A stretch of 64,000 nt of DNA from Candidatus Electryonea clarkiae (GTDB taxonomy: Bacteria > Electryoneota > Electryoneia > Electryoneales > Electryoneaceae). This document shows positions 1 through 64,000 of this stretch, one piece after another. Location of the stretch: positions 62,001-126,000 of the forward strand of contig JAVCCM010000108.1 in NCBI GenBank assembly GCA_030765455.1, in the 5' to 3' direction. Under the pieces are notes generated by a model, which saw nothing but the letters and a program-made list of their open reading frames with translations, had not been told where the DNA came from and searched no databases. How positions within the stretch are numbered: position 1 is the stretch's first letter; the number at the start of each line of letters is the position of its first letter. A program made the translations under genes and the position numbers.

Positions 1-234
1 TGCCAGTTTTTCGGAACGGTCTTCATCACCATACGCCTCCCGGTGCAGGCGAACCAGCTCCTGGTAACGGCTGATTTCCTCAGCATCTACAGAAAACCTG
101 GCGATATCGTCAGCAGTCTGATCCGTCCGGATAGATTTATCTTCCGGGCGTAATTCTTCTGCAGCCGGCGGTTTATCAATATGTTTGGGAGCGACCTCTG
201 AGGGTCCTTTCCCCGGAGTGATCTTGTCGATCAT
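1..234 (-). CDS. Small flagellar-operon protein, partial (possibly FlgM-like)
   Basis: Truncated by the left edge: 78 codons are visible from an ATG at 234 and the frame is open to base 1. An AGGAGAAAGG ribosome-binding sequence lies just upstream. The protein is hydrophilic and charged, with a disordered Pro/Glu/Lys-rich N-terminus and a helical end containing ISRYQELVRLHREAYG. It is 45 bp downstream of fliS on the same strand, so it is probably the next gene of the fliD-fliS transcript. Small disordered proteins ending in a helix at this position can be FlgM-type anti-sigma-28 factors, but the diagnostic C-terminus lies outside the window. The gene is real with good confidence; its function is a guess. 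Confidence 0.6.
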   Translation of the reverse strand, partial: MIDKITPGKGPSEVAPKHIDKPPAAEELRPEDKSIRTDQTADDIARFSVDAEEISRYQELVRLHREAYGDEDRSEKLA

Positions 235-279
235 TTCTTTCTGCCTTTCTCCTGCGCCATTTGAATCAGAAAATTAGGA

Positions 280-666
280 TTAAGCAGTTGCAACTTGTTT
301 TCTCGCCTGGTTCCACGCATCACGAAGATCAACCAGGATCTCTATAACAGGAATTAGCTTCTCGGGATTACTGTTTGCATTTGCTGTAATTAACTCGCGA
401 GTAAAGAAATCATATAAAGCATCGAGCTTCTTAGCAAATTCTCCCGTACCTGCCTCAGGATTGATTGATTTTCGTAATTCGCTTATCAATTCGAAAGCGA
501 GATCGAAACTCTTGGTACGTGCAGTATAATCTCCTTCAATCATTCCTCTCGACGCTTCTTTTAATGCCCTGATAATAGCATTATAAGTCGTGACGACAAG
601 ACTGCCGGGATCAGCTGTTGAAAAGCTGACATTGTTATACTGCTCATATGGATTAAACTGCGCCAT
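280..666 (-). CDS. fliS: Flagellar export chaperone FliS
   Basis: 128 aa, the usual FliS length. FliS binds the disordered C-terminal end of flagellin in the cytoplasm, prevents premature polymerisation and delivers it to the export gate. The N-terminal Tyr/Asn-rich stretch (NPYEQYNN), the segment around residues 15-30 (DPGSLVVTTYNAIIRAL), the central LYDFFTREL and the C-terminal VEILVDLRDAWNQA follow the family pattern of a four-helix bundle. An AAGGAAG ribosome-binding site is 5 nt before the ATG. It follows fliD by 131 bp on the same strand, the usual fliD-fliS order. No promoter or terminator is evident in that gap. Confidence 0.93.
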   Translation of the reverse strand: MAQFNPYEQYNNVSFSTADPGSLVVTTYNAIIRALKEASRGMIEGDYTARTKSFDLAFELISELRKSINPEAGTGEFAKKLDALYDFFTRELITANANSNPEKLIPVIEILVDLRDAWNQARKQVATA

Positions 667-797
667 ACATCTTCCTTTTTAAAACTTAAACTATTGCTCT
701 TACTTTTTCAAGTCCTTTTAACGGACAAATTATTAAATATCATCTCTATCATATTATCAATATTACCATCAATACTACAAATCTTTAATCAATCGCT

Positions 798-2441
798 TTA
801 CATTGAACTCAACCAGGATCCCTGGTTCCTGGCTAATGAAACAGCCTGTTCCATCGCAAGGAATTTTTTCTCAAGCTGTGTACGTTTTATCTCAAGTCTT
901 CTTTCCCAAGCCAGGAGTTGGTCATCCAGGTCAGTTATTTGATCTTCATATCCGTCCTTGACAATTTTGATAACTCCATCAATACTGTCAGTCCATATTT
1001 CAACATTATTTTTAGATTGAATCGCGACACCGGTTCCAAGCCTGATGTCAGCGCTGGTCGTACCTGCACCACCCCCAGGATAATTGAATTTTATTCGTAG
1101 CCCTTGAACCTCCGAGTATTCTTTCCCTACCAGGTAAGTATTATTCTCGATTGTTGCAGCATAACCACCAATAGTATTTGTGCCACTTGAATCAAGATTT
1201 CCACTTGCATCATAAGCCGCTTGAACAGCGTAAGTTCCACCTTTTGTGTGCTCAGTGCGAGTAAAATATTCAAGGTCGTTTGAAGTTGAACTTTGAGTGA
1301 AAACAAAGAGATCGATAATATCATCAATGTCTGTTTCAAGAGCTTCCTGCAACTCGGTGCTATTAACTGATAATTGTCCCCCGGGACCGATATCAATTCC
1401 TATACTCGAAAGGTTACTGAATTTTGCGCCGGCGTCCAGGTCAGGAACTGCCTGTGCGACGACTTCCAGGAGTTTTGTTTTGATAGATTGTATTTGGGAA
1501 TCCCCCATCAAAATTCCCATAATTTCATTCTCGGCATCATATCTTGTCTTAACCGTCATTTCCAGCATGACAGCATTATAATCATCAACCCAATCATTAA
1601 TTTTCTGTTTGACCAGGGAAAGATCTTCCTGTATTTGAATTGTAACGCCTAATGCGTCAGCATCTTTCAATGAAAGCGTAACACCATTAATTACATCATC
1701 TATCGTATTTGTTTCGCGTGTAATCCAGGTAGCAACGGGGAATCCATCAACCCTGATTTCTGAATCCTGCGCTGATTTTGTCTCAGTAAACGTCCCTGAA
1801 TCAAACTCTGTTCCAGTTCCAAGAGTAGTTGTATCTTGCACCGCAATAGTATTTGAAAGCCCTGGTTCCTTTGAAGAGAGTACCAAGTGTAACGGATCGA
1901 CAGCTCCGCCATCATCAATTGTTGACGCCACTACATAAGGTGTATCATCATCAATATTGTCAGCAGCAGTATTAATTAGTTGAACTAATCCAATTAAAGT
2001 GGTTCCATCGGGGACACTAATTGAATAACCTTCACCTCCGACAATATAATCGAACTGCCCTGCACCACCTGAAATCACAGGGGTACTGTTCAAGTCAGCC
2101 CAGCCGCTGTGAACTTCAACTTCTGCTTCCGCTAGTTGATTAATAATGACTGTGTGATTTCCTGCTACGGCACTCGCCGTTGCAGTAGCAGTGACTTTAT
2201 CAGTATCTGAGCTGCTCACTGATTTCGTTAACAACTCATCCCTGGTATCAACCGATTTTGATGTGGCTTGGAGAGTTTCAAGTTTTCCCTGAACCGAAGT
2301 CCAGGCATCTCGTTTTCTCTTGAACTCATCCTGCCGGTTAATAATCCGCTCAACCGGCTGAGATTCGATCTGCATCATAAGATCGACTGTATCACTCCAC
2401 TCAATCCCTGATGCAAGTCCTGTTATTGTAGTTGCAGGCAT
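798..2441 (-). CDS. fliD: Flagellar hook-associated protein 2 (filament cap) FliD
   Basis: 547 aa. FliD forms the cap at the filament tip under which exported flagellin subunits fold. The N-terminus has the FliD_N signature (ITGLASGIEWSDTVDLMM, then a short basic segment around residues 30-50). The C-terminus ends in the expected long coiled coil with YEDQITDLDDQLLAWERRLE and the terminal AMEQAV...QGSWLSSM. The middle is Thr/Ser/Asp-rich, as in the variable outer domains. It lies between flagellin and fliS. A terminator-like hairpin separates it from flagellin, so it may need its own start signal or read-through; I found no convincing sigma-28 site directly upstream. Confidence 0.95.
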   Translation of the reverse strand: MPATTITGLASGIEWSDTVDLMMQIESQPVERIINRQDEFKRKRDAWTSVQGKLETLQATSKSVDTRDELLTKSVSSSDTDKVTATATASAVAGNHTVIINQLAEAEVEVHSGWADLNSTPVISGGAGQFDYIVGGEGYSISVPDGTTLIGLVQLINTAADNIDDDTPYVVASTIDDGGAVDPLHLVLSSKEPGLSNTIAVQDTTTLGTGTEFDSGTFTETKSAQDSEIRVDGFPVATWITRETNTIDDVINGVTLSLKDADALGVTIQIQEDLSLVKQKINDWVDDYNAVMLEMTVKTRYDAENEIMGILMGDSQIQSIKTKLLEVVAQAVPDLDAGAKFSNLSSIGIDIGPGGQLSVNSTELQEALETDIDDIIDLFVFTQSSTSNDLEYFTRTEHTKGGTYAVQAAYDASGNLDSSGTNTIGGYAATIENNTYLVGKEYSEVQGLRIKFNYPGGGAGTTSADIRLGTGVAIQSKNNVEIWTDSIDGVIKIVKDGYEDQITDLDDQLLAWERRLEIKRTQLEKKFLAMEQAVSLARNQGSWLSSM

Positions 2442-2636
2442 TTTTCTACCAATCCATCTTTATTATCTTGGAATTAGATAACACAATACATATTTCTAAA
2501 AACTCATTACTTGACAAAATGTAACCTCGAGAATAATACAATCAATTGATTCTTCAAAACCTATACCATTTAAGATATTCTACTTATCAACACGATATTT
2601 GAATCATCATAAAATGTCACCTTCAGTTTTTTGCAC

Positions 2637-2690
2637 AGAGAAAACCCACGGCAACGCTGTCCCATCCGGAACCTGCGCCATCCGTGGGTT
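2637..2690 (-). terminator. Rho-independent terminator after flagellin
   Basis: A 9-bp inverted repeat (AACCCACGG at 2643-2651, CCGTGGGTT at 2682-2690) encloses a GC-rich interior. On the minus strand it is followed by TTTTCTCTG. It starts 50 bp past the flagellin stop codon, so it probably ends the abundant monocistronic flagellin message and reduces read-through into fliD. Confidence 0.6.
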
Positions 2691-2740
2691 GAAGGGGTAT
2701 TCTTTTTTACTGGACCTAATAGCGATCCACTAAAAGTTTA

Positions 2741-3577
2741 TTACCCGACCAGACCAGCAACTATCTGAGGCACCATATTAGCTTGAGCCAACATTGATGT
2801 ACCTGTTGAGAACAAGATCTGTGCCCTTACAAAGTTACTCATCTCGGCTGCTATGTCAGCATCACGAATCTGCGATTCTGCTGCAACCGCATTTTCGCTA
2901 CTAATCTGCAGGTTCAAAATAGTATTCTGCAGACGCTCGACATACGCACCAAGTGATGTCCTTTGGGTATCTTTTGAATTGATTGCCGTATCAAGCGTAT
3001 TAATAGCTGCTTGTGAGGTAATCGTATCCGTAACCTCTGAATTCCCTATTCCAAGTGCGGTAGCACCCATCGCACCAAGATTGATGTGATAATAGTCCTG
3101 GTTTTGAACATTATATGTCCCAATGTGGAACTTTAGCCCGATACCGGAACTATATTGACCATTCAACAAATAATTGCCGTTATAGTGTGTAGTATCGGCA
3201 ATTCTTGTGACTTCACTCTTAAGCTGTTGGAACTCAACATCTAGAGCTGCACGGTCACCTGATGTAAGCGCTCCGTTTGATGCCTGGATAGCGAGAGACC
3301 TCATTCTAATGAGTTTCTCATCGATAACACTCAATGCACCTTCGGCAGTCGCCAATAAATTAATGTTGTAATTCGCATTACGCTCAGCTTCTTCCATTGA
3401 AGCTATTTGCGCGCGCATCCTTTCGCTGACAGCCATTCCTGCCGGATCATCCCAGGAATAATTGATTCTCATTCCTGAAGAAAGACGTGTGATCGCCGAA
3501 TCCAGATCTTGCTGAGTCATCCAGATGTTACGCTGAGCGGTCATCGAGAGCACATTATGATTGATACGTGTGCTCAT
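2741..3577 (-). CDS. fliC: Flagellin
   Basis: 278 aa, a short flagellin made mainly of the conserved D0/D1 ends. The N-terminus INHNVLSMTAQRN... with LSSGMRINYSWDDPAGMAVS and the C-terminal ENAVAAESQIRDADIAAEMS are classic flagellin signatures. The variable centre (about residues 140-190) is minimal, so any glycans must sit on few exposed Ser/Thr residues. The C-terminus reads MVPQIVAGLVG instead of the common NVLSLL(R/G). A strong AAGGAGGTG ribosome-binding site lies 5 nt before the ATG, with a sigma-28 type promoter about 50 bp upstream. It lies directly downstream of the glycosyltransferase island and upstream of fliD/fliS. Confidence 0.97.
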   Translation of the reverse strand: MSTRINHNVLSMTAQRNIWMTQQDLDSAITRLSSGMRINYSWDDPAGMAVSERMRAQIASMEEAERNANYNINLLATAEGALSVIDEKLIRMRSLAIQASNGALTSGDRAALDVEFQQLKSEVTRIADTTHYNGNYLLNGQYSSGIGLKFHIGTYNVQNQDYYHINLGAMGATALGIGNSEVTDTITSQAAINTLDTAINSKDTQRTSLGAYVERLQNTILNLQISSENAVAAESQIRDADIAAEMSNFVRAQILFSTGTSMLAQANMVPQIVAGLVG

Positions 3578-3624
3578 TGAACACCTCCTTGCCTTGTTTT
3601 AAAGGAACCCCTTGCTTATCCATA

Positions 3625-3651
3625 TTATCGGACAGCTTGAAGAAACCTTTA
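3625..3651 (-). promoter_or_regulatory. Sigma-28 (FliA) type promoter of flagellin
   Basis: On the minus strand the sequence reads TAAAGGTT, 11 nt, TCCGATAA. The consensus for flagellar sigma-28 is TAAAGTTT, 11 nt, GCCGATAA, so the match is 7/8 and 7/8 with exact spacing. It lies 48 bp before the flagellin ATG. It implies a late-class flagellar gene under FliA, with FlgM-type control expected elsewhere in the genome. Confidence 0.85.
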
Positions 3652-3762
3652 CTGATTATAGCAAGATGGAGTCTTTAATGACTACTCAGTACTGTAAAAC
3701 AGGTCTGTAAACCCTTTATAATCACTCTGAGCATCTGCAGATTGTCAAAGAACTGAAGGAAT

Positions 3763-4158
3763 TTATCCTAATTGATCCAATTGTTTTCCTGATACTAAGC
3801 GTAGATTTTCCCTTATAGAGTGAAAATATCTACTACCTTTACGAACTTGTCCTTGCTCAACTTGAAGTCGATTGCTCCTTTTCTCCAGAGCTTGCTCGAG
3901 GTTTTGTTGTAATCTGCGAACGACTCTAAGTTTTTTGAGATTTTTACCTTTTGGGTTAAAGGTGTGTTTTTCACTCAAAAAACCAGAAAAAGCAGGAAGC
4001 GGTTGGCCAGGATCAAAACCGAATAACATCGCTATAGTTTTGTCCCTGCTTTCGAGCGCGATATCCAATGCAGTATCATGCTCGATTCTTGCCGCTTGCC
4101 ATGCATCGTTAGTGCTAACCAACAATTCTTCAAGCAATTCATTTTGAGCAGGATACAT
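3763..4158 (-). CDS. Small helical protein of unknown function in flagellar operon
   Basis: 131 aa, not recognised. Predominantly alpha-helical and charged: an acidic N-terminal helix (residues 1-40), a Pro/Gly-containing linker (FGFDPGQPLPAFSGF), then a basic helical half rich in Arg, Lys, Gln and Leu. It overlaps the preceding gene by 1 nt (TAATG), indicating translational coupling, and is the last gene before the flagellin promoter. Size, helicity and position suggest a type III export chaperone or flagellin-associated factor (FlgN/FliT-like), but no family motif is visible. Confidence 0.75.
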   Translation of the reverse strand: MYPAQNELLEELLVSTNDAWQAARIEHDTALDIALESRDKTIAMLFGFDPGQPLPAFSGFLSEKHTFNPKGKNLKKLRVVRRLQQNLEQALEKRSNRLQVEQGQVRKGSRYFHSIRENLRLVSGKQLDQLG

Positions 4159-4769
4159 TATACCACACTACCGACATCTTGAAGACATTTCATGTAGCCG
4201 CCCCAGTCTTCCATCGAAGGAATCAGCTCATACTCAACTAAATCCGCTAATAGAATAACATCACGCTGGGTTTGAGCTTCGATCATCTCGTCAAGCAAAC
4301 TGTTGATATCCAATGTTGTCTTTTCGAGGTTATTCTCACCGCTCACAATATCAGTAGCTTTCATCCTTAGAAGATTTGCTGCTGTAATTGTAGTCTTCAT
4401 CAAAATCTGAAGACCATCAAGACATTTGGCGAATATCTGATGTGCTTTTTCTTCATCGCCAACCCGGTATTCTTCTGATACCTGGTTAAGTTCTTTAAGC
4501 AATGCGGCATGAAAATCAGTCAAACTTTCCAGCGCTTCAAGTGCAACCATGTCCATTCTACCGGTTGTTACTTCCAGCCGATTATGATTTGAAAGTTCAT
4601 CTTCCTGCACCTCGAACTGACCTGTAACATCTTGTCCATCCAGATATACCTTGATGACACTCCTATCTTCTGAGAGAGTTTTGGCAATCTTACGAACTGC
4701 TTCAGCGATGGTACTTATATCACTGAAATCATTTACTGCCTGGTTACCATCAATTATGGTTTCAATCAT
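4158..4769 (-). CDS. Unknown protein coupled to flagellar glycosyltransferases
   Basis: 203 aa, not recognised. The N-terminal ~70 residues look like a small alpha/beta domain with a VYLDGQDVTGQFEV turn, followed by a long all-helical part ending in VILLADLVEYELIPSMEDW. No signal peptide or membrane segment. It overlaps both neighbours: ATGA with the upstream GT9-CgeB gene and TAATG with the downstream 131-aa gene. The pair sits immediately before flagellin. A role in flagellin export or modification is inferred purely from context. Confidence 0.78.
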   Translation of the reverse strand: MIETIIDGNQAVNDFSDISTIAEAVRKIAKTLSEDRSVIKVYLDGQDVTGQFEVQEDELSNHNRLEVTTGRMDMVALEALESLTDFHAALLKELNQVSEEYRVGDEEKAHQIFAKCLDGLQILMKTTITAANLLRMKATDIVSGENNLEKTTLDINSLLDEMIEAQTQRDVILLADLVEYELIPSMEDWGGYMKCLQDVGSVV

Positions 4770-7700
4770 CTTACATCTCCTTCTACCATAACCACCGTGC
4801 TTCCGATTGCTTCAGCAACCTTGTTAATAATTTGTTTCGCACGATGACAATATGTATGTTTTTTTACAATCTTTTTTCTTGCCTGCTTCATAATATTTTT
4901 ACCAATCTCAGGGTTTCTCAAAAAGTACCCTGCCTTATCCCGGGCTTCTTCAGGATCCGAGAAAGTGATACATTCCTGATCCGACTCGAACAATTCGCTT
5001 AAGTCTTCCTGATCATCAGTTACCAGGATTCCGCCTGCTGCCGGGATGTCAAAAACTCTCTGATTTACACCAGATGGCATTTGATAACTTGTAGCATTTA
5101 TATGAACTCCACCTCGATATATCGCAGGTAGTCCGTCAGGATATCTAACCATTCCATTGAGAGGAATTGATGGAGTCAAAACTCTCCAGCCTTCATCGCC
5201 GTATAAAATCAAACCGGATGCTGCACATTGTTCCGCAACTTCTTTTCTTAATTCACGTGTTGCAGTCAGTGCGATTGCAGATGCATAATTCAGCATTTTT
5301 CGACGTGACCAGGTTGAAATATCAACGCTTTCCGCTCTCGCTGCCATTTCGATTGCTGCCATTGCTTCGACTCGTCCCGACCTTTGTATCATTATGCTTC
5401 TTTCAAATAATGGATCCCGCTCTGCATTAATACCTGCTTTTTGACGCCATTCTGCGGACGGGTACAACATGGAGTTAGCTACCCACCTCAATCTGCCTTC
5501 GGATCCGTCAACTCCCGGACTGAAGCGCTCCAGGTCAGTCGCAAGCGGCATATATTCTACATTTTGAAAACCATAATCGTTCAATTCATCAATCGTGCTG
5601 CGTTCCCAGGTGAAAATGAAAGTTCTATCTGTAGGTACAGGCGAGTTATCAAGAAGTATAAAACCGGGTCGATCTACATACCAGGAAACTAATGGAAGTC
5701 CGATACCCTCAAGCATAGAAGCCAATTCACCATCCTGGTCAAAACCGAGGTGATTAATCGTTAGAAGTAAATCAGCACTCAAACTTGCTTCCAGGAGATC
5801 CCTAATAAAATCTGGGTTATCCTCGAAAGGTATCCGGGTAACTTTATGACCCAGCAATAAAAATGCTCTTGATAGTTCTTCCTGTACATAGTAATTATTG
5901 ACCGGCATTATGATATGATAACTTGAACCTTTCATCCGTGGTCTAGACAGAGCCGAATATCTATTATTTCCATTTATATTATGGTTTCTTTCTAAATTCA
6001 ATGAATAACTTGCTTTATTACTATCTTCAATTTGCATTGATAATTCTGATAAATACGGGTGCTCTTCATCGAACACTTCGATTTCTTTTCTTATCCGTTG
6101 ATCCAGAACATTTTTCAATAGGAATGCTGCAATATTCGCATTCTTCTGTAATTCTTTATAGAGTACTACAGTTTCGATAGCTTGTTGATTCAAATTACCC
6201 GGTGCCAGATTCTCTTTACCAAAATGAAACATCATTAGTAGTGGCCGCCAAGAGTCGCAGGTAATTCCAGCTTCATCAATCCTTTTATCAAGTTCAAACA
6301 GCATACCGCCAATATTTCTTATCTCATTTTGTTTTCCATTACTCCCGGAAGATGCCTCTACTAATTCTTCCGCTAACCTCTCCCCTTCCAGCGCCAGATT
6401 AGATAGCGTTTCCACACCTCTCAAATCTTCACGTAGTAGCCTTTCACGAAGTTGTTTCGGTAACTCACCATAAAATGACGCAAGAAAACCGTTCATCTGT
6501 TGTGGAGAAGCGCCTTCAGGTCTAAGAGATTTCTCAATACTTGCTTTCCACAATTCCCTGAAAACTTCTTTTATAACAATATGCCGATCCGGCTGAATTT
6601 CAGTGATCGGAACTTTTCGCCACCAGCCGTCCTCGTCAAATCCTGTTTTCCAGACTACACAATTACTATCTATATCTTGATTTGTGTAATTATCAGGAAC
6701 TGTATCTGCCAATAAATCCGTTGCTAATCTCACTACCGTCCGCGGAGAGATGTCATTGTGACAATTGAAGTGTGGACATTCTACCTGGAAATTACAGGGG
6801 AAACATGCCATTCTCGGTTCGATAATCAGATTTCCATCACCATAGGGACCGGTTTCATCAGAAAGCGCCGCGCCTAATGTGACAACCAGGGATTTCGTTC
6901 CAACCGATTGTGCGAGATGCATGGTGCCTGTATCATTGGTAATTAGCAAATCAGCGCTTTCAAGCCATGCCGCCAAAGTCGGAAGATCAGTCCTGCCTGC
7001 AAGAATTGTCGCTCCTCCACTCATTACTCTTGTAGCCTGCTCGGCATGAGAGATCTCATTTTCAGTTCCCACGAACAAAATATGCGCCCCGGTATTTTCG
7101 AAAAGTACTTTGCCGGTTTCTCCGAATTTCTCCGCTTCCCAGCGTTTGTCTTCTTCCGATGCGCCGCACTGTATGATTATTCGGGGACCGGTTTCATGAG
7201 TGAGCAGTAAAGTCTTTTCTTCCTCTGTAACCTTTTTCCTCGCATCCTCAGTCACCGTATATTTCATTTGGCTGTGACTAAATCTATCCTTCAATCCATT
7301 TCCCGTGCCAACCATAACATCTACAAGGTGGAATGGATTCAAAGATCGATTCAGATTGCCCGCGAAGAAATATCGTGCCCATATCCCGGAAATAACCTTA
7401 TATCCTTCCCTGTCCAATGTGAGTCCGCCAACAACCGGACCATTAAGCAAATGGGAGAAAATCAGGCTTACATCAGTATGGCTTACATTGTAAATTGCAT
7501 CATATTTGACTTTACAGAATTTCCCAATTTCGGATTTGAATTCTTTTACCAGGTCAGCAATGGATTTGTTATCGTTCCCTTTTACCGCATCAATTGAGAG
7601 TTTTGTCAAGTGGCTGAAATCGAATGAAACAACCTTATCAACGTTCATTCCCTCTACAATCGGCTTATAACTCGTGACTGCAAAAAGGTGTATTTCACAA

Positions 7701-7804
7701 CCCGGGTAAATTGTTTTAAGCCGGTCTATCATGGGACCAGTCATCAACAGATCGCCCATTCGGGTGAGGTTAATGACAGCTATTTTCATTCTATCATTAT
7801 TCAT
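4766..7804 (-). CDS. GT9 (heptosyltransferase-like) and CgeB-like fusion glycosyltransferase
   Basis: 1012 aa, two glycosyltransferases in one chain. Residues ~1-375 are a GT9 ADP-heptose:LPS heptosyltransferase-like unit (MKIAVINLTRMGDLLMTGP; then LLITNDTGTMHLAQSVG with the nucleotide-sugar site). A helical middle links it to a CgeB-like GT-B domain (~630-1005) with LGHKVTRIPFED, LPLVSWYVDRPG and near the end GGVHINATSYQMP...GVNQRVFDIPAAGG. The ATG at 7804 is chosen because it follows AGAAGGGGG and forms an ATGA overlap with the upstream gene. Cytoplasmic, no signal peptide. Its place between flgL and flagellin suggests transfer of a heptose-like or other sugar to flagellin. A cysteine pair (ACFPCNF, then CPHFNC) follows the GT9 core. 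Confidence 0.88.
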   Translation of the reverse strand: MNNDRMKIAVINLTRMGDLLMTGPMIDRLKTIYPGCEIHLFAVTSYKPIVEGMNVDKVVSFDFSHLTKLSIDAVKGNDNKSIADLVKEFKSEIGKFCKVKYDAIYNVSHTDVSLIFSHLLNGPVVGGLTLDREGYKVISGIWARYFFAGNLNRSLNPFHLVDVMVGTGNGLKDRFSHSQMKYTVTEDARKKVTEEEKTLLLTHETGPRIIIQCGASEEDKRWEAEKFGETGKVLFENTGAHILFVGTENEISHAEQATRVMSGGATILAGRTDLPTLAAWLESADLLITNDTGTMHLAQSVGTKSLVVTLGAALSDETGPYGDGNLIIEPRMACFPCNFQVECPHFNCHNDISPRTVVRLATDLLADTVPDNYTNQDIDSNCVVWKTGFDEDGWWRKVPITEIQPDRHIVIKEVFRELWKASIEKSLRPEGASPQQMNGFLASFYGELPKQLRERLLREDLRGVETLSNLALEGERLAEELVEASSGSNGKQNEIRNIGGMLFELDKRIDEAGITCDSWRPLLMMFHFGKENLAPGNLNQQAIETVVLYKELQKNANIAAFLLKNVLDQRIRKEIEVFDEEHPYLSELSMQIEDSNKASYSLNLERNHNINGNNRYSALSRPRMKGSSYHIIMPVNNYYVQEELSRAFLLLGHKVTRIPFEDNPDFIRDLLEASLSADLLLTINHLGFDQDGELASMLEGIGLPLVSWYVDRPGFILLDNSPVPTDRTFIFTWERSTIDELNDYGFQNVEYMPLATDLERFSPGVDGSEGRLRWVANSMLYPSAEWRQKAGINAERDPLFERSIMIQRSGRVEAMAAIEMAARAESVDISTWSRRKMLNYASAIALTATRELRKEVAEQCAASGLILYGDEGWRVLTPSIPLNGMVRYPDGLPAIYRGGVHINATSYQMPSGVNQRVFDIPAAGGILVTDDQEDLSELFESDQECITFSDPEEARDKAGYFLRNPEIGKNIMKQARKKIVKKHTYCHRAKQIINKVAEAIGSTVVMVEGDVR

Positions 7805-9645
7805 GCCACCCCCTTCTTTTGTGCCCATAAATAGAATTCATTCATCAACAGAAAGATGGCTTCGGTTTCATTCGGCTCACTATTTTTTTCTTTTATTTTT
7901 TCAGTAATTCCTTCCAGGGTCAATTCATCGTCAGATTTTCCCATTCCCTCAAAGAATTCAGCAAGTTCTTTATCACTGCCTGCTTCTTCGATCAATGATT
8001 CCACAGTATTGAGAGGTGTTTCAGGGAAAGCGGGTTCATGGCGAGAAAGTATAACACCCAGCGCTTCTTCCATCCTGTGACGGTAGGTGTGTTCTTTTAG
8101 AACTCTTTCTCTTGAAGCAGAAGCTATTTTTCGCGCCTCATCCTCGTGGCTCAGATAATAATTTATCGCATCTCGGCAAGATGTAAGATTATTAAAAGTA
8201 ATAATTTCTTTGCCTGGTTGGAATAAATCAGACAACAGTGATCTTTCGTCAACAATCTGAAAAGCACCAGAAGCTGCGAGTTCGAATGTACGCGGATTTA
8301 CAAAATCGCCTTTCGGATTTACTCCTTCTGTATAGGTGCTGGAGTGCAGGTTGAGGTTAATCTTTGAAGAATTGAAGATTTTTACACAATCCTCAGTGCT
8401 TATCCTCTCGCCTTCTCGCTGTAGTACTTTTCGAAGAATACCTGCTTTATCCCAATCATTTCCCCATAATTTGAAATCATGGTCAAGCAGACCAAGGAAA
8501 AAATGTCTCCGGTTAAAATATCCAGCGCCAACATGACTGATATCGCTTCCGAATGTTGACTTCTCCTCTATTGAAAGATCCAGAGGACGATGGATCTCAG
8601 GATCAGCCGCCATCGGCAGGTAATGAACATATCGTGCGCCGGACTCGAGAAGTTCCTTCTCGAATTGTCCTTTTTGAATATGGAAGAATATGTCAAAAAA
8701 CGGCGCTATCTTTTTGCCATACTCGAATAAGCTGCCGTCCTCTACAAACCAGAATGCTGTAGGAATACCTATACTTCTTAATTCTTCCAAAACATGTGGA
8801 GTAGCCGGTGATTGTGCCATGAAGAAGACAAGCTGAGCTTTCATATCAAGGGCTCTGGCTGTTACCGACTCCGCCATTAATGTAGTAAATAGACCTTGAA
8901 GCTGAGTTTGATGGTTTCGATCACGTGAAACTGATTCGAGATGTATTCTTGCTGAATTGAAAACACTGTTATCAAGCAGTTCCACACGATGTCCCAATGA
9001 ACGCAGGGCATCAACTACATAGCCGGTAACTGGAAGGCTTCCGCCGTATAGCGGACCAACCACCATTATTCTTAAACGTTTTCCTTTGAGACGAATATTG
9101 CGATTCAGGAGGGTTTCAAGTTTCCCGGTAGTTTCATTTGCATATTTTCGAGCCGATTGCATCACAACAAGCTGCCAGTGACTTAGATCGCCGTTATTTC
9201 CTGTGAGACTTGTGATTCTTTCATAGATCTCATCTGGATCATAACCAGTAACTATTTCACATTGTGAGATAATTTTTGTCAAATCCCTGCTCTTCAACGC
9301 GACAGCGATTATCTCTGGTTTGGGTTCAATGATGATTATTCTTGTATCAGAGCAATTATCAATTATAGCTTCAGCGAGATATCCTAATCCCAATCCTATT
9401 ATTACAATTCCTGCAGGCTTTTTCTTTGAGTCGAAAATTTTAGAGGCGAGCTTGTTAGCTTCACGAACTGGATCATAGCGGCTATGCACAGCCATACCTG
9501 ATACGTACAGAGTAGGATCACCGGTGCGTGAGGGTTCTACATGACACCCCAGCGTGTCAAGATCTGAAGCCTGTTTCAGAATCGTATTGAATCTCTGATT
9601 CTCAAGTGCAGCTAAATTATTCGAAAATATTTCACTCGCACTCAT
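7801..9645 (-). CDS. Maf-type N-terminal domain fused to CgeB-like glycosyltransferase
   Basis: 614 aa. Residues ~1-200 resemble the N-terminal region of motility accessory factors (Maf, DUF115 family): SRYDPVREANKLA, then IVIIGLGLGYLAEAI and IIIIEPKPEIIAVAL, a Rossmann-like fold. From ~205 a CgeB-like GT-B unit follows: RIMVVGPLYGGSLPVTGYVV, IPTAFWFVEDGSL, ARYVHYLPMAADPEIH, then NPRTFELAASGAFQIVDER near the C-terminus, then an acidic helical tail. Overlaps: TAATG with the upstream gene, ATGA with the downstream one. Maf proteins transfer nonulosonic acids such as pseudaminic acid to flagellin in other bacteria; here only the Maf N-terminal part is seen, so the donor sugar is unknown. Confidence 0.85.
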   Translation of the reverse strand: MSASEIFSNNLAALENQRFNTILKQASDLDTLGCHVEPSRTGDPTLYVSGMAVHSRYDPVREANKLASKIFDSKKKPAGIVIIGLGLGYLAEAIIDNCSDTRIIIIEPKPEIIAVALKSRDLTKIISQCEIVTGYDPDEIYERITSLTGNNGDLSHWQLVVMQSARKYANETTGKLETLLNRNIRLKGKRLRIMVVGPLYGGSLPVTGYVVDALRSLGHRVELLDNSVFNSARIHLESVSRDRNHQTQLQGLFTTLMAESVTARALDMKAQLVFFMAQSPATPHVLEELRSIGIPTAFWFVEDGSLFEYGKKIAPFFDIFFHIQKGQFEKELLESGARYVHYLPMAADPEIHRPLDLSIEEKSTFGSDISHVGAGYFNRRHFFLGLLDHDFKLWGNDWDKAGILRKVLQREGERISTEDCVKIFNSSKINLNLHSSTYTEGVNPKGDFVNPRTFELAASGAFQIVDERSLLSDLFQPGKEIITFNNLTSCRDAINYYLSHEDEARKIASASRERVLKEHTYRHRMEEALGVILSRHEPAFPETPLNTVESLIEEAGSDKELAEFFEGMGKSDDELTLEGITEKIKEKNSEPNETEAIFLLMNEFYLWAQKKGVA

Positions 9646-11258
9646 TATGCTGCCCCTATGGATGCATACTTGATTCTATTATTCAGTGATTTAAAATGAG
9701 AGGGATGATTACGGATTTGGTTCAAACTGAACTCATTTTTCTTTGCAGGCATATAATATCCCTCTTTTGCCCTTTGACGAAGCATCTTCATTGAATAGGT
9801 ATCTTCAGGATTACGAGCATGATATTGCTGCCAGAGAGGAACAATAAATTCTTGAGCATTTTTATATTCAAGTATTCGGTCAAGACCTTTTAAAGCATTG
9901 ATATTGTCTTGATTGAGAATAAGCGCTCTTTGGAAATGCTCGAAGGAATTCCATCCTATTGAAGGAAATGTCTGTCTATTGAATCCCGGCGTAATTAACG
10001 CCCCTTCTTTTTCCATTCTTTCTGCAATAGCAACATGTAAATCCGACAGATCAGTGTTATTACCGTTTAATAATTTCCGTGCGGTCTCTATATCATTCCT
10101 GCTTATGCATAACGCTGCCAGGGCTGCATGAGATTTTGCATCACTGGAATCTGACTCAATCAAATCACACAGGAGTGTTCCTGCGTGGTCTAACAATCCC
10201 ATTCCCTCAAGCAGAACTGCATTATCAAACTTATCCAGGTTGTTCTGATAATTTCTTAGTTTAGATTCCGCATACTTTCTTACGGATTTCAGATTCTTAT
10301 CCCATTTCCATGAAGCCTGCCACATCGCCCAGAAGACATTTTGTCTGCTATCATGACTATTACGATCTTTGCGAATCTTGAGGGTCATCAAATCCCTTAT
10401 GACAGTCCCGGTTCGATGTGTTATTGTGTGCTTTTCACGAATACGTCTGGCTCCGGATTGTCCAATCATCTCAATCTTTTCCGGGTTTTTCAATAAATCG
10501 CTTACGACATTTTCCAGATCGGAAGCATCAAAAAATGTCAAATGTTCGTTATCGGAAAATAATATTTCGGTACCACGTCCTCGTTCATTCAACACTACTG
10601 CGCCTGTTGCCATCGCTTCGAAAGTGCGAAGATTGACGCCATCAAACAGGTTTTCATTTACAACAATTTTTGCTTTACGGTATAACGAAGCCACCTTCAG
10701 AGTGTTTTCACTTCTTGTCCCACCGCCATCAATTATTTTTACAGGAGCGATTTTTTTCAGACGATGCAGAATCGCCGATCGTTTTGGACGAAGACGATTG
10801 TCCAGGGTTCCGATAAAAACAATGGGAAAGTTTCTTTCTGAATTGTTTTCAGGTGGATAAAAAATTGTACTATCAGCCGCCAATGGAAGCCAGCGCGCCC
10901 AATCAATCCCTGATTCAGACCATTGCCGCCATGTTTCATGCTGATCCAGGTAAATCCTGTCGAAACCATGAGAATAGGGATGCTGCCAGAATTCGTTTAT
11001 CGGTGTATCTATTGCATAAAAAGCTGTTGGGATATTTAATTCTTCTATTCCGCGAAAGAAAATTCGTGTGTCGATACTATCCACCTGTAAAACAACGTCA
11101 GGCTTGAAATTTATTCTTTCAATGATTTGAGATAACGATTCAGTTTCAGGATCACAGACGATATCCATTCCATCGCCTGGTCCCATTGTTATCGTTTCAA
11201 TCCCGGATCGTTTAAAAGCGTTGCCGAAATAATTGTCATTTAATAAGAGTAATCGCAT
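9645..11258 (-). CDS. CgeB-like glycosyltransferase with C-terminal helical repeats
   Basis: 537 aa from the ATG at 11258; a GTG one codon earlier is possible. Residues 1-~300 are a CgeB-like GT-B enzyme: MRLLLLNDNYFGNAF, IPTAFYAIDTPINEFW, WLPLAADSTIFYPP, FPIVFIGTLDNRLRPKR, and the donor-site region VNLRTFEAMATGAVVLNERG. The remainder is helical and TPR-like (SHAALAALCISRNDIETARKLL; ALILNQDNINALKGLDRIL). Cytoplasmic. It overlaps the 110-aa gene upstream (TGATG) and the Maf/CgeB fusion downstream (TAATG), so it belongs to the same translationally coupled flagellar glycosylation unit. Acceptor and donor are not predictable from sequence. Confidence 0.86.
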   Translation of the reverse strand: MRLLLLNDNYFGNAFKRSGIETITMGPGDGMDIVCDPETESLSQIIERINFKPDVVLQVDSIDTRIFFRGIEELNIPTAFYAIDTPINEFWQHPYSHGFDRIYLDQHETWRQWSESGIDWARWLPLAADSTIFYPPENNSERNFPIVFIGTLDNRLRPKRSAILHRLKKIAPVKIIDGGGTRSENTLKVASLYRKAKIVVNENLFDGVNLRTFEAMATGAVVLNERGRGTEILFSDNEHLTFFDASDLENVVSDLLKNPEKIEMIGQSGARRIREKHTITHRTGTVIRDLMTLKIRKDRNSHDSRQNVFWAMWQASWKWDKNLKSVRKYAESKLRNYQNNLDKFDNAVLLEGMGLLDHAGTLLCDLIESDSSDAKSHAALAALCISRNDIETARKLLNGNNTDLSDLHVAIAERMEKEGALITPGFNRQTFPSIGWNSFEHFQRALILNQDNINALKGLDRILEYKNAQEFIVPLWQQYHARNPEDTYSMKMLRQRAKEGYYMPAKKNEFSLNQIRNHPSHFKSLNNRIKYASIGAA

Positions 11259-11590
11259 CACTCATCCGATTTAGCGATCTTACTACTGTTATCTTTAAGC
11301 AGGTGCGCTGACCATCTTTCATTTGCATATGGATACGGATCCGGTCTGAAAGGAAGACTTCTGGTATATCTTTTTCTCGAACTGCGCACTTTTCTTTTGA
11401 GGCCATTATTCATGAATGAACTGGTTCTGTATATCGGTGAAGTTCGAATGAAAATAGAATAAGGAGTCGTTGTTACGATTCGAGCGCTTCTTTTCCTTAC
11501 ATTCCCTGTTGCTTCAGTTGAATTATCGTCTTCACCAAGTGAATCATTATTTACTTCAGTTTTTCGTATGTTTGTTTGAAATATGCTCAT
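11258..11590 (-). CDS. Small basic protein of unknown function in glycosylation island
   Basis: 110 aa, not recognised. Low complexity with an acidic/Asn-rich first third and a strongly basic, Ser/Thr/Tyr-rich remainder (KRKVRSSRKRYTRS); no signal peptide or membrane segment. An AAGGA sits 9 nt before the ATG, and its stop codon overlaps the next start (TGATG), which supports translation. It might be a small scaffold or accessory factor for the neighbouring glycosyltransferases, or a degenerating remnant of a longer gene. The composition gives no family clue. Confidence 0.6.
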   Translation of the reverse strand: MSIFQTNIRKTEVNNDSLGEDDNSTEATGNVRKRSARIVTTTPYSIFIRTSPIYRTSSFMNNGLKRKVRSSRKRYTRSLPFRPDPYPYANERWSAHLLKDNSSKIAKSDE

Positions 11591-11609
11591 TTATATTATC
11601 CTTATGCCT

Positions 11610-13028
11610 TTATATCTCTGCTTCTTGCAAAAGCTGGTTTCTTAATCCTTTGATTAATTGTTGATACCATATTCCTTCAGCCGAATCAACCGGGCAATCA
11701 ATCCCTTCATTAAACAGTGTATGAGTATTTTCAATCGTGTTCATGAAACTGTATTCCCGGACTAATTCACTTTTGTGAGGTCCATTGAGTTCTTGCTCAA
11801 TTTTTCGCTTATACTGCAATATTTTCTCTCCCCAGAGTATTTTCCGAGCAAAAGTCCTGCGTCGTTCCCACGCCATGTTGTCTGATTTTGAGGCTTCGAG
11901 GGATCGATACTCAGGAGCCACAGACGCAGACCTGGCCACCAGTGTAGTGAAGGTTGAGGAGTCATAATTACCTTTCAAATTCTTATCATTAAATGCTAAA
12001 TCCAGAGCAATTTTGGCAACTGATTCAGGACTGATGTTGTCACTATTGTTTTGTCCAGAACCCAAACTATTCGAGTCCATTAATGCGACAGCGCCGGGTT
12101 TGAAAACTCCGGTTTCATGAGGATTCGCTCCGCCGAAAAACAAGCCGACAGTCTGAATCGAAGTAGCCGCAGCAAGCTGCAGTGTTCCGGTATCACTCGA
12201 AATCAGAACTTCACAGTTTTCAAGAATTACAGGTAGATCTTCAATCCGTGTAATACCGCACAAATTGATGATCCCGGCTCTCTTATCCATCGCAACTGCT
12301 GAGATTACTTTTTCCGCAGTGGAACAATCATTTTCGGTACCAAGTAAAGTGACCCTTTCCGCTCTCCCCTCAATCAATTGGTCAATCAAGACGGCAAGCT
12401 TTGCCGCAGACCAATTACGTTCATGCCCTCCGGAGCCCACATTCACAGCGAAACCTTTTGTTTTCAAAGAAACAACACTTCCTTTTGCAGTTGAAATTGC
12501 AAGTGCTGTGCCCATATTGCAGCTTTTTAATTTCGGAGTCGGGAGAGGCAATATCAGAGGTCCGTAAGCCGCCCATATTTCACTCAAATGAAGTGGATTA
12601 AAATGCCGATCATTGATGGTTGATGTTAGATAAAGATGTGGACGCGGTAGAGGTTCTCCCAGTAATGGACCCTCCCGTATCCGTGCTGGAACCAATGAAG
12701 CTATAGTCGCAGTTAAAATCCCATGATTCAGTAAAATCAACCTGTCGTAGCTTTGCGATGGTTTCCAGGCTGCTACCCATTCTTTTATTCGCTTATATTG
12801 TGAAACTCCCGGTGTCGATACGATATCTGCAATCTCATCAAGGTTGATTCCAACAACATTATCCACACCGTAAAGCATGTTGGCAACAGGAGATGTTCGA
12901 TTGTCAACGAGGAGAGTTATTTCCCTGTCGAATCCAGGCTCGTACTTCAAATTCCGGATTAGCGGCGAAGTCTGGATCAAATCTCCAAATCGTGCCAACT
13001 GGACTATTATTATTCGTTCTTCAATCAT
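11610..13028 (-). CDS. GT9 family glycosyltransferase (heptosyltransferase-like)
   Basis: 472 aa from the ATG at 13028; a TTG 39 nt upstream is in frame but has no better ribosome-binding site. The N-terminus IIIVQLARFGDLIQTSPLIR is the GT9 signature, and the C-terminal half has GFAVNVGSGGHERNW (phosphate-binding) and CEVLISSDTGTLQLAAATS (donor pocket). The last ~100 residues are a helical extension not needed for catalysis. It lies 19 bp before the 110-aa gene and about 140 bp after the giant GT2-TPR gene, separated from it by a dispersed repeat. GT9 enzymes normally build LPS inner core; here the flagellar setting argues for flagellin modification. Confidence 0.88.
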   Translation of the reverse strand: MIEERIIIVQLARFGDLIQTSPLIRNLKYEPGFDREITLLVDNRTSPVANMLYGVDNVVGINLDEIADIVSTPGVSQYKRIKEWVAAWKPSQSYDRLILLNHGILTATIASLVPARIREGPLLGEPLPRPHLYLTSTINDRHFNPLHLSEIWAAYGPLILPLPTPKLKSCNMGTALAISTAKGSVVSLKTKGFAVNVGSGGHERNWSAAKLAVLIDQLIEGRAERVTLLGTENDCSTAEKVISAVAMDKRAGIINLCGITRIEDLPVILENCEVLISSDTGTLQLAAATSIQTVGLFFGGANPHETGVFKPGAVALMDSNSLGSGQNNSDNISPESVAKIALDLAFNDKNLKGNYDSSTFTTLVARSASVAPEYRSLEASKSDNMAWERRRTFARKILWGEKILQYKRKIEQELNGPHKSELVREYSFMNTIENTHTLFNEGIDCPVDSAEGIWYQQLIKGLRNQLLQEAEI

Positions 13029-13073
13029 TTTCAACTGTGTGTTAAGAATGCCTAACTCGCAAAACAACTATCG

Positions 13074-13148
13074 CCGTCATTGCGAGGAAGCGTAGCGACG
13101 AAGAAATCTCCTGAATTTAGAAAAAACTACAAATAGCAGATTCTTCGA
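13074..13148. repeat. Degenerate copy of the widespread GTCATTGCGAGG-type intergenic repeat
   Basis: Starts with CGTCATTGCGAGGAAGCGTA followed by GCGACGAAGAAATCTC, and 30 bp later has the partial inverse AGATTCTTCGATCTC. This matches from memory a palindromic intergenic element seen in many unrelated genomes (GTCATTGCGAGGAGCGAAGCGACG and its complement). It fills the only sizeable gap inside the glycosyltransferase run. Confidence 0.65.
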
Positions 13149-13165
13149 TCTCACCTGAAATAACT

Positions 13166-16100
13166 TTACGATTCCTCAATATGATTCATCAGTTCTTTCG
13201 CACCACGATGATTTGGATGAGTTTCAAGTACATGTTCAGCATGGATACGAGCCTTTTCGATATGACTGCATCCGTAGAAGATTGCTGCCAAGTGGAAACG
13301 TGCTTCAACGTCTTCCGGATGAATTTGCAGGTATCGTTCTACCCCAGGTTGTGCTTCCATCATTTTGCCCGCCTGGACAGCAGATGCAACAAGTCCTACA
13401 ATTGCAGGTCTGTGATCTGGTGTTAGTCTTGAAGCTTCCTGGAAATTCTTGAGCGCTTTATCAAATTCCTTACGCTTCAACATCACATTACCCATACCCA
13501 TGAAGCCGCGATCATACTCCGGCGACAGGGTCAGGATTTTCCCAAAGATTTCCTCAGCTGTATCGAGTTCATCATTTATTAAATGATATGTTCCGATTCC
13601 GATCCATGCCCTTTCAGCGCTGGGATCGTCTGATACCGCTTTTTTATAACAAGTAAAAGCCTCATCCGGACGATTCAACCGGAAACGCGCGTCACCAAGT
13701 AAAGTCCAGTAGAGTGCACGTTGCCTAATGTTGCCATTCACCCGGCGTGATCCATTTACCAGCTCTTCCTCAGCGTTATTGAAACGACCGTCCTTTATCA
13801 TCAAGTCGGCTTTAGCCAACAAGCTTTCAAGCGTATCCTCATTCTTAACTGAAACATCAACCGGCTGCGCAGACAATGTCGGTGCAGTATTGATATTTTC
13901 TTTTACATCAGTAGTTTGATCAGGCGGTGGAGATGATTTTTCAACTGTTTTCTCTGATTGTCCGTCGTTAAAAGGAACAAGCTTTTTCCTGCCATCCTTT
14001 TCAACAATATCGTAACCATCAATATTTGCATACAGTTTGAGATCAGGTTGAACTTTGCCTCCCCATCTTTCGAGATAGCGGTTTATATTTTCCGAATCGT
14101 GGTCCTTCCTGCCGGGTGTCTGCTCAGTATGGTGAATAACAACAGCTTCTGGTTCATAGAGTGCTCTTACACTCATACGTCTTGCCCTGAGACAAAAATC
14201 AACGTCCTCGAAACTATTCCTGAATCCTTCATCGAATCCGCCTAATTGCCGGAACAAGTTTTTTCTAATCAGGGTACATGCTGCCGTAACAACCTGGTAG
14301 TACCTTCGATTTTGGATTTGGGGCAGATTTGAAGGACCATTTTGATAGAGATGCGAGGGAATACAGTCATCATCAAACACCACGCCAACATGTTGAATTT
14401 TCCCGTCAGGGAAAAGCAGTTTTGCCCCGACAATGCCAACTTCCTCACCTTCCTGCATTGCCCTCATCATGGCGCTTAACCAACCTTTTTGAACCTCGGT
14501 ATCATTATTGAGGAACAATACATATTTTCCCTTAGCTTCTTTTGATCCTTTATTGCAAGCTTTTGCAAATCCTTCATTTGTACTGTTCCTGATTATATAA
14601 ACTCCTGATTTATGAAGTTTTTTAATTAATTCGTCAGTGGTATTATTGCTGCCATTATCTACTACAATTATCTCGAATGGAATTTCATCTGTATTAGTAA
14701 CTATTGAATCAATACAGCGTTCTAACATTTCTGGAAGGTTGAAATGAGGAATAACTATTGATACAAGTGGTATCCCGACTCTTCGATGTTTTTCATGCAG
14801 CAAACGTCTGCTCTTTGAAGCAAAATCATGCAATTTTTCTTTTATTCGTGGATCAGTTAGTTTCAATTCTCGTTTAATTTCAAAAGCATCGAAAATCTGA
14901 TCGTCCATAAATGATAAAGAATTCTCCTGAAGTCCTTCAAAGCTTGCATTGTTATTTTCAACAACTTCATTCCAATTCAAAGTCTCCTGGTTTTTGAGAA
15001 CGAATAACCATAATGGCTCAGCTTGCATACGATTCGAGAACCCATGTTTGTCTAGGCTCTCCTTTTTAAGAAGGACTCTATATTGATGACTTATTGGCTC
15101 TCCATATAGCTCCGAAAACAACTTTGCCTTATCGCTTTCTTCTTCGACTAATAAAACAGCGTCTGTTTCAGAATTTACCCCCGTGATCATTCTATCAAGT
15201 GTACCGGCTTGAGGTTTTATTCCGGATGGGATAATCCATATCCAATCATTCTCGGCTGCATTAACGCCGAGAGACCAGCGTTTACCCTCAGTATCATACT
15301 CCGATGGTGATATGTAACGAACATTAAAGGGAATTATGGAATCGTGGGAAGAGTGCTGTTCGTTTTCCAGCACTACAATTACTTCGCCGGGCTTTTTATG
15401 CTGTTCAGCAACAGATTTAATCGTCTCATTAATTCCTGCTGTTTCACCATGCTGTATTATTATTGCGGAGACAGAATATTCGGTATTCACTGATTTCTGT
15501 AGCGCAGGCAGTTGATCGATTTGAGGCTGAACGGTTTCTTGAATTTCCCGAGTCGATTGTTCAACGTATGAAGTATTTTCGGCTTCCAATCTGTCTGCTG
15601 TCGGTATTTCAGTCTTCAAATCTTCCAAAACCGGTTGTGATTTTATCTTCTCAGGTGAAACCTGGATATCCTTTGGGCTGGAATCTGATTTATCATTTTT
15701 CAGTTCTTCACCAAACAGACGTGCTCCAAGCTCAACACGATGTTTCAATGATTGTGTGTCAAGGCTTTCAGCATCGACAATCCTGGAATATTCATAAGCC
15801 TTCGCTGCTGCATCTTTGTAACCTGCTTTTTCCAAAACCGTACCGGCACGTGCGATGACATCGACAGATTCCTCTTGCGCCCACTTTTCAGGATCAATCA
15901 TATCGCTCGATTCAAATCTTTCTTCATAAAGAGCCTTGGTCGAAGGATCTTTTGTGAGTGTATAAAGATCGATAAGCGCCAGGAGACCATGAAGGGCGGT
16001 ATCACGACTGGTATTAAAATCCAGACCACTGTCAACCGCAGACCTCGCCCGGATAAGACCGGAATTAATAATTTTTGCATCTTTCAAAGCCAGACCTGCG

Positions 16101-16483
16101 AGCGCCAGAGCACGAGCTAAACGTAATTCATGGTCGGGAGGTGATAAAGCCGGGTATCCCTTCAATACTTTTACGCCCTGATGAATAGTCTCGATCAAAT
16201 CATTAATCACTATTCCTCTTAATGCCAGGCCTACCAATCCTTCCATCGCAAAGACCGTAGTCCAGGGATCATCCCATCCACCTTCCACATCTCTCCTGTC
16301 GAGGATAGCTTTGGCGATCATCATCACTGTATCGTTGAATCCACGATCACTGATTGTCGGCAGTACCAGTGCTGTGGCAAGCATTTCTTCTTTGCCATCT
16401 CTTGCATTCATTGCCATGCCGTTGTCATTGATACGGCTTAATAATTCATTGATATCTTGCCTTAACTGTGCTTGCTCTGCCAT
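13166..16483 (-). CDS. Giant helical-GT2-TPR glycosyltransferase in flagellar operon
   Basis: 1105 aa, multi-domain. Residues ~1-260 are alpha-helical (including EGGWDDPWTTVFAMEGLVGL, reminiscent of alpha/alpha-toroid repeats), followed by a low-complexity linker (~260-345). A degenerate GT2-like half-domain (~345-560, SVSAIIIQHGETAGINETIK) precedes a canonical GT2 catalytic domain (~590-830): VSIVIPHFNLPEMLERCIDS, VVDNGSNNTT, LFLNNDTEVQKGWL, and FRNSFEDVDFCLRARR near the end. The last ~220 residues are TPRs (NAEEELVNGS..., DEAFTCYKKAVSDDPSAERA). It starts 11 bp after flgL stops, so it is cotranscribed with the hook-filament junction genes. TPR-fused glycosyltransferases often modify protein targets; flagellin is the obvious candidate acceptor. 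Confidence 0.9.
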   Translation of the reverse strand: MAEQAQLRQDINELLSRINDNGMAMNARDGKEEMLATALVLPTISDRGFNDTVMMIAKAILDRRDVEGGWDDPWTTVFAMEGLVGLALRGIVINDLIETIHQGVKVLKGYPALSPPDHELRLARALALAGLALKDAKIINSGLIRARSAVDSGLDFNTSRDTALHGLLALIDLYTLTKDPSTKALYEERFESSDMIDPEKWAQEESVDVIARAGTVLEKAGYKDAAAKAYEYSRIVDAESLDTQSLKHRVELGARLFGEELKNDKSDSSPKDIQVSPEKIKSQPVLEDLKTEIPTADRLEAENTSYVEQSTREIQETVQPQIDQLPALQKSVNTEYSVSAIIIQHGETAGINETIKSVAEQHKKPGEVIVVLENEQHSSHDSIIPFNVRYISPSEYDTEGKRWSLGVNAAENDWIWIIPSGIKPQAGTLDRMITGVNSETDAVLLVEEESDKAKLFSELYGEPISHQYRVLLKKESLDKHGFSNRMQAEPLWLFVLKNQETLNWNEVVENNNASFEGLQENSLSFMDDQIFDAFEIKRELKLTDPRIKEKLHDFASKSRRLLHEKHRRVGIPLVSIVIPHFNLPEMLERCIDSIVTNTDEIPFEIIVVDNGSNNTTDELIKKLHKSGVYIIRNSTNEGFAKACNKGSKEAKGKYVLFLNNDTEVQKGWLSAMMRAMQEGEEVGIVGAKLLFPDGKIQHVGVVFDDDCIPSHLYQNGPSNLPQIQNRRYYQVVTAACTLIRKNLFRQLGGFDEGFRNSFEDVDFCLRARRMSVRALYEPEAVVIHHTEQTPGRKDHDSENINRYLERWGGKVQPDLKLYANIDGYDIVEKDGRKKLVPFNDGQSEKTVEKSSPPPDQTTDVKENINTAPTLSAQPVDVSVKNEDTLESLLAKADLMIKDGRFNNAEEELVNGSRRVNGNIRQRALYWTLLGDARFRLNRPDEAFTCYKKAVSDDPSAERAWIGIGTYHLINDELDTAEEIFGKILTLSPEYDRGFMGMGNVMLKRKEFDKALKNFQEASRLTPDHRPAIVGLVASAVQAGKMMEAQPGVERYLQIHPEDVEARFHLAAIFYGCSHIEKARIHAEHVLETHPNHRGAKELMNHIEES

Positions 16484-16494
16484 GAACCTTACTC

Positions 16495-17421
16495 CTAACG
16501 AATAAAATCAATCAAACTTGAGGTTATTACTTGTGTTCCTATTTGCATCGCATTTTGAAGTGCGACACGATGCAATTCATAATCTTTTGCCCACAATGCT
16601 ATATCAGCATCCTGTATTTTCGAGAGATGTTCTTCGGAATCGAGATTAAGATCTTTCATTCTGTTATCAACATTTTCCAACCTTCTGACAATACCACCAA
16701 GTTTGGAAATTGACAGACGGATACGATCTGCCGAGTCGTCAATTTTATCCAGAGAATTCTGAATTCCTTCCAGGTTGTCATTTCTTAAAGCATCACGCAA
16801 ATCAATCAATACTTGAAAAACATCACCATCTTCACCGGGCGATCCAGTCTGAAATATTTCGGTACCGGGGATATTGGACGGTATTTTTTCATTTTCCCCA
16901 ATAATTGTATAAGTGGTTCCGTCCATACCTGTTGGTAAATCCTGAACCTGGGTAACATCGCCTGTAACGGAATCCTCAATCATTTGATAAGGTGCTTCAC
17001 GTGTATTGAATCCGCCGAACAGATAAGATTCACCATGACGTGAATTAGCCACAGATGCCATCTCATGTAATATCTGATCTACCCTTACCGCTAAAGTTGC
17101 CCGGTCATCGGAATTCAATGTTCCCGTCGATCCCTGGACGGCGAGAGTACGCGCCTCTACAAGAAGATCTTCCGCAGATTGCAGTTCTGATTCTGTATGA
17201 TGCAGTTTTGTCATGGTGGAAGAGATATTTTCCGTGAAACGATTTCGTCTTGATATTTGATCGTTTAGCATCATTATTTTTCTTGCGCGCATCGGATCAT
17301 CAGACGGTTTTTCAACTTCCACTCCCGAATTGATCACCTGCTGGGATTGATAAAGATCTTCTCTTATTCTGTTTACATGTCCTAAAAGAGCATCAATTGA
17401 AGATTTTTGTGTAACTCTCAT
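16495..17421 (-). CDS. flgL: Flagellar hook-filament junction protein FlgL
   Basis: 308 aa. FlgL (HAP3) is exported and sits between FlgK and the first flagellin. The N-terminus VTQKSSIDALLGHVNRIREDLYQSQQVINSGVEVEKPSDDPMRA matches the flagellin-like D0/D1 family in parts (SGVEVEKPSDDPMRARKIM), and the C-terminus has SKIQDADIALWAKDYELHRVALQNAM, also flagellin-like in pieces. It is 11 bp downstream of flgK. No csrA or fliW follows, unlike many flagellar operons; glycosyltransferases come next. Confidence 0.94.
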   Translation of the reverse strand: MRVTQKSSIDALLGHVNRIREDLYQSQQVINSGVEVEKPSDDPMRARKIMMLNDQISRRNRFTENISSTMTKLHHTESELQSAEDLLVEARTLAVQGSTGTLNSDDRATLAVRVDQILHEMASVANSRHGESYLFGGFNTREAPYQMIEDSVTGDVTQVQDLPTGMDGTTYTIIGENEKIPSNIPGTEIFQTGSPGEDGDVFQVLIDLRDALRNDNLEGIQNSLDKIDDSADRIRLSISKLGGIVRRLENVDNRMKDLNLDSEEHLSKIQDADIALWAKDYELHRVALQNAMQIGTQVITSSLIDFIR

Positions 17422-17432
17422 GATCTACTCCC

Positions 17433-18839
17433 TTACCTCGCCATCATCAGGATAACTGTAGTCATTTCGTCAAGCTTCATCAGCATTCGCCCTGAAGCTG
17501 TATAAGTCCTGTTAAAAGCGAGCATATTTGCCATTTCCTCGTCAAGGTTTACGCCTGAGATTTGTTGCTGGTAATTTTCCGCTTGTTCTAACGCAGCTTG
17601 TGAGGCTTCAGACCTCGTATCAGCGTATTCAACGTCATTTCCGATTCTTGATACTGTACCCTGGTAAAATTCACTGAAATTCACTCTTCCATTCACAAAA
17701 GCCTGCTCATATTGTAATTCATACATATCATTGGCGAGGGAATTGTCACCCGTTGAGCTGATTCTGGAAGCAGCGACCTTTTCAGGATTGTTTATCAGGA
17801 TGCTATTTACTTCGAGGTCAATTGATCCCACCGTATCCTCACGCCAGAACGCATTACCTGTACTCTTATCCATACCAATACCGTCTGAATGAAGATCATT
17901 AATTCGATCTCGTAAAGTAGTTGCCACCAAATTCAGATCATCGAATGCTTCAGGAATGACTTCATCCCGAACATTCAATTTTCCAAGCGCTGATCCACCG
18001 TCAAATGTGAGTAGATTAGTTGAATCAGACCAGATCAGATCACCACCACTTTTTCCCTTCCCTGCATCATCAAGCCAGCCTACCTCTCTCGCTTCTTCCC
18101 TGTGTACCAGGACCTCATTACCGATATACACTGTCATAGATCCGTTATCATCCTGCTGCACCGTTGCCCCGGTTAGACTGGATAGCTCCTGTATCAGTAA
18201 ATCCCGTTTATCCATGAAAGTGTTAGGACTCTGACCACGGTTCGTCGAGGTAATAATCTCCTGGTTATAAGCTGCAATATTGGCTGCAAGAGTGTTGATT
18301 TTATTACTTAATTGACCTAAATCGAGATTGATACTCTCTTGAACTCTTTCCAAACCTCGTGTAGTTTCATGAAAGGCGTAGGCAAGATTTTGAGCTTTAC
18401 TCAGAACATTGGTTCTTGCCGACACACTGTCAACATCATTTGCAAGGTCCTGCCATGCGTCCCAGAATTCATCAAGCGCTCCCGATATGGAAAAGCTGTT
18501 TATTTCAGAAAAAACTTCCTCAACATGCTGCAATTCATTTCTTTGTGCTTCCCATCTGCCTGATGCGCTGCTTTCTTCCCGCATCTGGTTTTCTGCATAG
18601 CTCTCTATCATCCTCTCTATTCCGGCAAATTTCAATCCGCTACCGGTCATACCAGGATTCGTGTTCATTGGATCACGATCCTCGAGAAGCGCTAATTGAC
18701 GATGATATCCTTCTGTATCAAGATTTGAAACGTTATTTGCAATCACTCCCATTGATCTTTGAATAGCAATAAGAGAGTCACGCGTCATTTTCATCTGACC
18801 GTGAAGTGGAACTGTCGCAGCTTTCTCTATCTGATTCAT
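17433..18839 (-). CDS. flgK: Flagellar hook-associated protein 1 FlgK
   Basis: 468 aa. FlgK (HAP1) is the first junction protein on the distal hook end. The N-terminal rod-type motif is present (SMGVIANNVSNLDTEGYHRQ), as is the C-terminal SGVNLDEEMANMLAFNRTYT and the terminal coiled-coil end MLMKLDEMTTVILMM. Its length is at the short end for the family, consistent with a reduced variable middle. It follows flgN by 12 bp and precedes flgL by 11 bp, the standard flgN-flgK-flgL order; FlgN is its export chaperone. Confidence 0.95.
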   Translation of the reverse strand: MNQIEKAATVPLHGQMKMTRDSLIAIQRSMGVIANNVSNLDTEGYHRQLALLEDRDPMNTNPGMTGSGLKFAGIERMIESYAENQMREESSASGRWEAQRNELQHVEEVFSEINSFSISGALDEFWDAWQDLANDVDSVSARTNVLSKAQNLAYAFHETTRGLERVQESINLDLGQLSNKINTLAANIAAYNQEIITSTNRGQSPNTFMDKRDLLIQELSSLTGATVQQDDNGSMTVYIGNEVLVHREEAREVGWLDDAGKGKSGGDLIWSDSTNLLTFDGGSALGKLNVRDEVIPEAFDDLNLVATTLRDRINDLHSDGIGMDKSTGNAFWREDTVGSIDLEVNSILINNPEKVAASRISSTGDNSLANDMYELQYEQAFVNGRVNFSEFYQGTVSRIGNDVEYADTRSEASQAALEQAENYQQQISGVNLDEEMANMLAFNRTYTASGRMLMKLDEMTTVILMMAR

Positions 18840-18851
18840 GACGATTGCCTG

Positions 18852-19355
18852 CTAATACGTTTTGTTCAGTAGAACAGCATTAGTATTCCGGTTCCGGATT
18901 TTTCCATTATTCTCGTATGTCACTTCCAATTGAGCGTCGTCAATCATCCAGTTTATTGTTCGCTGAGAACGATTGAATGATCGTTTGATCAGGTATTGAT
19001 TCACCTGGTTGATTTTCTTGATTCGATTGACAAGCCCACCGAGATTTTTCTTTGCGTCAGCCAACTCATCTGAAACATGTCCAAGACTCATCTCAACCAA
19101 TCGTGTCAGGGTGATGTCCGATTCAGGTAGATGCGTTCCATTTGCAACTTTCCGAACCGTGGATACACGCTCATTTTCAAGTTTTTCAATTTTTTCAATT
19201 AACTCTTCCTGGAGGATGGCAGTACGCTCAAACTCATCCATGTCATTCTCCACCAGAATTTTCTTTTGCTCCTCAAGCAGATCGAGGAATTCGCTTAATA
19301 ATCCCTCTTCCTCCTTGATAACATCAACTAAACTTGTAACTACCTTATCCATCAT
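18852..19355 (-). CDS. flgN: Flagellar export chaperone FlgN
   Basis: 167 aa, helical. FlgN binds the C-terminal helices of FlgK and FlgL in the cytoplasm and targets them to the export gate. The sequence fits the family: an N-terminal helix with EEEGLLSEFLDLLEEQKKIL, a second with ILQEELIEKIEKLENERV, then a long C-terminal helix with LGGLVNRIKKINQVNQYLI. The ATG at 19355 follows AGGAAGAA and overlaps the flgJ stop (ATGA). Assignment rests on both sequence and position directly before flgK. Confidence 0.88.
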   Translation of the reverse strand: MMDKVVTSLVDVIKEEEGLLSEFLDLLEEQKKILVENDMDEFERTAILQEELIEKIEKLENERVSTVRKVANGTHLPESDITLTRLVEMSLGHVSDELADAKKNLGGLVNRIKKINQVNQYLIKRSFNRSQRTINWMIDDAQLEVTYENNGKIRNRNTNAVLLNKTY

Positions 19356-20128
19356 TTCTTCCTATCTGATACAAGGGTTTGTTTTAGCGAATGATTCTGA
19401 GATTTGTATTCTTTGTAATTATGCATAACTTTGGATATATATTCTTTTGTTTCAGTAAATTGAGGGACACCATTTGATTTAATTACACTTTGCGGACCAG
19501 CATTATATGCTGCCAAAGCGAGTCTGATATCTCCAAAATTGTCTAATTGTTCGCTTAAATATCTTGAACCCCCATCGATATTTTGTGCAGGGCTGTAAAC
19601 ATTACTGATTCCAAGATCATTTGCAGTATCGTCCATTATCTGCATCAATCCTTTTGCACCCTTTGGTGAGATAGCAAATTGCTTCCCACCGGATTCCTGC
19701 CGGATGACTGCACGAATTAATTCCGGATCGAGATTGTATTTTTCTGCTGCCTTGTTAATAATTTTGTTATATTGATCTATTCTTTCTTCTGTATTACCGG
19801 AGAAATCAAGCGATGGGAATTGACCGGCACCTGTGCCATTTTGTCTTGACACCTGTTTATAAAGCATTTCAGCGAGTCCCATTGAATTGTTTTTCGAGAT
19901 TTCTTCACTGATTGCATTATCAAACATACCCTGGTACATTTCGGAGCCGTGTGTTTTCGCACCCATCATATTCATTGATCCGCGCATATTCTTGATCATA
20001 TACCTGACGAAATATGATTCAAATCCCTGGCATGCTTCATAGAGCTTGGGATTATCAACATTAGTTGGAATTTTTCCAGGAGTCCTGTTCATTCCATCGA
20101 GTATCATATTTACAGGATTAGCTCTCAT
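19352..20128 (-). CDS. flgJ: FlgJ-type rod-binding protein with lytic transglycosylase domain
   Basis: 258 aa. Residues ~25-100 are a FlgJ rod-binding domain (LYEACQGFESYFVRYMIKNM, SEMYQGMFDNAISEE). Residues ~135-250 are a soluble lytic transglycosylase (SLT) domain: IRAVIRQESGGKQFAISPKG with the catalytic Glu, GLMQIMDDTANDLG, and LALAAYNAGPQSV. The protein would bind the rod in the periplasm and open the peptidoglycan for rod passage. Enterobacterial FlgJ carries a GH73 glucosaminidase instead, so this is an alternative domain pairing. Coupled to flgI (TGATG) and flgN (ATGA). Confidence 0.92.
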   Translation of the reverse strand: MRANPVNMILDGMNRTPGKIPTNVDNPKLYEACQGFESYFVRYMIKNMRGSMNMMGAKTHGSEMYQGMFDNAISEEISKNNSMGLAEMLYKQVSRQNGTGAGQFPSLDFSGNTEERIDQYNKIINKAAEKYNLDPELIRAVIRQESGGKQFAISPKGAKGLMQIMDDTANDLGISNVYSPAQNIDGGSRYLSEQLDNFGDIRLALAAYNAGPQSVIKSNGVPQFTETKEYISKVMHNYKEYKSQNHSLKQTLVSDRKK

Positions 20129-21228
20129 CAGATAATCACCAGGTCTGCATGTAATGCACCGGCTTGCTTGAGTGCCTGGAAGATTGCAATAATATCGCGC
20201 GGTGAAACACCAAGCGAATTCAATGCAGTAGCGACATCGCCAACACTTGTTGATTCTTCTATAACTACTACGCCTTCACCCTGCTGCTGCACCTCAATCT
20301 GACCTGTCTGTGCTACTGTGGTTGTGCCTTGTGAAAACGGTCCGGGTTGGCTGATCATAGGAGTATTAACAATTGATATTGTTAAGGCGCCATGACTGAT
20401 AGCCACGCTTGAAAGCTGAACTGCGCTTCCTATCACCACCGTTCCGGTTCTTTCATTCACGATCACCTTGGCTTCAACATCAGGAGTTACAGTTATCGAT
20501 TCAGTAGCGGCAAGCAGTCCCATGGCACCCCCAGGAAAATTTGCCGGTACTTGAAGTTGAATACTCACTGGATCTACCGCCGCCGCCAGTTGAATTCCCA
20601 AGGCTTCATTTATCGCATCGGCAACCCTAATTGCAGTGGTAACATCTCCCTCATGAAGGCTATAGCTGACATATTCCAAATCGTCAAAACTTAGGCCAGC
20701 ATCCTGTTCAACGGTTAATCCTCCTGGAATCCTTCCGACCATATTTGCATTGTGCTTCAGGCTTACGCCTTCAGTTTCAACAGAGAATCCTCCAATACTT
20801 ACCGGTCCCTGCGCAACGCCATAAACGAGTTCGTCCGGAGCTACAAGTGGCGATAAGAGAAGTGTTCCATTTAACAGGCTGCGAGCATCCCCAATGGATG
20901 ATACCACTACATCAATCTTTTGTCCCGGTTTTGCGAATGCAGGAAGAGTTGCAGTAACAATTACTCCAGCTACATTTTTGATACGTACTTTATCATTTTC
21001 CACTGAAATTCCAAACCTGTCAAGCATGTTCATCAGGGCTTGATTTGTGAAAAGCGACCGGGGAGTATCACCTGTGCCGTCAAGACCCACTATGACACCG
21101 TAACCAATCAGGGGGATATCGTTGATCCCTTCAACTGATGCCAGGTCCTTTATTCTGGGTTGAGCCATTCCGAGTAATGGTATAAGAACAACCAGAATCA
21201 GGATTGATAATCGTTTCATATTTTTCAT
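20128..21228 (-). CDS. flgI: Flagellar P-ring protein FlgI
   Basis: 366 aa, normal family length. Forms the P-ring around the rod in the peptidoglycan layer. Signal peptide at residues 1-22 (LSILILVVLIPLLGMAQP). Family hallmarks include RIKDLASVEGINDIPLIGYG, VVGLDGTGDT-like (GVIVGLDGTGDTPRSLFTNQ), KNVAGVIVTATLPAFAKPGQ and the C-terminal SPRDIIAIFQALKQAGALHA. It is 1 bp after flgH and overlaps flgJ. With flgH it shows that the cell has an outer membrane. Confidence 0.97.
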   Translation of the reverse strand: MKNMKRLSILILVVLIPLLGMAQPRIKDLASVEGINDIPLIGYGVIVGLDGTGDTPRSLFTNQALMNMLDRFGISVENDKVRIKNVAGVIVTATLPAFAKPGQKIDVVVSSIGDARSLLNGTLLLSPLVAPDELVYGVAQGPVSIGGFSVETEGVSLKHNANMVGRIPGGLTVEQDAGLSFDDLEYVSYSLHEGDVTTAIRVADAINEALGIQLAAAVDPVSIQLQVPANFPGGAMGLLAATESITVTPDVEAKVIVNERTGTVVIGSAVQLSSVAISHGALTISIVNTPMISQPGPFSQGTTTVAQTGQIEVQQQGEGVVVIEESTSVGDVATALNSLGVSPRDIIAIFQALKQAGALHADLVII

Positions 21229-21229
21229 G

Positions 21230-21823
21230 TTAAAATATCCAATTCCACATTCGGGCTATTATTCCAGGTTTCGCAGCACTAGTGACTTCACCTTTACCTT
21301 TATAACTGATCTGTGCATCCGCAATGCTATAACTGTAAACAGTATTGTCAGGACGTATATCCTCCGGTCGCACTATACCTGTCAGGACTGTTTCCTGCTT
21401 TTCCCCATTGACTTGAACCAATCGCGATCCCTGAATAGACAACAGACCGTTATCAAGCACTTCCAAAATCGTTGCTGATATCTTACCTGATAATTCACCG
21501 CGCGTTCGTGTTGACCCAGAAGCATTATGTCTGTTCCGTAATTGGCTGTTTAGACCAAATGAAGGAAGCATATCACTCATTTTTCCACTGGTAGCTGCAT
21601 CAGTACGCATCTGATTGTCGGAATTTGTCATTGTTCCGGATTCATTCTGACCTTCAGTAAATTCCATGATCAAAATGGTAACGAGGTCACCTTCATAGAA
21701 TGCTCGCTTGTCAGCAAAAATTGATCGCGATACGAGATTATCGAATCGTTGTGCAAAAGCAGATTGAGCGAAGGCAATACTCGTAAGAAATACAATCGCA
21801 AGTATTTTCATTTTTCCCATCAT
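21230..21823 (-). CDS. flgH: Flagellar L-ring protein FlgH
   Basis: 197 aa. Forms the L-ring in the outer membrane. The family pattern is clear: RSIFADKRAFYEGDLVTILI, GELSGKISATILEVLDNG, LTGIVRPEDIRPDNTVYSYS. The signal peptide (residues ~5-24) ends in FAQSAFAQ, and the protein contains no cysteine, so it cannot be lipidated as FlgH is in enteric bacteria. The ATG at 21823 is used because AAGG lies 9 nt upstream; ATGs at 21820 and 21811 are alternatives. Directly follows flgA (1 bp gap). Confidence 0.94.
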   Translation of the reverse strand: MMGKMKILAIVFLTSIAFAQSAFAQRFDNLVSRSIFADKRAFYEGDLVTILIMEFTEGQNESGTMTNSDNQMRTDAATSGKMSDMLPSFGLNSQLRNRHNASGSTRTRGELSGKISATILEVLDNGLLSIQGSRLVQVNGEKQETVLTGIVRPEDIRPDNTVYSYSIADAQISYKGKGEVTSAAKPGIIARMWNWIF

Positions 21824-21824
21824 T

Positions 21825-22547
21825 CTATCTTACCTTTCTTCTATCTATTCCTTCGGCGAGTACAACTCCCTGATTTTCAACAGTTCCCCTTAAGCGCACT
21901 CCATTTTCAAGATTTTCGACCTTGATATTGTCACCGATATTTCCATTACGAAGCGCTATTCCACCAGTTTTTACTGTTACTCCCCGGCTAATAGACAAAA
22001 GAGTTACAGTGTCACCTCGAACCACATCGGGACGTTTTTCCACTTTGTCGAGAGTAAGAATATCACCTTTGTGGATCTTTCGTTTTGACCACCAAATGTC
22101 ATTATTTGATTCTTCTGGCTTATCCATCCAGTCAATAGAAATCTTTGTTACTTCGCGTTTTTCCCATTCTATTGATCCAATGTCCAACGCCTGACGCGAA
22201 TCCATTTCTTCAGCGGCTACAGGCACCCAGGCGAATGCTATTACCCGTATGCTGACAGGGAGTCGCCTGATTAACTTTCCATTTTTTCGTAAGTCGAGAT
22301 TGATAAGCGTTGATCCTCGCGGTTTGCCGCAAGGAACAACATCTAACTCAACCTCTTCTGTCAAGCTTGACAGTATTCGCGCTGAACCGGGAACCCATAC
22401 AACGTTCCCCGCTCCCCACACCGATTCGAGATAATTGTTAATAGCCAGACTGACTTTTTCGGGAAATACAGTCGATGATGCAGTGGAAGTTCCGCTGAAC
22501 ATCAAGAGACTTCCAAATACAACTATCAGTCTGATAATCTTATACAT
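21825..22547 (-). CDS. flgA: Flagella basal body P-ring formation protein FlgA
   Basis: 240 aa. Periplasmic chaperone for P-ring assembly. An N-terminal signal peptide (LIVVFGSLLMFSGTSTASS) is followed by a divergent N-terminal half and a C-terminal SAF-like domain: KGDILTLDKVEKRPDVVRGD, VTLLSISRGVTVKTGGIALR, NIGDNIKVENLENGVRLRGT, and the end VVLAEGIDRRKVR. Located between flgG and flgH, the standard position. The first half is poorly conserved, which is normal. Confidence 0.9.
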   Translation of the reverse strand: MYKIIRLIVVFGSLLMFSGTSTASSTVFPEKVSLAINNYLESVWGAGNVVWVPGSARILSSLTEEVELDVVPCGKPRGSTLINLDLRKNGKLIRRLPVSIRVIAFAWVPVAAEEMDSRQALDIGSIEWEKREVTKISIDWMDKPEESNNDIWWSKRKIHKGDILTLDKVEKRPDVVRGDTVTLLSISRGVTVKTGGIALRNGNIGDNIKVENLENGVRLRGTVENQGVVLAEGIDRRKVR

Positions 22548-22551
22548 ACTA

Positions 22552-23340
22552 TTACCGCTTCAAGTTATTAGCTAATGACAACAACTCTTCCGCCGTCTTG
22601 ATCGCCTTAGAACTGATCTCGTATGCTCTTTGCGCCACGATAAGTTTCACCATTTCCTCTACTACAGAAACGTTAGAGGATTCGAGGTATCCCTGGTTTA
22701 TTTCGCCATAACCTTCGAGGCTGGGCTGACCGTTTAGAGGCGGACCTGATGAGTCGGTTTCGATAAATAGATTTTTTCCTATAGCACGAAGCCCGGTTGG
22801 ATTAGTGAATCGAACCATTTCAATCTGACCGATCTCCTGCAGGTTATTATCTCCCGGCAGACGAACTTCAACCAGTCCATCAGGTGCCATAATGAGTTCA
22901 AGAGCGTCATCGGGAATTACAATATCAGGCTCAAGAGTATAACCGTCTGCGTTAATTATTCTGCCGTCGGGACTTCGTTTGAAACTTCCATCCCGTGTAT
23001 ATGCAATTGAATCGTCAGCTTTACGAATTTTGAAAAAACCTTCGCCTTCGATCATCAAGTCCATTGGATTATTAGTTTGTGTTGGTGAACCCTGGCTATG
23101 CATCTTTTCAATACCGACTGTCTTGACGCCATGTCCAACACGAAGATCATTCGGAACAACAGTGCCAAGATTTCTTACAGACCCGACGGTCTGAACAGCC
23201 TGATAAATTAAATCCTGAAACTCGACACGAGCTTTCTTGAAAGCAGTAGTGTTGACGTTTGCAAGGTTGTTTGACACCGAATCAACATAAAGTTGTTGGG
23301 CGTACATTCCGCTGGCTGCGGTGTGAAGTGCCCGCATCAT
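22552..23340 (-). CDS. flgG: Flagellar distal rod protein FlgG
   Basis: 262 aa, the exact family size. Distal rod subunit, exported by the flagellar type III system. The N-terminus MRALHTAASGMYAQQLYVDS with SNNLANVNTTAFKKARVEFQ is diagnostic of rod/hook proteins, as is GEGFFKIRKADDSIAYTRDG and the C-terminal EMVKLIVAQRAYEISSKAIK. A GGGAGG ribosome-binding site precedes two adjacent ATGs. It lies 31 bp after flgF. Confidence 0.97.
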   Translation of the reverse strand: MMRALHTAASGMYAQQLYVDSVSNNLANVNTTAFKKARVEFQDLIYQAVQTVGSVRNLGTVVPNDLRVGHGVKTVGIEKMHSQGSPTQTNNPMDLMIEGEGFFKIRKADDSIAYTRDGSFKRSPDGRIINADGYTLEPDIVIPDDALELIMAPDGLVEVRLPGDNNLQEIGQIEMVRFTNPTGLRAIGKNLFIETDSSGPPLNGQPSLEGYGEINQGYLESSNVSVVEEMVKLIVAQRAYEISSKAIKTAEELLSLANNLKR

Positions 23341-23371
23341 ATCATTATCCTCCCGCCGTTAAAGGCGATTA

Positions 23372-24112
23372 TCAATATCTTCCAATTTCCTGAACCGCTT
23401 TCTTCAAAGTGCTGTCCTGGGCAATAAGCGCACGCTGTGACGATTCATAATTACGATTTAAAGTGATCATATCGACCATTTCTTCAACTACATTGATATT
23501 TGAAGTTTCCAGATGTCCTTGAAGGATCTTTACATCTTCAACATCTACTTCTATATTGTCAGGGTCAGGAATGAACATGCTGTCGCCATATTTTGAGATC
23601 CCACTTTTATCTTCAAAATCAACAATCTTGAACCTGTCTGTTTCTCGACCATCGACGACTATTTGACCGTTTTCCGACACTACGAATTCATCGCCATCTA
23701 CCCGAATCGGGCTTCCCCCCTCACTTAGTACGTTCAAGCCTAAGTAGGTCACGAGGTATCTTTCTTCGTTCAGATGGAAATTGCCGTTCCTGGAAAAGTA
23801 TTGTTTGCCGGAGGCTTCATCTTCAACAACAAAGTATCCATCGCCCTGTAATGCGAAATGTGCTGGTTGCTGAGTCTGCTCAACCGAACCCTGGCGCAAA
23901 TCAAACTTGTATGTCATTTCCTCATCAATTGATCGTGCAGGATCTCCCAACGCACCTTGTTGTACTAATTGGTTATTCAAAACCGCTGTAAAATAAACCT
24001 TATCTGATTTGAAGGCTGTTGTATTGGCGTTTGCCATATTATTGGAGATAGCAGCAAGACGCATAAATCTTGGCACCATCCCGGCTGCTGAGTGATATAT
24101 TCCCTTAATCAT
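23372..24112 (-). CDS. flgF: Flagellar proximal rod protein FlgF (FlgG-like)
   Basis: 246 aa from the ATG at 24112, preceded by AGGAAAG. Second rod-type protein, with GIYHSAAGMVPRFMRLAAIS, NNMANANTTAFKSDKVYFTA and C-terminal NVVEEMVDMITLNRNYESSQ. Being upstream of and similar to flgG, it is FlgF, a proximal rod subunit. It is the first gene of the long minus-strand flagellar transcript and has a sigma-54 type promoter about 60 bp upstream. In-frame codons continue 54 nt upstream, but these would overlap the promoter and are not expected to be translated. Confidence 0.93.
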   Translation of the reverse strand: MIKGIYHSAAGMVPRFMRLAAISNNMANANTTAFKSDKVYFTAVLNNQLVQQGALGDPARSIDEEMTYKFDLRQGSVEQTQQPAHFALQGDGYFVVEDEASGKQYFSRNGNFHLNEERYLVTYLGLNVLSEGGSPIRVDGDEFVVSENGQIVVDGRETDRFKIVDFEDKSGISKYGDSMFIPDPDNIEVDVEDVKILQGHLETSNINVVEEMVDMITLNRNYESSQRALIAQDSTLKKAVQEIGRY

Positions 24113-24168
24113 AATCTTTCCTGTTTTTCGATTTCGAGAGAAGGGGACTATTCCCTTACCCAGCATTA

Positions 24169-24184
24169 TGCAAAGCTTATGCCG
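24169..24184 (-). promoter_or_regulatory. Sigma-54 type promoter of the flgF operon
   Basis: Minus strand reads CGGCATA, 4 nt, TTGCA; the consensus is TGGCAC(G/A), 4 nt, TTGC(A/T), so the invariant GG and GC elements are 10 nt apart as required. It lies 57 bp before the flgF ATG. It implies RpoN and an enhancer-binding regulator (FleQ/FlrC type) controlling the rod-ring-hook genes, as in several other diderm bacteria. Confidence 0.7.
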
Positions 24185-24785
24185 AGGTTATGGTGTGTTC
24201 TATCATATTTATTATGAAGAATGTAGAGGGATATTTGATGGGATCTTGGTTAAAAAAGGCGGAAGGCTTCTCCGGGTGAAGGAAAACATTGCCTTCAGTA
24301 TTTTGTAATGAATAGTTCGAATCTATATCTCATGGAAGTCAATTAATAAATCCTACATCTGACAATAGTATAGTGGTGGGTATTCAAAATATACTTTGAG
24401 ATTAGCTAAGCTATAAAAAGAAAATCAGTATCCAACTTGACAACCTGCCTGTTTTTTTACATTATATATCAGATTATCAAACAACGGTTATTTTTCTGCC
24501 AACCTTATAGTGCTTAATACACTATGGGTTATGGTAATTCAGCAATTTTTCAAAATATTAATAAAGATTCAAACAAAAAGATTCGCGATATAGAAAGACA
24601 AATTATAGACATATATTAATGTGATCTTGATCAATTCAGGTACGAAGGATCAGATGATAATCATAATGTGGTACCAAAAGACCAATACCTGAACTCAGGA
24701 AATTAATTGAGGATCATTCAGGAAAGTAATTTTATAATCTAAGCAAGAACGATTTTAAAGCATGTCTTACATTTGGAGATGAATA
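24185..24785. other. Divergent intergenic region, no gene seen
   Basis: AT-rich spacer of 600 bp between flgF (minus) and a secreted-protein gene (plus). No ORF with a ribosome-binding site is visible. It contains an imperfect inverted repeat at 24635-24693 (TTCAGGTA ... TACCTGAA, with an inner ATGAT-A-ATCAT), and a TATAAT at 24733-24738 that may be the -10 of the plus-strand gene. Confidence 0.5.
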
Positions 24786-26192
24786 GTGAGAATACAGATT
24801 ATGAATAAAACAGTTGCCTACCTTTTTTTGTTTCTGTTATTACTTCTTTCGAAGAATATATGCCATGCTGCAGATCCTCAGATAACCTTGAATAATGCAT
24901 CGGCGTTATACGGTCTTAATGACCTAACCAAACTGGATTGTTATACAACAGACAGCCTTACAATTAATGGAATAAAAGTTGCCAAACCAGTTAATCCCGA
25001 TTGGTCACGAGCGATAGACGTAGCTCACACGATACGAGTTTTGTTATTCTATGACGCGGATAATGGAACGCTCGATGCATGGGTTATTCGGAGGTCAAAG
25101 GTTTCAGGGTGGGATTTAGTAAAAGCTGACAGAATACAATATACAGATGAGGGACACAAGTATGGTTTACCTAAATTGGGAGTTCCTTTGCTGTCTGCTA
25201 ATAATATTACACTTAATGATTCCACTCATCGATCTTTCTATTGCCTTGATTATTCCCATAATGTATTAAGAAGATTTTCATTACAATTTAATCCATTATT
25301 TAGATATAAACTTTCTATATTCCATTTAAGTGAAACAATTGTTGAGAATTTCCAATCTACTGGTGATCACGCAAGTCAAGCAGTATTTTTCGCCGGTGAT
25401 TCAACGCGAGGTCAATGCTTAGCAATATATCAACAAAAACACAAATCATGGAAAGTAGTGCCAATTTTCAGAGACATATACTCAGAACAAATAGAAACAC
25501 TGGTAAATGCCTGGTCAGGCGCGATAATCGACGCTATGAAAATAGCGCTTTACAACATTACAGCCGATTCAACTTTAGATAGTTCATTCATCAATACAAG
25601 ACTAAATATAATGATTAATGATATATTTAAATCGAATCTATACTTTCAAGAATCAGGTCATAGTGAGCAAATCGACGGATATAATATTGGAGCGGTTACT
25701 CCATTAGCTGATTCTACAGTGTCACACAAATTCATCCTGCTTGATTCATATATAGGTTGTTTGTTTAAATTTCATTCCGGATATGGATATCCAATGGTGC
25801 CTGATGACAGAAAAAATCCGAGAGGTCCCTGTTATGAGGCAGCTTATCCACTATTCGATGACTGGAACGTTGAGTTCACCGAAACTTTACTAACTGACGA
25901 AATAAGAGTGATGCGATCACCTTTAAGGGGATTTCAACCGGTGGAAGTGGATAGGACAGGACGACTATGGTTTGCTCCAAGAACTCCGGCAAAAATCTTT
26001 GTTCTTCCTGATGCAGATTTCCCTGACCGCGCAAGGTATAACCCGCCAGCCGCAACACATCAACTCGTAACCATACCTACGACTTATACTTCAAAGCGTG
26101 CGAGTGTACTTCATATTGACGGTTCTATTGCCGGGCAGATAACTTTAGTTATGTCCGAAGGAATCGAGACTTTCAATATCCAGGAGCAATAA
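24786..26192 (+). CDS. Secreted protein of unknown function
   Basis: 468 aa, not recognised. A signal peptide is clear (VAYLFLFLLLLLSKNICHAAD, cleaved near residue 28 in the GTG-initiated form). The mature part has beta-rich stretches, several aromatic residues and a few cysteines, no internal membrane segment and no C-terminal sorting domain. Start: GTG at 24786 has GGAG 9 nt upstream; the ATG at 24801 is an alternative and keeps the signal peptide. It is a single gene transcribed away from the flagellar block and convergent with the downstream hydrolase. Function not predictable. Confidence 0.8.
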   Translation: MRIQIMNKTVAYLFLFLLLLLSKNICHAADPQITLNNASALYGLNDLTKLDCYTTDSLTINGIKVAKPVNPDWSRAIDVAHTIRVLLFYDADNGTLDAWVIRRSKVSGWDLVKADRIQYTDEGHKYGLPKLGVPLLSANNITLNDSTHRSFYCLDYSHNVLRRFSLQFNPLFRYKLSIFHLSETIVENFQSTGDHASQAVFFAGDSTRGQCLAIYQQKHKSWKVVPIFRDIYSEQIETLVNAWSGAIIDAMKIALYNITADSTLDSSFINTRLNIMINDIFKSNLYFQESGHSEQIDGYNIGAVTPLADSTVSHKFILLDSYIGCLFKFHSGYGYPMVPDDRKNPRGPCYEAAYPLFDDWNVEFTETLLTDEIRVMRSPLRGFQPVEVDRTGRLWFAPRTPAKIFVLPDADFPDRARYNPPAATHQLVTIPTTYTSKRASVLHIDGSIAGQITLVMSEGIETFNIQEQ

Positions 26193-26251
26193 TTCCAAAT
26201 ATAAACCCGGTTTCATCGGTTTTCATAATACCCATCCTTTGATTGAAGCGC

Positions 26252-26280
26252 AAAAAAAAACCGGAATCGAAACGACCCGG
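26252..26280 (-). terminator. Rho-independent terminator of the metallo-hydrolase gene
   Basis: On the minus strand CCGGGTCG-TTT-CGATTCCGG (one bulge, one G-T pair) is followed by nine T residues. It lies 40 bp after the stop of the minus-strand hydrolase gene and between convergent genes. Confidence 0.75.
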
Positions 26281-26318
26281 AAATTAAACAGTCAACAGCA
26301 AGAAGATGGTATTACTAT

Positions 26319-27293
26319 TTATAAATCAATCTGTAACCCCTCAGTCGCAGCAAAAACATCCAGCGATGCGCCCGGATGATGCTTGTCTTTGTCAGATAAC
26401 GCTTTTTTCAATATATTACAGATGAATTTATCAGAATAATTTGGTTCATGATGGAATAACGCTAACTTTTTGACACCAGCCTCGATTGCAAGCCTTACGC
26501 CCATAATAGCAGAAGAATGACCCCAATCTTCCTTTAATAAAGCTTCCTCAACAGTATATTGTGAATCAAAAATCAAAAGGTCGGCACCTTTGAAGAATTC
26601 TATCGTTCTCGCAATCAAACCATCATCGCCACGCTTGTATTCGCTGTCGGTAGCCATGATCACAGAAACGCCATTCCTTTCAACCCGGTATCCAAAACAA
26701 TCACCAGGATGATGCAGTTTCATTGCTGAGAACGATCCCCCCCCCTTCAGCTCATATTTTTTATTCTCTTCTATCTGGTCGAAATTCAATGTTGCAGGAA
26801 ATATTTCAAGTGGAACAGGATAATATTCAGGTTTTTGTTGTCCCCTGAATCGATCTTCCAGATTGGGATGTACTCCATGAATATTAATAGTATTCCTCTG
26901 AAAAAGGGGTGCAAAGTACGGGAATCCCATTATATGATCCCAGTGTGTATGGGTCACAAGCAGATGTACTTCACTTCCACCATTACTAAAAGGACCCTTC
27001 ATCAGTTTTTTCCCAAGAGGTCTAATACCGGTGCCAGCATCAAATATTACTGTTGTATCTTCCCATTCAACACTTACACAAGTCGTGTTTCCGCCTACAG
27101 TCCCACATTCCATTAATGTGTATTTATTTCGTAGGAAAGAAGCGACCTCGTCAGGATTAGTTACCCCGGCACGGACAACTTCACTTGACATCTCAATGAC
27201 TTTTGCTTCAATTTCAAGCGGTGTCAACGGAGTTGGAATACTCCCGCGTACACCCCAAAAAGTCACTGACATCTGAGACGCCTGATTTTCCAT
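26319..27293 (-). CDS. Metallo-beta-lactamase-fold hydrolase
   Basis: 324 aa, cytoplasmic. The zinc motif THTHWDHIMGFPYFAP (HxHxDH) and downstream ligands LHHPGDCFGYR, MATDSEYKRGDDG, FDSQYTVEEALLKEDWGHSS and LALFHHEPNYSD define the family, which resembles RNase Z-like/phosphodiesterase-type hydrolases that sometimes sit in signalling or phosphonate contexts. Substrate unknown. The N-terminus SVTFWGVRGSIPTPL is typical. An odd point is a run of nine G residues in the coding strand (26737-26745), encoding Gly-Gly-Gly. Monocistronic by layout: divergent spacing upstream, terminator downstream. Confidence 0.88.
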   Translation of the reverse strand: MENQASQMSVTFWGVRGSIPTPLTPLEIEAKVIEMSSEVVRAGVTNPDEVASFLRNKYTLMECGTVGGNTTCVSVEWEDTTVIFDAGTGIRPLGKKLMKGPFSNGGSEVHLLVTHTHWDHIMGFPYFAPLFQRNTINIHGVHPNLEDRFRGQQKPEYYPVPLEIFPATLNFDQIEENKKYELKGGGSFSAMKLHHPGDCFGYRVERNGVSVIMATDSEYKRGDDGLIARTIEFFKGADLLIFDSQYTVEEALLKEDWGHSSAIMGVRLAIEAGVKKLALFHHEPNYSDKFICNILKKALSDKDKHHPGASLDVFAATEGLQIDL

Positions 27294-27404
27294 TTTGTTT
27301 TTTAACCTCTTTTATCGATAAACTCGATTATTGCATAATACCCAGTAAATGTAATCAAAAGAATAACGTGTATTAGTGCTCTCCGTCACGTCAATAATTA
27401 TTCT

Positions 27405-30092
27405 TTAACGTATTACTACAAACTTACCGGATTGAATTTCACCTTTATTGACTTCTGACTGATCTTCAACGCTAAATAAATATAATCCTGATACTATCTG
27501 CTGCTGGTTCCTGCTGTTTAAATCCCAACTTTCAGCAAATTCCATCCGCTCAAGCGAATTATGATCTCCACTCACTTCATGAGGAATAATCTGAACCAAA
27601 TCGCCGGATACGGTAAAAACACGAATTATGCACCTTGCCGGGAGATTATAGAAATAAATCCTTCTGTCGATCTGTGGAAAATAACTCACTGTCCCGTCAT
27701 CACGATTTTCCCATTGTCCCCCATCGCCATGAATCAGGGTGTAATCCTGGTCAGCGCGGTATGGATTGGGGACTACTCCCGGTTTTTTGGATGGATCGCC
27801 TGAGGGTGCTATATAGATTGCATTAGCGCCTTTAGAACTTTCCAGAGGTGGAGTGCCTGACTTGGGATCGCCATAATCGTAAACCGTAACAGCATACCAA
27901 CGAGGTATCAAGGGGTGCGTATCCGGAAGTTTATAAAGATATTCCTGGCTGACCGGATCCCATATTCTATCGAAACCGGTATTAGGACCTACCTCTTTCA
28001 AATAAAGTGTCAAATCATCCACAATTATTATATCATCCATTCCGCCAATATCTTCAACAGGCTCAGTAACCAAGCTGTCATTTTCCGTGAAATAGGCATA
28101 ATCGATCCGGTCAAATTCATCGAGGAAATTGTATTCTCCTTCCAATCCTGTCGTCGAGGTATAAATCCTATATCCTTCAAAATCCTGCAGACGGCTGAAT
28201 GGATCCCGATAATCTGGATCTTCACTTGGAAATTTTCTCCAGGTAAGCCTTATATCATTATAGTGAGGTGAATGCTCTAATTCTGGTATAGGAGGAGGTG
28301 GTGGACCACGAAAGTCAGGTTCACCGTCTCCAAGATCGAGCATACCGTTTCCTGCCATGTAATTGTATCTTTCAGGACGGAAAGAGTTTAAATCCTCTTC
28401 TTCCTGGAGATGATTGTCCCGTTCTCCATCGTCCGGTCCCGGGTATGTACCAACCACAAGTCCATCAATTACAACAGGAGCGCCAATTTCTTCTGCGTAC
28501 AATTCGTCGATGCCGGTGTCTTCACCGTACCATCCGTCATCATTAGTATCTATCATAGGATTATCGTAAACCTTCGCTACCCAGTCGGCATTGTATCGTA
28601 AGTCTGAAAAATCAAATAATTCCGGATCTATCGTAGCATTAGTTGGCTGTTGATTGTTCCTGTCATGGAAATTCTCACCGGCTACATAACCCACAGTCAT
28701 GCTGAATCTTTCGCCAGGATTGAGACGATAAATCCTCTCCCCTGCATCATCTATGAAATCGAATATTCCTAACGGTCCCCAGGAAAGCAGATAGCGGGTA
28801 TCATAACCATTTGCCAGATCAGCAAGTACAGGAGAATCTTCGATTCTCCAATTATGAGTTTCCTCCTCACCGGTTGCCGGATTTACTGATAACTGATCAT
28901 TCTCTCCTATCCAATCGGGATCATCGACATAAACCTGGTCATAATCGAACTCGCGATTGCTTAATACAAAGTACTTCCTGGCATCTCCCAGGGGTGTTCC
29001 AAGAATACCCGTCCAGTCACCTTCAGATTCATCATCTTCCCATGCCGGACCATAATCTAAATCATCATCGGTATTTGAAATCCACCAGTTAAAACTCGTC
29101 TTCAACCTGGGATTTGGGGCTCTTACTACTCGTGTTCCCGTTACGTGTGGAGTTGTAAAATCATTACCGGCACTAATTGGAGCACGACGTCCGTCATTAT
29201 CCGATATCCATGCAGTATTTATGACAGAAGAATCTAATTCTCCATTTGCATTTTCATAATAATAGAATTTCTGGAATCCGCAAATATCATCAGTATGCCC
29301 TGCATCTGCACCACCCGTCTGCTCGTCAATATGACCTACATCAGCATCCACATAAAGACCGACAAAAAGATTCTTTAAATAATTTTCAGCAATATTCTCA
29401 ATTTCCCAATCGATTATGATAAAATCTCTCGCATAAGCATAACTCCATGAGTAACTCGTCTGGATAATTTTTATGCCAAGTGGGTTATGAGGTCCATCTA
29501 ATGGGTCAGCAGCAACATAGAAGGGTTCAGTTAAAGTATCAGTATATGTAGCGATAAAATCCTGTTCACTTATGGCAAGATCGGAAGACACAAAATCCCC
29601 CAATCGATTGAAGGCGTTTGGACGGGTTGATCGCTCGACAATTGGCGAAGGAACCTCACCGGGATAAAACTCGTTCACTCTCTGGTTATTGCCAACTAAT
29701 ACCCATCCTTCTGTCCCTGTTGACACTCTTGGATACTGAAATCCTTCGTCCTGAATCATCGCGCCCAACCACAATGCGCCCTGGTAAAGGTATTGAACTC
29801 CACTGCCTCCGGGAAATTCACACTGTGGCGCCCATGTTCCCGGATATTCAGGGTCGTCCATCTGGTTGGTATTGCGAGTACTCGTGTTCCCGAAAAATCC
29901 CCAGTTAGTGATATTCATCCACATAGCACCTGCACGATGTACACGGTTTTGCACATCAATATCAGCAGTAGAGACATCTCTGTTCCACGGCGCAACAGGT
30001 CCTTTTTGAAGATTCTTTGGTGGTTCAACTTCACCCAGTGCTGTGAATACAACCAGGAAAATAATTCCGGATAAAATGATGTGACGGTTCAT
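27405..30092 (-). CDS. Large secreted protein with C-terminal sorting-type domain
   Basis: 895 aa from the ATG at 30092 (AAGGA 10 nt upstream; an upstream in-frame extension lacks such a site and would hide the signal peptide). Signal peptide IILSGIIFLVVFTALGEVEP. The body is acidic, aromatic- and Asp-rich with no membrane segments (MWMNITNWGFFGNTSTRN, VQYLYQGALWLGAMIQDE). A fibronectin-like part near residue 640 (LEHSPHYNDIRLTWRKFPSE) precedes a C-terminal domain with VVPNPYRADQDY, VFTVSGDLVQII and SGLYLFSVE...SGKFVVIR, the form of type IX secretion (Por) sorting domains. Proteins of this kind are frequent in candidate FCB phyla. Exposed at the surface or released; function unknown. Confidence 0.85.
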   Translation of the reverse strand: MNRHIILSGIIFLVVFTALGEVEPPKNLQKGPVAPWNRDVSTADIDVQNRVHRAGAMWMNITNWGFFGNTSTRNTNQMDDPEYPGTWAPQCEFPGGSGVQYLYQGALWLGAMIQDEGFQYPRVSTGTEGWVLVGNNQRVNEFYPGEVPSPIVERSTRPNAFNRLGDFVSSDLAISEQDFIATYTDTLTEPFYVAADPLDGPHNPLGIKIIQTSYSWSYAYARDFIIIDWEIENIAENYLKNLFVGLYVDADVGHIDEQTGGADAGHTDDICGFQKFYYYENANGELDSSVINTAWISDNDGRRAPISAGNDFTTPHVTGTRVVRAPNPRLKTSFNWWISNTDDDLDYGPAWEDDESEGDWTGILGTPLGDARKYFVLSNREFDYDQVYVDDPDWIGENDQLSVNPATGEEETHNWRIEDSPVLADLANGYDTRYLLSWGPLGIFDFIDDAGERIYRLNPGERFSMTVGYVAGENFHDRNNQQPTNATIDPELFDFSDLRYNADWVAKVYDNPMIDTNDDGWYGEDTGIDELYAEEIGAPVVIDGLVVGTYPGPDDGERDNHLQEEEDLNSFRPERYNYMAGNGMLDLGDGEPDFRGPPPPPIPELEHSPHYNDIRLTWRKFPSEDPDYRDPFSRLQDFEGYRIYTSTTGLEGEYNFLDEFDRIDYAYFTENDSLVTEPVEDIGGMDDIIIVDDLTLYLKEVGPNTGFDRIWDPVSQEYLYKLPDTHPLIPRWYAVTVYDYGDPKSGTPPLESSKGANAIYIAPSGDPSKKPGVVPNPYRADQDYTLIHGDGGQWENRDDGTVSYFPQIDRRIYFYNLPARCIIRVFTVSGDLVQIIPHEVSGDHNSLERMEFAESWDLNSRNQQQIVSGLYLFSVEDQSEVNKGEIQSGKFVVIR

Positions 30093-30403
30093 ATTTGTCT
30101 CTGTCCTTTGCTCCAGCCGACTCCTCAAATTTAGCGTATTAAGAATACAAAGGATTTTATTCGAGTGCAAGCAAAAAGGCATCATTGAGGTAATTGTCTT
30201 AACCTTCTGAGGAGTTTGAAATCATGATGTACGCAATCAAATATCTACGAAGATATTTTGAGATTATTTTTATTCTGTCTAAATATATTCTCTGTGGCGA
30301 TCTGGGAGAAATCACTGAAAATATCAATAACACAGACAGATAAGTTAGTTATGATAATAGACACAAGTTCAGATTAATATGAATATTTTTATAGATTTTA
30401 AGC

Positions 30404-30426
30404 AAAAAAAGGCGCCAACAGCGCCT
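30404..30426 (-). terminator. Rho-independent terminator of the beta-helix protein gene
   Basis: Minus strand AGGCGC-TGTTG-GCGCCT followed by seven T residues, a perfect 6-bp GC-rich stem, 28 bp after the stop codon. Confidence 0.88.
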
Positions 30427-30453
30427 GTGTACCTGGGACATAAAACTTATTTT

Positions 30454-31980
30454 TCAACGCAACAAAGTTAACCTGTGTGAAACAGATGTAATGCCTGAAG
30501 TTACCTTAATGAAATAAAGTCCCGATGGTAAATCTTTTCCATCTGACTTACCGTTCCAATACAATGTGTGAATTCCTGCATTGTATGTACCTGAAAGATA
30601 TCCTATTGTTCTGCCAAGAATATCGTGAAGAGTAATACCTAATTCACCCGTTTCCGGAATAGAAATTCTTATCATCGTGCTGTTATTAAAAGGATTCGGA
30701 TAGACGGATTCAATTGAAATATTCCTTGGAACCATATCAGAGATTTGAGGTTCTGTGTTATTAATTTCTTGAGGGTAATAATGGAGCCCAATATCAATTG
30801 GAGTATTATCCGGATCAAGAAATCCAAATTCCCCTCTATCTATGCAGGGTGAGCTTGCCAACAGATGATAATAATCATCACTCCATTCTGGATTACTATA
30901 AATCAGTGGCGGATTTTCCTGATAAGATATTCTCGGATTAATTGGATTTGCAGTATTATATAATGTAGAAAATAAAATCGAGAGATTAGAAGTAAGTGAC
31001 CAATTAAAACAAGAGTAACATGTATTCGTATAATCTTCATTAAAATTGGCAATAATAGTGTTTTTTACTGTGACCTCAGAATCTGAACGAACGCCTATTC
31101 CCACAAGAATCGATTCATCTGAAGTTGGTAATAATTCTATTGAAAAATGGTTCAAATCAATAGTTGCAGATTGGAGATCCACGGCTATAGACCATTCATC
31201 ACTACCGGACTCGATTCGTACTCCATTATGATCGATTAGGAAATCATCATTGGTATTTATTAAAATTCCAATAATTGGGCTTGGTGTACCAGCCAAACTT
31301 CTTGAGTAAGCATCGACATAACAACCTTTCATGTTTCCAGTCACGTGATCGAGAATTACACCTGTTCCGTAATGAAAACCATCATCATCAATAATCTCAA
31401 GGTCAATATTACAGTTATCTATTTCAATTGCAGAATAACTGGCATCGATCACATAAGCTTCAGAAAGAGTTGAGTTGACACTTCCATCGCAATAATCTAT
31501 TTCAAGATGTGCGCCGCTTCTTGATGCAAAAGCAGCATCATTACTGCTTCCCTCAATCCATGTAACGTCAACATCACAATGAACAATTTCAAAATGGGAA
31601 TTTATAACTCTCACGCCGGCATTGCAGCCACTCATAATGGCATACCGCATATCGCCTTCCTGAGATGTCGCATTTCTGATAATAATCCCGCCCCAATAAC
31701 CACCATTCCTTGATTCCATAATTATTGGATTGACTACACTCCCCCTCATTTTCAACTCGCCATTAATTTCCATAGATACGCCATGATCAAACAAGACAAC
31801 AACACCATCTTCGACTAATAATGATTTTTCAGCCTCAACAATGATATTACCTGTAACTATAACCGGACTATCAAAAGTAGACCATTTTCCATACACTGAT
31901 CCACTGACTTCAATGGCAAATAGACAACGAAGCGGTAAAAGAAGTAAAATTGGTAAATATAGTCGTATTGAACGTTTCAT
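30454..31980 (-). CDS. Secreted beta-helix protein with type IX C-terminal sorting domain
   Basis: 508 aa from the ATG at 31980 (AGGA upstream); the signal peptide is SIRLYLPILLLLPLRCLFAI. The body has repeated short beta strands characteristic of right-handed parallel beta-helix/polygalacturonase-like proteins (VNPIIMESRNGGYWGGIIIR, GVRVINSHFEIVHCDVDVTW, FGFLDPDNTPIDIGLHYYP). The last ~85 residues are a textbook type A sorting domain: SVYPNPFNNSTMIRISIPET, LHDILGRTIGYLSG, and LPSGLYFIKVTSG. It would be exported by Sec, then across the outer membrane by type IX secretion. No type IX machinery gene is in this window. Substrate or ligand unknown. Confidence 0.9.
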   Translation of the reverse strand: MKRSIRLYLPILLLLPLRCLFAIEVSGSVYGKWSTFDSPVIVTGNIIVEAEKSLLVEDGVVVLFDHGVSMEINGELKMRGSVVNPIIMESRNGGYWGGIIIRNATSQEGDMRYAIMSGCNAGVRVINSHFEIVHCDVDVTWIEGSSNDAAFASRSGAHLEIDYCDGSVNSTLSEAYVIDASYSAIEIDNCNIDLEIIDDDGFHYGTGVILDHVTGNMKGCYVDAYSRSLAGTPSPIIGILINTNDDFLIDHNGVRIESGSDEWSIAVDLQSATIDLNHFSIELLPTSDESILVGIGVRSDSEVTVKNTIIANFNEDYTNTCYSCFNWSLTSNLSILFSTLYNTANPINPRISYQENPPLIYSNPEWSDDYYHLLASSPCIDRGEFGFLDPDNTPIDIGLHYYPQEINNTEPQISDMVPRNISIESVYPNPFNNSTMIRISIPETGELGITLHDILGRTIGYLSGTYNAGIHTLYWNGKSDGKDLPSGLYFIKVTSGITSVSHRLTLLR

Positions 31981-32327
31981 CGTTCCTGCTCCAAAATGGG
32001 AGAAGAACCGACCATAAAAAGCTATTGAGTAAAACCGTTTTGAGTCGGAATTAAACCTTATCAAATAAAAGATAGTGCCATACTACTATAGAGTCAAGTC
32101 AAGAATGAAAAAAACACTAATCGCTAAATGAACTGAATTGAAAAATATGAAATTGAATAAGGACATCTCTTCAGTAAACATAAAATTTAACTTGATAGTA
32201 CACAATAAATGATTTAACAACTTCATTATAAAATACTTAGTTTAGTTCAAATATTGTTTCATGATATGAGATATCTCCGGAGTCATTGTCATGTAAGCTC
32301 AGACATATCTGAATGAGATTACCAAAG

Positions 32328-33485
32328 TTAAACATTCTCACTCGCGTGAGTGACAACTATAGAACCGACAATTCTGGCTGCATTTTCTAAATCAGAGATT
32401 CTGATCCACTCTTTTGTCGAGTGAACATCCTGCATTCCAACACCCACTACTATCGATGGTATTCCTTTGTGAGTTATTATGCTTCCGTCTGTTCCGCCGC
32501 CACCTATCTTGGTTTTTATGGTCCATCCAAGTTTTGCTCCCGCTGCTTTAACAAGCCTTACCGGGAAATCATCTTCATTGAACCTGACAGCTTTGTAATC
32601 ATCCTTTCTTTCTTGTACAAACCGGGGAACATCCTCGCCTTCTTTTCGTCTCTCCTCGCACGCTGCTTCAAAACAATCCTGCATATGCTTAACCTGCTCC
32701 TCTAAACGGTCAATTGAATGACTACGTGCTTCAGCCTTCATTTCAATCTCTTCCATTACAATATTTGTAGCTCCTCCGCCTTTGACAACCCCAATATTGG
32801 CAGTGGTTTCAGCATCAATACGTCCAAGATTCATATTTGATATGGCTTTTGAGGCGATTTCTAATGCACTGATCCCTTTTTCAGGCTCTATTCCAGCATG
32901 AACAGCTCTTCCGATGATTTTGTAATCCACCCTGACGGCAGAAGGACTGCCTATTGTAACCTCTTTGGGCTCATGGTCATCTAAAATAAATCCTGCAACT
33001 GCTCTAAATTTACTGATATCAACATGTTTAGCGCCAAGAAGACCTATCTCCTCACATACATGGAGCGAAATTTCCAGGTCTGGACGAGGAATTTCTGGCT
33101 GTGCTTCAGCCATTCTGACCAGGTGAAGAATCACTGCCAGACCGGCTTTGTCATCAGCACCTAAAATAGTTTCCCCTTTTGAACGAACAATGCCATCCTC
33201 AACTATGGGCTCAACACCATCTGCTGGAATGACCGTATCCATATGTGAACTGAACATAAGGGTTTTGGCGTCAGGGCGGTTTCCTGCAAACCTTACAAAC
33301 AGGTTACCGGCGTTACCACCGGTTGCGCCTCCAGCGTCGTCTTCTTCCACCTCGCAACCTGCATCAGTTAACTCCTTTATCAGCCAATCCGCAACACCCC
33401 TTTCATTACGTGATGGGCTGTCTATTCTAACGAGCGCAAGAAAATCTTCAAGAAGCTTGCCTGGTATAATGCTGAATTTACTCAT
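32328..33485 (-). CDS. M20 family peptidase, PepT-like
   Basis: 385 aa, the usual length for the PepT-like branch of zinc-dependent M20 peptidases (tripeptide aminopeptidase-like). Metal ligands and catalytic residues are visible: SSHMDTVIPADG (first His/Asp), ILGADDKAGLAVIL (bridging Asp), LHVCEEIGLLGA (catalytic Glu pair) and IGGGGTDGSIITHKGIPSIV near the C-terminus with VHSTKEWI. Dimerisation domain around residues 180-290 (GRAVHAGIEPEKGISALEIA). Cytoplasmic. Its start overlaps the mtaB stop by 4 nt, so the two are coupled, and both probably follow rpsA. Confidence 0.92.
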   Translation of the reverse strand: MSKFSIIPGKLLEDFLALVRIDSPSRNERGVADWLIKELTDAGCEVEEDDAGGATGGNAGNLFVRFAGNRPDAKTLMFSSHMDTVIPADGVEPIVEDGIVRSKGETILGADDKAGLAVILHLVRMAEAQPEIPRPDLEISLHVCEEIGLLGAKHVDISKFRAVAGFILDDHEPKEVTIGSPSAVRVDYKIIGRAVHAGIEPEKGISALEIASKAISNMNLGRIDAETTANIGVVKGGGATNIVMEEIEMKAEARSHSIDRLEEQVKHMQDCFEAACEERRKEGEDVPRFVQERKDDYKAVRFNEDDFPVRLVKAAGAKLGWTIKTKIGGGGTDGSIITHKGIPSIVVGVGMQDVHSTKEWIRISDLENAARIVGSIVVTHASENV

Positions 33486-34807
33486 TCAATTACCTCCGCG
33501 ATGATGCTGTTTTTGTCTTCAGAAAGTTCTAACAATTTTACCTGTACCCTTTTTAAGGGTATTTGTCTTTTACTCTTTAAGGTTACTCGTAAATAATTTC
33601 TTGTATATCCGTTTCTACCATTGGTTTCAACGATAATATCATCAAGATTTCCAATTGATCTTTTATAATGGTTGAGTTTCAGTTCCGTGCTAATCAGTCT
33701 CAGCCTTTTTGCTCTTTGCGTGACAATATCAGGGCTCAGGTCATTCCCAAGACTAAAAGCCGGTGTTCCCGGTCTTGGAGAATACGGAAATACATGCAGG
33801 TAATGTAATGGAAATTCATTAACGAACTTGCAGGTATTATCATGTGCTTCCTGGCTCTCTCCCGTAAAACCAGCTATTATATCTGCTCCAATGGTACCTT
33901 GAGGACGTTTAATCAGGAATTCTTCCAGTGATTCCTTCAAACTTCCTATATCAGTAGTACGATTCATACTCTCCAATACGCGTTCATCAGCACTTTGGAG
34001 TGAAATATGAATATGTTCGCACCATTGCGGTACTGAAGTAAGCCTAGCGATTATTCCAGGTGTCACCTTCCACGGCTCCAGGCTGGAAAACCTGATCCTT
34101 GGGAACCCCTCTTCGGCAGCCATTTCTACCAAAGATGTATAATCACCGGTTCCTTTTTCCAAGTCATTCCCCCAGGAGCTTATATCAACACCTGTGAAAA
34201 CAACTTCTTCAAATCCAGAAGATAAAATCCTCTTCAGAGCAGAGCGTATCTCATTTGGCGCCACACTCCTTGAGGAACCACGAGCTAATGTTACAGCACA
34301 ATAAGCACAAGAGTGATCACATCCATCCTGCACCTTTAAAAATGCACGAGAACGACCTGATACTCTCGTACCAACTGAAGCATGCAAATCATCTGAAGTC
34401 GAATGAATATAAACAGCAGGTTTACCAAGTCTTCCATTTACATTTAAAGGAAGATACTTAAAAGGTGTATGTTTCTCTGTTACACCGAGAACCAGATCAA
34501 CTTCACCTGCCTTTGTTAACTCTTCCGCAGCTAAACTGGCAAAACATCCGGCAGCGATAATCAAAGCATCTGGCTGCTTGCGACGTGCCCGATGTATTAG
34601 TTGCCGTGAAGACCTGTCAGCTCTTCCTGTAACCGTACAAGTATTTATAAAATAGACGTCAGCATAGTTTGTAAAATCTACGACTTCCCATTTGTGTTTT
34701 AAAAACTCTTCGCTGATCGCTTCAGTTTCTGCCTGGTTAAGACGACATCCTACAGTTGCAAAAGCAACTGTAGGTGTATTTCGAGGCAAACCGTTATTCT
34801 TTGTCAT
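33482..34807 (-). CDS. mtaB: tRNA threonylcarbamoyladenosine methylthiotransferase MtaB
   Basis: 441 aa. Radical SAM enzyme that converts t6A37 to ms2t6A37 in tRNAs reading ANN codons. The N-terminal domain has three Fe-S cysteines (VGCRLNQAET, FINTCTVTGRAD, IAAGCFASL) and the SAM cluster motif is QDGCDHSCAYCAVTLARG. The rest follows the family (VVFTGVDISSWG, IHISLQSADERVLESMNRTT, HYLHVFPYSPRPGTPA) with a C-terminal TRAM-like domain. The ATG at 34807 is preferred over a TTG at 34825; either way it overlaps the end of rpsA, so it is translated from the rpsA transcript. Confidence 0.92.
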   Translation of the reverse strand: MTKNNGLPRNTPTVAFATVGCRLNQAETEAISEEFLKHKWEVVDFTNYADVYFINTCTVTGRADRSSRQLIHRARRKQPDALIIAAGCFASLAAEELTKAGEVDLVLGVTEKHTPFKYLPLNVNGRLGKPAVYIHSTSDDLHASVGTRVSGRSRAFLKVQDGCDHSCAYCAVTLARGSSRSVAPNEIRSALKRILSSGFEEVVFTGVDISSWGNDLEKGTGDYTSLVEMAAEEGFPRIRFSSLEPWKVTPGIIARLTSVPQWCEHIHISLQSADERVLESMNRTTDIGSLKESLEEFLIKRPQGTIGADIIAGFTGESQEAHDNTCKFVNEFPLHYLHVFPYSPRPGTPAFSLGNDLSPDIVTQRAKRLRLISTELKLNHYKRSIGNLDDIIVETNGRNGYTRNYLRVTLKSKRQIPLKRVQVKLLELSEDKNSIIAEVIE

Positions 34808-37421
34808 CCTTTTCAGTCTTTTCAATCTTTACTTCATCAACCTTGGCATCTTCTGTCTTTATCGTGCTGTCTTCTTTTACTTCATCAGATTCCGGTTCTG
34901 AAGCCTCCGTTTTTGCTGATTTTTCTTCTATTGCTTCCTTCTTATCAGTTTTCTTTTTTGCTGACGCTGAAGGTTGTTTTGCAGGCTTTTTCGCCGTCTT
35001 CTTTTCCGACTCCGTCTTTACCTCGGCTTTTTCATCTTTTTCTTCAGGTTTGTCCTCAACTTTGGCAGCTGCTTTATCTTTGCTTTCTGCTTGCTTATCA
35101 TCAACTTTTATCTCAGCAACTTTTTCCTCTGTCGTGTCGTTATCATCTTTTTTCGACGCAACAGATTCTACTTTTTCAATAACGACAATTTCACTCTTCG
35201 CAGCCGTTTTCTTTGTTGATTTCGTTTTGTGCTCAGCCTTCTGCTCTGCTTTAGCGGCTATATATGCTTGAAGCAGTGGGTTATCCTGCTCCAAAGAATC
35301 GGCAAGTGTAGTTCCAGTCCCATGAGTGGCTTTTCCAACATATTTTGCTTCCTGCTTGGTTTCTTCATGTTTCTGCGCCTGACTGTTTGACAGTACTACT
35401 TTTCTTTCGGTTTTGTCAAACTCAAGCAGGACAAGTTTCATGATATCGCCAATTTGAACGTTTCGTTTCTTGCCTTCAAAGTACTTTCGAGCAATCTGGC
35501 TGTTTGGAACAAATCCCTCGATTTTATGCTGCAACTCTACAAGTATACCCTTGTCAATAACACGAGTAACAGTACCCGACGTCTTGCCGCCGACTTTTAC
35601 TTCCTGCTCAAACATTTCCCAGGGATTTACATCAAGTTGTTTATAACCTAAGGCAATACGCCGCTCATCACGATCAAAATCAAGAATTATTATCTCGATT
35701 TCTTGAGCTTTCTTCAGAATTTCTCCCGGGTGACGTACTTTCTTGATCCAGGATAGATCGGAAATATGGATTAGCCCATCAATACTGTCTTCAAGTTCCA
35801 CAAAAGCACCGAATGGGACTAAATCTCTAACAATACCCTTGTGTGTTGTTCCAATCCTATATTTTGCTTCAAAGATTTCCCATGGGTCATCTTCAACCTG
35901 CTTCAGACCAAGACTGATTTTTCTGTTCTCTTTTTCGATATTGAGGATTACAACCTGTACATATTCTCCCTCTCTTACAACCTGGCTGGGATGACGGATA
36001 TGTTGCGTCCAGCTCATTTCACTGATATGTACCAACCCTTCAATACCCGATTCGATTTCAACAAAAGCTCCGTATTTTGCAAGGCTTACGATTTTCCCCT
36101 GTACCTTTTGTCCAACTCTGAATTTATTCTCAATTTCATCCCACAGGTGCGAATGCAGTTGTTTTAATCCAAGACTGATTCGTTTTCTATCGAGATCATA
36201 GTTCAAAACTTTTACTTTGATCTTTTGATCCAGTTGAACTATTTCGTTGGGATGGGATACACGTCCCCAGGAGAGATCGGTAATGTGAAGCAATCCATCA
36301 ACACCGCCAAGATCAACAAATACACCAAAGTCGGTAATATTTTTCACAGTCCCTTCAAGTACGTCTCCGACCTTAAGCTGGTCAAGTAATTTCGCCCGAA
36401 CTTCCTGGAGGCTTTCTTCAACAAGAATTTTATGGCTGATCACAATATTCTTCCTAAGATCATTAATCTTAAGAATTCTGAATTCCATCTCCTGATCAAT
36501 GATGGACTCAAAATCGCGAATGGGACGGACATCAATCTGGCTTCCAGGCAAGAATGCATCAACACCGCCCAGATCAACAACCATACCACCCTTGATCCTT
36601 CTCATGCACCGACCACGGATAATGCCATCTGCCTCATACACTTTTTTAACCTGATCCCATATTAGCATGAAATCAGCTTTCTTCTTAGAAAGAATTAGCT
36701 GTCCCTCGCTGTCTTCCACATTATCCAGGTAAACATCTATGTTTTTACCAACTTTGAGGTCGCTAATATCTTCAAACTCATCTATTGGTACTGTCCCCTC
36801 GGATTTAAACCCAATATCAACTGCAACTTCTTTTTCAGATATTGCAACAATTTTCCCTCTGACAATTTCGCCCTCTTTTATTTCGGTCAGAGTATCCTCA
36901 TACATTTTTTCAAGATCTTTGAATTGTTCAATATTATATGCACTATCCTTTGGAAGGTCTTCAATCCTGATAAACTTTTCGCCATTTCGCACCTGTAATT
37001 TAGATGCGGGATAATCAACAAATTCGTCGAACATTCCGAAAGTATCATCCTCAGTGGCTTTTACTTCAGGTTCTGTAAATGAAGTTTCTACATCGCTTTT
37101 GTCTTCAAGTGCAGGTATATCAGCGTCTTTCTCTTCAGTAGAAGCAGACTCTTGCTCTTCCTTAGGTGATTCTGATTTTATTGTGTCATCTGATTCTTTT
37201 TCATTTTTATCTTCAGTTTTGTCTTCATCCGGTACAACTTCATCAGCTTCCGGTTTCAAGACATCTGCAGTTATTTCAGTCGTTTCCTGATCCTCAGTTT
37301 TTTCAGATTTTGAATGATCAACCGTGATTTCAGTTTTTGACTCATTGTCAGTCGCATCTCCTGCCTGATCGACGGGAGTAACTTCTTTTTCTTCGTTGTT
37401 TTGTGTTACTTTTTCTTCCAT
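34794..37421 (-). CDS. rpsA: Ribosomal protein S1 with long charged extensions
   Basis: 875 aa from the ATG at 37421, which follows GGAGG. Six S1 domains are readable from about residue 182 to 685 (for instance GTVKNITDFGVFVDLGGVDG, LVHISEMSWTQHIRHPSQVV, LIHISDLSWIKKVRHPGEIL). S1 binds mRNA near the start codon and promotes initiation. The N-terminal ~175 residues are strongly acidic and low complexity (TEDKNEKESDDTIKSE), and the C-terminal ~185 are Lys/Glu-rich (KKTAKKPAKQPSASAKKKTD). E. coli S1 is 557 aa without these tails. The upstream leader can form a hairpin (GGTG ... CACC) and a CCGGA-TGT-CCGGA repeat near the ribosome-binding site, possibly for autoregulation. Confidence 0.93.
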   Translation of the reverse strand: MEEKVTQNNEEKEVTPVDQAGDATDNESKTEITVDHSKSEKTEDQETTEITADVLKPEADEVVPDEDKTEDKNEKESDDTIKSESPKEEQESASTEEKDADIPALEDKSDVETSFTEPEVKATEDDTFGMFDEFVDYPASKLQVRNGEKFIRIEDLPKDSAYNIEQFKDLEKMYEDTLTEIKEGEIVRGKIVAISEKEVAVDIGFKSEGTVPIDEFEDISDLKVGKNIDVYLDNVEDSEGQLILSKKKADFMLIWDQVKKVYEADGIIRGRCMRRIKGGMVVDLGGVDAFLPGSQIDVRPIRDFESIIDQEMEFRILKINDLRKNIVISHKILVEESLQEVRAKLLDQLKVGDVLEGTVKNITDFGVFVDLGGVDGLLHITDLSWGRVSHPNEIVQLDQKIKVKVLNYDLDRKRISLGLKQLHSHLWDEIENKFRVGQKVQGKIVSLAKYGAFVEIESGIEGLVHISEMSWTQHIRHPSQVVREGEYVQVVILNIEKENRKISLGLKQVEDDPWEIFEAKYRIGTTHKGIVRDLVPFGAFVELEDSIDGLIHISDLSWIKKVRHPGEILKKAQEIEIIILDFDRDERRIALGYKQLDVNPWEMFEQEVKVGGKTSGTVTRVIDKGILVELQHKIEGFVPNSQIARKYFEGKKRNVQIGDIMKLVLLEFDKTERKVVLSNSQAQKHEETKQEAKYVGKATHGTGTTLADSLEQDNPLLQAYIAAKAEQKAEHKTKSTKKTAAKSEIVVIEKVESVASKKDDNDTTEEKVAEIKVDDKQAESKDKAAAKVEDKPEEKDEKAEVKTESEKKTAKKPAKQPSASAKKKTDKKEAIEEKSAKTEASEPESDEVKEDSTIKTEDAKVDEVKIEKTEKDDKE

Positions 37422-37502
37422 GATAAAACCTCCGGACATCCGGACGGTGCAATACTTTTTGCATACACCGGGGTTAATGGGAGCGCCACAAGGGAGGAAA
37501 AT

Positions 37503-37616
37503 TTGAAATGGATAAAACCGTTTCTCTTTTATCCTGGTATCTTCACCTTTATTGCGGGTGGCATAATTCTCTGTTCAATAGCTGTTGTCTTCTTTTCCAA
37601 CAAAACAAAAGCTTGA
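37503..37616 (+). CDS. Putative 37-aa single-pass membrane protein
   Basis: Starts at TTG 37503, with AGGGAGG 5 nt upstream, one of the best ribosome-binding sites in the window. The product is KWIKPFLFYPGIFTFIAGGI then ILCSIAVVFFSNKTKA: a short charged N-terminus, one hydrophobic helix of about 25 residues and a basic C-terminus. It lies on the strand opposite to rpsA, 80 bp from its start codon. In-frame codons extend upstream into the antisense of rpsA but lack a start signal. Too short for homology by eye; the TM helix plus ribosome-binding site is the support. Confidence 0.45.
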   Translation: MKWIKPFLFYPGIFTFIAGGIILCSIAVVFFSNKTKA

Positions 37617-37689
37617 GAATCCGATACTTATTTGCAGAATTATATCTGCATCAGTCTAAGATATGCCTGTAATTGGTGAAGCTACTTTA

Positions 37690-37950
37690 TTTTAAAAGTT
37701 TACCTTACTTTCCCTCGGACGATGACGCTCGTAACATGTGGATGTCTTAACATGCCCGGTTTCGTCACTCGCGATCCATGATGATGAACGAATATCGTGC
37801 AGGCGATAAATATCATCTTCCGGATTCGCCGTGGGCGCCTTCTTGACAAATGTTTATGCGTTTCCTGGAACCTGCTTCTACCGACAAAGAAACGCTTCAG
37901 TTAATGTAAAACCAACCCTGCCGAAGGGTTTAAATACTTGAATCTGCTTT
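37690..37950. ncRNA. Candidate structured RNA between rpsA and dnaE2
   Basis: A 260-bp block of higher GC than the neighbouring spacer, with no ORF. It holds several separate inverted repeats: CATGT/ACATG (37735-37755), GGCGA/TCGCC (37802-37830), GCGTTTC/GAAACGC (37858-37893) and a hairpin AACCCT/AGGGTT (37914-37930). On the minus strand a TATAAT (37957-37962) would start a transcript here; on the plus strand the last hairpin followed by TAAATACTT could terminate one. The minus strand contains AAGGCGCCCAC, which recalls 6S RNA, but I cannot build the 6S fold. Strand and class unresolved. Confidence 0.35.
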
Positions 37951-38139
37951 ACTCAGATTATATGATTCGAATTTAGTTCTTCCAGTTTTCAACAGTAAGA
38001 CCAATATATCTCTTTGACTCCGAGAGTACGTCATAATCAGCCAAAAAAGCCCGAAAATAGCCTTTTCATTTGGGATATTTGGGATTTGAATTATTTCTTC
38101 ATTTTGAGTATCCAGGTTGGTTTTTTATCTCATCGCAGG

Positions 38140-41100
38140 CTATTTGATGCTTATTCTTGTATTCTCAATCCCTTCGCATCCTTTCGGCATAATTTTTTCG
38201 ATATTCTCACCTACAAGGGTACTGACACCCTGATCGTCTTCGATTTGTCCGGTGACTCTGAAAGGTCCATGTCCACGGACTATCGTGGCAAACCGTCGAA
38301 AGACACGAGGAAAGAGAGTCACTTCAAAAGTACCGGTCAAATCTTCCATCGAAAGGAATATCATTTTTTCTTTTTTTGTTCTGGTAGTTATCTTTTTCGA
38401 TGCGTATGACCAGCCTATCATAGTTACTTTCCGTCCGAGGTGACGCTCCAGGTCACGCGCGGGAACAGCGCCGTTCATGGGAAGGTCAAGCAAAGCAAGC
38501 GGATGTTTTCCCGGAGAATAACCAAGGATACGACGTTCAGCAATCAGCTTTTCCATTTCAGACCAGTCGGGAGCATCCGGCATATTTGAAAAAATATCCT
38601 CAGCGTCTAAAGCCAGCGGACTCGAAGAACGCTGAAGGGCTGACCATCCTGCCTTCAACATCCGTAATAAAGTCGGGCGGTTCGCCGCAAGTCTGTCAAA
38701 AGCACCGCATGAGATCATCGCTTCTGTTTCATCACGTGATGTTTTCACACGTCTCATGAAGTCACCGAGATTTTTATACTGCCCATTTTGTTCCCGATCC
38801 TCAACAATGCGTTGAGGTGTTTCTTCACGTAACGTGCCAATTGCTTTCAATCCTATATAAACCTTATCGCCCTCTCCCCTGCACTCGATGTGGCTGCTAT
38901 TGATATGCGGCAGCAACACCTTCAAACCCATACGTTTTGCCTCTTCAACATACGCCGCCTGGCTGTAAAATCCACCGCAGTTGGCTAGCACTCCAGCCAT
39001 AAATTCTGCAGGAAAATACGTTCGAAGATAGGCTATCTGCACTGAGAGTACTGCAAATGAAGCGCTGTGCGCTTTGCAGAATGCATAACCTGCGAATGAA
39101 TACACCTGCCTCCAAATTTCAGTTGCGATATCTTCTTGTACTCCGTTAATCCTGCATCCATCAAGGAATTCACGTTCGAGCTTCGCCAATGCTTCCGGTG
39201 AACGTCCTTTTCCACTCATTGCACGGCGTAATGTATCCGACCTGCCAAGGGAAATCCCTGCTAAGTAATGACAAATTTTGATCACATCCTCTTGATAAAT
39301 CATTACTCCGTAAGTTTCTCCTAATAAATTCTGCATTTTCGGGTGGAGAAAAACGGCTTTTGATGGATCACGAACACAGTCCACATACTGCTTCATCATA
39401 CCGGATTCACTGACGCCTGGACGAATTACCGAACTCGCTGCAACAAGCAGCTCGAAATGGTCGCAATCAAGTTTTTTTAGCAATACCCGCATACCAGGCG
39501 ATTCGATATAGAAACAACCCATAGAGTTTCCGGTACGAATTGTCTCCCAAGTTTTTTTATCGCGAAATAACATCTCCACATTCTCAACCGGCGGCATCAC
39601 ACCCGTGTTATCTTTGACATTCAGAGATGCATCCTTGAGAACTCCAAGCGCTCGCTGACTAAGCAGATCGATTTTTACAAGTCCAAGGTCTTCGGTACTG
39701 TACATATCATATTGTGTTACAACAAATCCCTTGGCTGCCATCTCTAATCCGGTCCAATCAGTTATCGGATCAGGCGAAATAACAACTCCGCCCGCATGAA
39801 TCGACAGGTGACGCGGCAAACCGTTCAATTGGTCGGCATCTCTTGCAATACCCGCCCAGGGTTCTCGATCCAAAGGGAGACCTGCACATTCAGGGGATTC
39901 AGCAAAAACCTCCATCAACGTCTTACCATGTGAAAACCAGGGGATACGCTTGGTAAAACGTGTGATTTCCTCCTCCGGAATTCCCCTCGCGGATGCAGCC
40001 TCATGCAGCGCCGCTCGAAGACCGAACGTTACCGTTGTGCAGATAAGCCCGACATGATCATTACCGTAAGTTTCAAAGATATTTCGCAGGGTTTCGTCAC
40101 GATCGCGCCAGGAGAAGTCGAGATCAATATCCGGAGGGCTTTTCCGTTCTGGATTCAAGAAACGCTCGAAGTATAGATCGTATTTCAAGGGACAGATATC
40201 AGTTAACCTTAGACAAAAACATACGATACTGTTCGCGGCTGAACCTCTCCCAAGAGTTTTTACGCCGCGATTCCAGGCTTCACGTGCGATATCGTGAACC
40301 ACAACCATATACCCGGTATAACCGAGATGGTCGATTACGCCAAGTTCATACGCGAGGCGTTCAAGCGCTTTCAAGGGTGGCGGGTTTCCGTATCGCTGCA
40401 GGAGTCCATGCTCAGTTCGCTCCTTGAGTTCTTCAAAAGATGTCCTGTTATCGGCAAGAATTGGTTCGGGAAACTTCAATTCGCCCAGGCGGAGATCAAC
40501 GTTACACCGTTCAGCTATCAACCTGCTGTTAAGAATCACTTCAGGAAGATTCCTGTATGCTTTCAATAGCTCACCATTATCATCCAAAGGACGTGAGATG
40601 ATATCGTCCCTGCCTTTGGATGTTCTCAACAGTACCTGTTTTTCTCCAATTGCTCGCAGGAGATTCGATGTATGTTCTTGTTCTTTAGTTGCATAGGCTA
40701 CATCACCGGTAACAACCATTGGGATATTGTTTTTACGGCAAATCTCATACACTCCCCGGGCTTTTCGTTTTCTATCATCGTTATCGGGCAAAGTCAAATT
40801 ACCATACAGATTCCCTGACGATAACCTGTTTCTTAGAGAAAGCAGAATGTCCTCATCAGAAGTAGCAACAATCACCGAATCATTTATTTCTTCAGCGATT
40901 AGATCAAGTGTGAATTCGGGATTCAGTTGACGTTCACTTGCGAGCCTGCCAAGTTGACCATATCCTTCAAAATCTGTAGCCCAGAGCAGGCAATAACGTC
41001 GTGCGTCCCGTGGATCGTCAAGCAACATACCGAGAACAGGTTTTAGACCGGCTTCATACGCCGCTTTGTAACCACGAACTAATCCACTCGTCCTGTTTCG

Positions 41101-41238
41101 ATCTGTAAAGGCAATTGTCTTTTGACCCAATCGACTCGCAGTTTCCACGAGTTCGTTAATGCGTCCTGCACCTTCATAAAAAGAATATGGTGTGCGAACA
41201 TGGAGATGGACAAAATCTTTCCAATTTGCATTTCCCAT
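38140..41238 (-). CDS. dnaE2: Error-prone DNA polymerase DnaE2
   Basis: 1032 aa. C-family polymerase used for mutagenic translesion synthesis. PHP domain at the N-terminus (HLHVRTPYSFYEGAG), palm with GRGSAANSIVCFCLRLTDIC and the catalytic acidic motif PPDIDLDFSWRDRDE at about residues 367-380, then fingers with MIYQEDVIKICHYLAGISLG, and a C-terminal OB-like part (VTMIGWSYASKKITTRTKKE). Length and missing tau-binding tail fit DnaE2 (ImuC), not replicative DnaE1. It follows imuB by 62 bp with an AAAGG ribosome-binding site, so both are probably induced from the SOS-type promoter in front of imuB. Confidence 0.93.
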   Translation of the reverse strand: MGNANWKDFVHLHVRTPYSFYEGAGRINELVETASRLGQKTIAFTDRNRTSGLVRGYKAAYEAGLKPVLGMLLDDPRDARRYCLLWATDFEGYGQLGRLASERQLNPEFTLDLIAEEINDSVIVATSDEDILLSLRNRLSSGNLYGNLTLPDNDDRKRKARGVYEICRKNNIPMVVTGDVAYATKEQEHTSNLLRAIGEKQVLLRTSKGRDDIISRPLDDNGELLKAYRNLPEVILNSRLIAERCNVDLRLGELKFPEPILADNRTSFEELKERTEHGLLQRYGNPPPLKALERLAYELGVIDHLGYTGYMVVVHDIAREAWNRGVKTLGRGSAANSIVCFCLRLTDICPLKYDLYFERFLNPERKSPPDIDLDFSWRDRDETLRNIFETYGNDHVGLICTTVTFGLRAALHEAASARGIPEEEITRFTKRIPWFSHGKTLMEVFAESPECAGLPLDREPWAGIARDADQLNGLPRHLSIHAGGVVISPDPITDWTGLEMAAKGFVVTQYDMYSTEDLGLVKIDLLSQRALGVLKDASLNVKDNTGVMPPVENVEMLFRDKKTWETIRTGNSMGCFYIESPGMRVLLKKLDCDHFELLVAASSVIRPGVSESGMMKQYVDCVRDPSKAVFLHPKMQNLLGETYGVMIYQEDVIKICHYLAGISLGRSDTLRRAMSGKGRSPEALAKLEREFLDGCRINGVQEDIATEIWRQVYSFAGYAFCKAHSASFAVLSVQIAYLRTYFPAEFMAGVLANCGGFYSQAAYVEEAKRMGLKVLLPHINSSHIECRGEGDKVYIGLKAIGTLREETPQRIVEDREQNGQYKNLGDFMRRVKTSRDETEAMISCGAFDRLAANRPTLLRMLKAGWSALQRSSSPLALDAEDIFSNMPDAPDWSEMEKLIAERRILGYSPGKHPLALLDLPMNGAVPARDLERHLGRKVTMIGWSYASKKITTRTKKEKMIFLSMEDLTGTFEVTLFPRVFRRFATIVRGHGPFRVTGQIEDDQGVSTLVGENIEKIMPKGCEGIENTRISIK

Positions 41239-41300
41239 CTTTAGCCTTTACTATGCTTTAAGTTTTCAGGAGTGTCATAAATGAGAATTATTTATCAATA

Positions 41301-42434
41301 TTATACAGTCGATTTTTCCCAGGCAGATGCGAATTTGACGGAATTTTTTCCCCAACGCATACGCAGATTGTAAAGAGTTCGCTGCAAACGTTCGTCACGT
41401 CCGGTCAATAATGCCGGTTCAAAGAGTTTCAATTGACGTCCGGGCGGATTTCCAAAGGGAATGGTCATTCGTAATTCTGCCAGACGCACCCTGCGTTGCC
41501 AGAGTTGATTTGTCAATTCAAAAGCTGCTCTTTGCCATGCACCTTCATGCCTGATTCCATTTCGCTTGACCAATCCCCCACTCCGCTTTCCGTCACTGTA
41601 AAGTATCATCAAACGTAGAGAAAATGGTTCATATCCAGCGACTGAAAGTGCGTCCATTCCTTCTGATACAAGTGTTGCGAGAGCTTTATGAACTTCACCC
41701 GGATCATCTTCATCGCCTGACAATCTTCGTCTTCCCCGCCATTCTCGTTTCGGTTCCGGTCGTTGCCCGCAGAATGCAAGAGTTTTCAGAGTCCTACCCT
41801 CGGAACCAAATAATTCCCGTAGCAGGATATCCGGCAATTTTGCAATTTCACCTAAAGTTCTCACACTAACCTGGTGAAGCGTTTCACATTGTTTTTTATT
41901 CAGATCATGAAGTACTTCAATCGGGAGTGACTTGAGGAACGCGCTAATATCCTTCGATGCAACAAACAGTATTTCACCGGTCCCTGCAATCATAGATGCA
42001 ATCTCTGCCACACTTTTTTCTGAAGCGATCCCCCATGAACCACTGAATCCACGAATCCTCAACCGGATATTTATCTTTTTTAATGTCTCTTTTAGAAAAC
42101 GAGTACCTGAAGACCATGTCGCAGCAAAAAATCCGGGACGCAATAATTCGGGTTCAGTAAGGAACATTCCGAGTTCACAAAGTATCTCATCGATCATGTA
42201 TTTATAACGATTCGGATCACTTTGAATTTGTAGTAATTCTTTATTATCAAGGGTATCAACCCTGTTGTTCGGATACACTCCCATTCTTTTGGCATCATCA
42301 GTGACTGAAAGAACCATTGCTCGGGCGCCCTCCCCGGTGACGACTGCGACAGGTCGTTTTTCATTTGGGGGTAGAAGCATCCGTTCAATCTTAGCGTAAA
42401 AACCGGATATTCGTAAAACGATGTGTGTTTTCAT
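41301..42434 (-). CDS. imuB: ImuB-like inactive Y-family polymerase
   Basis: 377 aa. Y-family fold that acts as an adaptor in the ImuA-ImuB-DnaE2 mutasome. The first polymerase motif, normally DxDxFFASVE, reads LRISGFYAKIE, so both catalytic acidic residues are gone; the second motif is also altered (LTEPELLRPGFFAATW). Middle section contains a helix-hairpin-helix-like LHQVSVRTLGEIAKLPDILL. Near the C-terminus, QLKLF (334-338) is a beta-clamp-binding pentapeptide, needed to bring DnaE2 to the clamp. It is transcribed with dnaE2. No imuA/sulA-like RecA homologue is adjacent. The start codon sits only 5 nt after the -10 element. Confidence 0.88.
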   Translation of the reverse strand: MKTHIVLRISGFYAKIERMLLPPNEKRPVAVVTGEGARAMVLSVTDDAKRMGVYPNNRVDTLDNKELLQIQSDPNRYKYMIDEILCELGMFLTEPELLRPGFFAATWSSGTRFLKETLKKINIRLRIRGFSGSWGIASEKSVAEIASMIAGTGEILFVASKDISAFLKSLPIEVLHDLNKKQCETLHQVSVRTLGEIAKLPDILLRELFGSEGRTLKTLAFCGQRPEPKREWRGRRRLSGDEDDPGEVHKALATLVSEGMDALSVAGYEPFSLRLMILYSDGKRSGGLVKRNGIRHEGAWQRAAFELTNQLWQRRVRLAELRMTIPFGNPPGRQLKLFEPALLTGRDERLQRTLYNLRMRWGKNSVKFASAWEKSTV

Positions 42435-42439
42435 GACAG

Positions 42440-42468
42440 AATATACTGCACAACTGTACAGTATTCAA
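42440..42468 (-). promoter_or_regulatory. SOS promoter with LexA-type box for imuB-dnaE2
   Basis: Minus strand: TTGAAT, 17 bp, TATATT (a good sigma-70 type promoter). The spacer and flanks form TACTG-N10-CAGTA (42444-42463), identical in outer arms and spacing to the E. coli LexA operator (TACTG-TATATATATA-CAGTA), with CTGT-N8-GCAG against CTGT-N8-ACAG. A repressor here would cover both promoter elements. The imuB ATG begins 5 nt after the -10, at the expected transcription start. Confidence 0.82.
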
Positions 42469-42544
42469 GAAGATTAATTCAGAGAGTTTTATCTTTCTCC
42501 AATTTTGCCATATATTGATGTTAATTTCGTTACAAGTCACAGGA

Positions 42545-42587
42545 TTGAAAAGCAGTTCACTTTCAATGAAAGAGACCGGCTTTTCAA
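42545..42587. repeat. Inverted repeat in the 42624 gene leader
   Basis: TTGAAAAGC and its perfect complement GCTTTTCAA are separated by 25 bp, with an inner CTTTCA/TGAAAG. It lies between the divergent imuB promoter and the plus-strand membrane protein gene. It could be an operator or a leader hairpin; no T-tract follows on either strand. Confidence 0.4.
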
Positions 42588-42623
42588 AATTTGTCTGACA
42601 ATAACATAACGTCGTGATTTAAG

Positions 42624-43280
42624 ATGAGCACAGAGAGCCGAAAACGATTATTCTGGGTAGGGATTTTCGGAATTGCAATGGGGTGGTTTGAAGCCGCGGT
42701 TGTAATATACCTGCGGACATTATACTATCCCGAGGGTTTTGCATTTCCTGTAAAAGTGATACCCACGAACCTTGCGGTTGTGGAGCTGGGACGCGAGGCA
42801 GCGACTATCCTGATGCTGATTGCAGTGGGATGGCTTGCAGGACGGACTTCAACAGAAAAGTTTGGATACTTCATCTATGCTTTCGGTATCTGGGATATCG
42901 TTTATTACATTGGACTATATCTTGCGTTAGGTTGGCCTGAAAGCTTGCTGACATGGGATATTCTTTTTCTGATTCCCCTTCCCTGGATTGGACCTGTCCT
43001 TGCACCAATCCTTGTCAGTCTTGGTATGATCTTCTCATGTTTCGTGATTGTATCCCAGGAGGATCGAGATAAACCTGTGAAACCATCAAAGCTGTTCTGG
43101 TGGTTGGAAATACTCTGCGGTTTAATCATCATCGGCAGCTTTATCATTGATTTTCGACTTGTAACCGATGGCGGAGTTCCCACAAGATTCCATTGGGAGA
43201 TATTTTTATTGGGATTCATCCCCGGAATCCTGTTGTTTCTTTTAACCTGGAAAAAATCAAATACCGAGAGTAATACCTGA
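42624..43280 (+). CDS. Polytopic membrane protein of unknown function
   Basis: 218 aa with about six membrane helices and a charged C-terminus. Conserved-looking features at the N-terminus: WVGIFGIAMGWFEAAVVIYL then RTLYYPEGFAFPV; later FGYFIYAFGIWDIVYYIGLY and IPLPWIGPVLAPILVSLGMI. I have seen uncharacterised proteins with this GWxEAxVVxYLR start, but no function is known to me. The ribosome-binding site is weak. It lies 4 bp before the next gene, so the two are probably cotranscribed. Confidence 0.82.
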   Translation: MSTESRKRLFWVGIFGIAMGWFEAAVVIYLRTLYYPEGFAFPVKVIPTNLAVVELGREAATILMLIAVGWLAGRTSTEKFGYFIYAFGIWDIVYYIGLYLALGWPESLLTWDILFLIPLPWIGPVLAPILVSLGMIFSCFVIVSQEDRDKPVKPSKLFWWLEILCGLIIIGSFIIDFRLVTDGGVPTRFHWEIFLLGFIPGILLFLLTWKKSNTESNT

Positions 43281-43284
43281 ACAA

Positions 43285-44163
43285 ATGAAATTTCATCTCT
43301 CTATTCCCAGATTATTAATTGTAACGATATTGCTGGTTTCATGCGTTCTCGCTTCATATGGGCAAACCACTTCAGAAAATTCATCATCACTAAGATTAAA
43401 ACATTTAACACTCGCATTCTGGAATGATACTGCCGATGCAGAACGATTTGTAGAGGAAGGGTGGGTATATGCGCCTGATGATTATATTACCACGTCAATC
43501 GCGGCAAATATATCTGTTGATTACAACAATAAGCCCTGGATATTCGCGTGGAATACGAATGTTATCACGTTAAAAGATGAGGGATATAGAACTGATTTAT
43601 TGACCATCCGTTTATCAAAACCGATTACCTGGGAAAAAGGGCAGTTTGTAATATCTGCTGGAATTATGGGCAATGGCAATTTTGGCGGAGAATCAATTCA
43701 AAACGGCTACCATTTCATTCGGAGCCACCGGATCATTGATCTCCCCTACCCGGAATCAAGAAGAATTGGCCCAATGTTTGAAGAACAGGCTGTATTTAAT
43801 ATTTGGGAGACGAATTCAAATTCGTTCTATCTTTGCCTGAAGAATTTCAACGCTCTACCAGCCGGATATCATAGATACAGAGGTATGTTTCTCGCTTCCT
43901 CACAAATTTCCCCCGCAATTACCTGTGAGGCAACCTTTGGTTATTCTGGATTTTACTTGCTGCACGATAGCCTGCAACCTGTTTTTCAGAACGGAATTGA
44001 ATACGGGATTCTGTTTCGCTGGGAATTGCGGGAAAGAGTGACAATCTCTGCCTGGGCTTACGCAAATGCATACCGCAACGATCAATCCATTCCCGGTATT
44101 TCCTTGACATTTGGATCGATTGATAATTCGGACTTACTTACAGGAATGGCGCTGTTTCCTTGA
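43285..44163 (+). CDS. Putative outer-membrane or periplasmic beta-rich protein
   Basis: 292 aa, not recognised. Signal peptide (PRLLIVTILLVSCVLASYGQ), then alternating polar/aromatic strands (PWIFAWNTNVITLKDEGYRT, DLLTIRLSKPITWEKGQFVI, GIEYGILFRWELRERVTISA) and a short terminal strand ending in LLTGMALFP, consistent with a small beta-barrel. No cysteine-based lipobox fits well. Follows the membrane protein with 4 bp spacing. No close family can be named. Confidence 0.75.
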   Translation: MKFHLSIPRLLIVTILLVSCVLASYGQTTSENSSSLRLKHLTLAFWNDTADAERFVEEGWVYAPDDYITTSIAANISVDYNNKPWIFAWNTNVITLKDEGYRTDLLTIRLSKPITWEKGQFVISAGIMGNGNFGGESIQNGYHFIRSHRIIDLPYPESRRIGPMFEEQAVFNIWETNSNSFYLCLKNFNALPAGYHRYRGMFLASSQISPAITCEATFGYSGFYLLHDSLQPVFQNGIEYGILFRWELRERVTISAWAYANAYRNDQSIPGISLTFGSIDNSDLLTGMALFP

Positions 44164-44251
44164 TACTCTTCAAATAGATGATATCATTATAGTTCAGAAT
44201 ATTCATGAAGCTATCAAAATTATAAATTTACTATCGCTTGATTATTTTTAT

Positions 44252-44283
44252 TCTCACGCAAAGTCGCAAAGGTGCAAAGAAAA
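44252..44283. repeat. Copy of the dispersed ACGCAAAGxCGCAAAG repeat
   Basis: TCTCACGCAAAGTCGCAAAG followed by GTGCAAAG: three degenerate CGCAAAG units at 8-9 bp spacing. Short intergenic repeats of this kind (TCTCACGCAAAGGCGCAAAG) are widespread in unrelated environmental genomes. It lies 90 bp after the preceding gene. Confidence 0.6.
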
Positions 44284-44516
44284 ATCTTTTAGCCTTATCG
44301 TTATTAAAAAGTTTCAGGGAATGCATGAAAATAGTGTTTGTGCAAAATTTGATATTCATTTCCCGGACATCAAGCTGTCCGGGGCACACGGCATTGAAAA
44401 ATCTTATTCGTCTTCTCAATTATTGTAATTACAGTTGCGTATTATTCAGGTTGGATGTTTCTAATGAAAATTTGAGTCAGTACTTATTTATGAAAACTTG
44501 GACAGGAAAAAACTGA

Positions 44517-44816
44517 AATGCATATAAAAGCAAAACGGACGACCCCGAATCGTCCGTTTACGCAAATTTTACAGCTCAAAATGTGAAGAGGCCACCTTTC
44601 CAACATTTAGTGCTGCCGAAGCCAAGGGAGGGCCCGGCTTCGCCATCCGGTTTCACCCGTATGTTTTGTCGGGGTCACGAAACGCGCTTGTAATCTTAGA
44701 CGCCGCATCCCCGCACCATGAACGTCATCTGTTTACTTGCACGTCTCGTATCCCGTTGCTATATCTTTAAGCAAGCAACGTACCAATTGAATAATAGCTG
44801 CCTCCAATTATTTTGT
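44517..44816 (-). ncRNA. Candidate ncRNA of about 300 nt with own promoter and terminator
   Basis: The minus strand carries TTGCTT-17-TATATA at 44826-44854 and ends in a perfect 10-bp hairpin (AAACGGACGA / TCGTCCGTTT, 44533-44559) followed by TTGCTTTTAT. Between them is no ORF. GC-rich inner hairpins include CGTTGCT/AGCAACG near the 5' end and CGAAGCC/GGCTTCG near 44620-44645. It lacks the tmRNA tRNA-like arm, the RNase P core motifs and the SRP loop, and I cannot fit 6S. An unrelated small RNA, or a divergent 6S, are the open options. The plus-strand polysaccharide operon starts 390 bp away in the other direction. Confidence 0.55.
44521..44559 (-). terminator. Strong rho-independent terminator of the candidate ncRNA
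   Basis: Perfect 10-bp stem AAACGGACGA / TCGTCCGTTT with a 7-nt loop; on the minus strand it runs into TTGCTTTTATATG. There is no minus-strand gene it could serve other than the candidate ncRNA. Confidence 0.8.
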
Positions 44817-44825
44817 TGGATTGAT

Positions 44826-44854
44826 TATATAAAGTTTAGGTAATTCTAAAGCAA
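44826..44854 (-). promoter_or_regulatory. Sigma-70 type promoter of the candidate ncRNA
   Basis: Minus strand TTGCTT, 17 bp, TATATA (overlapping TATAAT two bases on). Predicted start near 44816. Confidence 0.5.
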
Positions 44855-44859
44855 CTTTC

Positions 44860-45133
44860 AGGAAAAACAATCAACGCTTCACCGCCTCGAGGTGTAAACG
44901 ACATGCACAGAGGTGTGCATGACATACGCACTTGTAAGGGTAAAATGTCTCTCATTTCATGAAATCTAAATGATTTCAACAAATATTTAGCGCCAGATAT
45001 CCTTAGCATCGCAAATGAAATTCTACATATTTAATAGTTCAGTTTTGAACATCTTAATTATTATCAGCTAATCTTCAATCGCTTACACCATCATGCTCTT
45101 ATTAAAGATTTAATAGATTCTTTACAATTATTA
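44860..45133. other. Gene-free spacer upstream of rfbB
   Basis: No ORF. The only structure noticed is a perfect 7-bp hairpin ATGCACA/TGTGCAT at 44912-44930 within a short GC-richer patch that also holds CCTCGAGG. The rest is very AT-rich. Confidence 0.4.
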
Positions 45134-45162
45134 TTGGTATATTTTTATGAATCGTTTATATT
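45134..45162 (+). promoter_or_regulatory. Probable sigma-70 type promoter of the polysaccharide operon
   Basis: TTGGTA, 17 bp, TATATT, 40 bp before the rfbB ATG, in a strongly AT-rich region. Confidence 0.45.
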
Positions 45163-45201
45163 TGCGATTTTGATGATCAATAACAAACCAGTGAAGGTTT
45201 T

Positions 45202-46221
45202 ATGAATGTTTTAGTCACCGGTGGAGCAGGTTTTATCGGCTCCAACCTGATACACTTTCTGCTTAGTCAGAAGCCTGAGTGGAATCTGATAAATGTTGAT
45301 AGTCTAACATACGCGGGGAATCTTGAAAATCTTTCCTCTTGCGATGACAATCCACGCTACTCTTTCGAATTGGCAGATATTACAGATACCGTCAGGATAC
45401 ATGAGGTTTTCGATAAGCATCATCCGGATTTCATATTACATCTTGCTGCAGAATCTCATGTCGATAGATCGGTACTGGATCCTCTTGTTTTTGTTCGTAC
45501 CAATGTCTTGGGAACACAGGTTTTGCTTGATGAAATGCGAAAAACAGTTCCTGGGTCGAGATTCCTTCATGTATCAACTGATGAAGTTTATGGCTCACTT
45601 GGTGCGGAAGGTTATTTCACCGAAGAAACTCCAATTGCGCCAAACAGCCCCTATTCCAGTTCCAAAGCAGGTTCGGATATGCTTGTCCGGGCTGCTTTCA
45701 TAACTCACGGTTTGGACACTGTCATCACACGGTGCAGCAATAACTACGGTCCTTATCAATTTCCGGAAAAACTAATACCCTTGATGTTGAACAATGCATG
45801 GGCAGGCAAACCATTGCCGGTTTACGGTGATGGAAGAAATGTCCGAGACTGGATTTATGTCGATGATCATTGCTCTGCACTCCTGGCTGTGCTTGAGAAC
45901 GGCAGAAGCGGTGAAGTTTATAATATCGGCGGAAATAACGAATGGGCAAACATTGACATTGTAAAATTAATATTGCGGCAGGCAGAAGCATCAGAGGATT
46001 TAATTCAATTCGTTACCGATCGTCCGGGTCATGACCATCGCTATGCTATTGACGCCACAAAAATCGAAAAGGGATTAGGCTGGCAACCAAGGCACTCCTT
46101 CGAGGAAGCGCTGCCTCTTACAATTAAATGGTACGGCGATAATATCGAGTGGACTCGCAGGATAGTTAGTGGTGCATACCGTGATTATTATGAACAACAA
46201 TACGGACAAAGATTAGGATAA
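45202..46221 (+). CDS. rfbB: dTDP-glucose 4,6-dehydratase
   Basis: 339 aa, typical length. Extended short-chain dehydrogenase converting dTDP-glucose to the 4-keto-6-deoxy sugar, precursor of rhamnose and other deoxysugars. NAD-binding TGGAGFIGSNL at the start; catalytic STDEVYG and YSSSK; NNYGPYQFPEKLIPLM and the RPGHDHRYAID motif are specific for the family. A GAAGG ribosome-binding site precedes the ATG. It is the first gene of the capsule/exopolysaccharide locus; rfbA, rfbC and rfbD are not nearby. Confidence 0.95.
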   Translation: MNVLVTGGAGFIGSNLIHFLLSQKPEWNLINVDSLTYAGNLENLSSCDDNPRYSFELADITDTVRIHEVFDKHHPDFILHLAAESHVDRSVLDPLVFVRTNVLGTQVLLDEMRKTVPGSRFLHVSTDEVYGSLGAEGYFTEETPIAPNSPYSSSKAGSDMLVRAAFITHGLDTVITRCSNNYGPYQFPEKLIPLMLNNAWAGKPLPVYGDGRNVRDWIYVDDHCSALLAVLENGRSGEVYNIGGNNEWANIDIVKLILRQAEASEDLIQFVTDRPGHDHRYAIDATKIEKGLGWQPRHSFEEALPLTIKWYGDNIEWTRRIVSGAYRDYYEQQYGQRLG

Positions 46222-46233
46222 GGCAGATTTGTT

Positions 46234-47994
46234 ATGAGGAAATTTATTGTCTCCAGCTTTACCCTGCTTTCGATTTTAGCCTGTGCATATTCTCAAAATG
46301 TTCCTATTGGTGAGCGAGTCTATGACCTGCTTGATCAAGCTTCATTGCGTGGTTTGCTTCATGGTTCCCTGCCAAACTATAAACCATTAACCCGGATAGA
46401 AATCGCAGGTCTATTGATCAGTATTGAGAATAACAGAACGTTGGATGATAATGTACCAATGAATCTCTATCTTGAAATGCGCCGGGAGATAGAATCATAT
46501 AAACGTGAGATAATTAAAATCGCCGGTCTGCAATGGTGGAGAGATCTTCCCCCCTATTATGGCAGGATTAATCGATATTCCCGAAAACTATTACCAACTC
46601 ATATTCCCCCCACCGTTTGGGATAAGAGTGGAAGAACGCTGAATCTCGAATTTGATGATGGTAAATGGCTTACTTTCGATCCAACTTACGTTTTTCAATA
46701 CGACGCTGTAAAAAATCAGAATGATGTTTTCCGTAGAAGATGGGGATTTGTATTAGAATCAGCTCCTGCACCCTGGATGAATGTTTTTTTGAGATGGCGT
46801 GATGTACTCGAATGGGGACGTGAACCATACGAATTTAATACCAGGGATAACATTTTCGATGACCGAATCGGGTATGTAAATCCCAATTCAGTAACAGAAA
46901 TTACTTATGAAGATCTTCTTGGCGGGATGACCATTCACCATTCACCTGCTTCGTTATTTCTTGGAAGAGACCGAATACGCTGGGGACCCGGTCGTTTTGG
47001 AAATTTGATGCTTTCCGGTGAATCGGCGCCGTTTAATCAAGTAAAATTAGATATAGAATTAAGCAAATCTATTCATTTCAGCTCATTATCCGGCAGTCTG
47101 GTAGCATGGCCAGAGCTTCGTGAGACTCTATACCCCGTAGAAAACGGACTATTGCGGACAGTACGCAGGTCTAAATATCTTGCCGCCCATCGCATTGAAC
47201 TCACTCCAAAGCCCTGGATGAATCTTGGTATTCAGGAAGCTGTTGTTTATGGTGAACGTTCATTCGATTTATCATACCTGAACCCTGTTAGTGTTTATTT
47301 CACCGAAGAACATGAGAATGGTGATATGGACAATGCATTAATGGGGAGTGATCTTCGTTTAGGTCCCTGGATACTGATCCCTGGCCAGATATCAGGAATG
47401 CTATGGGGAGAAGTATTGCTAGATGATTTCCAGTTTGGAAAACTCGGCAAAAATTACTATGGAAATAAATCAGCCTGGCTGAGCGGTTGTTCCTTTGCTT
47501 TGCCGGGTGGTTTTCTGCCTGTTGAAGCAGGTTATGAATATGTTAAACTTAGACCGTATGTTTATTCACATATTTTTCCAATAAATGTCTATAAGCACTG
47601 GAATGCACCATTAGGTATGCAAATGCAGCCTAATTCAGATCGTAGTACAGTATGGGTGAATTGGTGGTTGTTACATCATATCAGGTTTGGTTTTGAAGGT
47701 TATTTCCTCAGGCATGGCGCTAACGATGAAACCTATGGAAATGTTGGCGGTAATATAAATGAATCTCATGTAAGAAACCCTGAGAACGAGACTGCTGGTT
47801 TTCTCGATGGATTACGTGATGATCAAAGTCGAGTTTTAATGTGGTTTGACTGGGAGGCTTTTGAAGGACTGGTACTGAGCTTTTCAGTCGGATATGATAA
47901 TGCGACAAACGATTCTTATGATGGAAGATATTTCTCCGCCGGTATTTTGTTGAATAAACCGGAAGACAGGCGTTGGTCTTTGCGGGGAAAATGA
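46234..47994 (+). CDS. Wzi-like capsule assembly outer-membrane protein
   Basis: 586 aa. Signal peptide (FIVSSFTLLSILACAYSQN) followed by a beta-barrel-like sequence rich in aromatic residues. Parts such as GMTIHHSPASLFLGRDRIRW, GPGRFGNLMLSGESAPFNQV and HRIELTPKPWMNLGIQEAVV resemble the capsule assembly Wzi family, an outer-membrane barrel that anchors capsular polysaccharide. The first ~100 residues (DLLDQASLRGLLHG, then LTRIEIAGLL) look like an additional helical domain. It sits 12 bp after rfbB, and chain-length and polymerisation genes follow. Confidence 0.85.
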   Translation: MRKFIVSSFTLLSILACAYSQNVPIGERVYDLLDQASLRGLLHGSLPNYKPLTRIEIAGLLISIENNRTLDDNVPMNLYLEMRREIESYKREIIKIAGLQWWRDLPPYYGRINRYSRKLLPTHIPPTVWDKSGRTLNLEFDDGKWLTFDPTYVFQYDAVKNQNDVFRRRWGFVLESAPAPWMNVFLRWRDVLEWGREPYEFNTRDNIFDDRIGYVNPNSVTEITYEDLLGGMTIHHSPASLFLGRDRIRWGPGRFGNLMLSGESAPFNQVKLDIELSKSIHFSSLSGSLVAWPELRETLYPVENGLLRTVRRSKYLAAHRIELTPKPWMNLGIQEAVVYGERSFDLSYLNPVSVYFTEEHENGDMDNALMGSDLRLGPWILIPGQISGMLWGEVLLDDFQFGKLGKNYYGNKSAWLSGCSFALPGGFLPVEAGYEYVKLRPYVYSHIFPINVYKHWNAPLGMQMQPNSDRSTVWVNWWLLHHIRFGFEGYFLRHGANDETYGNVGGNINESHVRNPENETAGFLDGLRDDQSRVLMWFDWEAFEGLVLSFSVGYDNATNDSYDGRYFSAGILLNKPEDRRWSLRGK

Positions 47995-48051
47995 TATACA
48001 GACACGTAATGATTTTAAATTCATAAAAATTTACATTTTTTGGTAACTTCG

Positions 48052-49293
48052 ATGGGAGAACTTGAAGTGCAATCCGATATGGATAGGCATAAAGCAACTA
48101 TTTGGGATCATTTGGCGCTATTATTGAAATGGCGTAAACTTGTAATCGTCTTCATGACTTTGATGGCGATATCCTCCGTAACATATTCAATCATGGTAAA
48201 GAAGTGGTATTTCAGTGATGCGAGAATCTTGCCTCCTCCGGCAACGATGATGAGCCTGGGTGGTATGTTACCAAACTTGGATCTTGGGCTGCTTGGAGAT
48301 ATGACGGGAATGGATACTGAATCTAAATTAATTGTCGCAGTCCTTGAAAGCCGGAGAATGATGGACAAGGTGATTGACAAATTTGAATGGTCGAAAGTAT
48401 ATAAATACAATTATAAGGAAAAAGCGTATAAGCATTATATGAAAAATGTTATCTGGGAAATATCTGAGGAAGGTTCTTTCTACATTCGTGTAAATGATAT
48501 TGCCCCACAAAGAGCTGCTGAAACTATTAATTATATTGTGGATGAACTCGCAGCTGAATATAATAATATTACCGTGGCACAAGCTCGCAGCCAAAGAATG
48601 TTTATTGAAAAGAGATTGAATCAAAATCTCGAAGATTTGAAAAACGCAGAAGACAGAATGGAAGCATTCCAATCGGAAACTGGTGCGATAGCTCTTGAAG
48701 ACCAGTTACGTTCCACGATACAGGCAATTGCAACTATTAAAACAGAACAAATTTTAGCAGATGTTCAATTGGAGGTTTTTGAAAAGACGCTTCCGGAAAA
48801 CTCTTCAATGGTGATTCAAGCTCGTGAACAATCCAGGGCTCTCGCTGCGCAAGTGAACAAGCTGATTCGAAAGAGCGATGAAAAAGTTCCTTCCGTTTTG
48901 ATCGGTTTGGACATTGCACCTCAGATTGGTGTCGAATACTGGCGACTATTCCGTGAAATTGAACTCCAGGCGAAAATCCTTGAGTTTCTGCTTCCACAGT
49001 ATGAACAGGCAAAGATCTCCGAATTGAAAGAAAAAGGTGATTTATATATTCTTGACTCCGGAGTTATCCCGGAGAAAAAATTCAAACCCAAGCGTGCACT
49101 GATTGTGCTTGCCTGGATGTTTATCAGCTTCGTGTTCTTATATATGTACATTGCTTTTATAGAATGGCTTCATCGATTGAAAGATATCGATCAAAACAGG
49201 TATGAATTAGTTAATGGTGTCTTAAAAGGCTTGCTTCCCGCGAATCTATTCAATTGGAGTAAGCCCGATGACTCATCCGGAGATAAGCGATGA
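48052..49293 (+). CDS. Wzz-type polysaccharide chain length determinant
   Basis: 413 aa from the ATG at 48052; a GTG at 48067 behind GGGAG is an alternative. Two membrane helices bracket a large periplasmic coiled-coil domain: WRKLVIVFMTLMAISSVTYS near the start and ALIVLAWMFISFVFLYMYIA near residue 365, preceded by the proline-rich VIPEKKFKPKRA typical of Wzz/PCP proteins. It controls polymer length and probably cooperates with an outer-membrane exporter, which is not in this window. No tyrosine kinase domain is attached. The stop overlaps the next start by 4 nt. Confidence 0.88.
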   Translation: MGELEVQSDMDRHKATIWDHLALLLKWRKLVIVFMTLMAISSVTYSIMVKKWYFSDARILPPPATMMSLGGMLPNLDLGLLGDMTGMDTESKLIVAVLESRRMMDKVIDKFEWSKVYKYNYKEKAYKHYMKNVIWEISEEGSFYIRVNDIAPQRAAETINYIVDELAAEYNNITVAQARSQRMFIEKRLNQNLEDLKNAEDRMEAFQSETGAIALEDQLRSTIQAIATIKTEQILADVQLEVFEKTLPENSSMVIQAREQSRALAAQVNKLIRKSDEKVPSVLIGLDIAPQIGVEYWRLFREIELQAKILEFLLPQYEQAKISELKEKGDLYILDSGVIPEKKFKPKRALIVLAWMFISFVFLYMYIAFIEWLHRLKDIDQNRYELVNGVLKGLLPANLFNWSKPDDSSGDKR

Positions 49294-50750
49294 CAGCAAT
49301 AGGTGCGTATTTAAAACGCACCGGTGGCGAACCAATCGCTCCAGTTTTCGCCGTTCTTATCATAGGGATTATCTCCCTGTTGGTATTGGTTGCCGTATTT
49401 AACCAGGTTCAGAACGCTATTATCGGTGCCTGTCTGTTGCTTTTTCTATTCCTCTTTGGATGGCGGATAGAAACTCTTCCAGTCTTGTTCCTGGCATATA
49501 TCGCTTTAACCCCAACCGTATATATTCCTGAAGCTTTCAGATTCTTTAAAATCCCTTATTACCCTTACCTCGCCCCTGTTTTACTCTTCGGAATGGTTGT
49601 AATATTTAAACTTGATAGCACAGTAAATTTTTTATCGGACAAAATTGATACATATAAAAATCAAGAGAAAACAGAAACGGATTTAGTTGGAATATTTGTT
49701 TTATTGTTTCTCGTATGGATGGTATTTCAGTCTATCCGTGGAATCGCATTGGGAAACAATCCATATGCTGTACGTTTTGAGGTGATGCATACCATTAATA
49801 TTGCTGGCTATTTCATTTGGAAAACACTTTTTAAGCGTCGCCCAAATATCAAAGCGTGGTTGATAGTTTTGGTATTAATTGAGCTTGCTACTGCAATGCA
49901 ATATTTTTCTCTGATAATCGTCAATTGGGAAAATATTGTTAATTTTGTACTGATGAGAATTATCACGAGGCAAGGACACATGACGCTTGCCGCTATACCC
50001 TTGACAATGGCATTTGCGTTTTCGGCAACAACGAAGAAACATCGAATAATATGGGCGTTGGTTTTAGTCGTAATTCTTGCACATGTGATCTTTACACAAC
50101 AACGCGCTCTTTTTCTCGCAACAGCAGTCACCTTCATTTCAATGTTTACACTTTATGCTTTTCGGGATGGTTGGAACAAGCGAGGATTGGCGATATGGTC
50201 GAGCGGTATGTTAGCACTAACCATTCTTTTCGCCGCTGCTGTTTATTGGGCACTTGGAGCATTCAACGTGGACATAGAAGTACTCTTCAGCAGATGGCAG
50301 CAGTTTGGAACCCTGCAGGATGCCTCCACGATGATGAGGATATATGATATAAAGAACGCTTTGAATCATTTCTTCACTTCACCGATCCTGGGATTAGGTA
50401 TAGGCAAAGAGTTGTTAACCATCCCAAATGGCATGCTATTCATCTACATAGACAATAGTTATATTATAACCCTCTTTAAGGGTGGCTTTGTATATCTTTT
50501 ACTCCTGCTTGCCATTTACATGGGTGGTGCATGGCATTCATGGCAAGTTTACAGGAAAAGCAATAATACCTCGACAAAAATGATCGGTGCAGGCATCCTT
50601 TCAGCATTGATCGGAATAATATTCACCGGGAGTACAAACGTTTGCATGATATACTACCGATTTACCTATGTATGGATGATGTTGATAGCCGCAGCAGTTA
50701 TATTGAACAGATCATTAAATGAACAAAAAGTTGAAAAATCAGATGACTAA
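49290..50750 (+). CDS. O-antigen polymerase/ligase-like membrane protein
   Basis: 486 aa with about 11-12 membrane helices and a large loop near the C-terminus. The arrangement and segments such as ITRQGHMTLAAIPLTMAFAF, VIFTQQRALFLATAVTF and SPILGLGIGKELLTI fit the Wzy_C (O-antigen ligase/polymerase) superfamily, which joins lipid-linked repeat units or transfers polymer. Polymerase (Wzy) is favoured because an initiating transferase and Wzz are in the same operon. It begins with an ATGA overlap with wzz. Confidence 0.85.
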   Translation: MTAIGAYLKRTGGEPIAPVFAVLIIGIISLLVLVAVFNQVQNAIIGACLLLFLFLFGWRIETLPVLFLAYIALTPTVYIPEAFRFFKIPYYPYLAPVLLFGMVVIFKLDSTVNFLSDKIDTYKNQEKTETDLVGIFVLLFLVWMVFQSIRGIALGNNPYAVRFEVMHTINIAGYFIWKTLFKRRPNIKAWLIVLVLIELATAMQYFSLIIVNWENIVNFVLMRIITRQGHMTLAAIPLTMAFAFSATTKKHRIIWALVLVVILAHVIFTQQRALFLATAVTFISMFTLYAFRDGWNKRGLAIWSSGMLALTILFAAAVYWALGAFNVDIEVLFSRWQQFGTLQDASTMMRIYDIKNALNHFFTSPILGLGIGKELLTIPNGMLFIYIDNSYIITLFKGGFVYLLLLLAIYMGGAWHSWQVYRKSNNTSTKMIGAGILSALIGIIFTGSTNVCMIYYRFTYVWMMLIAAAVILNRSLNEQKVEKSDD

Positions 50751-51966
50751 ACAAATGGATCACTCGAAAAAGATATTAATGCTGACATCTCAGCATAGCC
50801 CACTGGACGGAAGAATATTTCATCTCGAAGCAAAAACGCTACGTGATGCCGGTCATTCGGTCACTATAGTAGCAGAAAAGATTGAAAATTATCCTCAATA
50901 TATAGACGGGGTCAGGATAATCACGTACCAGAAATCAGGTAGAGGTATCTTCCGTAAATGGAATACCCTTAAAGCATTAACCTCACATGCTATAAGTATT
51001 AAAGCTGATGTTTTACATGTTCATGAAGTGGATGCGCCGTTGCTTGCTGCGGTATGGGCAAAACGATCATTGTCCAAAAGAGGCAGAAAAATCAAGATTG
51101 TTTTCGATAGTCATGAGGTCTGGCCCTTTTTCTTTGCCGGTAAAACCAAAAACCATTTTGTGCGAGAACTGATTAAACATTTAGTGATCTTTTATGAAAA
51201 TTTTATGTTGTCCCGGTATATCGATGGCGTAATCACAGCACATGAGATTGAAGAAAACTACTATAAATTTCTTGACCCCTGGGTGCCGGTAAGGAAAGTG
51301 TTGGGCGGACCGCCTGTTGATTCCTGGGATGATCCCCCGGTACACACTGGTCCGGTTACTGTAATAGGGTATGATGGATATTTTACTTTTAACAGGGGTA
51401 TGAGGACAGTTCTTGGCGCTTTTGAGATTGTTGCGGCTGAGTTCCCTGATATTAGGCTGCTTGCGGCTGGTGATTTCAAATACCCGGAAGATAAAGATTA
51501 TTTTGAAGCTTGGTGCGAACGTACCGGCTTAAGAGATCGTGTAGAGTTCACCGGGTGGATAGATCGTTCCGATATCGTTAATTACCTGGATCGAATGGAT
51601 ATTGGAATTGTGCCGAATAATCCTGATATTCACAGTATCCGGTGTTGGCCCGCAAATAAAATGATGTATTATATGGCAAGGGCTGTCCCGGTAGTTTCGA
51701 CTCCGTCACCATTGTATATAGATAACATAAAAAAAATTGGCTGTGGTCTCGTTGCTGCATCCTTCGGACATGAATCAGTGGCTGATTCACTTAGGAAACT
51801 AATCGAAAATCCGGATGAATCCCGTAAAATGGGAATTAGAGGCTATAAAATAGCAAAACAAGAATATAACTGGGCTAAAGCCAGGAAAGAACTGTTGAGC
51901 TTTTACGATGAACTGGATACTTTTGACAAGGCGAAAATTGGTGTAATTTCTCAAGATAATTATTAA
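50743..51966 (+). CDS. GT4-type glycosyltransferase
   Basis: 407 aa from the ATG at 50743, which overlaps the preceding stop region; ATGs at 50719 and 50755 are alternatives, none with a clear ribosome-binding site. GT-B fold: N-terminal acceptor domain with HSPLDGRIFHLEAKTLRDAG and ADVLHVHEVDAPLLAAV, C-terminal donor domain with VEFTGWIDRSDIVNYLDRMD and GIVPNNPDIHSIRCWPANKM...YYMARAVPVVST. Cytoplasmic, peripheral. It adds a sugar to the lipid-linked repeat unit of the polysaccharide made by this operon; sugar not predictable. Confidence 0.88.
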   Translation: MTKQMDHSKKILMLTSQHSPLDGRIFHLEAKTLRDAGHSVTIVAEKIENYPQYIDGVRIITYQKSGRGIFRKWNTLKALTSHAISIKADVLHVHEVDAPLLAAVWAKRSLSKRGRKIKIVFDSHEVWPFFFAGKTKNHFVRELIKHLVIFYENFMLSRYIDGVITAHEIEENYYKFLDPWVPVRKVLGGPPVDSWDDPPVHTGPVTVIGYDGYFTFNRGMRTVLGAFEIVAAEFPDIRLLAAGDFKYPEDKDYFEAWCERTGLRDRVEFTGWIDRSDIVNYLDRMDIGIVPNNPDIHSIRCWPANKMMYYMARAVPVVSTPSPLYIDNIKKIGCGLVAASFGHESVADSLRKLIENPDESRKMGIRGYKIAKQEYNWAKARKELLSFYDELDTFDKAKIGVISQDNY

Positions 51967-52001
51967 CCTTACATCTAAACATGTAGTAAGGAAGTAGATA
52001 A

Positions 52002-53162
52002 ATGTTAATGACCATAATTTTTTTTACAGCGTTGACCCTGGTAATATATCATATTTTATTATTTCCGTTAATATTGATAATCTCAAATATGCTATCCCGA
52101 CCTGAATCATCGCCTGAATTATCGAAGAATAACCTTCCCACTGTGGCACTCTTGATTTCTGCAAGAAATGAAGAAAAGAATATCGGTGAAAAATTAGAGA
52201 ATTCTCTCGAAATTGATTACCCTGCAGATAAACTCCGCATTATCGTGCTTGCTAATGGCTGTACTGATCGAACAGTAGAAATATGTAAGGGCTATGCCGA
52301 TAAAGGCATTGATGTATTTGAATTCGGTGAAATCGGAAAACTCCAGTCGCAAAATAACGGCGTTCAAATGGTGGACAGCGAGATCGTCGTCTTTTCTGAT
52401 GCAAACACACCCTATAACAAGGAAGCAATTCGCTACCTCGTTTCCCATTTCTCTGATCGTTCTATCGGGGTAGTAAGTGGAAGACACCTATATGTCAACC
52501 TCGATAAGGCTACAGGAGCTACGGAAGGTGCGTATTGGAATAAAATTGAATACACTATGAAAAAAGCGGAATCCGGAACCGGTGGACTAATCGGCGCCAA
52601 CGGTGCAATATATGCTGTGAGGCGTGATTTATATATACCGCCATCTTCCGGAGATGTTATGGAGGATATGTATGGTCCTCTTCTTATCGCAATTAAAGGA
52701 CACAGAACCGTATATGAACCGAACGCAATTGCAAGTGAACATGCTGAAGATACATTCGCGAAGGAATACCGAAGAAAAGAAATGGTGGTGCATAGAACCG
52801 CCAACTCTATCTTTTTCCATTATCCCTGGATGCTGAATCCTTTTAAAACAGGCAGGATAGCACTTCTACTGTGGAGCCATAAAATTTTGCGTTGGTTTAC
52901 ACCGATATTGCTTGGAATAGTTTTATTGATTTCGATAATCAGGTTAATATCAAGTAATGGCAGCACCCGGGATTGGGTTGTTTTCACAGGCGCAACCGGT
53001 TTTGGTTTTCTTGCAACCTTAGGAAGAGGACTCGGCATGGAAAAACCAGTCCCTGTTTTAAGTCATGCCTGGTATTTGCTTATGATGTTCAAAGCCGCCA
53101 CTTTCGGATTGTATAAAGCTGTTGCCAAGGGAGGCGTTTCGGTTTGGGATCATCAACGTTGA
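52002..53162 (+). CDS. Membrane-bound GT2 family glycosyltransferase
   Basis: 386 aa. An N-terminal membrane helix (IIFFTALTLVIYHILLFPLI), a GT2 catalytic domain with LLISARNEEKNIGEKLENS, IVLANGCTDRTVEICKGYAD, VFSDANTPYNKEAI and ANGAIYAVRRDL, the base region EDMYGPLLIAIKGHRTVYEP and a QxxRW-like segment (EYRRKEMVVHRTANSIFFH), then three C-terminal membrane helices. AAGGAAG ribosome-binding site. It probably extends the polysaccharide repeat unit at the inner membrane. The next gene starts inside its end. Confidence 0.88.
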   Translation: MLMTIIFFTALTLVIYHILLFPLILIISNMLSRPESSPELSKNNLPTVALLISARNEEKNIGEKLENSLEIDYPADKLRIIVLANGCTDRTVEICKGYADKGIDVFEFGEIGKLQSQNNGVQMVDSEIVVFSDANTPYNKEAIRYLVSHFSDRSIGVVSGRHLYVNLDKATGATEGAYWNKIEYTMKKAESGTGGLIGANGAIYAVRRDLYIPPSSGDVMEDMYGPLLIAIKGHRTVYEPNAIASEHAEDTFAKEYRRKEMVVHRTANSIFFHYPWMLNPFKTGRIALLLWSHKILRWFTPILLGIVLLISIIRLISSNGSTRDWVVFTGATGFGFLATLGRGLGMEKPVPVLSHAWYLLMMFKAATFGLYKAVAKGGVSVWDHQR

Positions 53163-54604
53163 AATGGGTTATCCGAAATCGCAGCCCGGTCTATCTGCTG
53201 ATTGACCTGATTGCATTCCAGCTGGGTTTGATGGCTGTATATTACCTGAAATTTGAATCTGGCTTTTTTGAGAATCCTCTAAAACCTCAGATTGAAATCC
53301 GGTTTTTGATGAGCATTTCATTTGCGAGCTTCTGGCTTATTATTTATGCGTTAAAGGGAATGTACAAAAATCAGTTGAGTACATCTCGATACGAAGCATT
53401 CGCTGATGTGACAAAATGCGCTTTTATTGGTTTAATTATTCTATTTATTCTTATCCAGGCTATTCCCGATATACAGGAAATTGATAAGACCGGTCATATT
53501 GATTCCATCAAACCACTGAACGCATCAAGAATAATGTTATTAGTATATGTTGCTATAATTATTATTCTGTCCGGCGGCGGACGAGCACTTTTTCGTAATT
53601 TGATCCGGAGGTCTTTCAGAAAAAACATTGGAAGATATAAAGCTATCCTGATCGGTTATGCTAAAAGAGGCAGAAGGCTACTCAGAACATTGCAGGACGC
53701 TCCCGAATTTGGTTATGAATTAATCGCTATTGCCAAAGTCGATGATTCCGAGAATACACCCGATGATATTGAGACAATCTGCTTAAAGGACCTCGAAGAG
53801 TTCCTTGATACTCCTGAAGGCAGGGAAGTTGAATTTGTTTTGCTTTCGTTGGAGCCATCGAACCGTAAGAAACTGATGGATATCATTGACCGGGTCAGTC
53901 GTTACCAGTTGCGAATGATGATTATTCCGGATTTTTATCAAATTCTTGTCGGTCTGGCACGTAGTCAGCAACTTTATGGCGTACCTTTGATGGAAGTTTT
54001 TCCTCTCCTTCTTGATCCCTTTTCCAGCCTTGTCAAGAGGACTATGGATATCGTCGTTTCGCTGATAATTCTGACCATTGGAATGCCCGTTATGCTCCTG
54101 GTAGGAATATTAGTAATGGCAACATCAAAAGGTCCGGCTCTGTATAGTCAGGATAGAGTAGGTTACAGAGGTAAAGAATTCAAACTGTATAAGTTTCGAT
54201 CAATGATAGCGGACGCCGAGAAAGGAACCGGGGCTGTGTGGGCAACAGAAAAGGATCCGAGAGTAACACCTTTCGGTCGTTTTATGAGAAGTACTCGGAT
54301 TGACGAACTTCCGCAAGCATGGAATGTGTTGAAAGGTGATATGAGTCTTGTAGGTCCAAGACCGGAACGCAGGGTATTTGTGAATGAATTTATCAGTAAA
54401 ATTCCATTCTATAACCGCCGTCATAATGTTAAACCCGGTCTTACCGGCTGGGCACAGATCAGATGTAAATATGACTCGAGCATTCAGGATGTACGAGAAA
54501 AAATTCCGTATGATCTGTTTTACATAGAAAATATTTCTATAAGCCTTGATATTAAAATTATTATCAATACAATCTGGGTTATGCTGACACTAAAAGGACA
54601 ATAA
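53144..54604 (+). CDS. WbaP-type undecaprenyl-phosphate sugar-1-phosphate transferase
   Basis: 486 aa. Polyprenyl glycosylphosphotransferase that starts repeat-unit synthesis by moving a sugar phosphate to undecaprenyl phosphate. Four N-terminal membrane helices, a Rossmann-like cytosolic middle (AILIGYAKRGRRLLRTLQDA) and the C-terminal catalytic domain with KRTMDIVVSLIIL, QDRVGYRGKEFKLYKFRSM, FMRSTRIDELPQAWNVLKGD and MSLVGPRPER. The TTG at 53144 is chosen because GGAGG lies 9 nt upstream; it overlaps the GT2 gene by 19 nt. Last gene of the polysaccharide operon; serS follows 3 bp later. Confidence 0.92.
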   Translation: MGSSTLKWVIRNRSPVYLLIDLIAFQLGLMAVYYLKFESGFFENPLKPQIEIRFLMSISFASFWLIIYALKGMYKNQLSTSRYEAFADVTKCAFIGLIILFILIQAIPDIQEIDKTGHIDSIKPLNASRIMLLVYVAIIIILSGGGRALFRNLIRRSFRKNIGRYKAILIGYAKRGRRLLRTLQDAPEFGYELIAIAKVDDSENTPDDIETICLKDLEEFLDTPEGREVEFVLLSLEPSNRKKLMDIIDRVSRYQLRMMIIPDFYQILVGLARSQQLYGVPLMEVFPLLLDPFSSLVKRTMDIVVSLIILTIGMPVMLLVGILVMATSKGPALYSQDRVGYRGKEFKLYKFRSMIADAEKGTGAVWATEKDPRVTPFGRFMRSTRIDELPQAWNVLKGDMSLVGPRPERRVFVNEFISKIPFYNRRHNVKPGLTGWAQIRCKYDSSIQDVREKIPYDLFYIENISISLDIKIIINTIWVMLTLKGQ

Positions 54605-54607
54605 GAA

Positions 54608-55891
54608 ATGCACGATATCCGTCGTATTCGTAAAGATCCAAATGAGATAAAGGAATCTATCGCAAGGAAAGGTTTTGATGCAGACATTGAAGAAGCAGTA
54701 GTAATTGATGATCAGTGGCGAAATCGCATTGCGCAATCCGAGCGTCTGAAATCCGAATTGAATAAAGCATCCAGAGATATCGGAGCAGTGAAAAAAGCTG
54801 GAAACGATGCTGCAGAAGAGATGAAAGCTGCCAAAAACATAAGAGTACAAATCGCTGAAATTGATGAAGAAGCGAATATTTTTAAAGATAAACGTAACTC
54901 TTTGCTTCTAACCATTCCTGCTGAGCCTGATGAAAAGGCGCCAGAGGGATTGACTGAAGACCAGAATGTTATTTACAGGGAAGCAACTCAATTTTCAAAA
55001 TTTGATTATAAAATCATCGACCACGTGACTCTTGCCGAGGAGTTGGGAATTCTTGACATGGCACGCGGTTCAAAGATTACAGGCACTGCTTTTCCGGTTT
55101 ATATAGGAGATGGTGCAACCCTTGAACGCGCCTTGATTAATTTTATGCTTGATGAACACGTCCATAATGAAGATTATAAGGAAGTGTTCATTCCATTCCT
55201 GGTGAATAGAGATTCAGCCCTGGGAACGGGACAGCTTCCAAAGCTTGAAGATGATATGTATTATGTTGGGAACGATGAACTATACCTGATCCCCACATCC
55301 GAGGTTCCCATCACTAATCTTCACAGGAATGAAATACTGAATTATAAAGATTTACCGATAAAATATACTGCTTATTCAGCATGCTTCCGGCGTGAAGCGG
55401 GCGCTTATGGCGCTGAAACGCGCGGTCTGCTTCGCATACATCAATTCAACAAAGTTGAACTGGTGCAAATTGTTGAGCCTGAGAGCAGCGAACAAACCCA
55501 ATTGGACATCTTAAGCAGTGCGACCAGACTTCTCGATATGTTGGAGTTACCCTACAGGGTGGTTGAACTCTGTTGTGGTGAATTATCTTTTGCGGCAGCA
55601 CGCTGTTTTGATATTGAAGTATGGTCTCCCGCAACAGAAAACTGGTTGGAATGCAGTAGTATCAGTAATTTTCGTGATTTCCAGGCGAGGCGAATGAATC
55701 TCAGGTACAGAGAAAAGGTCGGAAATAAACCAAATTATCCTCATACCCTGAATGGTTCTGCATTAGCCACAAGCCGCTTGATGGTGTCTATCCTTGAAAA
55801 TTATCAAACTCCTGAAAGAAGAGTACGTATTCCGCGAGTTCTTAAGCCGTATATGAACAACCTGGATCAAATCAGAGGTAACCACCCGTGA
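54608..55891 (+). CDS. serS: Seryl-tRNA synthetase
   Basis: 427 aa, the normal bacterial length. Class II synthetase that charges tRNA-Ser. The N-terminal coiled-coil arm (~30-100) contacts the tRNA; motif 2 is seen at FRREAGAYGAETRGLLRIHQ and motif 3 at LNGSALATSRLMVSILENYQ, with TSEVPITN and VELCCGEL typical of SerRS. The family pattern TxEVxxxN and FxxExG are intact. It follows the glycosyltransferase gene by 3 bp, an unusual position for an essential gene, and overlaps trkA by 4 nt (GTGA). Confidence 0.96.
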   Translation: MHDIRRIRKDPNEIKESIARKGFDADIEEAVVIDDQWRNRIAQSERLKSELNKASRDIGAVKKAGNDAAEEMKAAKNIRVQIAEIDEEANIFKDKRNSLLLTIPAEPDEKAPEGLTEDQNVIYREATQFSKFDYKIIDHVTLAEELGILDMARGSKITGTAFPVYIGDGATLERALINFMLDEHVHNEDYKEVFIPFLVNRDSALGTGQLPKLEDDMYYVGNDELYLIPTSEVPITNLHRNEILNYKDLPIKYTAYSACFRREAGAYGAETRGLLRIHQFNKVELVQIVEPESSEQTQLDILSSATRLLDMLELPYRVVELCCGELSFAAARCFDIEVWSPATENWLECSSISNFRDFQARRMNLRYREKVGNKPNYPHTLNGSALATSRLMVSILENYQTPERRVRIPRVLKPYMNNLDQIRGNHP

Positions 55892-57234
55892 AGATCATCT
55901 TAGTTGGAGCAGGTGCAGTCGGTGGACATCTTGCCGGATTGATCAGCCGCGAGAACCATGACATTACTGTTATCGACAACGATCCCGAGAAGATAGCATC
56001 AATTTCAGAATCATTAGATGTTTTGCCAATTGTCGGAAATGGTACCAGCCCGAACTTGTTAAGTGAAGCTGGAATCGCAAAGGCTGACATGTTGATAGCA
56101 GTAACAGCAGTTGATGAGGTCAATATTCTTGCCTGCATGATCGCAAGACAATTCGGTGTTAAAACTAAGATCGCCCGGGTCCGCAACAGGGAATTCTCCC
56201 TTGAACAGGAAGTCTTATCCCCCTCCTCTTTGGGGATTGACATGATAATTCATCCTGAACTTGAGGCGACAAATGAAATTGTAAGGTTGATCCGTTTTCC
56301 TCAGGCTCTTGAAATCATTCCCTTCTGCAAGGGTGGTATTGTTATCGTTGGTATCAGGGTAATGGAAGGTTCTCCCATTGCGGGCAAGTCTCTAATCGAT
56401 ATTGACCGTGTAGTATCAGATGTCGATTTCAGATTAATAGCAATCACGAGAGATGGAACCGGTATTATTCCCCACGGCAAAGATCATGTACAATATGATG
56501 ATATAGTCTATGTCTCATGCAGACCTGAAAACATGAACGACATGTTCATGATGACCGGACAAAAAGAGGGTGAATCACGTCATGTTATGATATATGGCGC
56601 ATCTGCTATAGGGAGAATGGTAGCTGAAAAGCTCGCATCCGATAAAAGGGTTCATATCAAGGTAATTGAAGGTGATAAACATCGTGGAAAATTGGCTGCC
56701 GAAGAACTGGAAAACGTAATGGTTGTAATCGGCGAAGCGTCCAATCTTGACCTGATAACTCAGGAAGGCATTATTGACCAGGATGTCTTCGTTGCCTTGA
56801 CAGATGACGATGAAAATAATATTGTAACTTCTCTTTTAGCACGTCATCTCAAAGTACCCAAAACAATCACCCTTGTTGGTAAATCTGACTATGTTCCGAT
56901 TGTAAAGACTATTGGTTTGGATATTACGATAAATGCCAATGTTTTAACTTCTAATGCAATCTTTAAATATATTCGCCACAAAGGTGTTATCAGCTTACGG
57001 CATATGATCGGGATCAAGGGCGAAACTATTGAATTTTTAGTCGATGCCAAATCGCAAATAGTAGGCAAGCAGATAAAAGACATTAAATTCCCTCCAGGCT
57101 CTATTGTAGTTGCTATTGAACATGAACATGGTCCTGAGATTCCAGTAGGCTCTACAAATATTTATATCGGAGACAAGGTGGTTATCTTTTGTCTGTCAGA
57201 ATCCGTCAAAGCAGTTTTAAAATTGTTTGGTTAA
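55888..57234 (+). CDS. trkA: Trk potassium transport regulatory protein TrkA
   Basis: 448 aa. Cytoplasmic NAD-binding ring that gates the TrkH channel. Two repeats, each an RCK_N Rossmann domain followed by an RCK_C domain: first IILVGAGAVGGHLAGLISRE with VIDNDPEKI, second VMIYGASAIGRMVAEKLASD with VIEGDKHRG. Starts with GTG overlapping the serS stop. trkH follows with an 8-nt overlap or 1-bp gap depending on its start, so the pair is one functional unit. Confidence 0.95.
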   Translation: MKIILVGAGAVGGHLAGLISRENHDITVIDNDPEKIASISESLDVLPIVGNGTSPNLLSEAGIAKADMLIAVTAVDEVNILACMIARQFGVKTKIARVRNREFSLEQEVLSPSSLGIDMIIHPELEATNEIVRLIRFPQALEIIPFCKGGIVIVGIRVMEGSPIAGKSLIDIDRVVSDVDFRLIAITRDGTGIIPHGKDHVQYDDIVYVSCRPENMNDMFMMTGQKEGESRHVMIYGASAIGRMVAEKLASDKRVHIKVIEGDKHRGKLAAEELENVMVVIGEASNLDLITQEGIIDQDVFVALTDDDENNIVTSLLARHLKVPKTITLVGKSDYVPIVKTIGLDITINANVLTSNAIFKYIRHKGVISLRHMIGIKGETIEFLVDAKSQIVGKQIKDIKFPPGSIVVAIEHEHGPEIPVGSTNIYIGDKVVIFCLSESVKAVLKLFG

Positions 57235-58687
57235 TTTGAAACGATCCCTAAATCCCCGTGCGGTCATTCGTATTTTAGGATTGATCCTTATCATGCTTGG
57301 CGCAAGCATGTTCCTTGCGCTTTTTGTCTCGCTAATCTATAGAGATGGTGATTCATTAGGGATTAGTATTTCTGCATTTGTCTCTATCATATTTGGTTTC
57401 ATAATGATTAAGGGTGCAGGGAAAGAGATGGACTTAAGCACCCGTGATGGATTTGCCGTTGTAACATTTGGTTGGATGATAATGGGAATTGCTGGAGCGC
57501 TTCCTTACCTTTTTACAAATTCTATCCCGAATATTACAAACGCATTATTTGAATCAGTTTCGGGTTTCACCACTACCGGTGCATCAATTCTCACTGATAT
57601 TGAATCACTTCCGCATGGTATCCTGTTCTGGAGAAGTTTTACGCATTGGATTGGTGGTATGGGAATTATTGTCTTCTCAATTGCCATTCTACCCTTTCTC
57701 GGCGTCGGAGGGATGCAGATGTTCAAGGCAGAATCTCCGGGACCGACTGCTGATAAACTGACACCACGTATCAAGAGCACGGCTGAAATACTATGGGGAG
57801 TTTATGTACTGATTACTATTCTTGAAATCATATTGTTGATGTTGGGTGGTATGGATTGGTTCGACAGCACTTGTCATGCATTCGGAACTTTAGCTACTGG
57901 TGGTTTTTCAACAAAAAATGCTTCGATAGCTCATTATTCTTCCCCTTATATACAATATGTTATAACATTCTTCATGGTTGTTGCCGGGGTAAACTTCAGT
58001 CTTCATTACTACGCATTAAGAGGGAAATTCAACCGCTATTGGAATAGCAGGGAATTCAGGTTTTACATCTGGTTGATCCTGGGATGCATAGTGATTGTTA
58101 CTATCTTTCGCCTGTTTGATGGTATCGGTCTGGAACAATCATTCCGTGAAGGCGCTTTTCAAGTTGCAGCAATTATATCCACAACCGGTTATGCTACCGC
58201 TGATTTTGAGCTCTGGCACCCTCTCGCCCAGGTGATTCTTGTCGGTTTAATGTTTATCGGAGGCATGGCAGGTTCTACCGGCGGCGGGATGAAAACAATG
58301 CGCATTCAAATCCTTCTAAAACAGGCGCGTGTTGAGCTGCATAAATTAGTACACCCAAGTTCGATCTATCCAATTCGTCTCGGACGAAAAGTAATACAGG
58401 ATGATATTGTTGCAAATGTATTGGCATTTTTTCTTCTTTACGCTTTACTTCTGATGGTAGGTGTTTTGATTATGGCAGCGCTGGGGCTTGATCACGTTAC
58501 TTCCTTTACAAGCGTTGTTGCATGTTTGAGCAATATCGGGCCAGGTTTGGGAGATGTGGGACCTACGGATAATTATGCTTCAATTCCCTCATTTGGGAAA
58601 TGGATACTTAGCTTTCTGATGATTGCAGGGCGTTTGGAGATTTTTACTGTATTAGTACTACTCACACGAACTTACTGGTCTAAATAG
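57227..58687 (+). CDS. trkH: Trk potassium uptake channel TrkH
   Basis: 486 aa with about ten membrane helices and four P-loop half-filters: ESVSGFTTTGASILTDIESL, FGTLATGGFSTKNASI, AAIISTTGYATADFELWHP, and ACLSNIGPGLGDVGP. These match the TrkH/KtrB selectivity-filter repeats (G at the centre). GSTGGGMKTMRIQILLKQAR is the characteristic intramembrane segment. The TTG at 57227 or the TTG at 57236 may be the start; neither has a good ribosome-binding site. Works with TrkA for potassium uptake. Confidence 0.94.
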   Translation: MVNLKRSLNPRAVIRILGLILIMLGASMFLALFVSLIYRDGDSLGISISAFVSIIFGFIMIKGAGKEMDLSTRDGFAVVTFGWMIMGIAGALPYLFTNSIPNITNALFESVSGFTTTGASILTDIESLPHGILFWRSFTHWIGGMGIIVFSIAILPFLGVGGMQMFKAESPGPTADKLTPRIKSTAEILWGVYVLITILEIILLMLGGMDWFDSTCHAFGTLATGGFSTKNASIAHYSSPYIQYVITFFMVVAGVNFSLHYYALRGKFNRYWNSREFRFYIWLILGCIVIVTIFRLFDGIGLEQSFREGAFQVAAIISTTGYATADFELWHPLAQVILVGLMFIGGMAGSTGGGMKTMRIQILLKQARVELHKLVHPSSIYPIRLGRKVIQDDIVANVLAFFLLYALLLMVGVLIMAALGLDHVTSFTSVVACLSNIGPGLGDVGPTDNYASIPSFGKWILSFLMIAGRLEIFTVLVLLTRTYWSK

Positions 58688-58799
58688 ATTGAATTTCATC
58701 ATATATTTTTATAAATATTACCCCGCATTTGAATTGCAGAGAAACTAATATGAAATTATATTATTTGACTTTTCATATGAAACATGCGATTTGTAGAGC

Positions 58800-58827
58800 T
58801 TAAGTTAATATTGACCAACACCGATTA
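58800..58827 (+). promoter_or_regulatory. Sigma-28 type promoter candidate of the PilZ gene
   Basis: TTAAGTTA, 12 nt, ACCGATTA: each element 6/8 to the sigma-28 consensus, with spacing one base longer than ideal. It ends 26 bp before the ATG, similar to the arrangement at 61186-61212. Confidence 0.45.
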
Positions 58828-58853
58828 TAAGTATAGAACAAGATCAGAGAATT

Positions 58854-59363
58854 ATGGGAAATATAGATAAAAATATAATACAGTACTTGCGTCTGCCGGA
58901 ATCGAGCCTTTTAGACAGGCTCGGTCCATTTATTATTATATTTATTCTCCTGATGTTCCTTTACCTGGCTGTTAAATTGACTGTATGGCAGCAGCGAAGG
59001 GAATCCACACGAGAAAGAAAGGTAATAACCCGAAGACGGTTTGAACGCTTTCCCGGAAAGCTACTGATTAAAATTTCTACATTAGATGATAAGAAGCATT
59101 ATAAAGCAGAGATGTTAGATGTCTCAGAAGGTGGTATGCGCCTGATCGCTCCATTATTCGGAATTGGATCAACCCTGAAATATAAAATTAGTTCCAGCGA
59201 TCCTCCTCTGAGGGAAGTTGGAGAACCAACAATAATTGTTCTAAGAATGAATGAAGGCGAGGAACCTGATACTGCTGTCTTGCGAGCTAAGTGGATTCAC
59301 CTGAGCCTGAAACAAAGGGAAAGATTGACAGAGGAGATCATTAGTAAAATGATAAGGGATTAG
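58854..59363 (+). CDS. Membrane-anchored PilZ domain protein
   Basis: 169 aa. One membrane helix (residues ~23-45, PFIIIFILLMFLYLAVKLTV) and a cytoplasmic PilZ domain with the c-di-GMP motifs RRRFERFPGK (RxxxR) and DVSEGGMRL (DxSxxG). Both motifs are intact, so nucleotide binding is expected. PilZ proteins often brake flagellar motors (YcgR type); a sigma-28 type promoter is consistent with that. It stands alone: 166 bp after trkH and 114 bp before the phosphorylase gene. Confidence 0.87.
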   Translation: MGNIDKNIIQYLRLPESSLLDRLGPFIIIFILLMFLYLAVKLTVWQQRRESTRERKVITRRRFERFPGKLLIKISTLDDKKHYKAEMLDVSEGGMRLIAPLFGIGSTLKYKISSSDPPLREVGEPTIIVLRMNEGEEPDTAVLRAKWIHLSLKQRERLTEEIISKMIRD

Positions 59364-59477
59364 GATATTCCGAAAAACAGGCAGGCACTGAAAATCTTAA
59401 AAACTATACCATTTATTTATATTTAGCCAACCCAGGAAAATTGATATTGTCTATTCCACAATAAGGATCCGATCAAA

Positions 59478-60833
59478 GTGTTATCACCATATGAATTTAT
59501 TGCTGAAAAACAGCGCGGGAATTCGCACAAACCTTCAGAAATCCATGATTTTATACAGGGATTTATAGAAGGCGAAGTCCATGATTATCAAATGACTGCA
59601 TGGATGATGTCGGTTTTTTTCCAGGGTATGTCCTATGAAGAGACTATCGCTTTGACCAAAGCAATGATTCAATCAGGAAATCGTGTAGATCTTTCAAACA
59701 TAAATGACCCAACTGGTGATAAACACAGCACCGGGGGTGTTGGTGATAAGATCACACTGATCCTAGCGCCACTGCTCTCAGCTTCAGGGATGGTTATTCC
59801 CACTATTGCCGGAAGAGGTCTTGGTTTTACAGGGGGTACTCTCGACAAACTTGAATCTATTCCCGGACTTAGTACTGCCTTAAGTATAGATGAAATAAAG
59901 GATTTATCTTTTAGGAATGGATTGGCATTCGGCGCTCAAACTGATGACCTCGTTCCCGCCGATAGACGTATGTACGCCCTTCGGGATGTTACTTCAACAG
60001 TACGTTCACTTCCCCTGATCACTGCTTCAATATTATCCAAGAAAGTCGCTGAAGGCATTGGTTCTATAGTTTTTGACGTTAAATGCGGCAAAGGTGCTTT
60101 TATGGAAACCGAACCGGAAGCGATAGAACTTGGACAATGGCTGGTTAATTGTGCTGAACGTTTTGAATTAAAAGCAGCAGCCCTTATTACGACTATGGAT
60201 GAACCTATTGGCAGAACAGTTGGAAACTGGCTTGAAACAGAAGAAAGTATCGATGTATTGCGAAGAAAATATATGCCTCCTGATATCGTAGAACTGACAG
60301 AATCCCTTGGTGGAACATTATTGATGCTCGCCGGGATAACCGGAAATATTGAGCAGGGAATCAATCGATTAAGAGAAGCATGGAATAATGGTAGTGCATT
60401 TGACAAATTCTCTCAAGCTGTAAATGCACAGGGTGGTGATACAGGTGTTTTCGAGGAGAATCACGGCATCTATGACCAGCCACGAATCGTTATACCCCTG
60501 ACAGCTTCAAAGTCTGGTTATATATCAGAAATTCACGCACGAGAAGTTGGATATTGTGGTGTATTAATTGGTGCCGGCAGAAAGAAAACTGACGATGTAA
60601 TCGATCCAACATCTGGATTTATCTTTAAGAAGAAGGTCGGAGATTTTGTGCAGCAAGGTGAAGAAATCCTGCTGATAATGGGCAATGATGAAAGTCAATG
60701 CAAGACTGTTCATAATCGTTTATCCGGAGGTGTAACTATTATGAAAAAAGAACCGGCAAAAACGCCTTTGATCAGGAAAGTCATTACCCGGGAGGGTAAT
60801 TTTGAATGGTTGGATTACAGAAATTCAAAATAA
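59478..60833 (+). CDS. pdp: Pyrimidine-nucleoside phosphorylase
   Basis: 451 aa from a GTG with AAGGA 10 nt upstream. Cleaves uridine, thymidine or deoxyuridine with phosphate to base and (deoxy)ribose-1-phosphate in nucleoside salvage. Family motifs: GDKHSTGGVGDKITLILAPL (phosphate/nucleoside site), SGMVIPTIAGRGLGFTGGTL, DVKCGKGAFM and the C-terminal domain with GAGRKKTDDVIDPTSGFIFK. The Lys/Ser substitution pattern that separates Pdp (PyNP) from DeoA was not resolved by eye. Convergent with the small minus-strand gene downstream. Confidence 0.93.
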   Translation: MLSPYEFIAEKQRGNSHKPSEIHDFIQGFIEGEVHDYQMTAWMMSVFFQGMSYEETIALTKAMIQSGNRVDLSNINDPTGDKHSTGGVGDKITLILAPLLSASGMVIPTIAGRGLGFTGGTLDKLESIPGLSTALSIDEIKDLSFRNGLAFGAQTDDLVPADRRMYALRDVTSTVRSLPLITASILSKKVAEGIGSIVFDVKCGKGAFMETEPEAIELGQWLVNCAERFELKAAALITTMDEPIGRTVGNWLETEESIDVLRRKYMPPDIVELTESLGGTLLMLAGITGNIEQGINRLREAWNNGSAFDKFSQAVNAQGGDTGVFEENHGIYDQPRIVIPLTASKSGYISEIHAREVGYCGVLIGAGRKKTDDVIDPTSGFIFKKKVGDFVQQGEEILLIMGNDESQCKTVHNRLSGGVTIMKKEPAKTPLIRKVITREGNFEWLDYRNSK

Positions 60834-60857
60834 TTTTGTTGTATTAATATGTTTATC

Positions 60858-61157
60858 TCAAGCAAAGGTATCTATACTTCTACCTACACCCACAGCTTGA
60901 GCTTTTTCAGTATCTCCGGGAAGATTATCCAGCCTTGACCTTCCCTCCTCAGCATATAATTCTTGTACTTTTTTATATAGCTCATGTCCCGAAGCGGTTG
61001 ACCACTGCCTGGAATGTACCTGGTTAGATTCCTGAATTGATGATTGGTTTTCGCCTGCTTCATTTTCAGTTTTTGATTTGGAGCGAGAGGGAGAGAGAGA
61101 TGTAGATCGAGTTGTCGGAGATATATTTGATAATGTTAGATTTGATCCAATTGTCAT
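60858..61157 (-). CDS. Small sigma-28-controlled protein, candidate FlgM or flagellar factor
   Basis: 99 aa, hydrophilic, Ser/Thr-rich and probably disordered through residue ~50; the C-terminal half is helical (LYKKVQELYAEEGRSRLDNL) and ends GVGRSIDTFA. No signal peptide or membrane segment. It is preceded by a sigma-28 type promoter 29 bp upstream of the ATG, so it is likely to be a late flagellar gene. Size and disorder fit an anti-sigma-28 factor (FlgM), but the typical FlgM C-terminal helices are not recognisable. It shares a loosely similar helix with the truncated gene at the left edge. Confidence 0.65.
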   Translation of the reverse strand: MTIGSNLTLSNISPTTRSTSLSPSRSKSKTENEAGENQSSIQESNQVHSRQWSTASGHELYKKVQELYAEEGRSRLDNLPGDTEKAQAVGVGRSIDTFA

Positions 61158-61185
61158 TCTTCTCTCAATCCATTTCTTACCTATT

Positions 61186-61212
61186 TAATCGGCAGAGTCA
61201 TAGAATGCTTGA
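61186..61212 (-). promoter_or_regulatory. Sigma-28 type promoter of the 99-aa gene
   Basis: Minus strand TCAAGCAT, 11 nt, GCCGATTA; consensus TAAAGTTT, 11 nt, GCCGATAA, so 5/8 and 7/8 with exact spacing. It ends 28 bp before the ATG. The rest of the 61158-61590 spacer has no ORF and holds the sigma-54 site listed separately. Confidence 0.62.
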
Positions 61213-61491
61213 ATTGAGCAGATGTAATTTATTGCTCCATTGGCTTTAACTTTTTTGAATATCTTCTTTCTTATACCTGCACAGATAATTGATTGATTTC
61301 AGTAAAAGACACATTGTAACATTTATGAGTGTTATTATGCCTTGTTATTTAAGCTATTACATTAATCTTTGCGAATAGTGCTACGAAAAAGTGACAAATC
61401 CATTTTCAATAATATTGAGAAAGATTTGGCATAGTAATATATGCTATTGTTTATATATATCTTACGGAATCTACAACAACTCGGGAAAGTG

Positions 61492-61507
61492 TGGCATGTA
61501 CATTGCT
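61492..61507 (+). promoter_or_regulatory. Sigma-54 type promoter of the STAS operon
   Basis: TGGCATG, 4 nt, TTGCT: only one mismatch to TGGCACG-N4-TTGC(A/T), with GG and GC 10 nt apart. The STAS ATG is 83 bp downstream, with no earlier start that yields more than a few codons. Confidence 0.75.
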
Positions 61508-61590
61508 AATGAATAAACAGGAGATGAATTGAGAAAATGACATTCTACTCCTAATCATACTATCGGCAGATATTATTTGAACTTTAGAGC

Positions 61591-62040
61591 ATGAGAGACA
61601 TTTCAGAGTATGATATGAAAATTAAGAACTATCCTTATTACCGAGTTGACAAAACAACCTATTTCCATGCTGGTAGAATGGTTGACCTGGATTTGCAGGG
61701 TGGGCTTGAAGATTTGATTGATAATGAAATTGATTCGGGAACAAAACGAATAGTTGTCGGACTCAATGGAATGCGTTTCTTTCACTCTACACTTGCTGCA
61801 TGTCTTTTAAACTCAGAAGCCAGATTGCGTAAAGCCGGTGGAGAAATGGTTATTGCTGGAGCGCCGGAATTTGTCAAAAGAACTATGCAGCAAACCGGGG
61901 TTTCAAGACTTTTTATCTGGGTGGCAAATCTGCGGGAAGCTGAAAGAATTTCAAGCCTGAGTAAAGCCCTGGAATACAATGAATTAGTTCACGAAACATT
62001 TGAAAAGAAATATTCGACAAATTCTGAATTAATAGGCTGA
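61591..62040 (+). CDS. STAS domain protein
   Basis: 149 aa. A compact alpha/beta STAS fold: YYRVDKTTYFHAGRMVDLDL (strand pair), IVVGLNGMRFFHSTLAACLL where the phosphorylatable Ser of anti-sigma-factor antagonists is expected, and GGEMVIAGAPEFVKRTMQQT. The residues around MRFFHSTLA contain Ser/Thr, so phospho-control is possible. Anti-anti-sigma or stressosome-type signalling is the family role; a flagellar or chemotaxis link is inferred from its sigma-54 type promoter. An ATG at 61615 is an alternative start. Followed 43 bp later by a 76-aa gene. Confidence 0.8.
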   Translation: MRDISEYDMKIKNYPYYRVDKTTYFHAGRMVDLDLQGGLEDLIDNEIDSGTKRIVVGLNGMRFFHSTLAACLLNSEARLRKAGGEMVIAGAPEFVKRTMQQTGVSRLFIWVANLREAERISSLSKALEYNELVHETFEKKYSTNSELIG

Positions 62041-62083
62041 TTGATCTAAAAAGATTATCAAATTTGAAAGTAGGCGGCTGATC

Positions 62084-62314
62084 TTGAATATACAGCAGAC
62101 AGCATTAAGGCAGACCGGTCTTGTTTCTCAAATAAGAAATAATCTTTATCCGAAAGAGTATTCGGTCTTAGGTGAACCGAAGGTATCGGATGCATTGAGA
62201 ATGTTACTGAAAAATCCTGACGATAAACATTTCGCCGAATTTAAACAATATAATCAGCTTGCAGTTTTGAGTGTCAATCACATTAACGAGCGCATATATC
62301 AAATATTTGTTTAA
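62084..62314 (+). CDS. Small protein of unknown function following the STAS gene
   Basis: 76 aa from a TTG; the ribosome-binding site is weak (GGCGG). Helical, charged, no membrane segment: VSQIRNNLYPKEYSVLGEPK and NQLAVLSVNHINERIYQIFV. No family recognised. It lies between the STAS gene and a strong hairpin, so it is probably the second gene of the sigma-54 type unit. Position suggests a partner or target of the STAS protein, or a small flagellar factor. Confidence 0.55.
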   Translation: MNIQQTALRQTGLVSQIRNNLYPKEYSVLGEPKVSDALRMLLKNPDDKHFAEFKQYNQLAVLSVNHINERIYQIFV

Positions 62315-62398
62315 TAAATACATCTAAACAGAACATCATGAAATATTCAAAACCATTTCGAACAATTCAGAAGATTCTCCGCACGAAAAATCCAGTTT

Positions 62399-62428
62399 AT
62401 TAAACCGATGTGGCAGCATCGGTTTAAT
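62399..62428 (+). terminator. Terminator-like hairpin after the STAS unit
   Basis: Perfect 12-bp stem ATTAAACCGATG / CATCGGTTTAAT with a 6-nt loop. It lacks a run of T directly after it, although TTTAAT forms the 3' arm. Located 84 bp after the 76-aa gene and 117 bp before adenosine deaminase. Confidence 0.6.
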
Positions 62429-62545
62429 AATTGTTAACATCCTCATTCAATTCCATTAGCACCATACTCGCAAAATACACCTTTTAACTTGGATAGATGC
62501 GATTGAAAGGTTATTTTGAATCAGGATAAATTAAAAAGGACAGCA

Positions 62546-63595
62546 ATGAGCGACAAAGCTTTAACAATTGAAGAAATTCATAAACTGCCAAAGACTGATC
62601 TTCATTGCCATTTGGATGGATCAGTTCGAGTACCGACCCTGATGGAACTGGCAGAAAAACGGCAAATTGAACTCCCTGCCAAAGATGAGAAGAGCCTTCG
62701 CAAAAATCTTGAGGCAGGAAAACAGGTTAACAGCCTTGCTGACTACCTTCGCGCATTCGATACGACCTTATCAGTAATGCAGGATGAAGAGGATATTTCG
62801 CAAATAGCAGAGGAACTTTGCGAAGACGCATGGAATGAAGGAGTATGGTATCTCGAGGTTCGTTTTTCTCCAATCTTACACCAGCGAAAATCACTTCGAT
62901 TGACCCAGGTAATGAATGCAGTTTTGCACGGTCTAAAGGCTGGTGAAATGAAAACCGGAATAAAAACTGGGGTAATTGTATGTGGTATGAGAAATATTGA
63001 ACCTTCCGTTTCGCTAAGTCTTGCAGAGTTAACTGTAGCATATAAAGGAAGAGGAGTTGTTGGTTTTGATCTTGCTGGGCAGGAGGATCATTATCCGGCA
63101 AAGGATCATGCCGATGCATTTGCCCTTATCAGGAATAATAATATCCCTTGCACGGTTCATGCCGGGGAAGCGTGGGGACCTGCATCAATCAAGCAGGCTC
63201 TTCATGTATTAATGGCTCATCGTATCGGACATGGTACCCGGTTGAAAGAAGACGGCGACCTATTGAATTATGTCAATGACCATCGGATACCCCTTGAGTG
63301 CTGTATTTCATCAAACATGCATGTTGGGACTGTCAAATCTCTGGATGAACACCCGCTCCGATTTTATTTCGATATTGGACTCAGGGTTACGATAAATACC
63401 GACAACAGGTTAATGAGCGCAACTACTGTCAGTGAAGAAATAATGATTGCTCATAAACAACTTGGCTTCAGCAGACAAGATATTGAGAGCATATTGATAT
63501 ACGGATTTAAATCTGCATTTCTACCCTATGCAGACAGAAAAGATATCCTGGTTAAAGTACTTAAGGAATTTAATCGTAAAAGTGTCCCATTCTAA
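62546..63595 (+). CDS. add: Adenosine deaminase
   Basis: 349 aa from the ATG at 62546, which has AAAGGACA directly upstream; a TTG 30 nt earlier is in frame. Hydrolyses adenosine to inosine in purine salvage. Zinc and catalytic motifs are present: KTDLHCHLDGSVRVPTLMEL (His ligands), TVHAGEAWGPASIKQAL, HRIGHGTRLKEDGDLL, CISSNMHVGTV and TINTDNRLMSATTVSEE (Asp pair). The N-terminal WHHDGS-type loop is intact. With the phosphorylase 2 kb upstream it makes a nucleoside-salvage theme, though a separate transcript. Confidence 0.93.
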   Translation: MSDKALTIEEIHKLPKTDLHCHLDGSVRVPTLMELAEKRQIELPAKDEKSLRKNLEAGKQVNSLADYLRAFDTTLSVMQDEEDISQIAEELCEDAWNEGVWYLEVRFSPILHQRKSLRLTQVMNAVLHGLKAGEMKTGIKTGVIVCGMRNIEPSVSLSLAELTVAYKGRGVVGFDLAGQEDHYPAKDHADAFALIRNNNIPCTVHAGEAWGPASIKQALHVLMAHRIGHGTRLKEDGDLLNYVNDHRIPLECCISSNMHVGTVKSLDEHPLRFYFDIGLRVTINTDNRLMSATTVSEEIMIAHKQLGFSRQDIESILIYGFKSAFLPYADRKDILVKVLKEFNRKSVPF

Positions 63596-64000
63596 ACAAA
63601 TAGATATCGTACAAATTATTGCCGTTGCGGCTTCATTATTTTTTATGAATTGCACTGAGAATAATCCGATCCAGGTAGATGAGGATCCCTGGGGTGAGCA
63701 AAGAGGTTTTTATCCCCTTAACCTGGGTAGTGAGTGGATTTATACTGTCGGCTCAAGCCAGGACTTTATATATACAGTAATCAGTCATAAAGAATTGCAG
63801 TTCGGCGATAGTGCGATAATTAAGGAGGATGGTCCGGCTGGAACTTTCCATGCTATGGCATATTGGGACTTTAACAAACTATATGTTTCCTACCCTGATA
63901 CGTCTGTTCCGATTGTATATCTTCAACTTCCTCTTGAAGTTGGACGTAGCTGGACAGCTTTAGATTCAGCGGGATTTCGTTATGAATCTCAGATTATTGC
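63582..64000 (+). CDS. Putative lipoprotein, partial
   Basis: Runs off the right edge. GTG at 63582 overlaps the adenosine deaminase stop by 14 nt; 139 codons are visible. The start encodes a lipoprotein signal: a basic/polar beginning, IIAVAASLFFMNCTENN with Cys at about residue 24, then a mature part with YPLNLGSEWIYTVGSSQDFI, a motif seen in secreted beta-rich lipoproteins of FCB bacteria. An ATG at the MNC position is too late to keep the signal. Function not predictable from the visible part. Confidence 0.72.
   Translation, partial: MSHSKQIDIVQIIAVAASLFFMNCTENNPIQVDEDPWGEQRGFYPLNLGSEWIYTVGSSQDFIYTVISHKELQFGDSAIIKEDGPAGTFHAMAYWDFNKLYVSYPDTSVPIVYLQLPLEVGRSWTALDSAGFRYESQII

Follow-up and report, generated by a model that had tools for sequence, protein, structure and literature searches.

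A predicted LexA operator within a very probably leaderless imuB-dnaE2 promoter of Candidatus Electryonea clarkiae and its relatives

Introduction

In Candidatus Electryonea clarkiae the start codon of imuB stands so close to a promoter, and that promoter holds so regular a palindrome in its spacer, that two questions arise, namely which repressor would read the palindrome and whether the imuB message has any leader. The locus lies in a stretch of 64,000 nt (positions 62,001 to 126,000 of contig JAVCCM010000108.1 in assembly GCA_030765455.1), the whole of which is referred to here as the window. An initial annotation had described a TTGAAT-17-TATATT promoter with TACTG-N10-CAGTA across its spacer and the imuB ATG 5 nt past the -10 element, all of which is borne out by the sequence, and had gone on to propose an E. 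coli LexA box and a leaderless start. From the analysis set out below, the locus is most likely an imuB-dnaE2 mutagenesis operon without imuA, repressed by LexA and transcribed from its start codon.

Comparative data set and operator matrix

The comparison set consisted of 39 genomes of the phylum, in eight families. The family of the imuB studied here is represented by seven genomes from six genera, which are mutually related and thus not fully independent of one another. For the operator, a palindromic matrix was made from 27 lexA upstream regions of relatives, 25 of them with usable sites, the studied genome being left out. The matrix was seeded with the pattern noticed at imuB and lexA, such that the seed is not blind and the training sites are.

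The imuB-dnaE2 operon and its promoter

The features of the locus are collected in Table 1.

Table 1. Promoter, operator and genes of the imuB-dnaE2 locus, in positions of the window
Feature	Position	Strand	Basis or remark
-35 element TTGAAT	42463..42468	-	read directly; TTG kept in 7/7 family genomes
-10 element TATATT	42440..42445	-	TATCTT, TACCTT or TATATT in 7/7 family genomes
Discriminator CTGTC, 5 nt, from -10 to ATG	42435..42439	-	without Shine-Dalgarno; predicted transcript start at most about 1 base from start codon
LexA operator (predicted) TACTGTACAGTTGTGCAGTA, 20-bp near-perfect palindrome	42444..42463	-	sequence and lineage-matrix score
Operator core TGTAC-N4-GTGCA	42447-42460	-	within TACTGTACAGTTGTGCAGTA
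imuB start codon ATG	42434-42432	-	5 nt after -10
imuB, catalytically dead Y-family polymerase homologue, 377 aa	41301..42434	-	PF00817, QLKLF clamp-binding-like motif
dnaE2-type second DNA polymerase III alpha subunit, 1032 aa	38140..41238	-	62 nt downstream of imuB

The reading frame of imuB opens at the first ATG, GTG or TTG following the upstream stop, and the locus has the features by which an ImuB is recognised. The catalytic acids are lost (when aligned to the Pol IV of the same genome, ImuB has RIS in place of the catalytic DMD and no counterpart of the DE pair), the QLKLF motif near the end of the protein is conserved in the relatives, and a second dnaE adjoins the gene, the main DnaE being encoded on another contig, near lexA. 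No imuA was found in the operon or across the seven family genomes, where the ImuA model matches essentially only recA. In other words, the ImuA-ImuB-DnaE2 mutasome, to which imuA belongs, is not what the operon encodes. A scan of named genomes for DnaE2 matched one distant Bacteroidales locus.

Read directly on the minus strand (42468-42432), the promoter runs TTGAAT-17-TATATT-CTGTC-ATG, with TACTGTACAGTTGTGCAGTA across its spacer. The palindrome, whose arms TACTGTAC and GTGCAGTA flank a centre of 4 nt and mismatch at one position, contains an exact TACTG-N10-CAGTA, which has no second exact match in the window, where about 0.06 matches to ten fixed bases would be expected by chance in 64 kb. 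The -10 element and this E. coli-type box overlap, the outer TA being common to both. A scan of 37300-43400 reported no further sigma-70-like promoter ahead of imuB on the minus strand. The intergenic region separating imuB from the divergent gene is of about 190 nt; the latter gene (42624-43280) encodes a membrane-like protein with no Pfam or NCBIfam match, and a similar divergent neighbour is readable beside imuB in the relative G019 (L008).

A probable LexA operator of the lineage's own type

The E. coli consensus by itself was rejected as evidence of an operator, since across the 5.76 Mb of the genome the exact TACTG-N10-CAGTA occurs at chance level (seven sites, as compared with six for the reversed control), and with the lineage matrix the six sites other than imuB score from -0.3 to 13.8 bits. 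Enrichment of the box, together with its presence at both lexA and recA, would mark an E. coli-type system; here recA has none and the lexA copy has two mismatches. It is therefore the comparative evidence, rather than the match to E. coli, that convinces. In this regard, the LexA box of the initial annotation stands as very probably a LexA operator, found in all seven family genomes, while its E. coli-type label is not supported.

The comparative evidence begins with lexA. Palindromes such as TTTGCCCATTTGTGCAGTATATT, TTTGAACAAGTGTTCCTTATATT and CTGAACTCCTGTTCA occur in the lexA promoters of the relatives, and lexA promoters across the phylum carry the lineage box. The consensus of the matrix is TAcTGcACAtaTGTgCAgTA, and the lineage operator has the form ACTGNACA-N2-TGTNCAGT. 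With this lexA-derived matrix the imuB site, at 21.1 bits, ranks first in the window, where the second best site scores 11.8 bits, and it is also top-ranked within 864 kb of the genome. In each of the seven family genomes, moreover, the score of the LexA site is reached by none or one of 2000 shuffles. LexA itself is canonical (TIGR00498, 176.5 bits, over the cut-off), its A-G cleavage site, serine and lysine are intact in alignment to E. coli LexA, and searches found this single LexA in the genome. On these comparisons the imuB palindrome is very probably a LexA operator of the lineage's own type.

The relaxed motif CTGNACANNTGTNCAG (CTGNACA-N2-TGTNCAG), with at most one mismatch, has 32 sites in the genome as compared with three in the reversed control, about half of the 32 being one repeat family. 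The sequence CTTAACAAATGTTCAG has at least a dozen copies, most of them near the ends of contigs (on contigs C13, C23, C30, C41, C81, C86, C99, C100, C119, C122, C123, C166 and C179), and adjoins the hairpin CAGTTCTCCCCATGGGGAGAACTG where it was read. Since it lies inside a dispersed repeat, the LexA-like motif there may be coincidental, and these copies were not counted as operators. Motif matches within genes (L105, L107, L108, L114) were treated as chance.

A conserved, very probably leaderless start

All seven family genomes share one layout at imuB, in which TTG-17/18-TANNTT encloses the operator in its spacer and is followed by 5-6 unconserved nt and the ATG, with no Shine-Dalgarno sequence before the ATG in any of them. 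Compared in pairs, the seven are 71% identical in the 30-nt block that ends with the -10 element and 25-26% identical upstream of that block, and the aligned ImuB proteins of the family are 36-42% identical to that of the window. The signs of a leaderless gene, that is a -10 element some 5-7 nt before the ATG, the absence of a Shine-Dalgarno sequence and conservation of both, are thus present in 7/7. A later start of imuB is unlikely because the conserved N-terminus of ImuB begins a few residues after the ATG. Structure at the 5' end of the mRNA is weak and variable, and was not used as evidence. Elsewhere in the phylum LexA boxes usually precede imuB as well, but they lie at other places and the leader is longer; an exception outside the family, G011, has a GTG 5 nt after the -10 element together with a poor operator (7.4 bits).

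The studied genome in general uses Shine-Dalgarno sequences, the frequency of G peaking at 0.40 at position -9. It has no clear general class of leaderless genes, given that TTG-16/18-TANNNT stands 5-6 nt before the ATG in eight of 478 genes where about three would be expected from other distances. Indeed, the imuB-like layout is rare among the genes of the two genomes sampled. From sequence, then, imuB very probably starts without a leader, as had been proposed at the outset.

Proposed mechanism and alternative explanations

Taken as a whole, the reading of the locus as an SOS-controlled, LexA-repressed, leaderless imuB-dnaE2 promoter is given a probability of about 0.8. A LexA dimer bound to the spacer palindrome, with the -35 and -10 elements on either side, would block RNA polymerase and, upon DNA damage, RecA filaments would bring about the self-cleavage of LexA and so free the promoter, both the block and its release being predicted from established LexA biology (PMC8565304). 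Transcription would then begin at the imuB ATG or within about one base of it, as predicted from the promoter geometry, and the resulting leaderless message would be read start-codon-first and not through a Shine-Dalgarno sequence. Against this reading stand the lack of a box at recA, the weakness of the box at the genome's own lexA, and the consideration that imuB could in addition be served by a non-canonical promoter further away.

The last of these points may be taken further, in that the LexA operator could be real while a promoter further upstream provides a leader, in which case imuB would not be leaderless. Transcript starts are beyond proof by sequence, and the intergenic region measures some 190 nt; however, the absence from the scanned region of another sigma-70-like site upstream on the strand, the chance-level likeness of the seven relatives beyond the 30-nt block and the want of a Shine-Dalgarno sequence before the ATG in 7/7 make such an arrangement improbable. 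Less probable again is that the palindrome serves another repressor, for example a second S24-type or phage-type regulator. The unboxed recA and the degenerate lexA copy would sit well with this, as would the use by Bacteroidetes of a different LexA-like family (PMC8565304), but a matrix drawn from lexA promoters also finds dinB and uvrA, which are of the classical LexA regulon, and a single LexA was found in the genome. As for an E. coli-like box without meaning, the unenriched consensus (7 vs 6) is what chance would give, yet the ranking by the lexA-derived matrix, the placing of the site at the same position in all seven relatives and the shuffles contradict it, and its likelihood is close to negligible.

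Returning to the reading of a LexA-repressed, leaderless promoter, a further step can be offered tentatively. Leaderless messages are poorly read in healthy cells and relatively well under stress. It is conceivable, if doubtful, that selection has kept the leaderless start as a second lock on the mutagenic polymerase.

The predicted SOS regulon

The initial annotation had looked to recA, lexA and uvrA for further copies of the box, and would have given up its reading in a genome whose lexA and recA were without it. Half of this applies, recA having none and lexA a degenerate copy, but the lineage motif stands at dinB, at uvrA and in the lexA promoters of relatives. In the studied genome uvrA has a box 42 nt before its ATG (17.8 bits), and boxes also occur at uvrA in G019 (19.3 bits) and, weaker, in G016 and G017. 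The genome's own lexA, which closely follows the main dnaE and dtd, has a degenerate box of 13.5 bits with the left arm CACTT. Upstream of recA there is no LexA box in the studied genome, and scarcely any across the phylum, such that recA was rejected as a member of the studied genome's regulon. With dinB, uvrA and imuB boxed and recA not, the SOS regulon would therefore be one that excludes recA.

At dinB the operator lies just after TTGACA-17-TATTAT (16.5 bits) in the studied genome and scores 18.4 bits in G019. In two genera a small DUF6504-like gene separates dinB from the LexA box (L123:729-2580 on G000:C2, G000 being the studied genome, and L175:10989-12620 in G019). By its sequence, DUF6504-dinB is taken to be a conserved SOS operon whose first gene is uncharacterised. 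An exact lineage box is also found shortly upstream of the start of a DinB-superfamily (PF05163) gene (L125:2286-2846, G000:C96:45285). Upstream of a TcmP (TIGR04474) and DUF5131 radical-SAM-like pair (L127:2133-4155, G000:C37:17132) is TTGACTTGTGTACATATGTTCACTATAAT, which scores 19.0 bits and is a perfect promoter-operator match; this suggests that the pair, whose function is unassigned, may be damage-induced.

Comparison with known systems

The imuA-imuB-dnaE2 and lexA-imuA-imuB-dnaE2 cassettes of Caulobacter, Pseudomonas and mycobacteria resemble the present locus in that an inactive ImuB and a second DnaE are encoded in a LexA-controlled operon, and differ from it in that imuA is absent and the start very probably leaderless here. 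Another known system also lacks imuA, is SOS-controlled and pairs an inactive Y-polymerase homologue with DnaE2; in the present case ImuB is one chain that bears a clamp-binding-like motif of its own, and lexA is not part of the operon.

In Fibrobacter the LexA box is TGCNC-N4-GTGCA. The boxes of E. coli, CTGT-N8-ACAG (PMC8565304), of B. subtilis, CGAAC-N4-GTTCG, and of cyanobacteria, AGTACWNWTGTACT (both PMC3091678), are, like that of Fibrobacter, palindromes with the same centre as the lineage operator, whose core, TGNAC-N4-GTNCA, takes in the Gram-positive and cyanobacterial types as well as that of Fibrobacter. What distinguishes the lineage operator is the combination of CTG...CAG flanks with an ACA-N2-TGT interior, and it is nearer to the GAAC-N4-GTTC type than to the E. 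coli box. The Bacillus and cyanobacterial types of PMC3091678 come nearer to it, as does that of Fibrobacter. The operators of Bacteroidetes, GGA-N5-TCC and CTAA-N5-TTAG (PMC8565304), and of Balneolaeota, a direct repeat (PMC7739468), are unlike it.

An accepted sign of a leaderless gene is a -10-like TANNNT about 12 bp before the start, and in such TA-led genes the -10 element lies directly before the ATG, as at imuB (PMC3160421); imuB differs from them in being an exception within a Shine-Dalgarno-using genome, conserved for one gene. Neither a leaderless imuB nor a leaderless dnaE2 was described in the literature searched, although such cases may exist.

Implications

For the phylum, these results provide a sequence-defined SOS operator with a core regulon of imuB-dnaE2, dinB, uvrA and lexA, and not recA. 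The SOS regulation is ordinary; it is the conserved, very probably leaderless, start that is new. The locus would be a clear case in which such a start has been kept for one gene, in seven genomes, while the lineage otherwise relies on Shine-Dalgarno sequences, and it makes it testable whether leaderless translation helps to control mutagenic DNA synthesis. If the second lock were real, LexA and the state of the ribosomes would both gate imuB-dnaE2.
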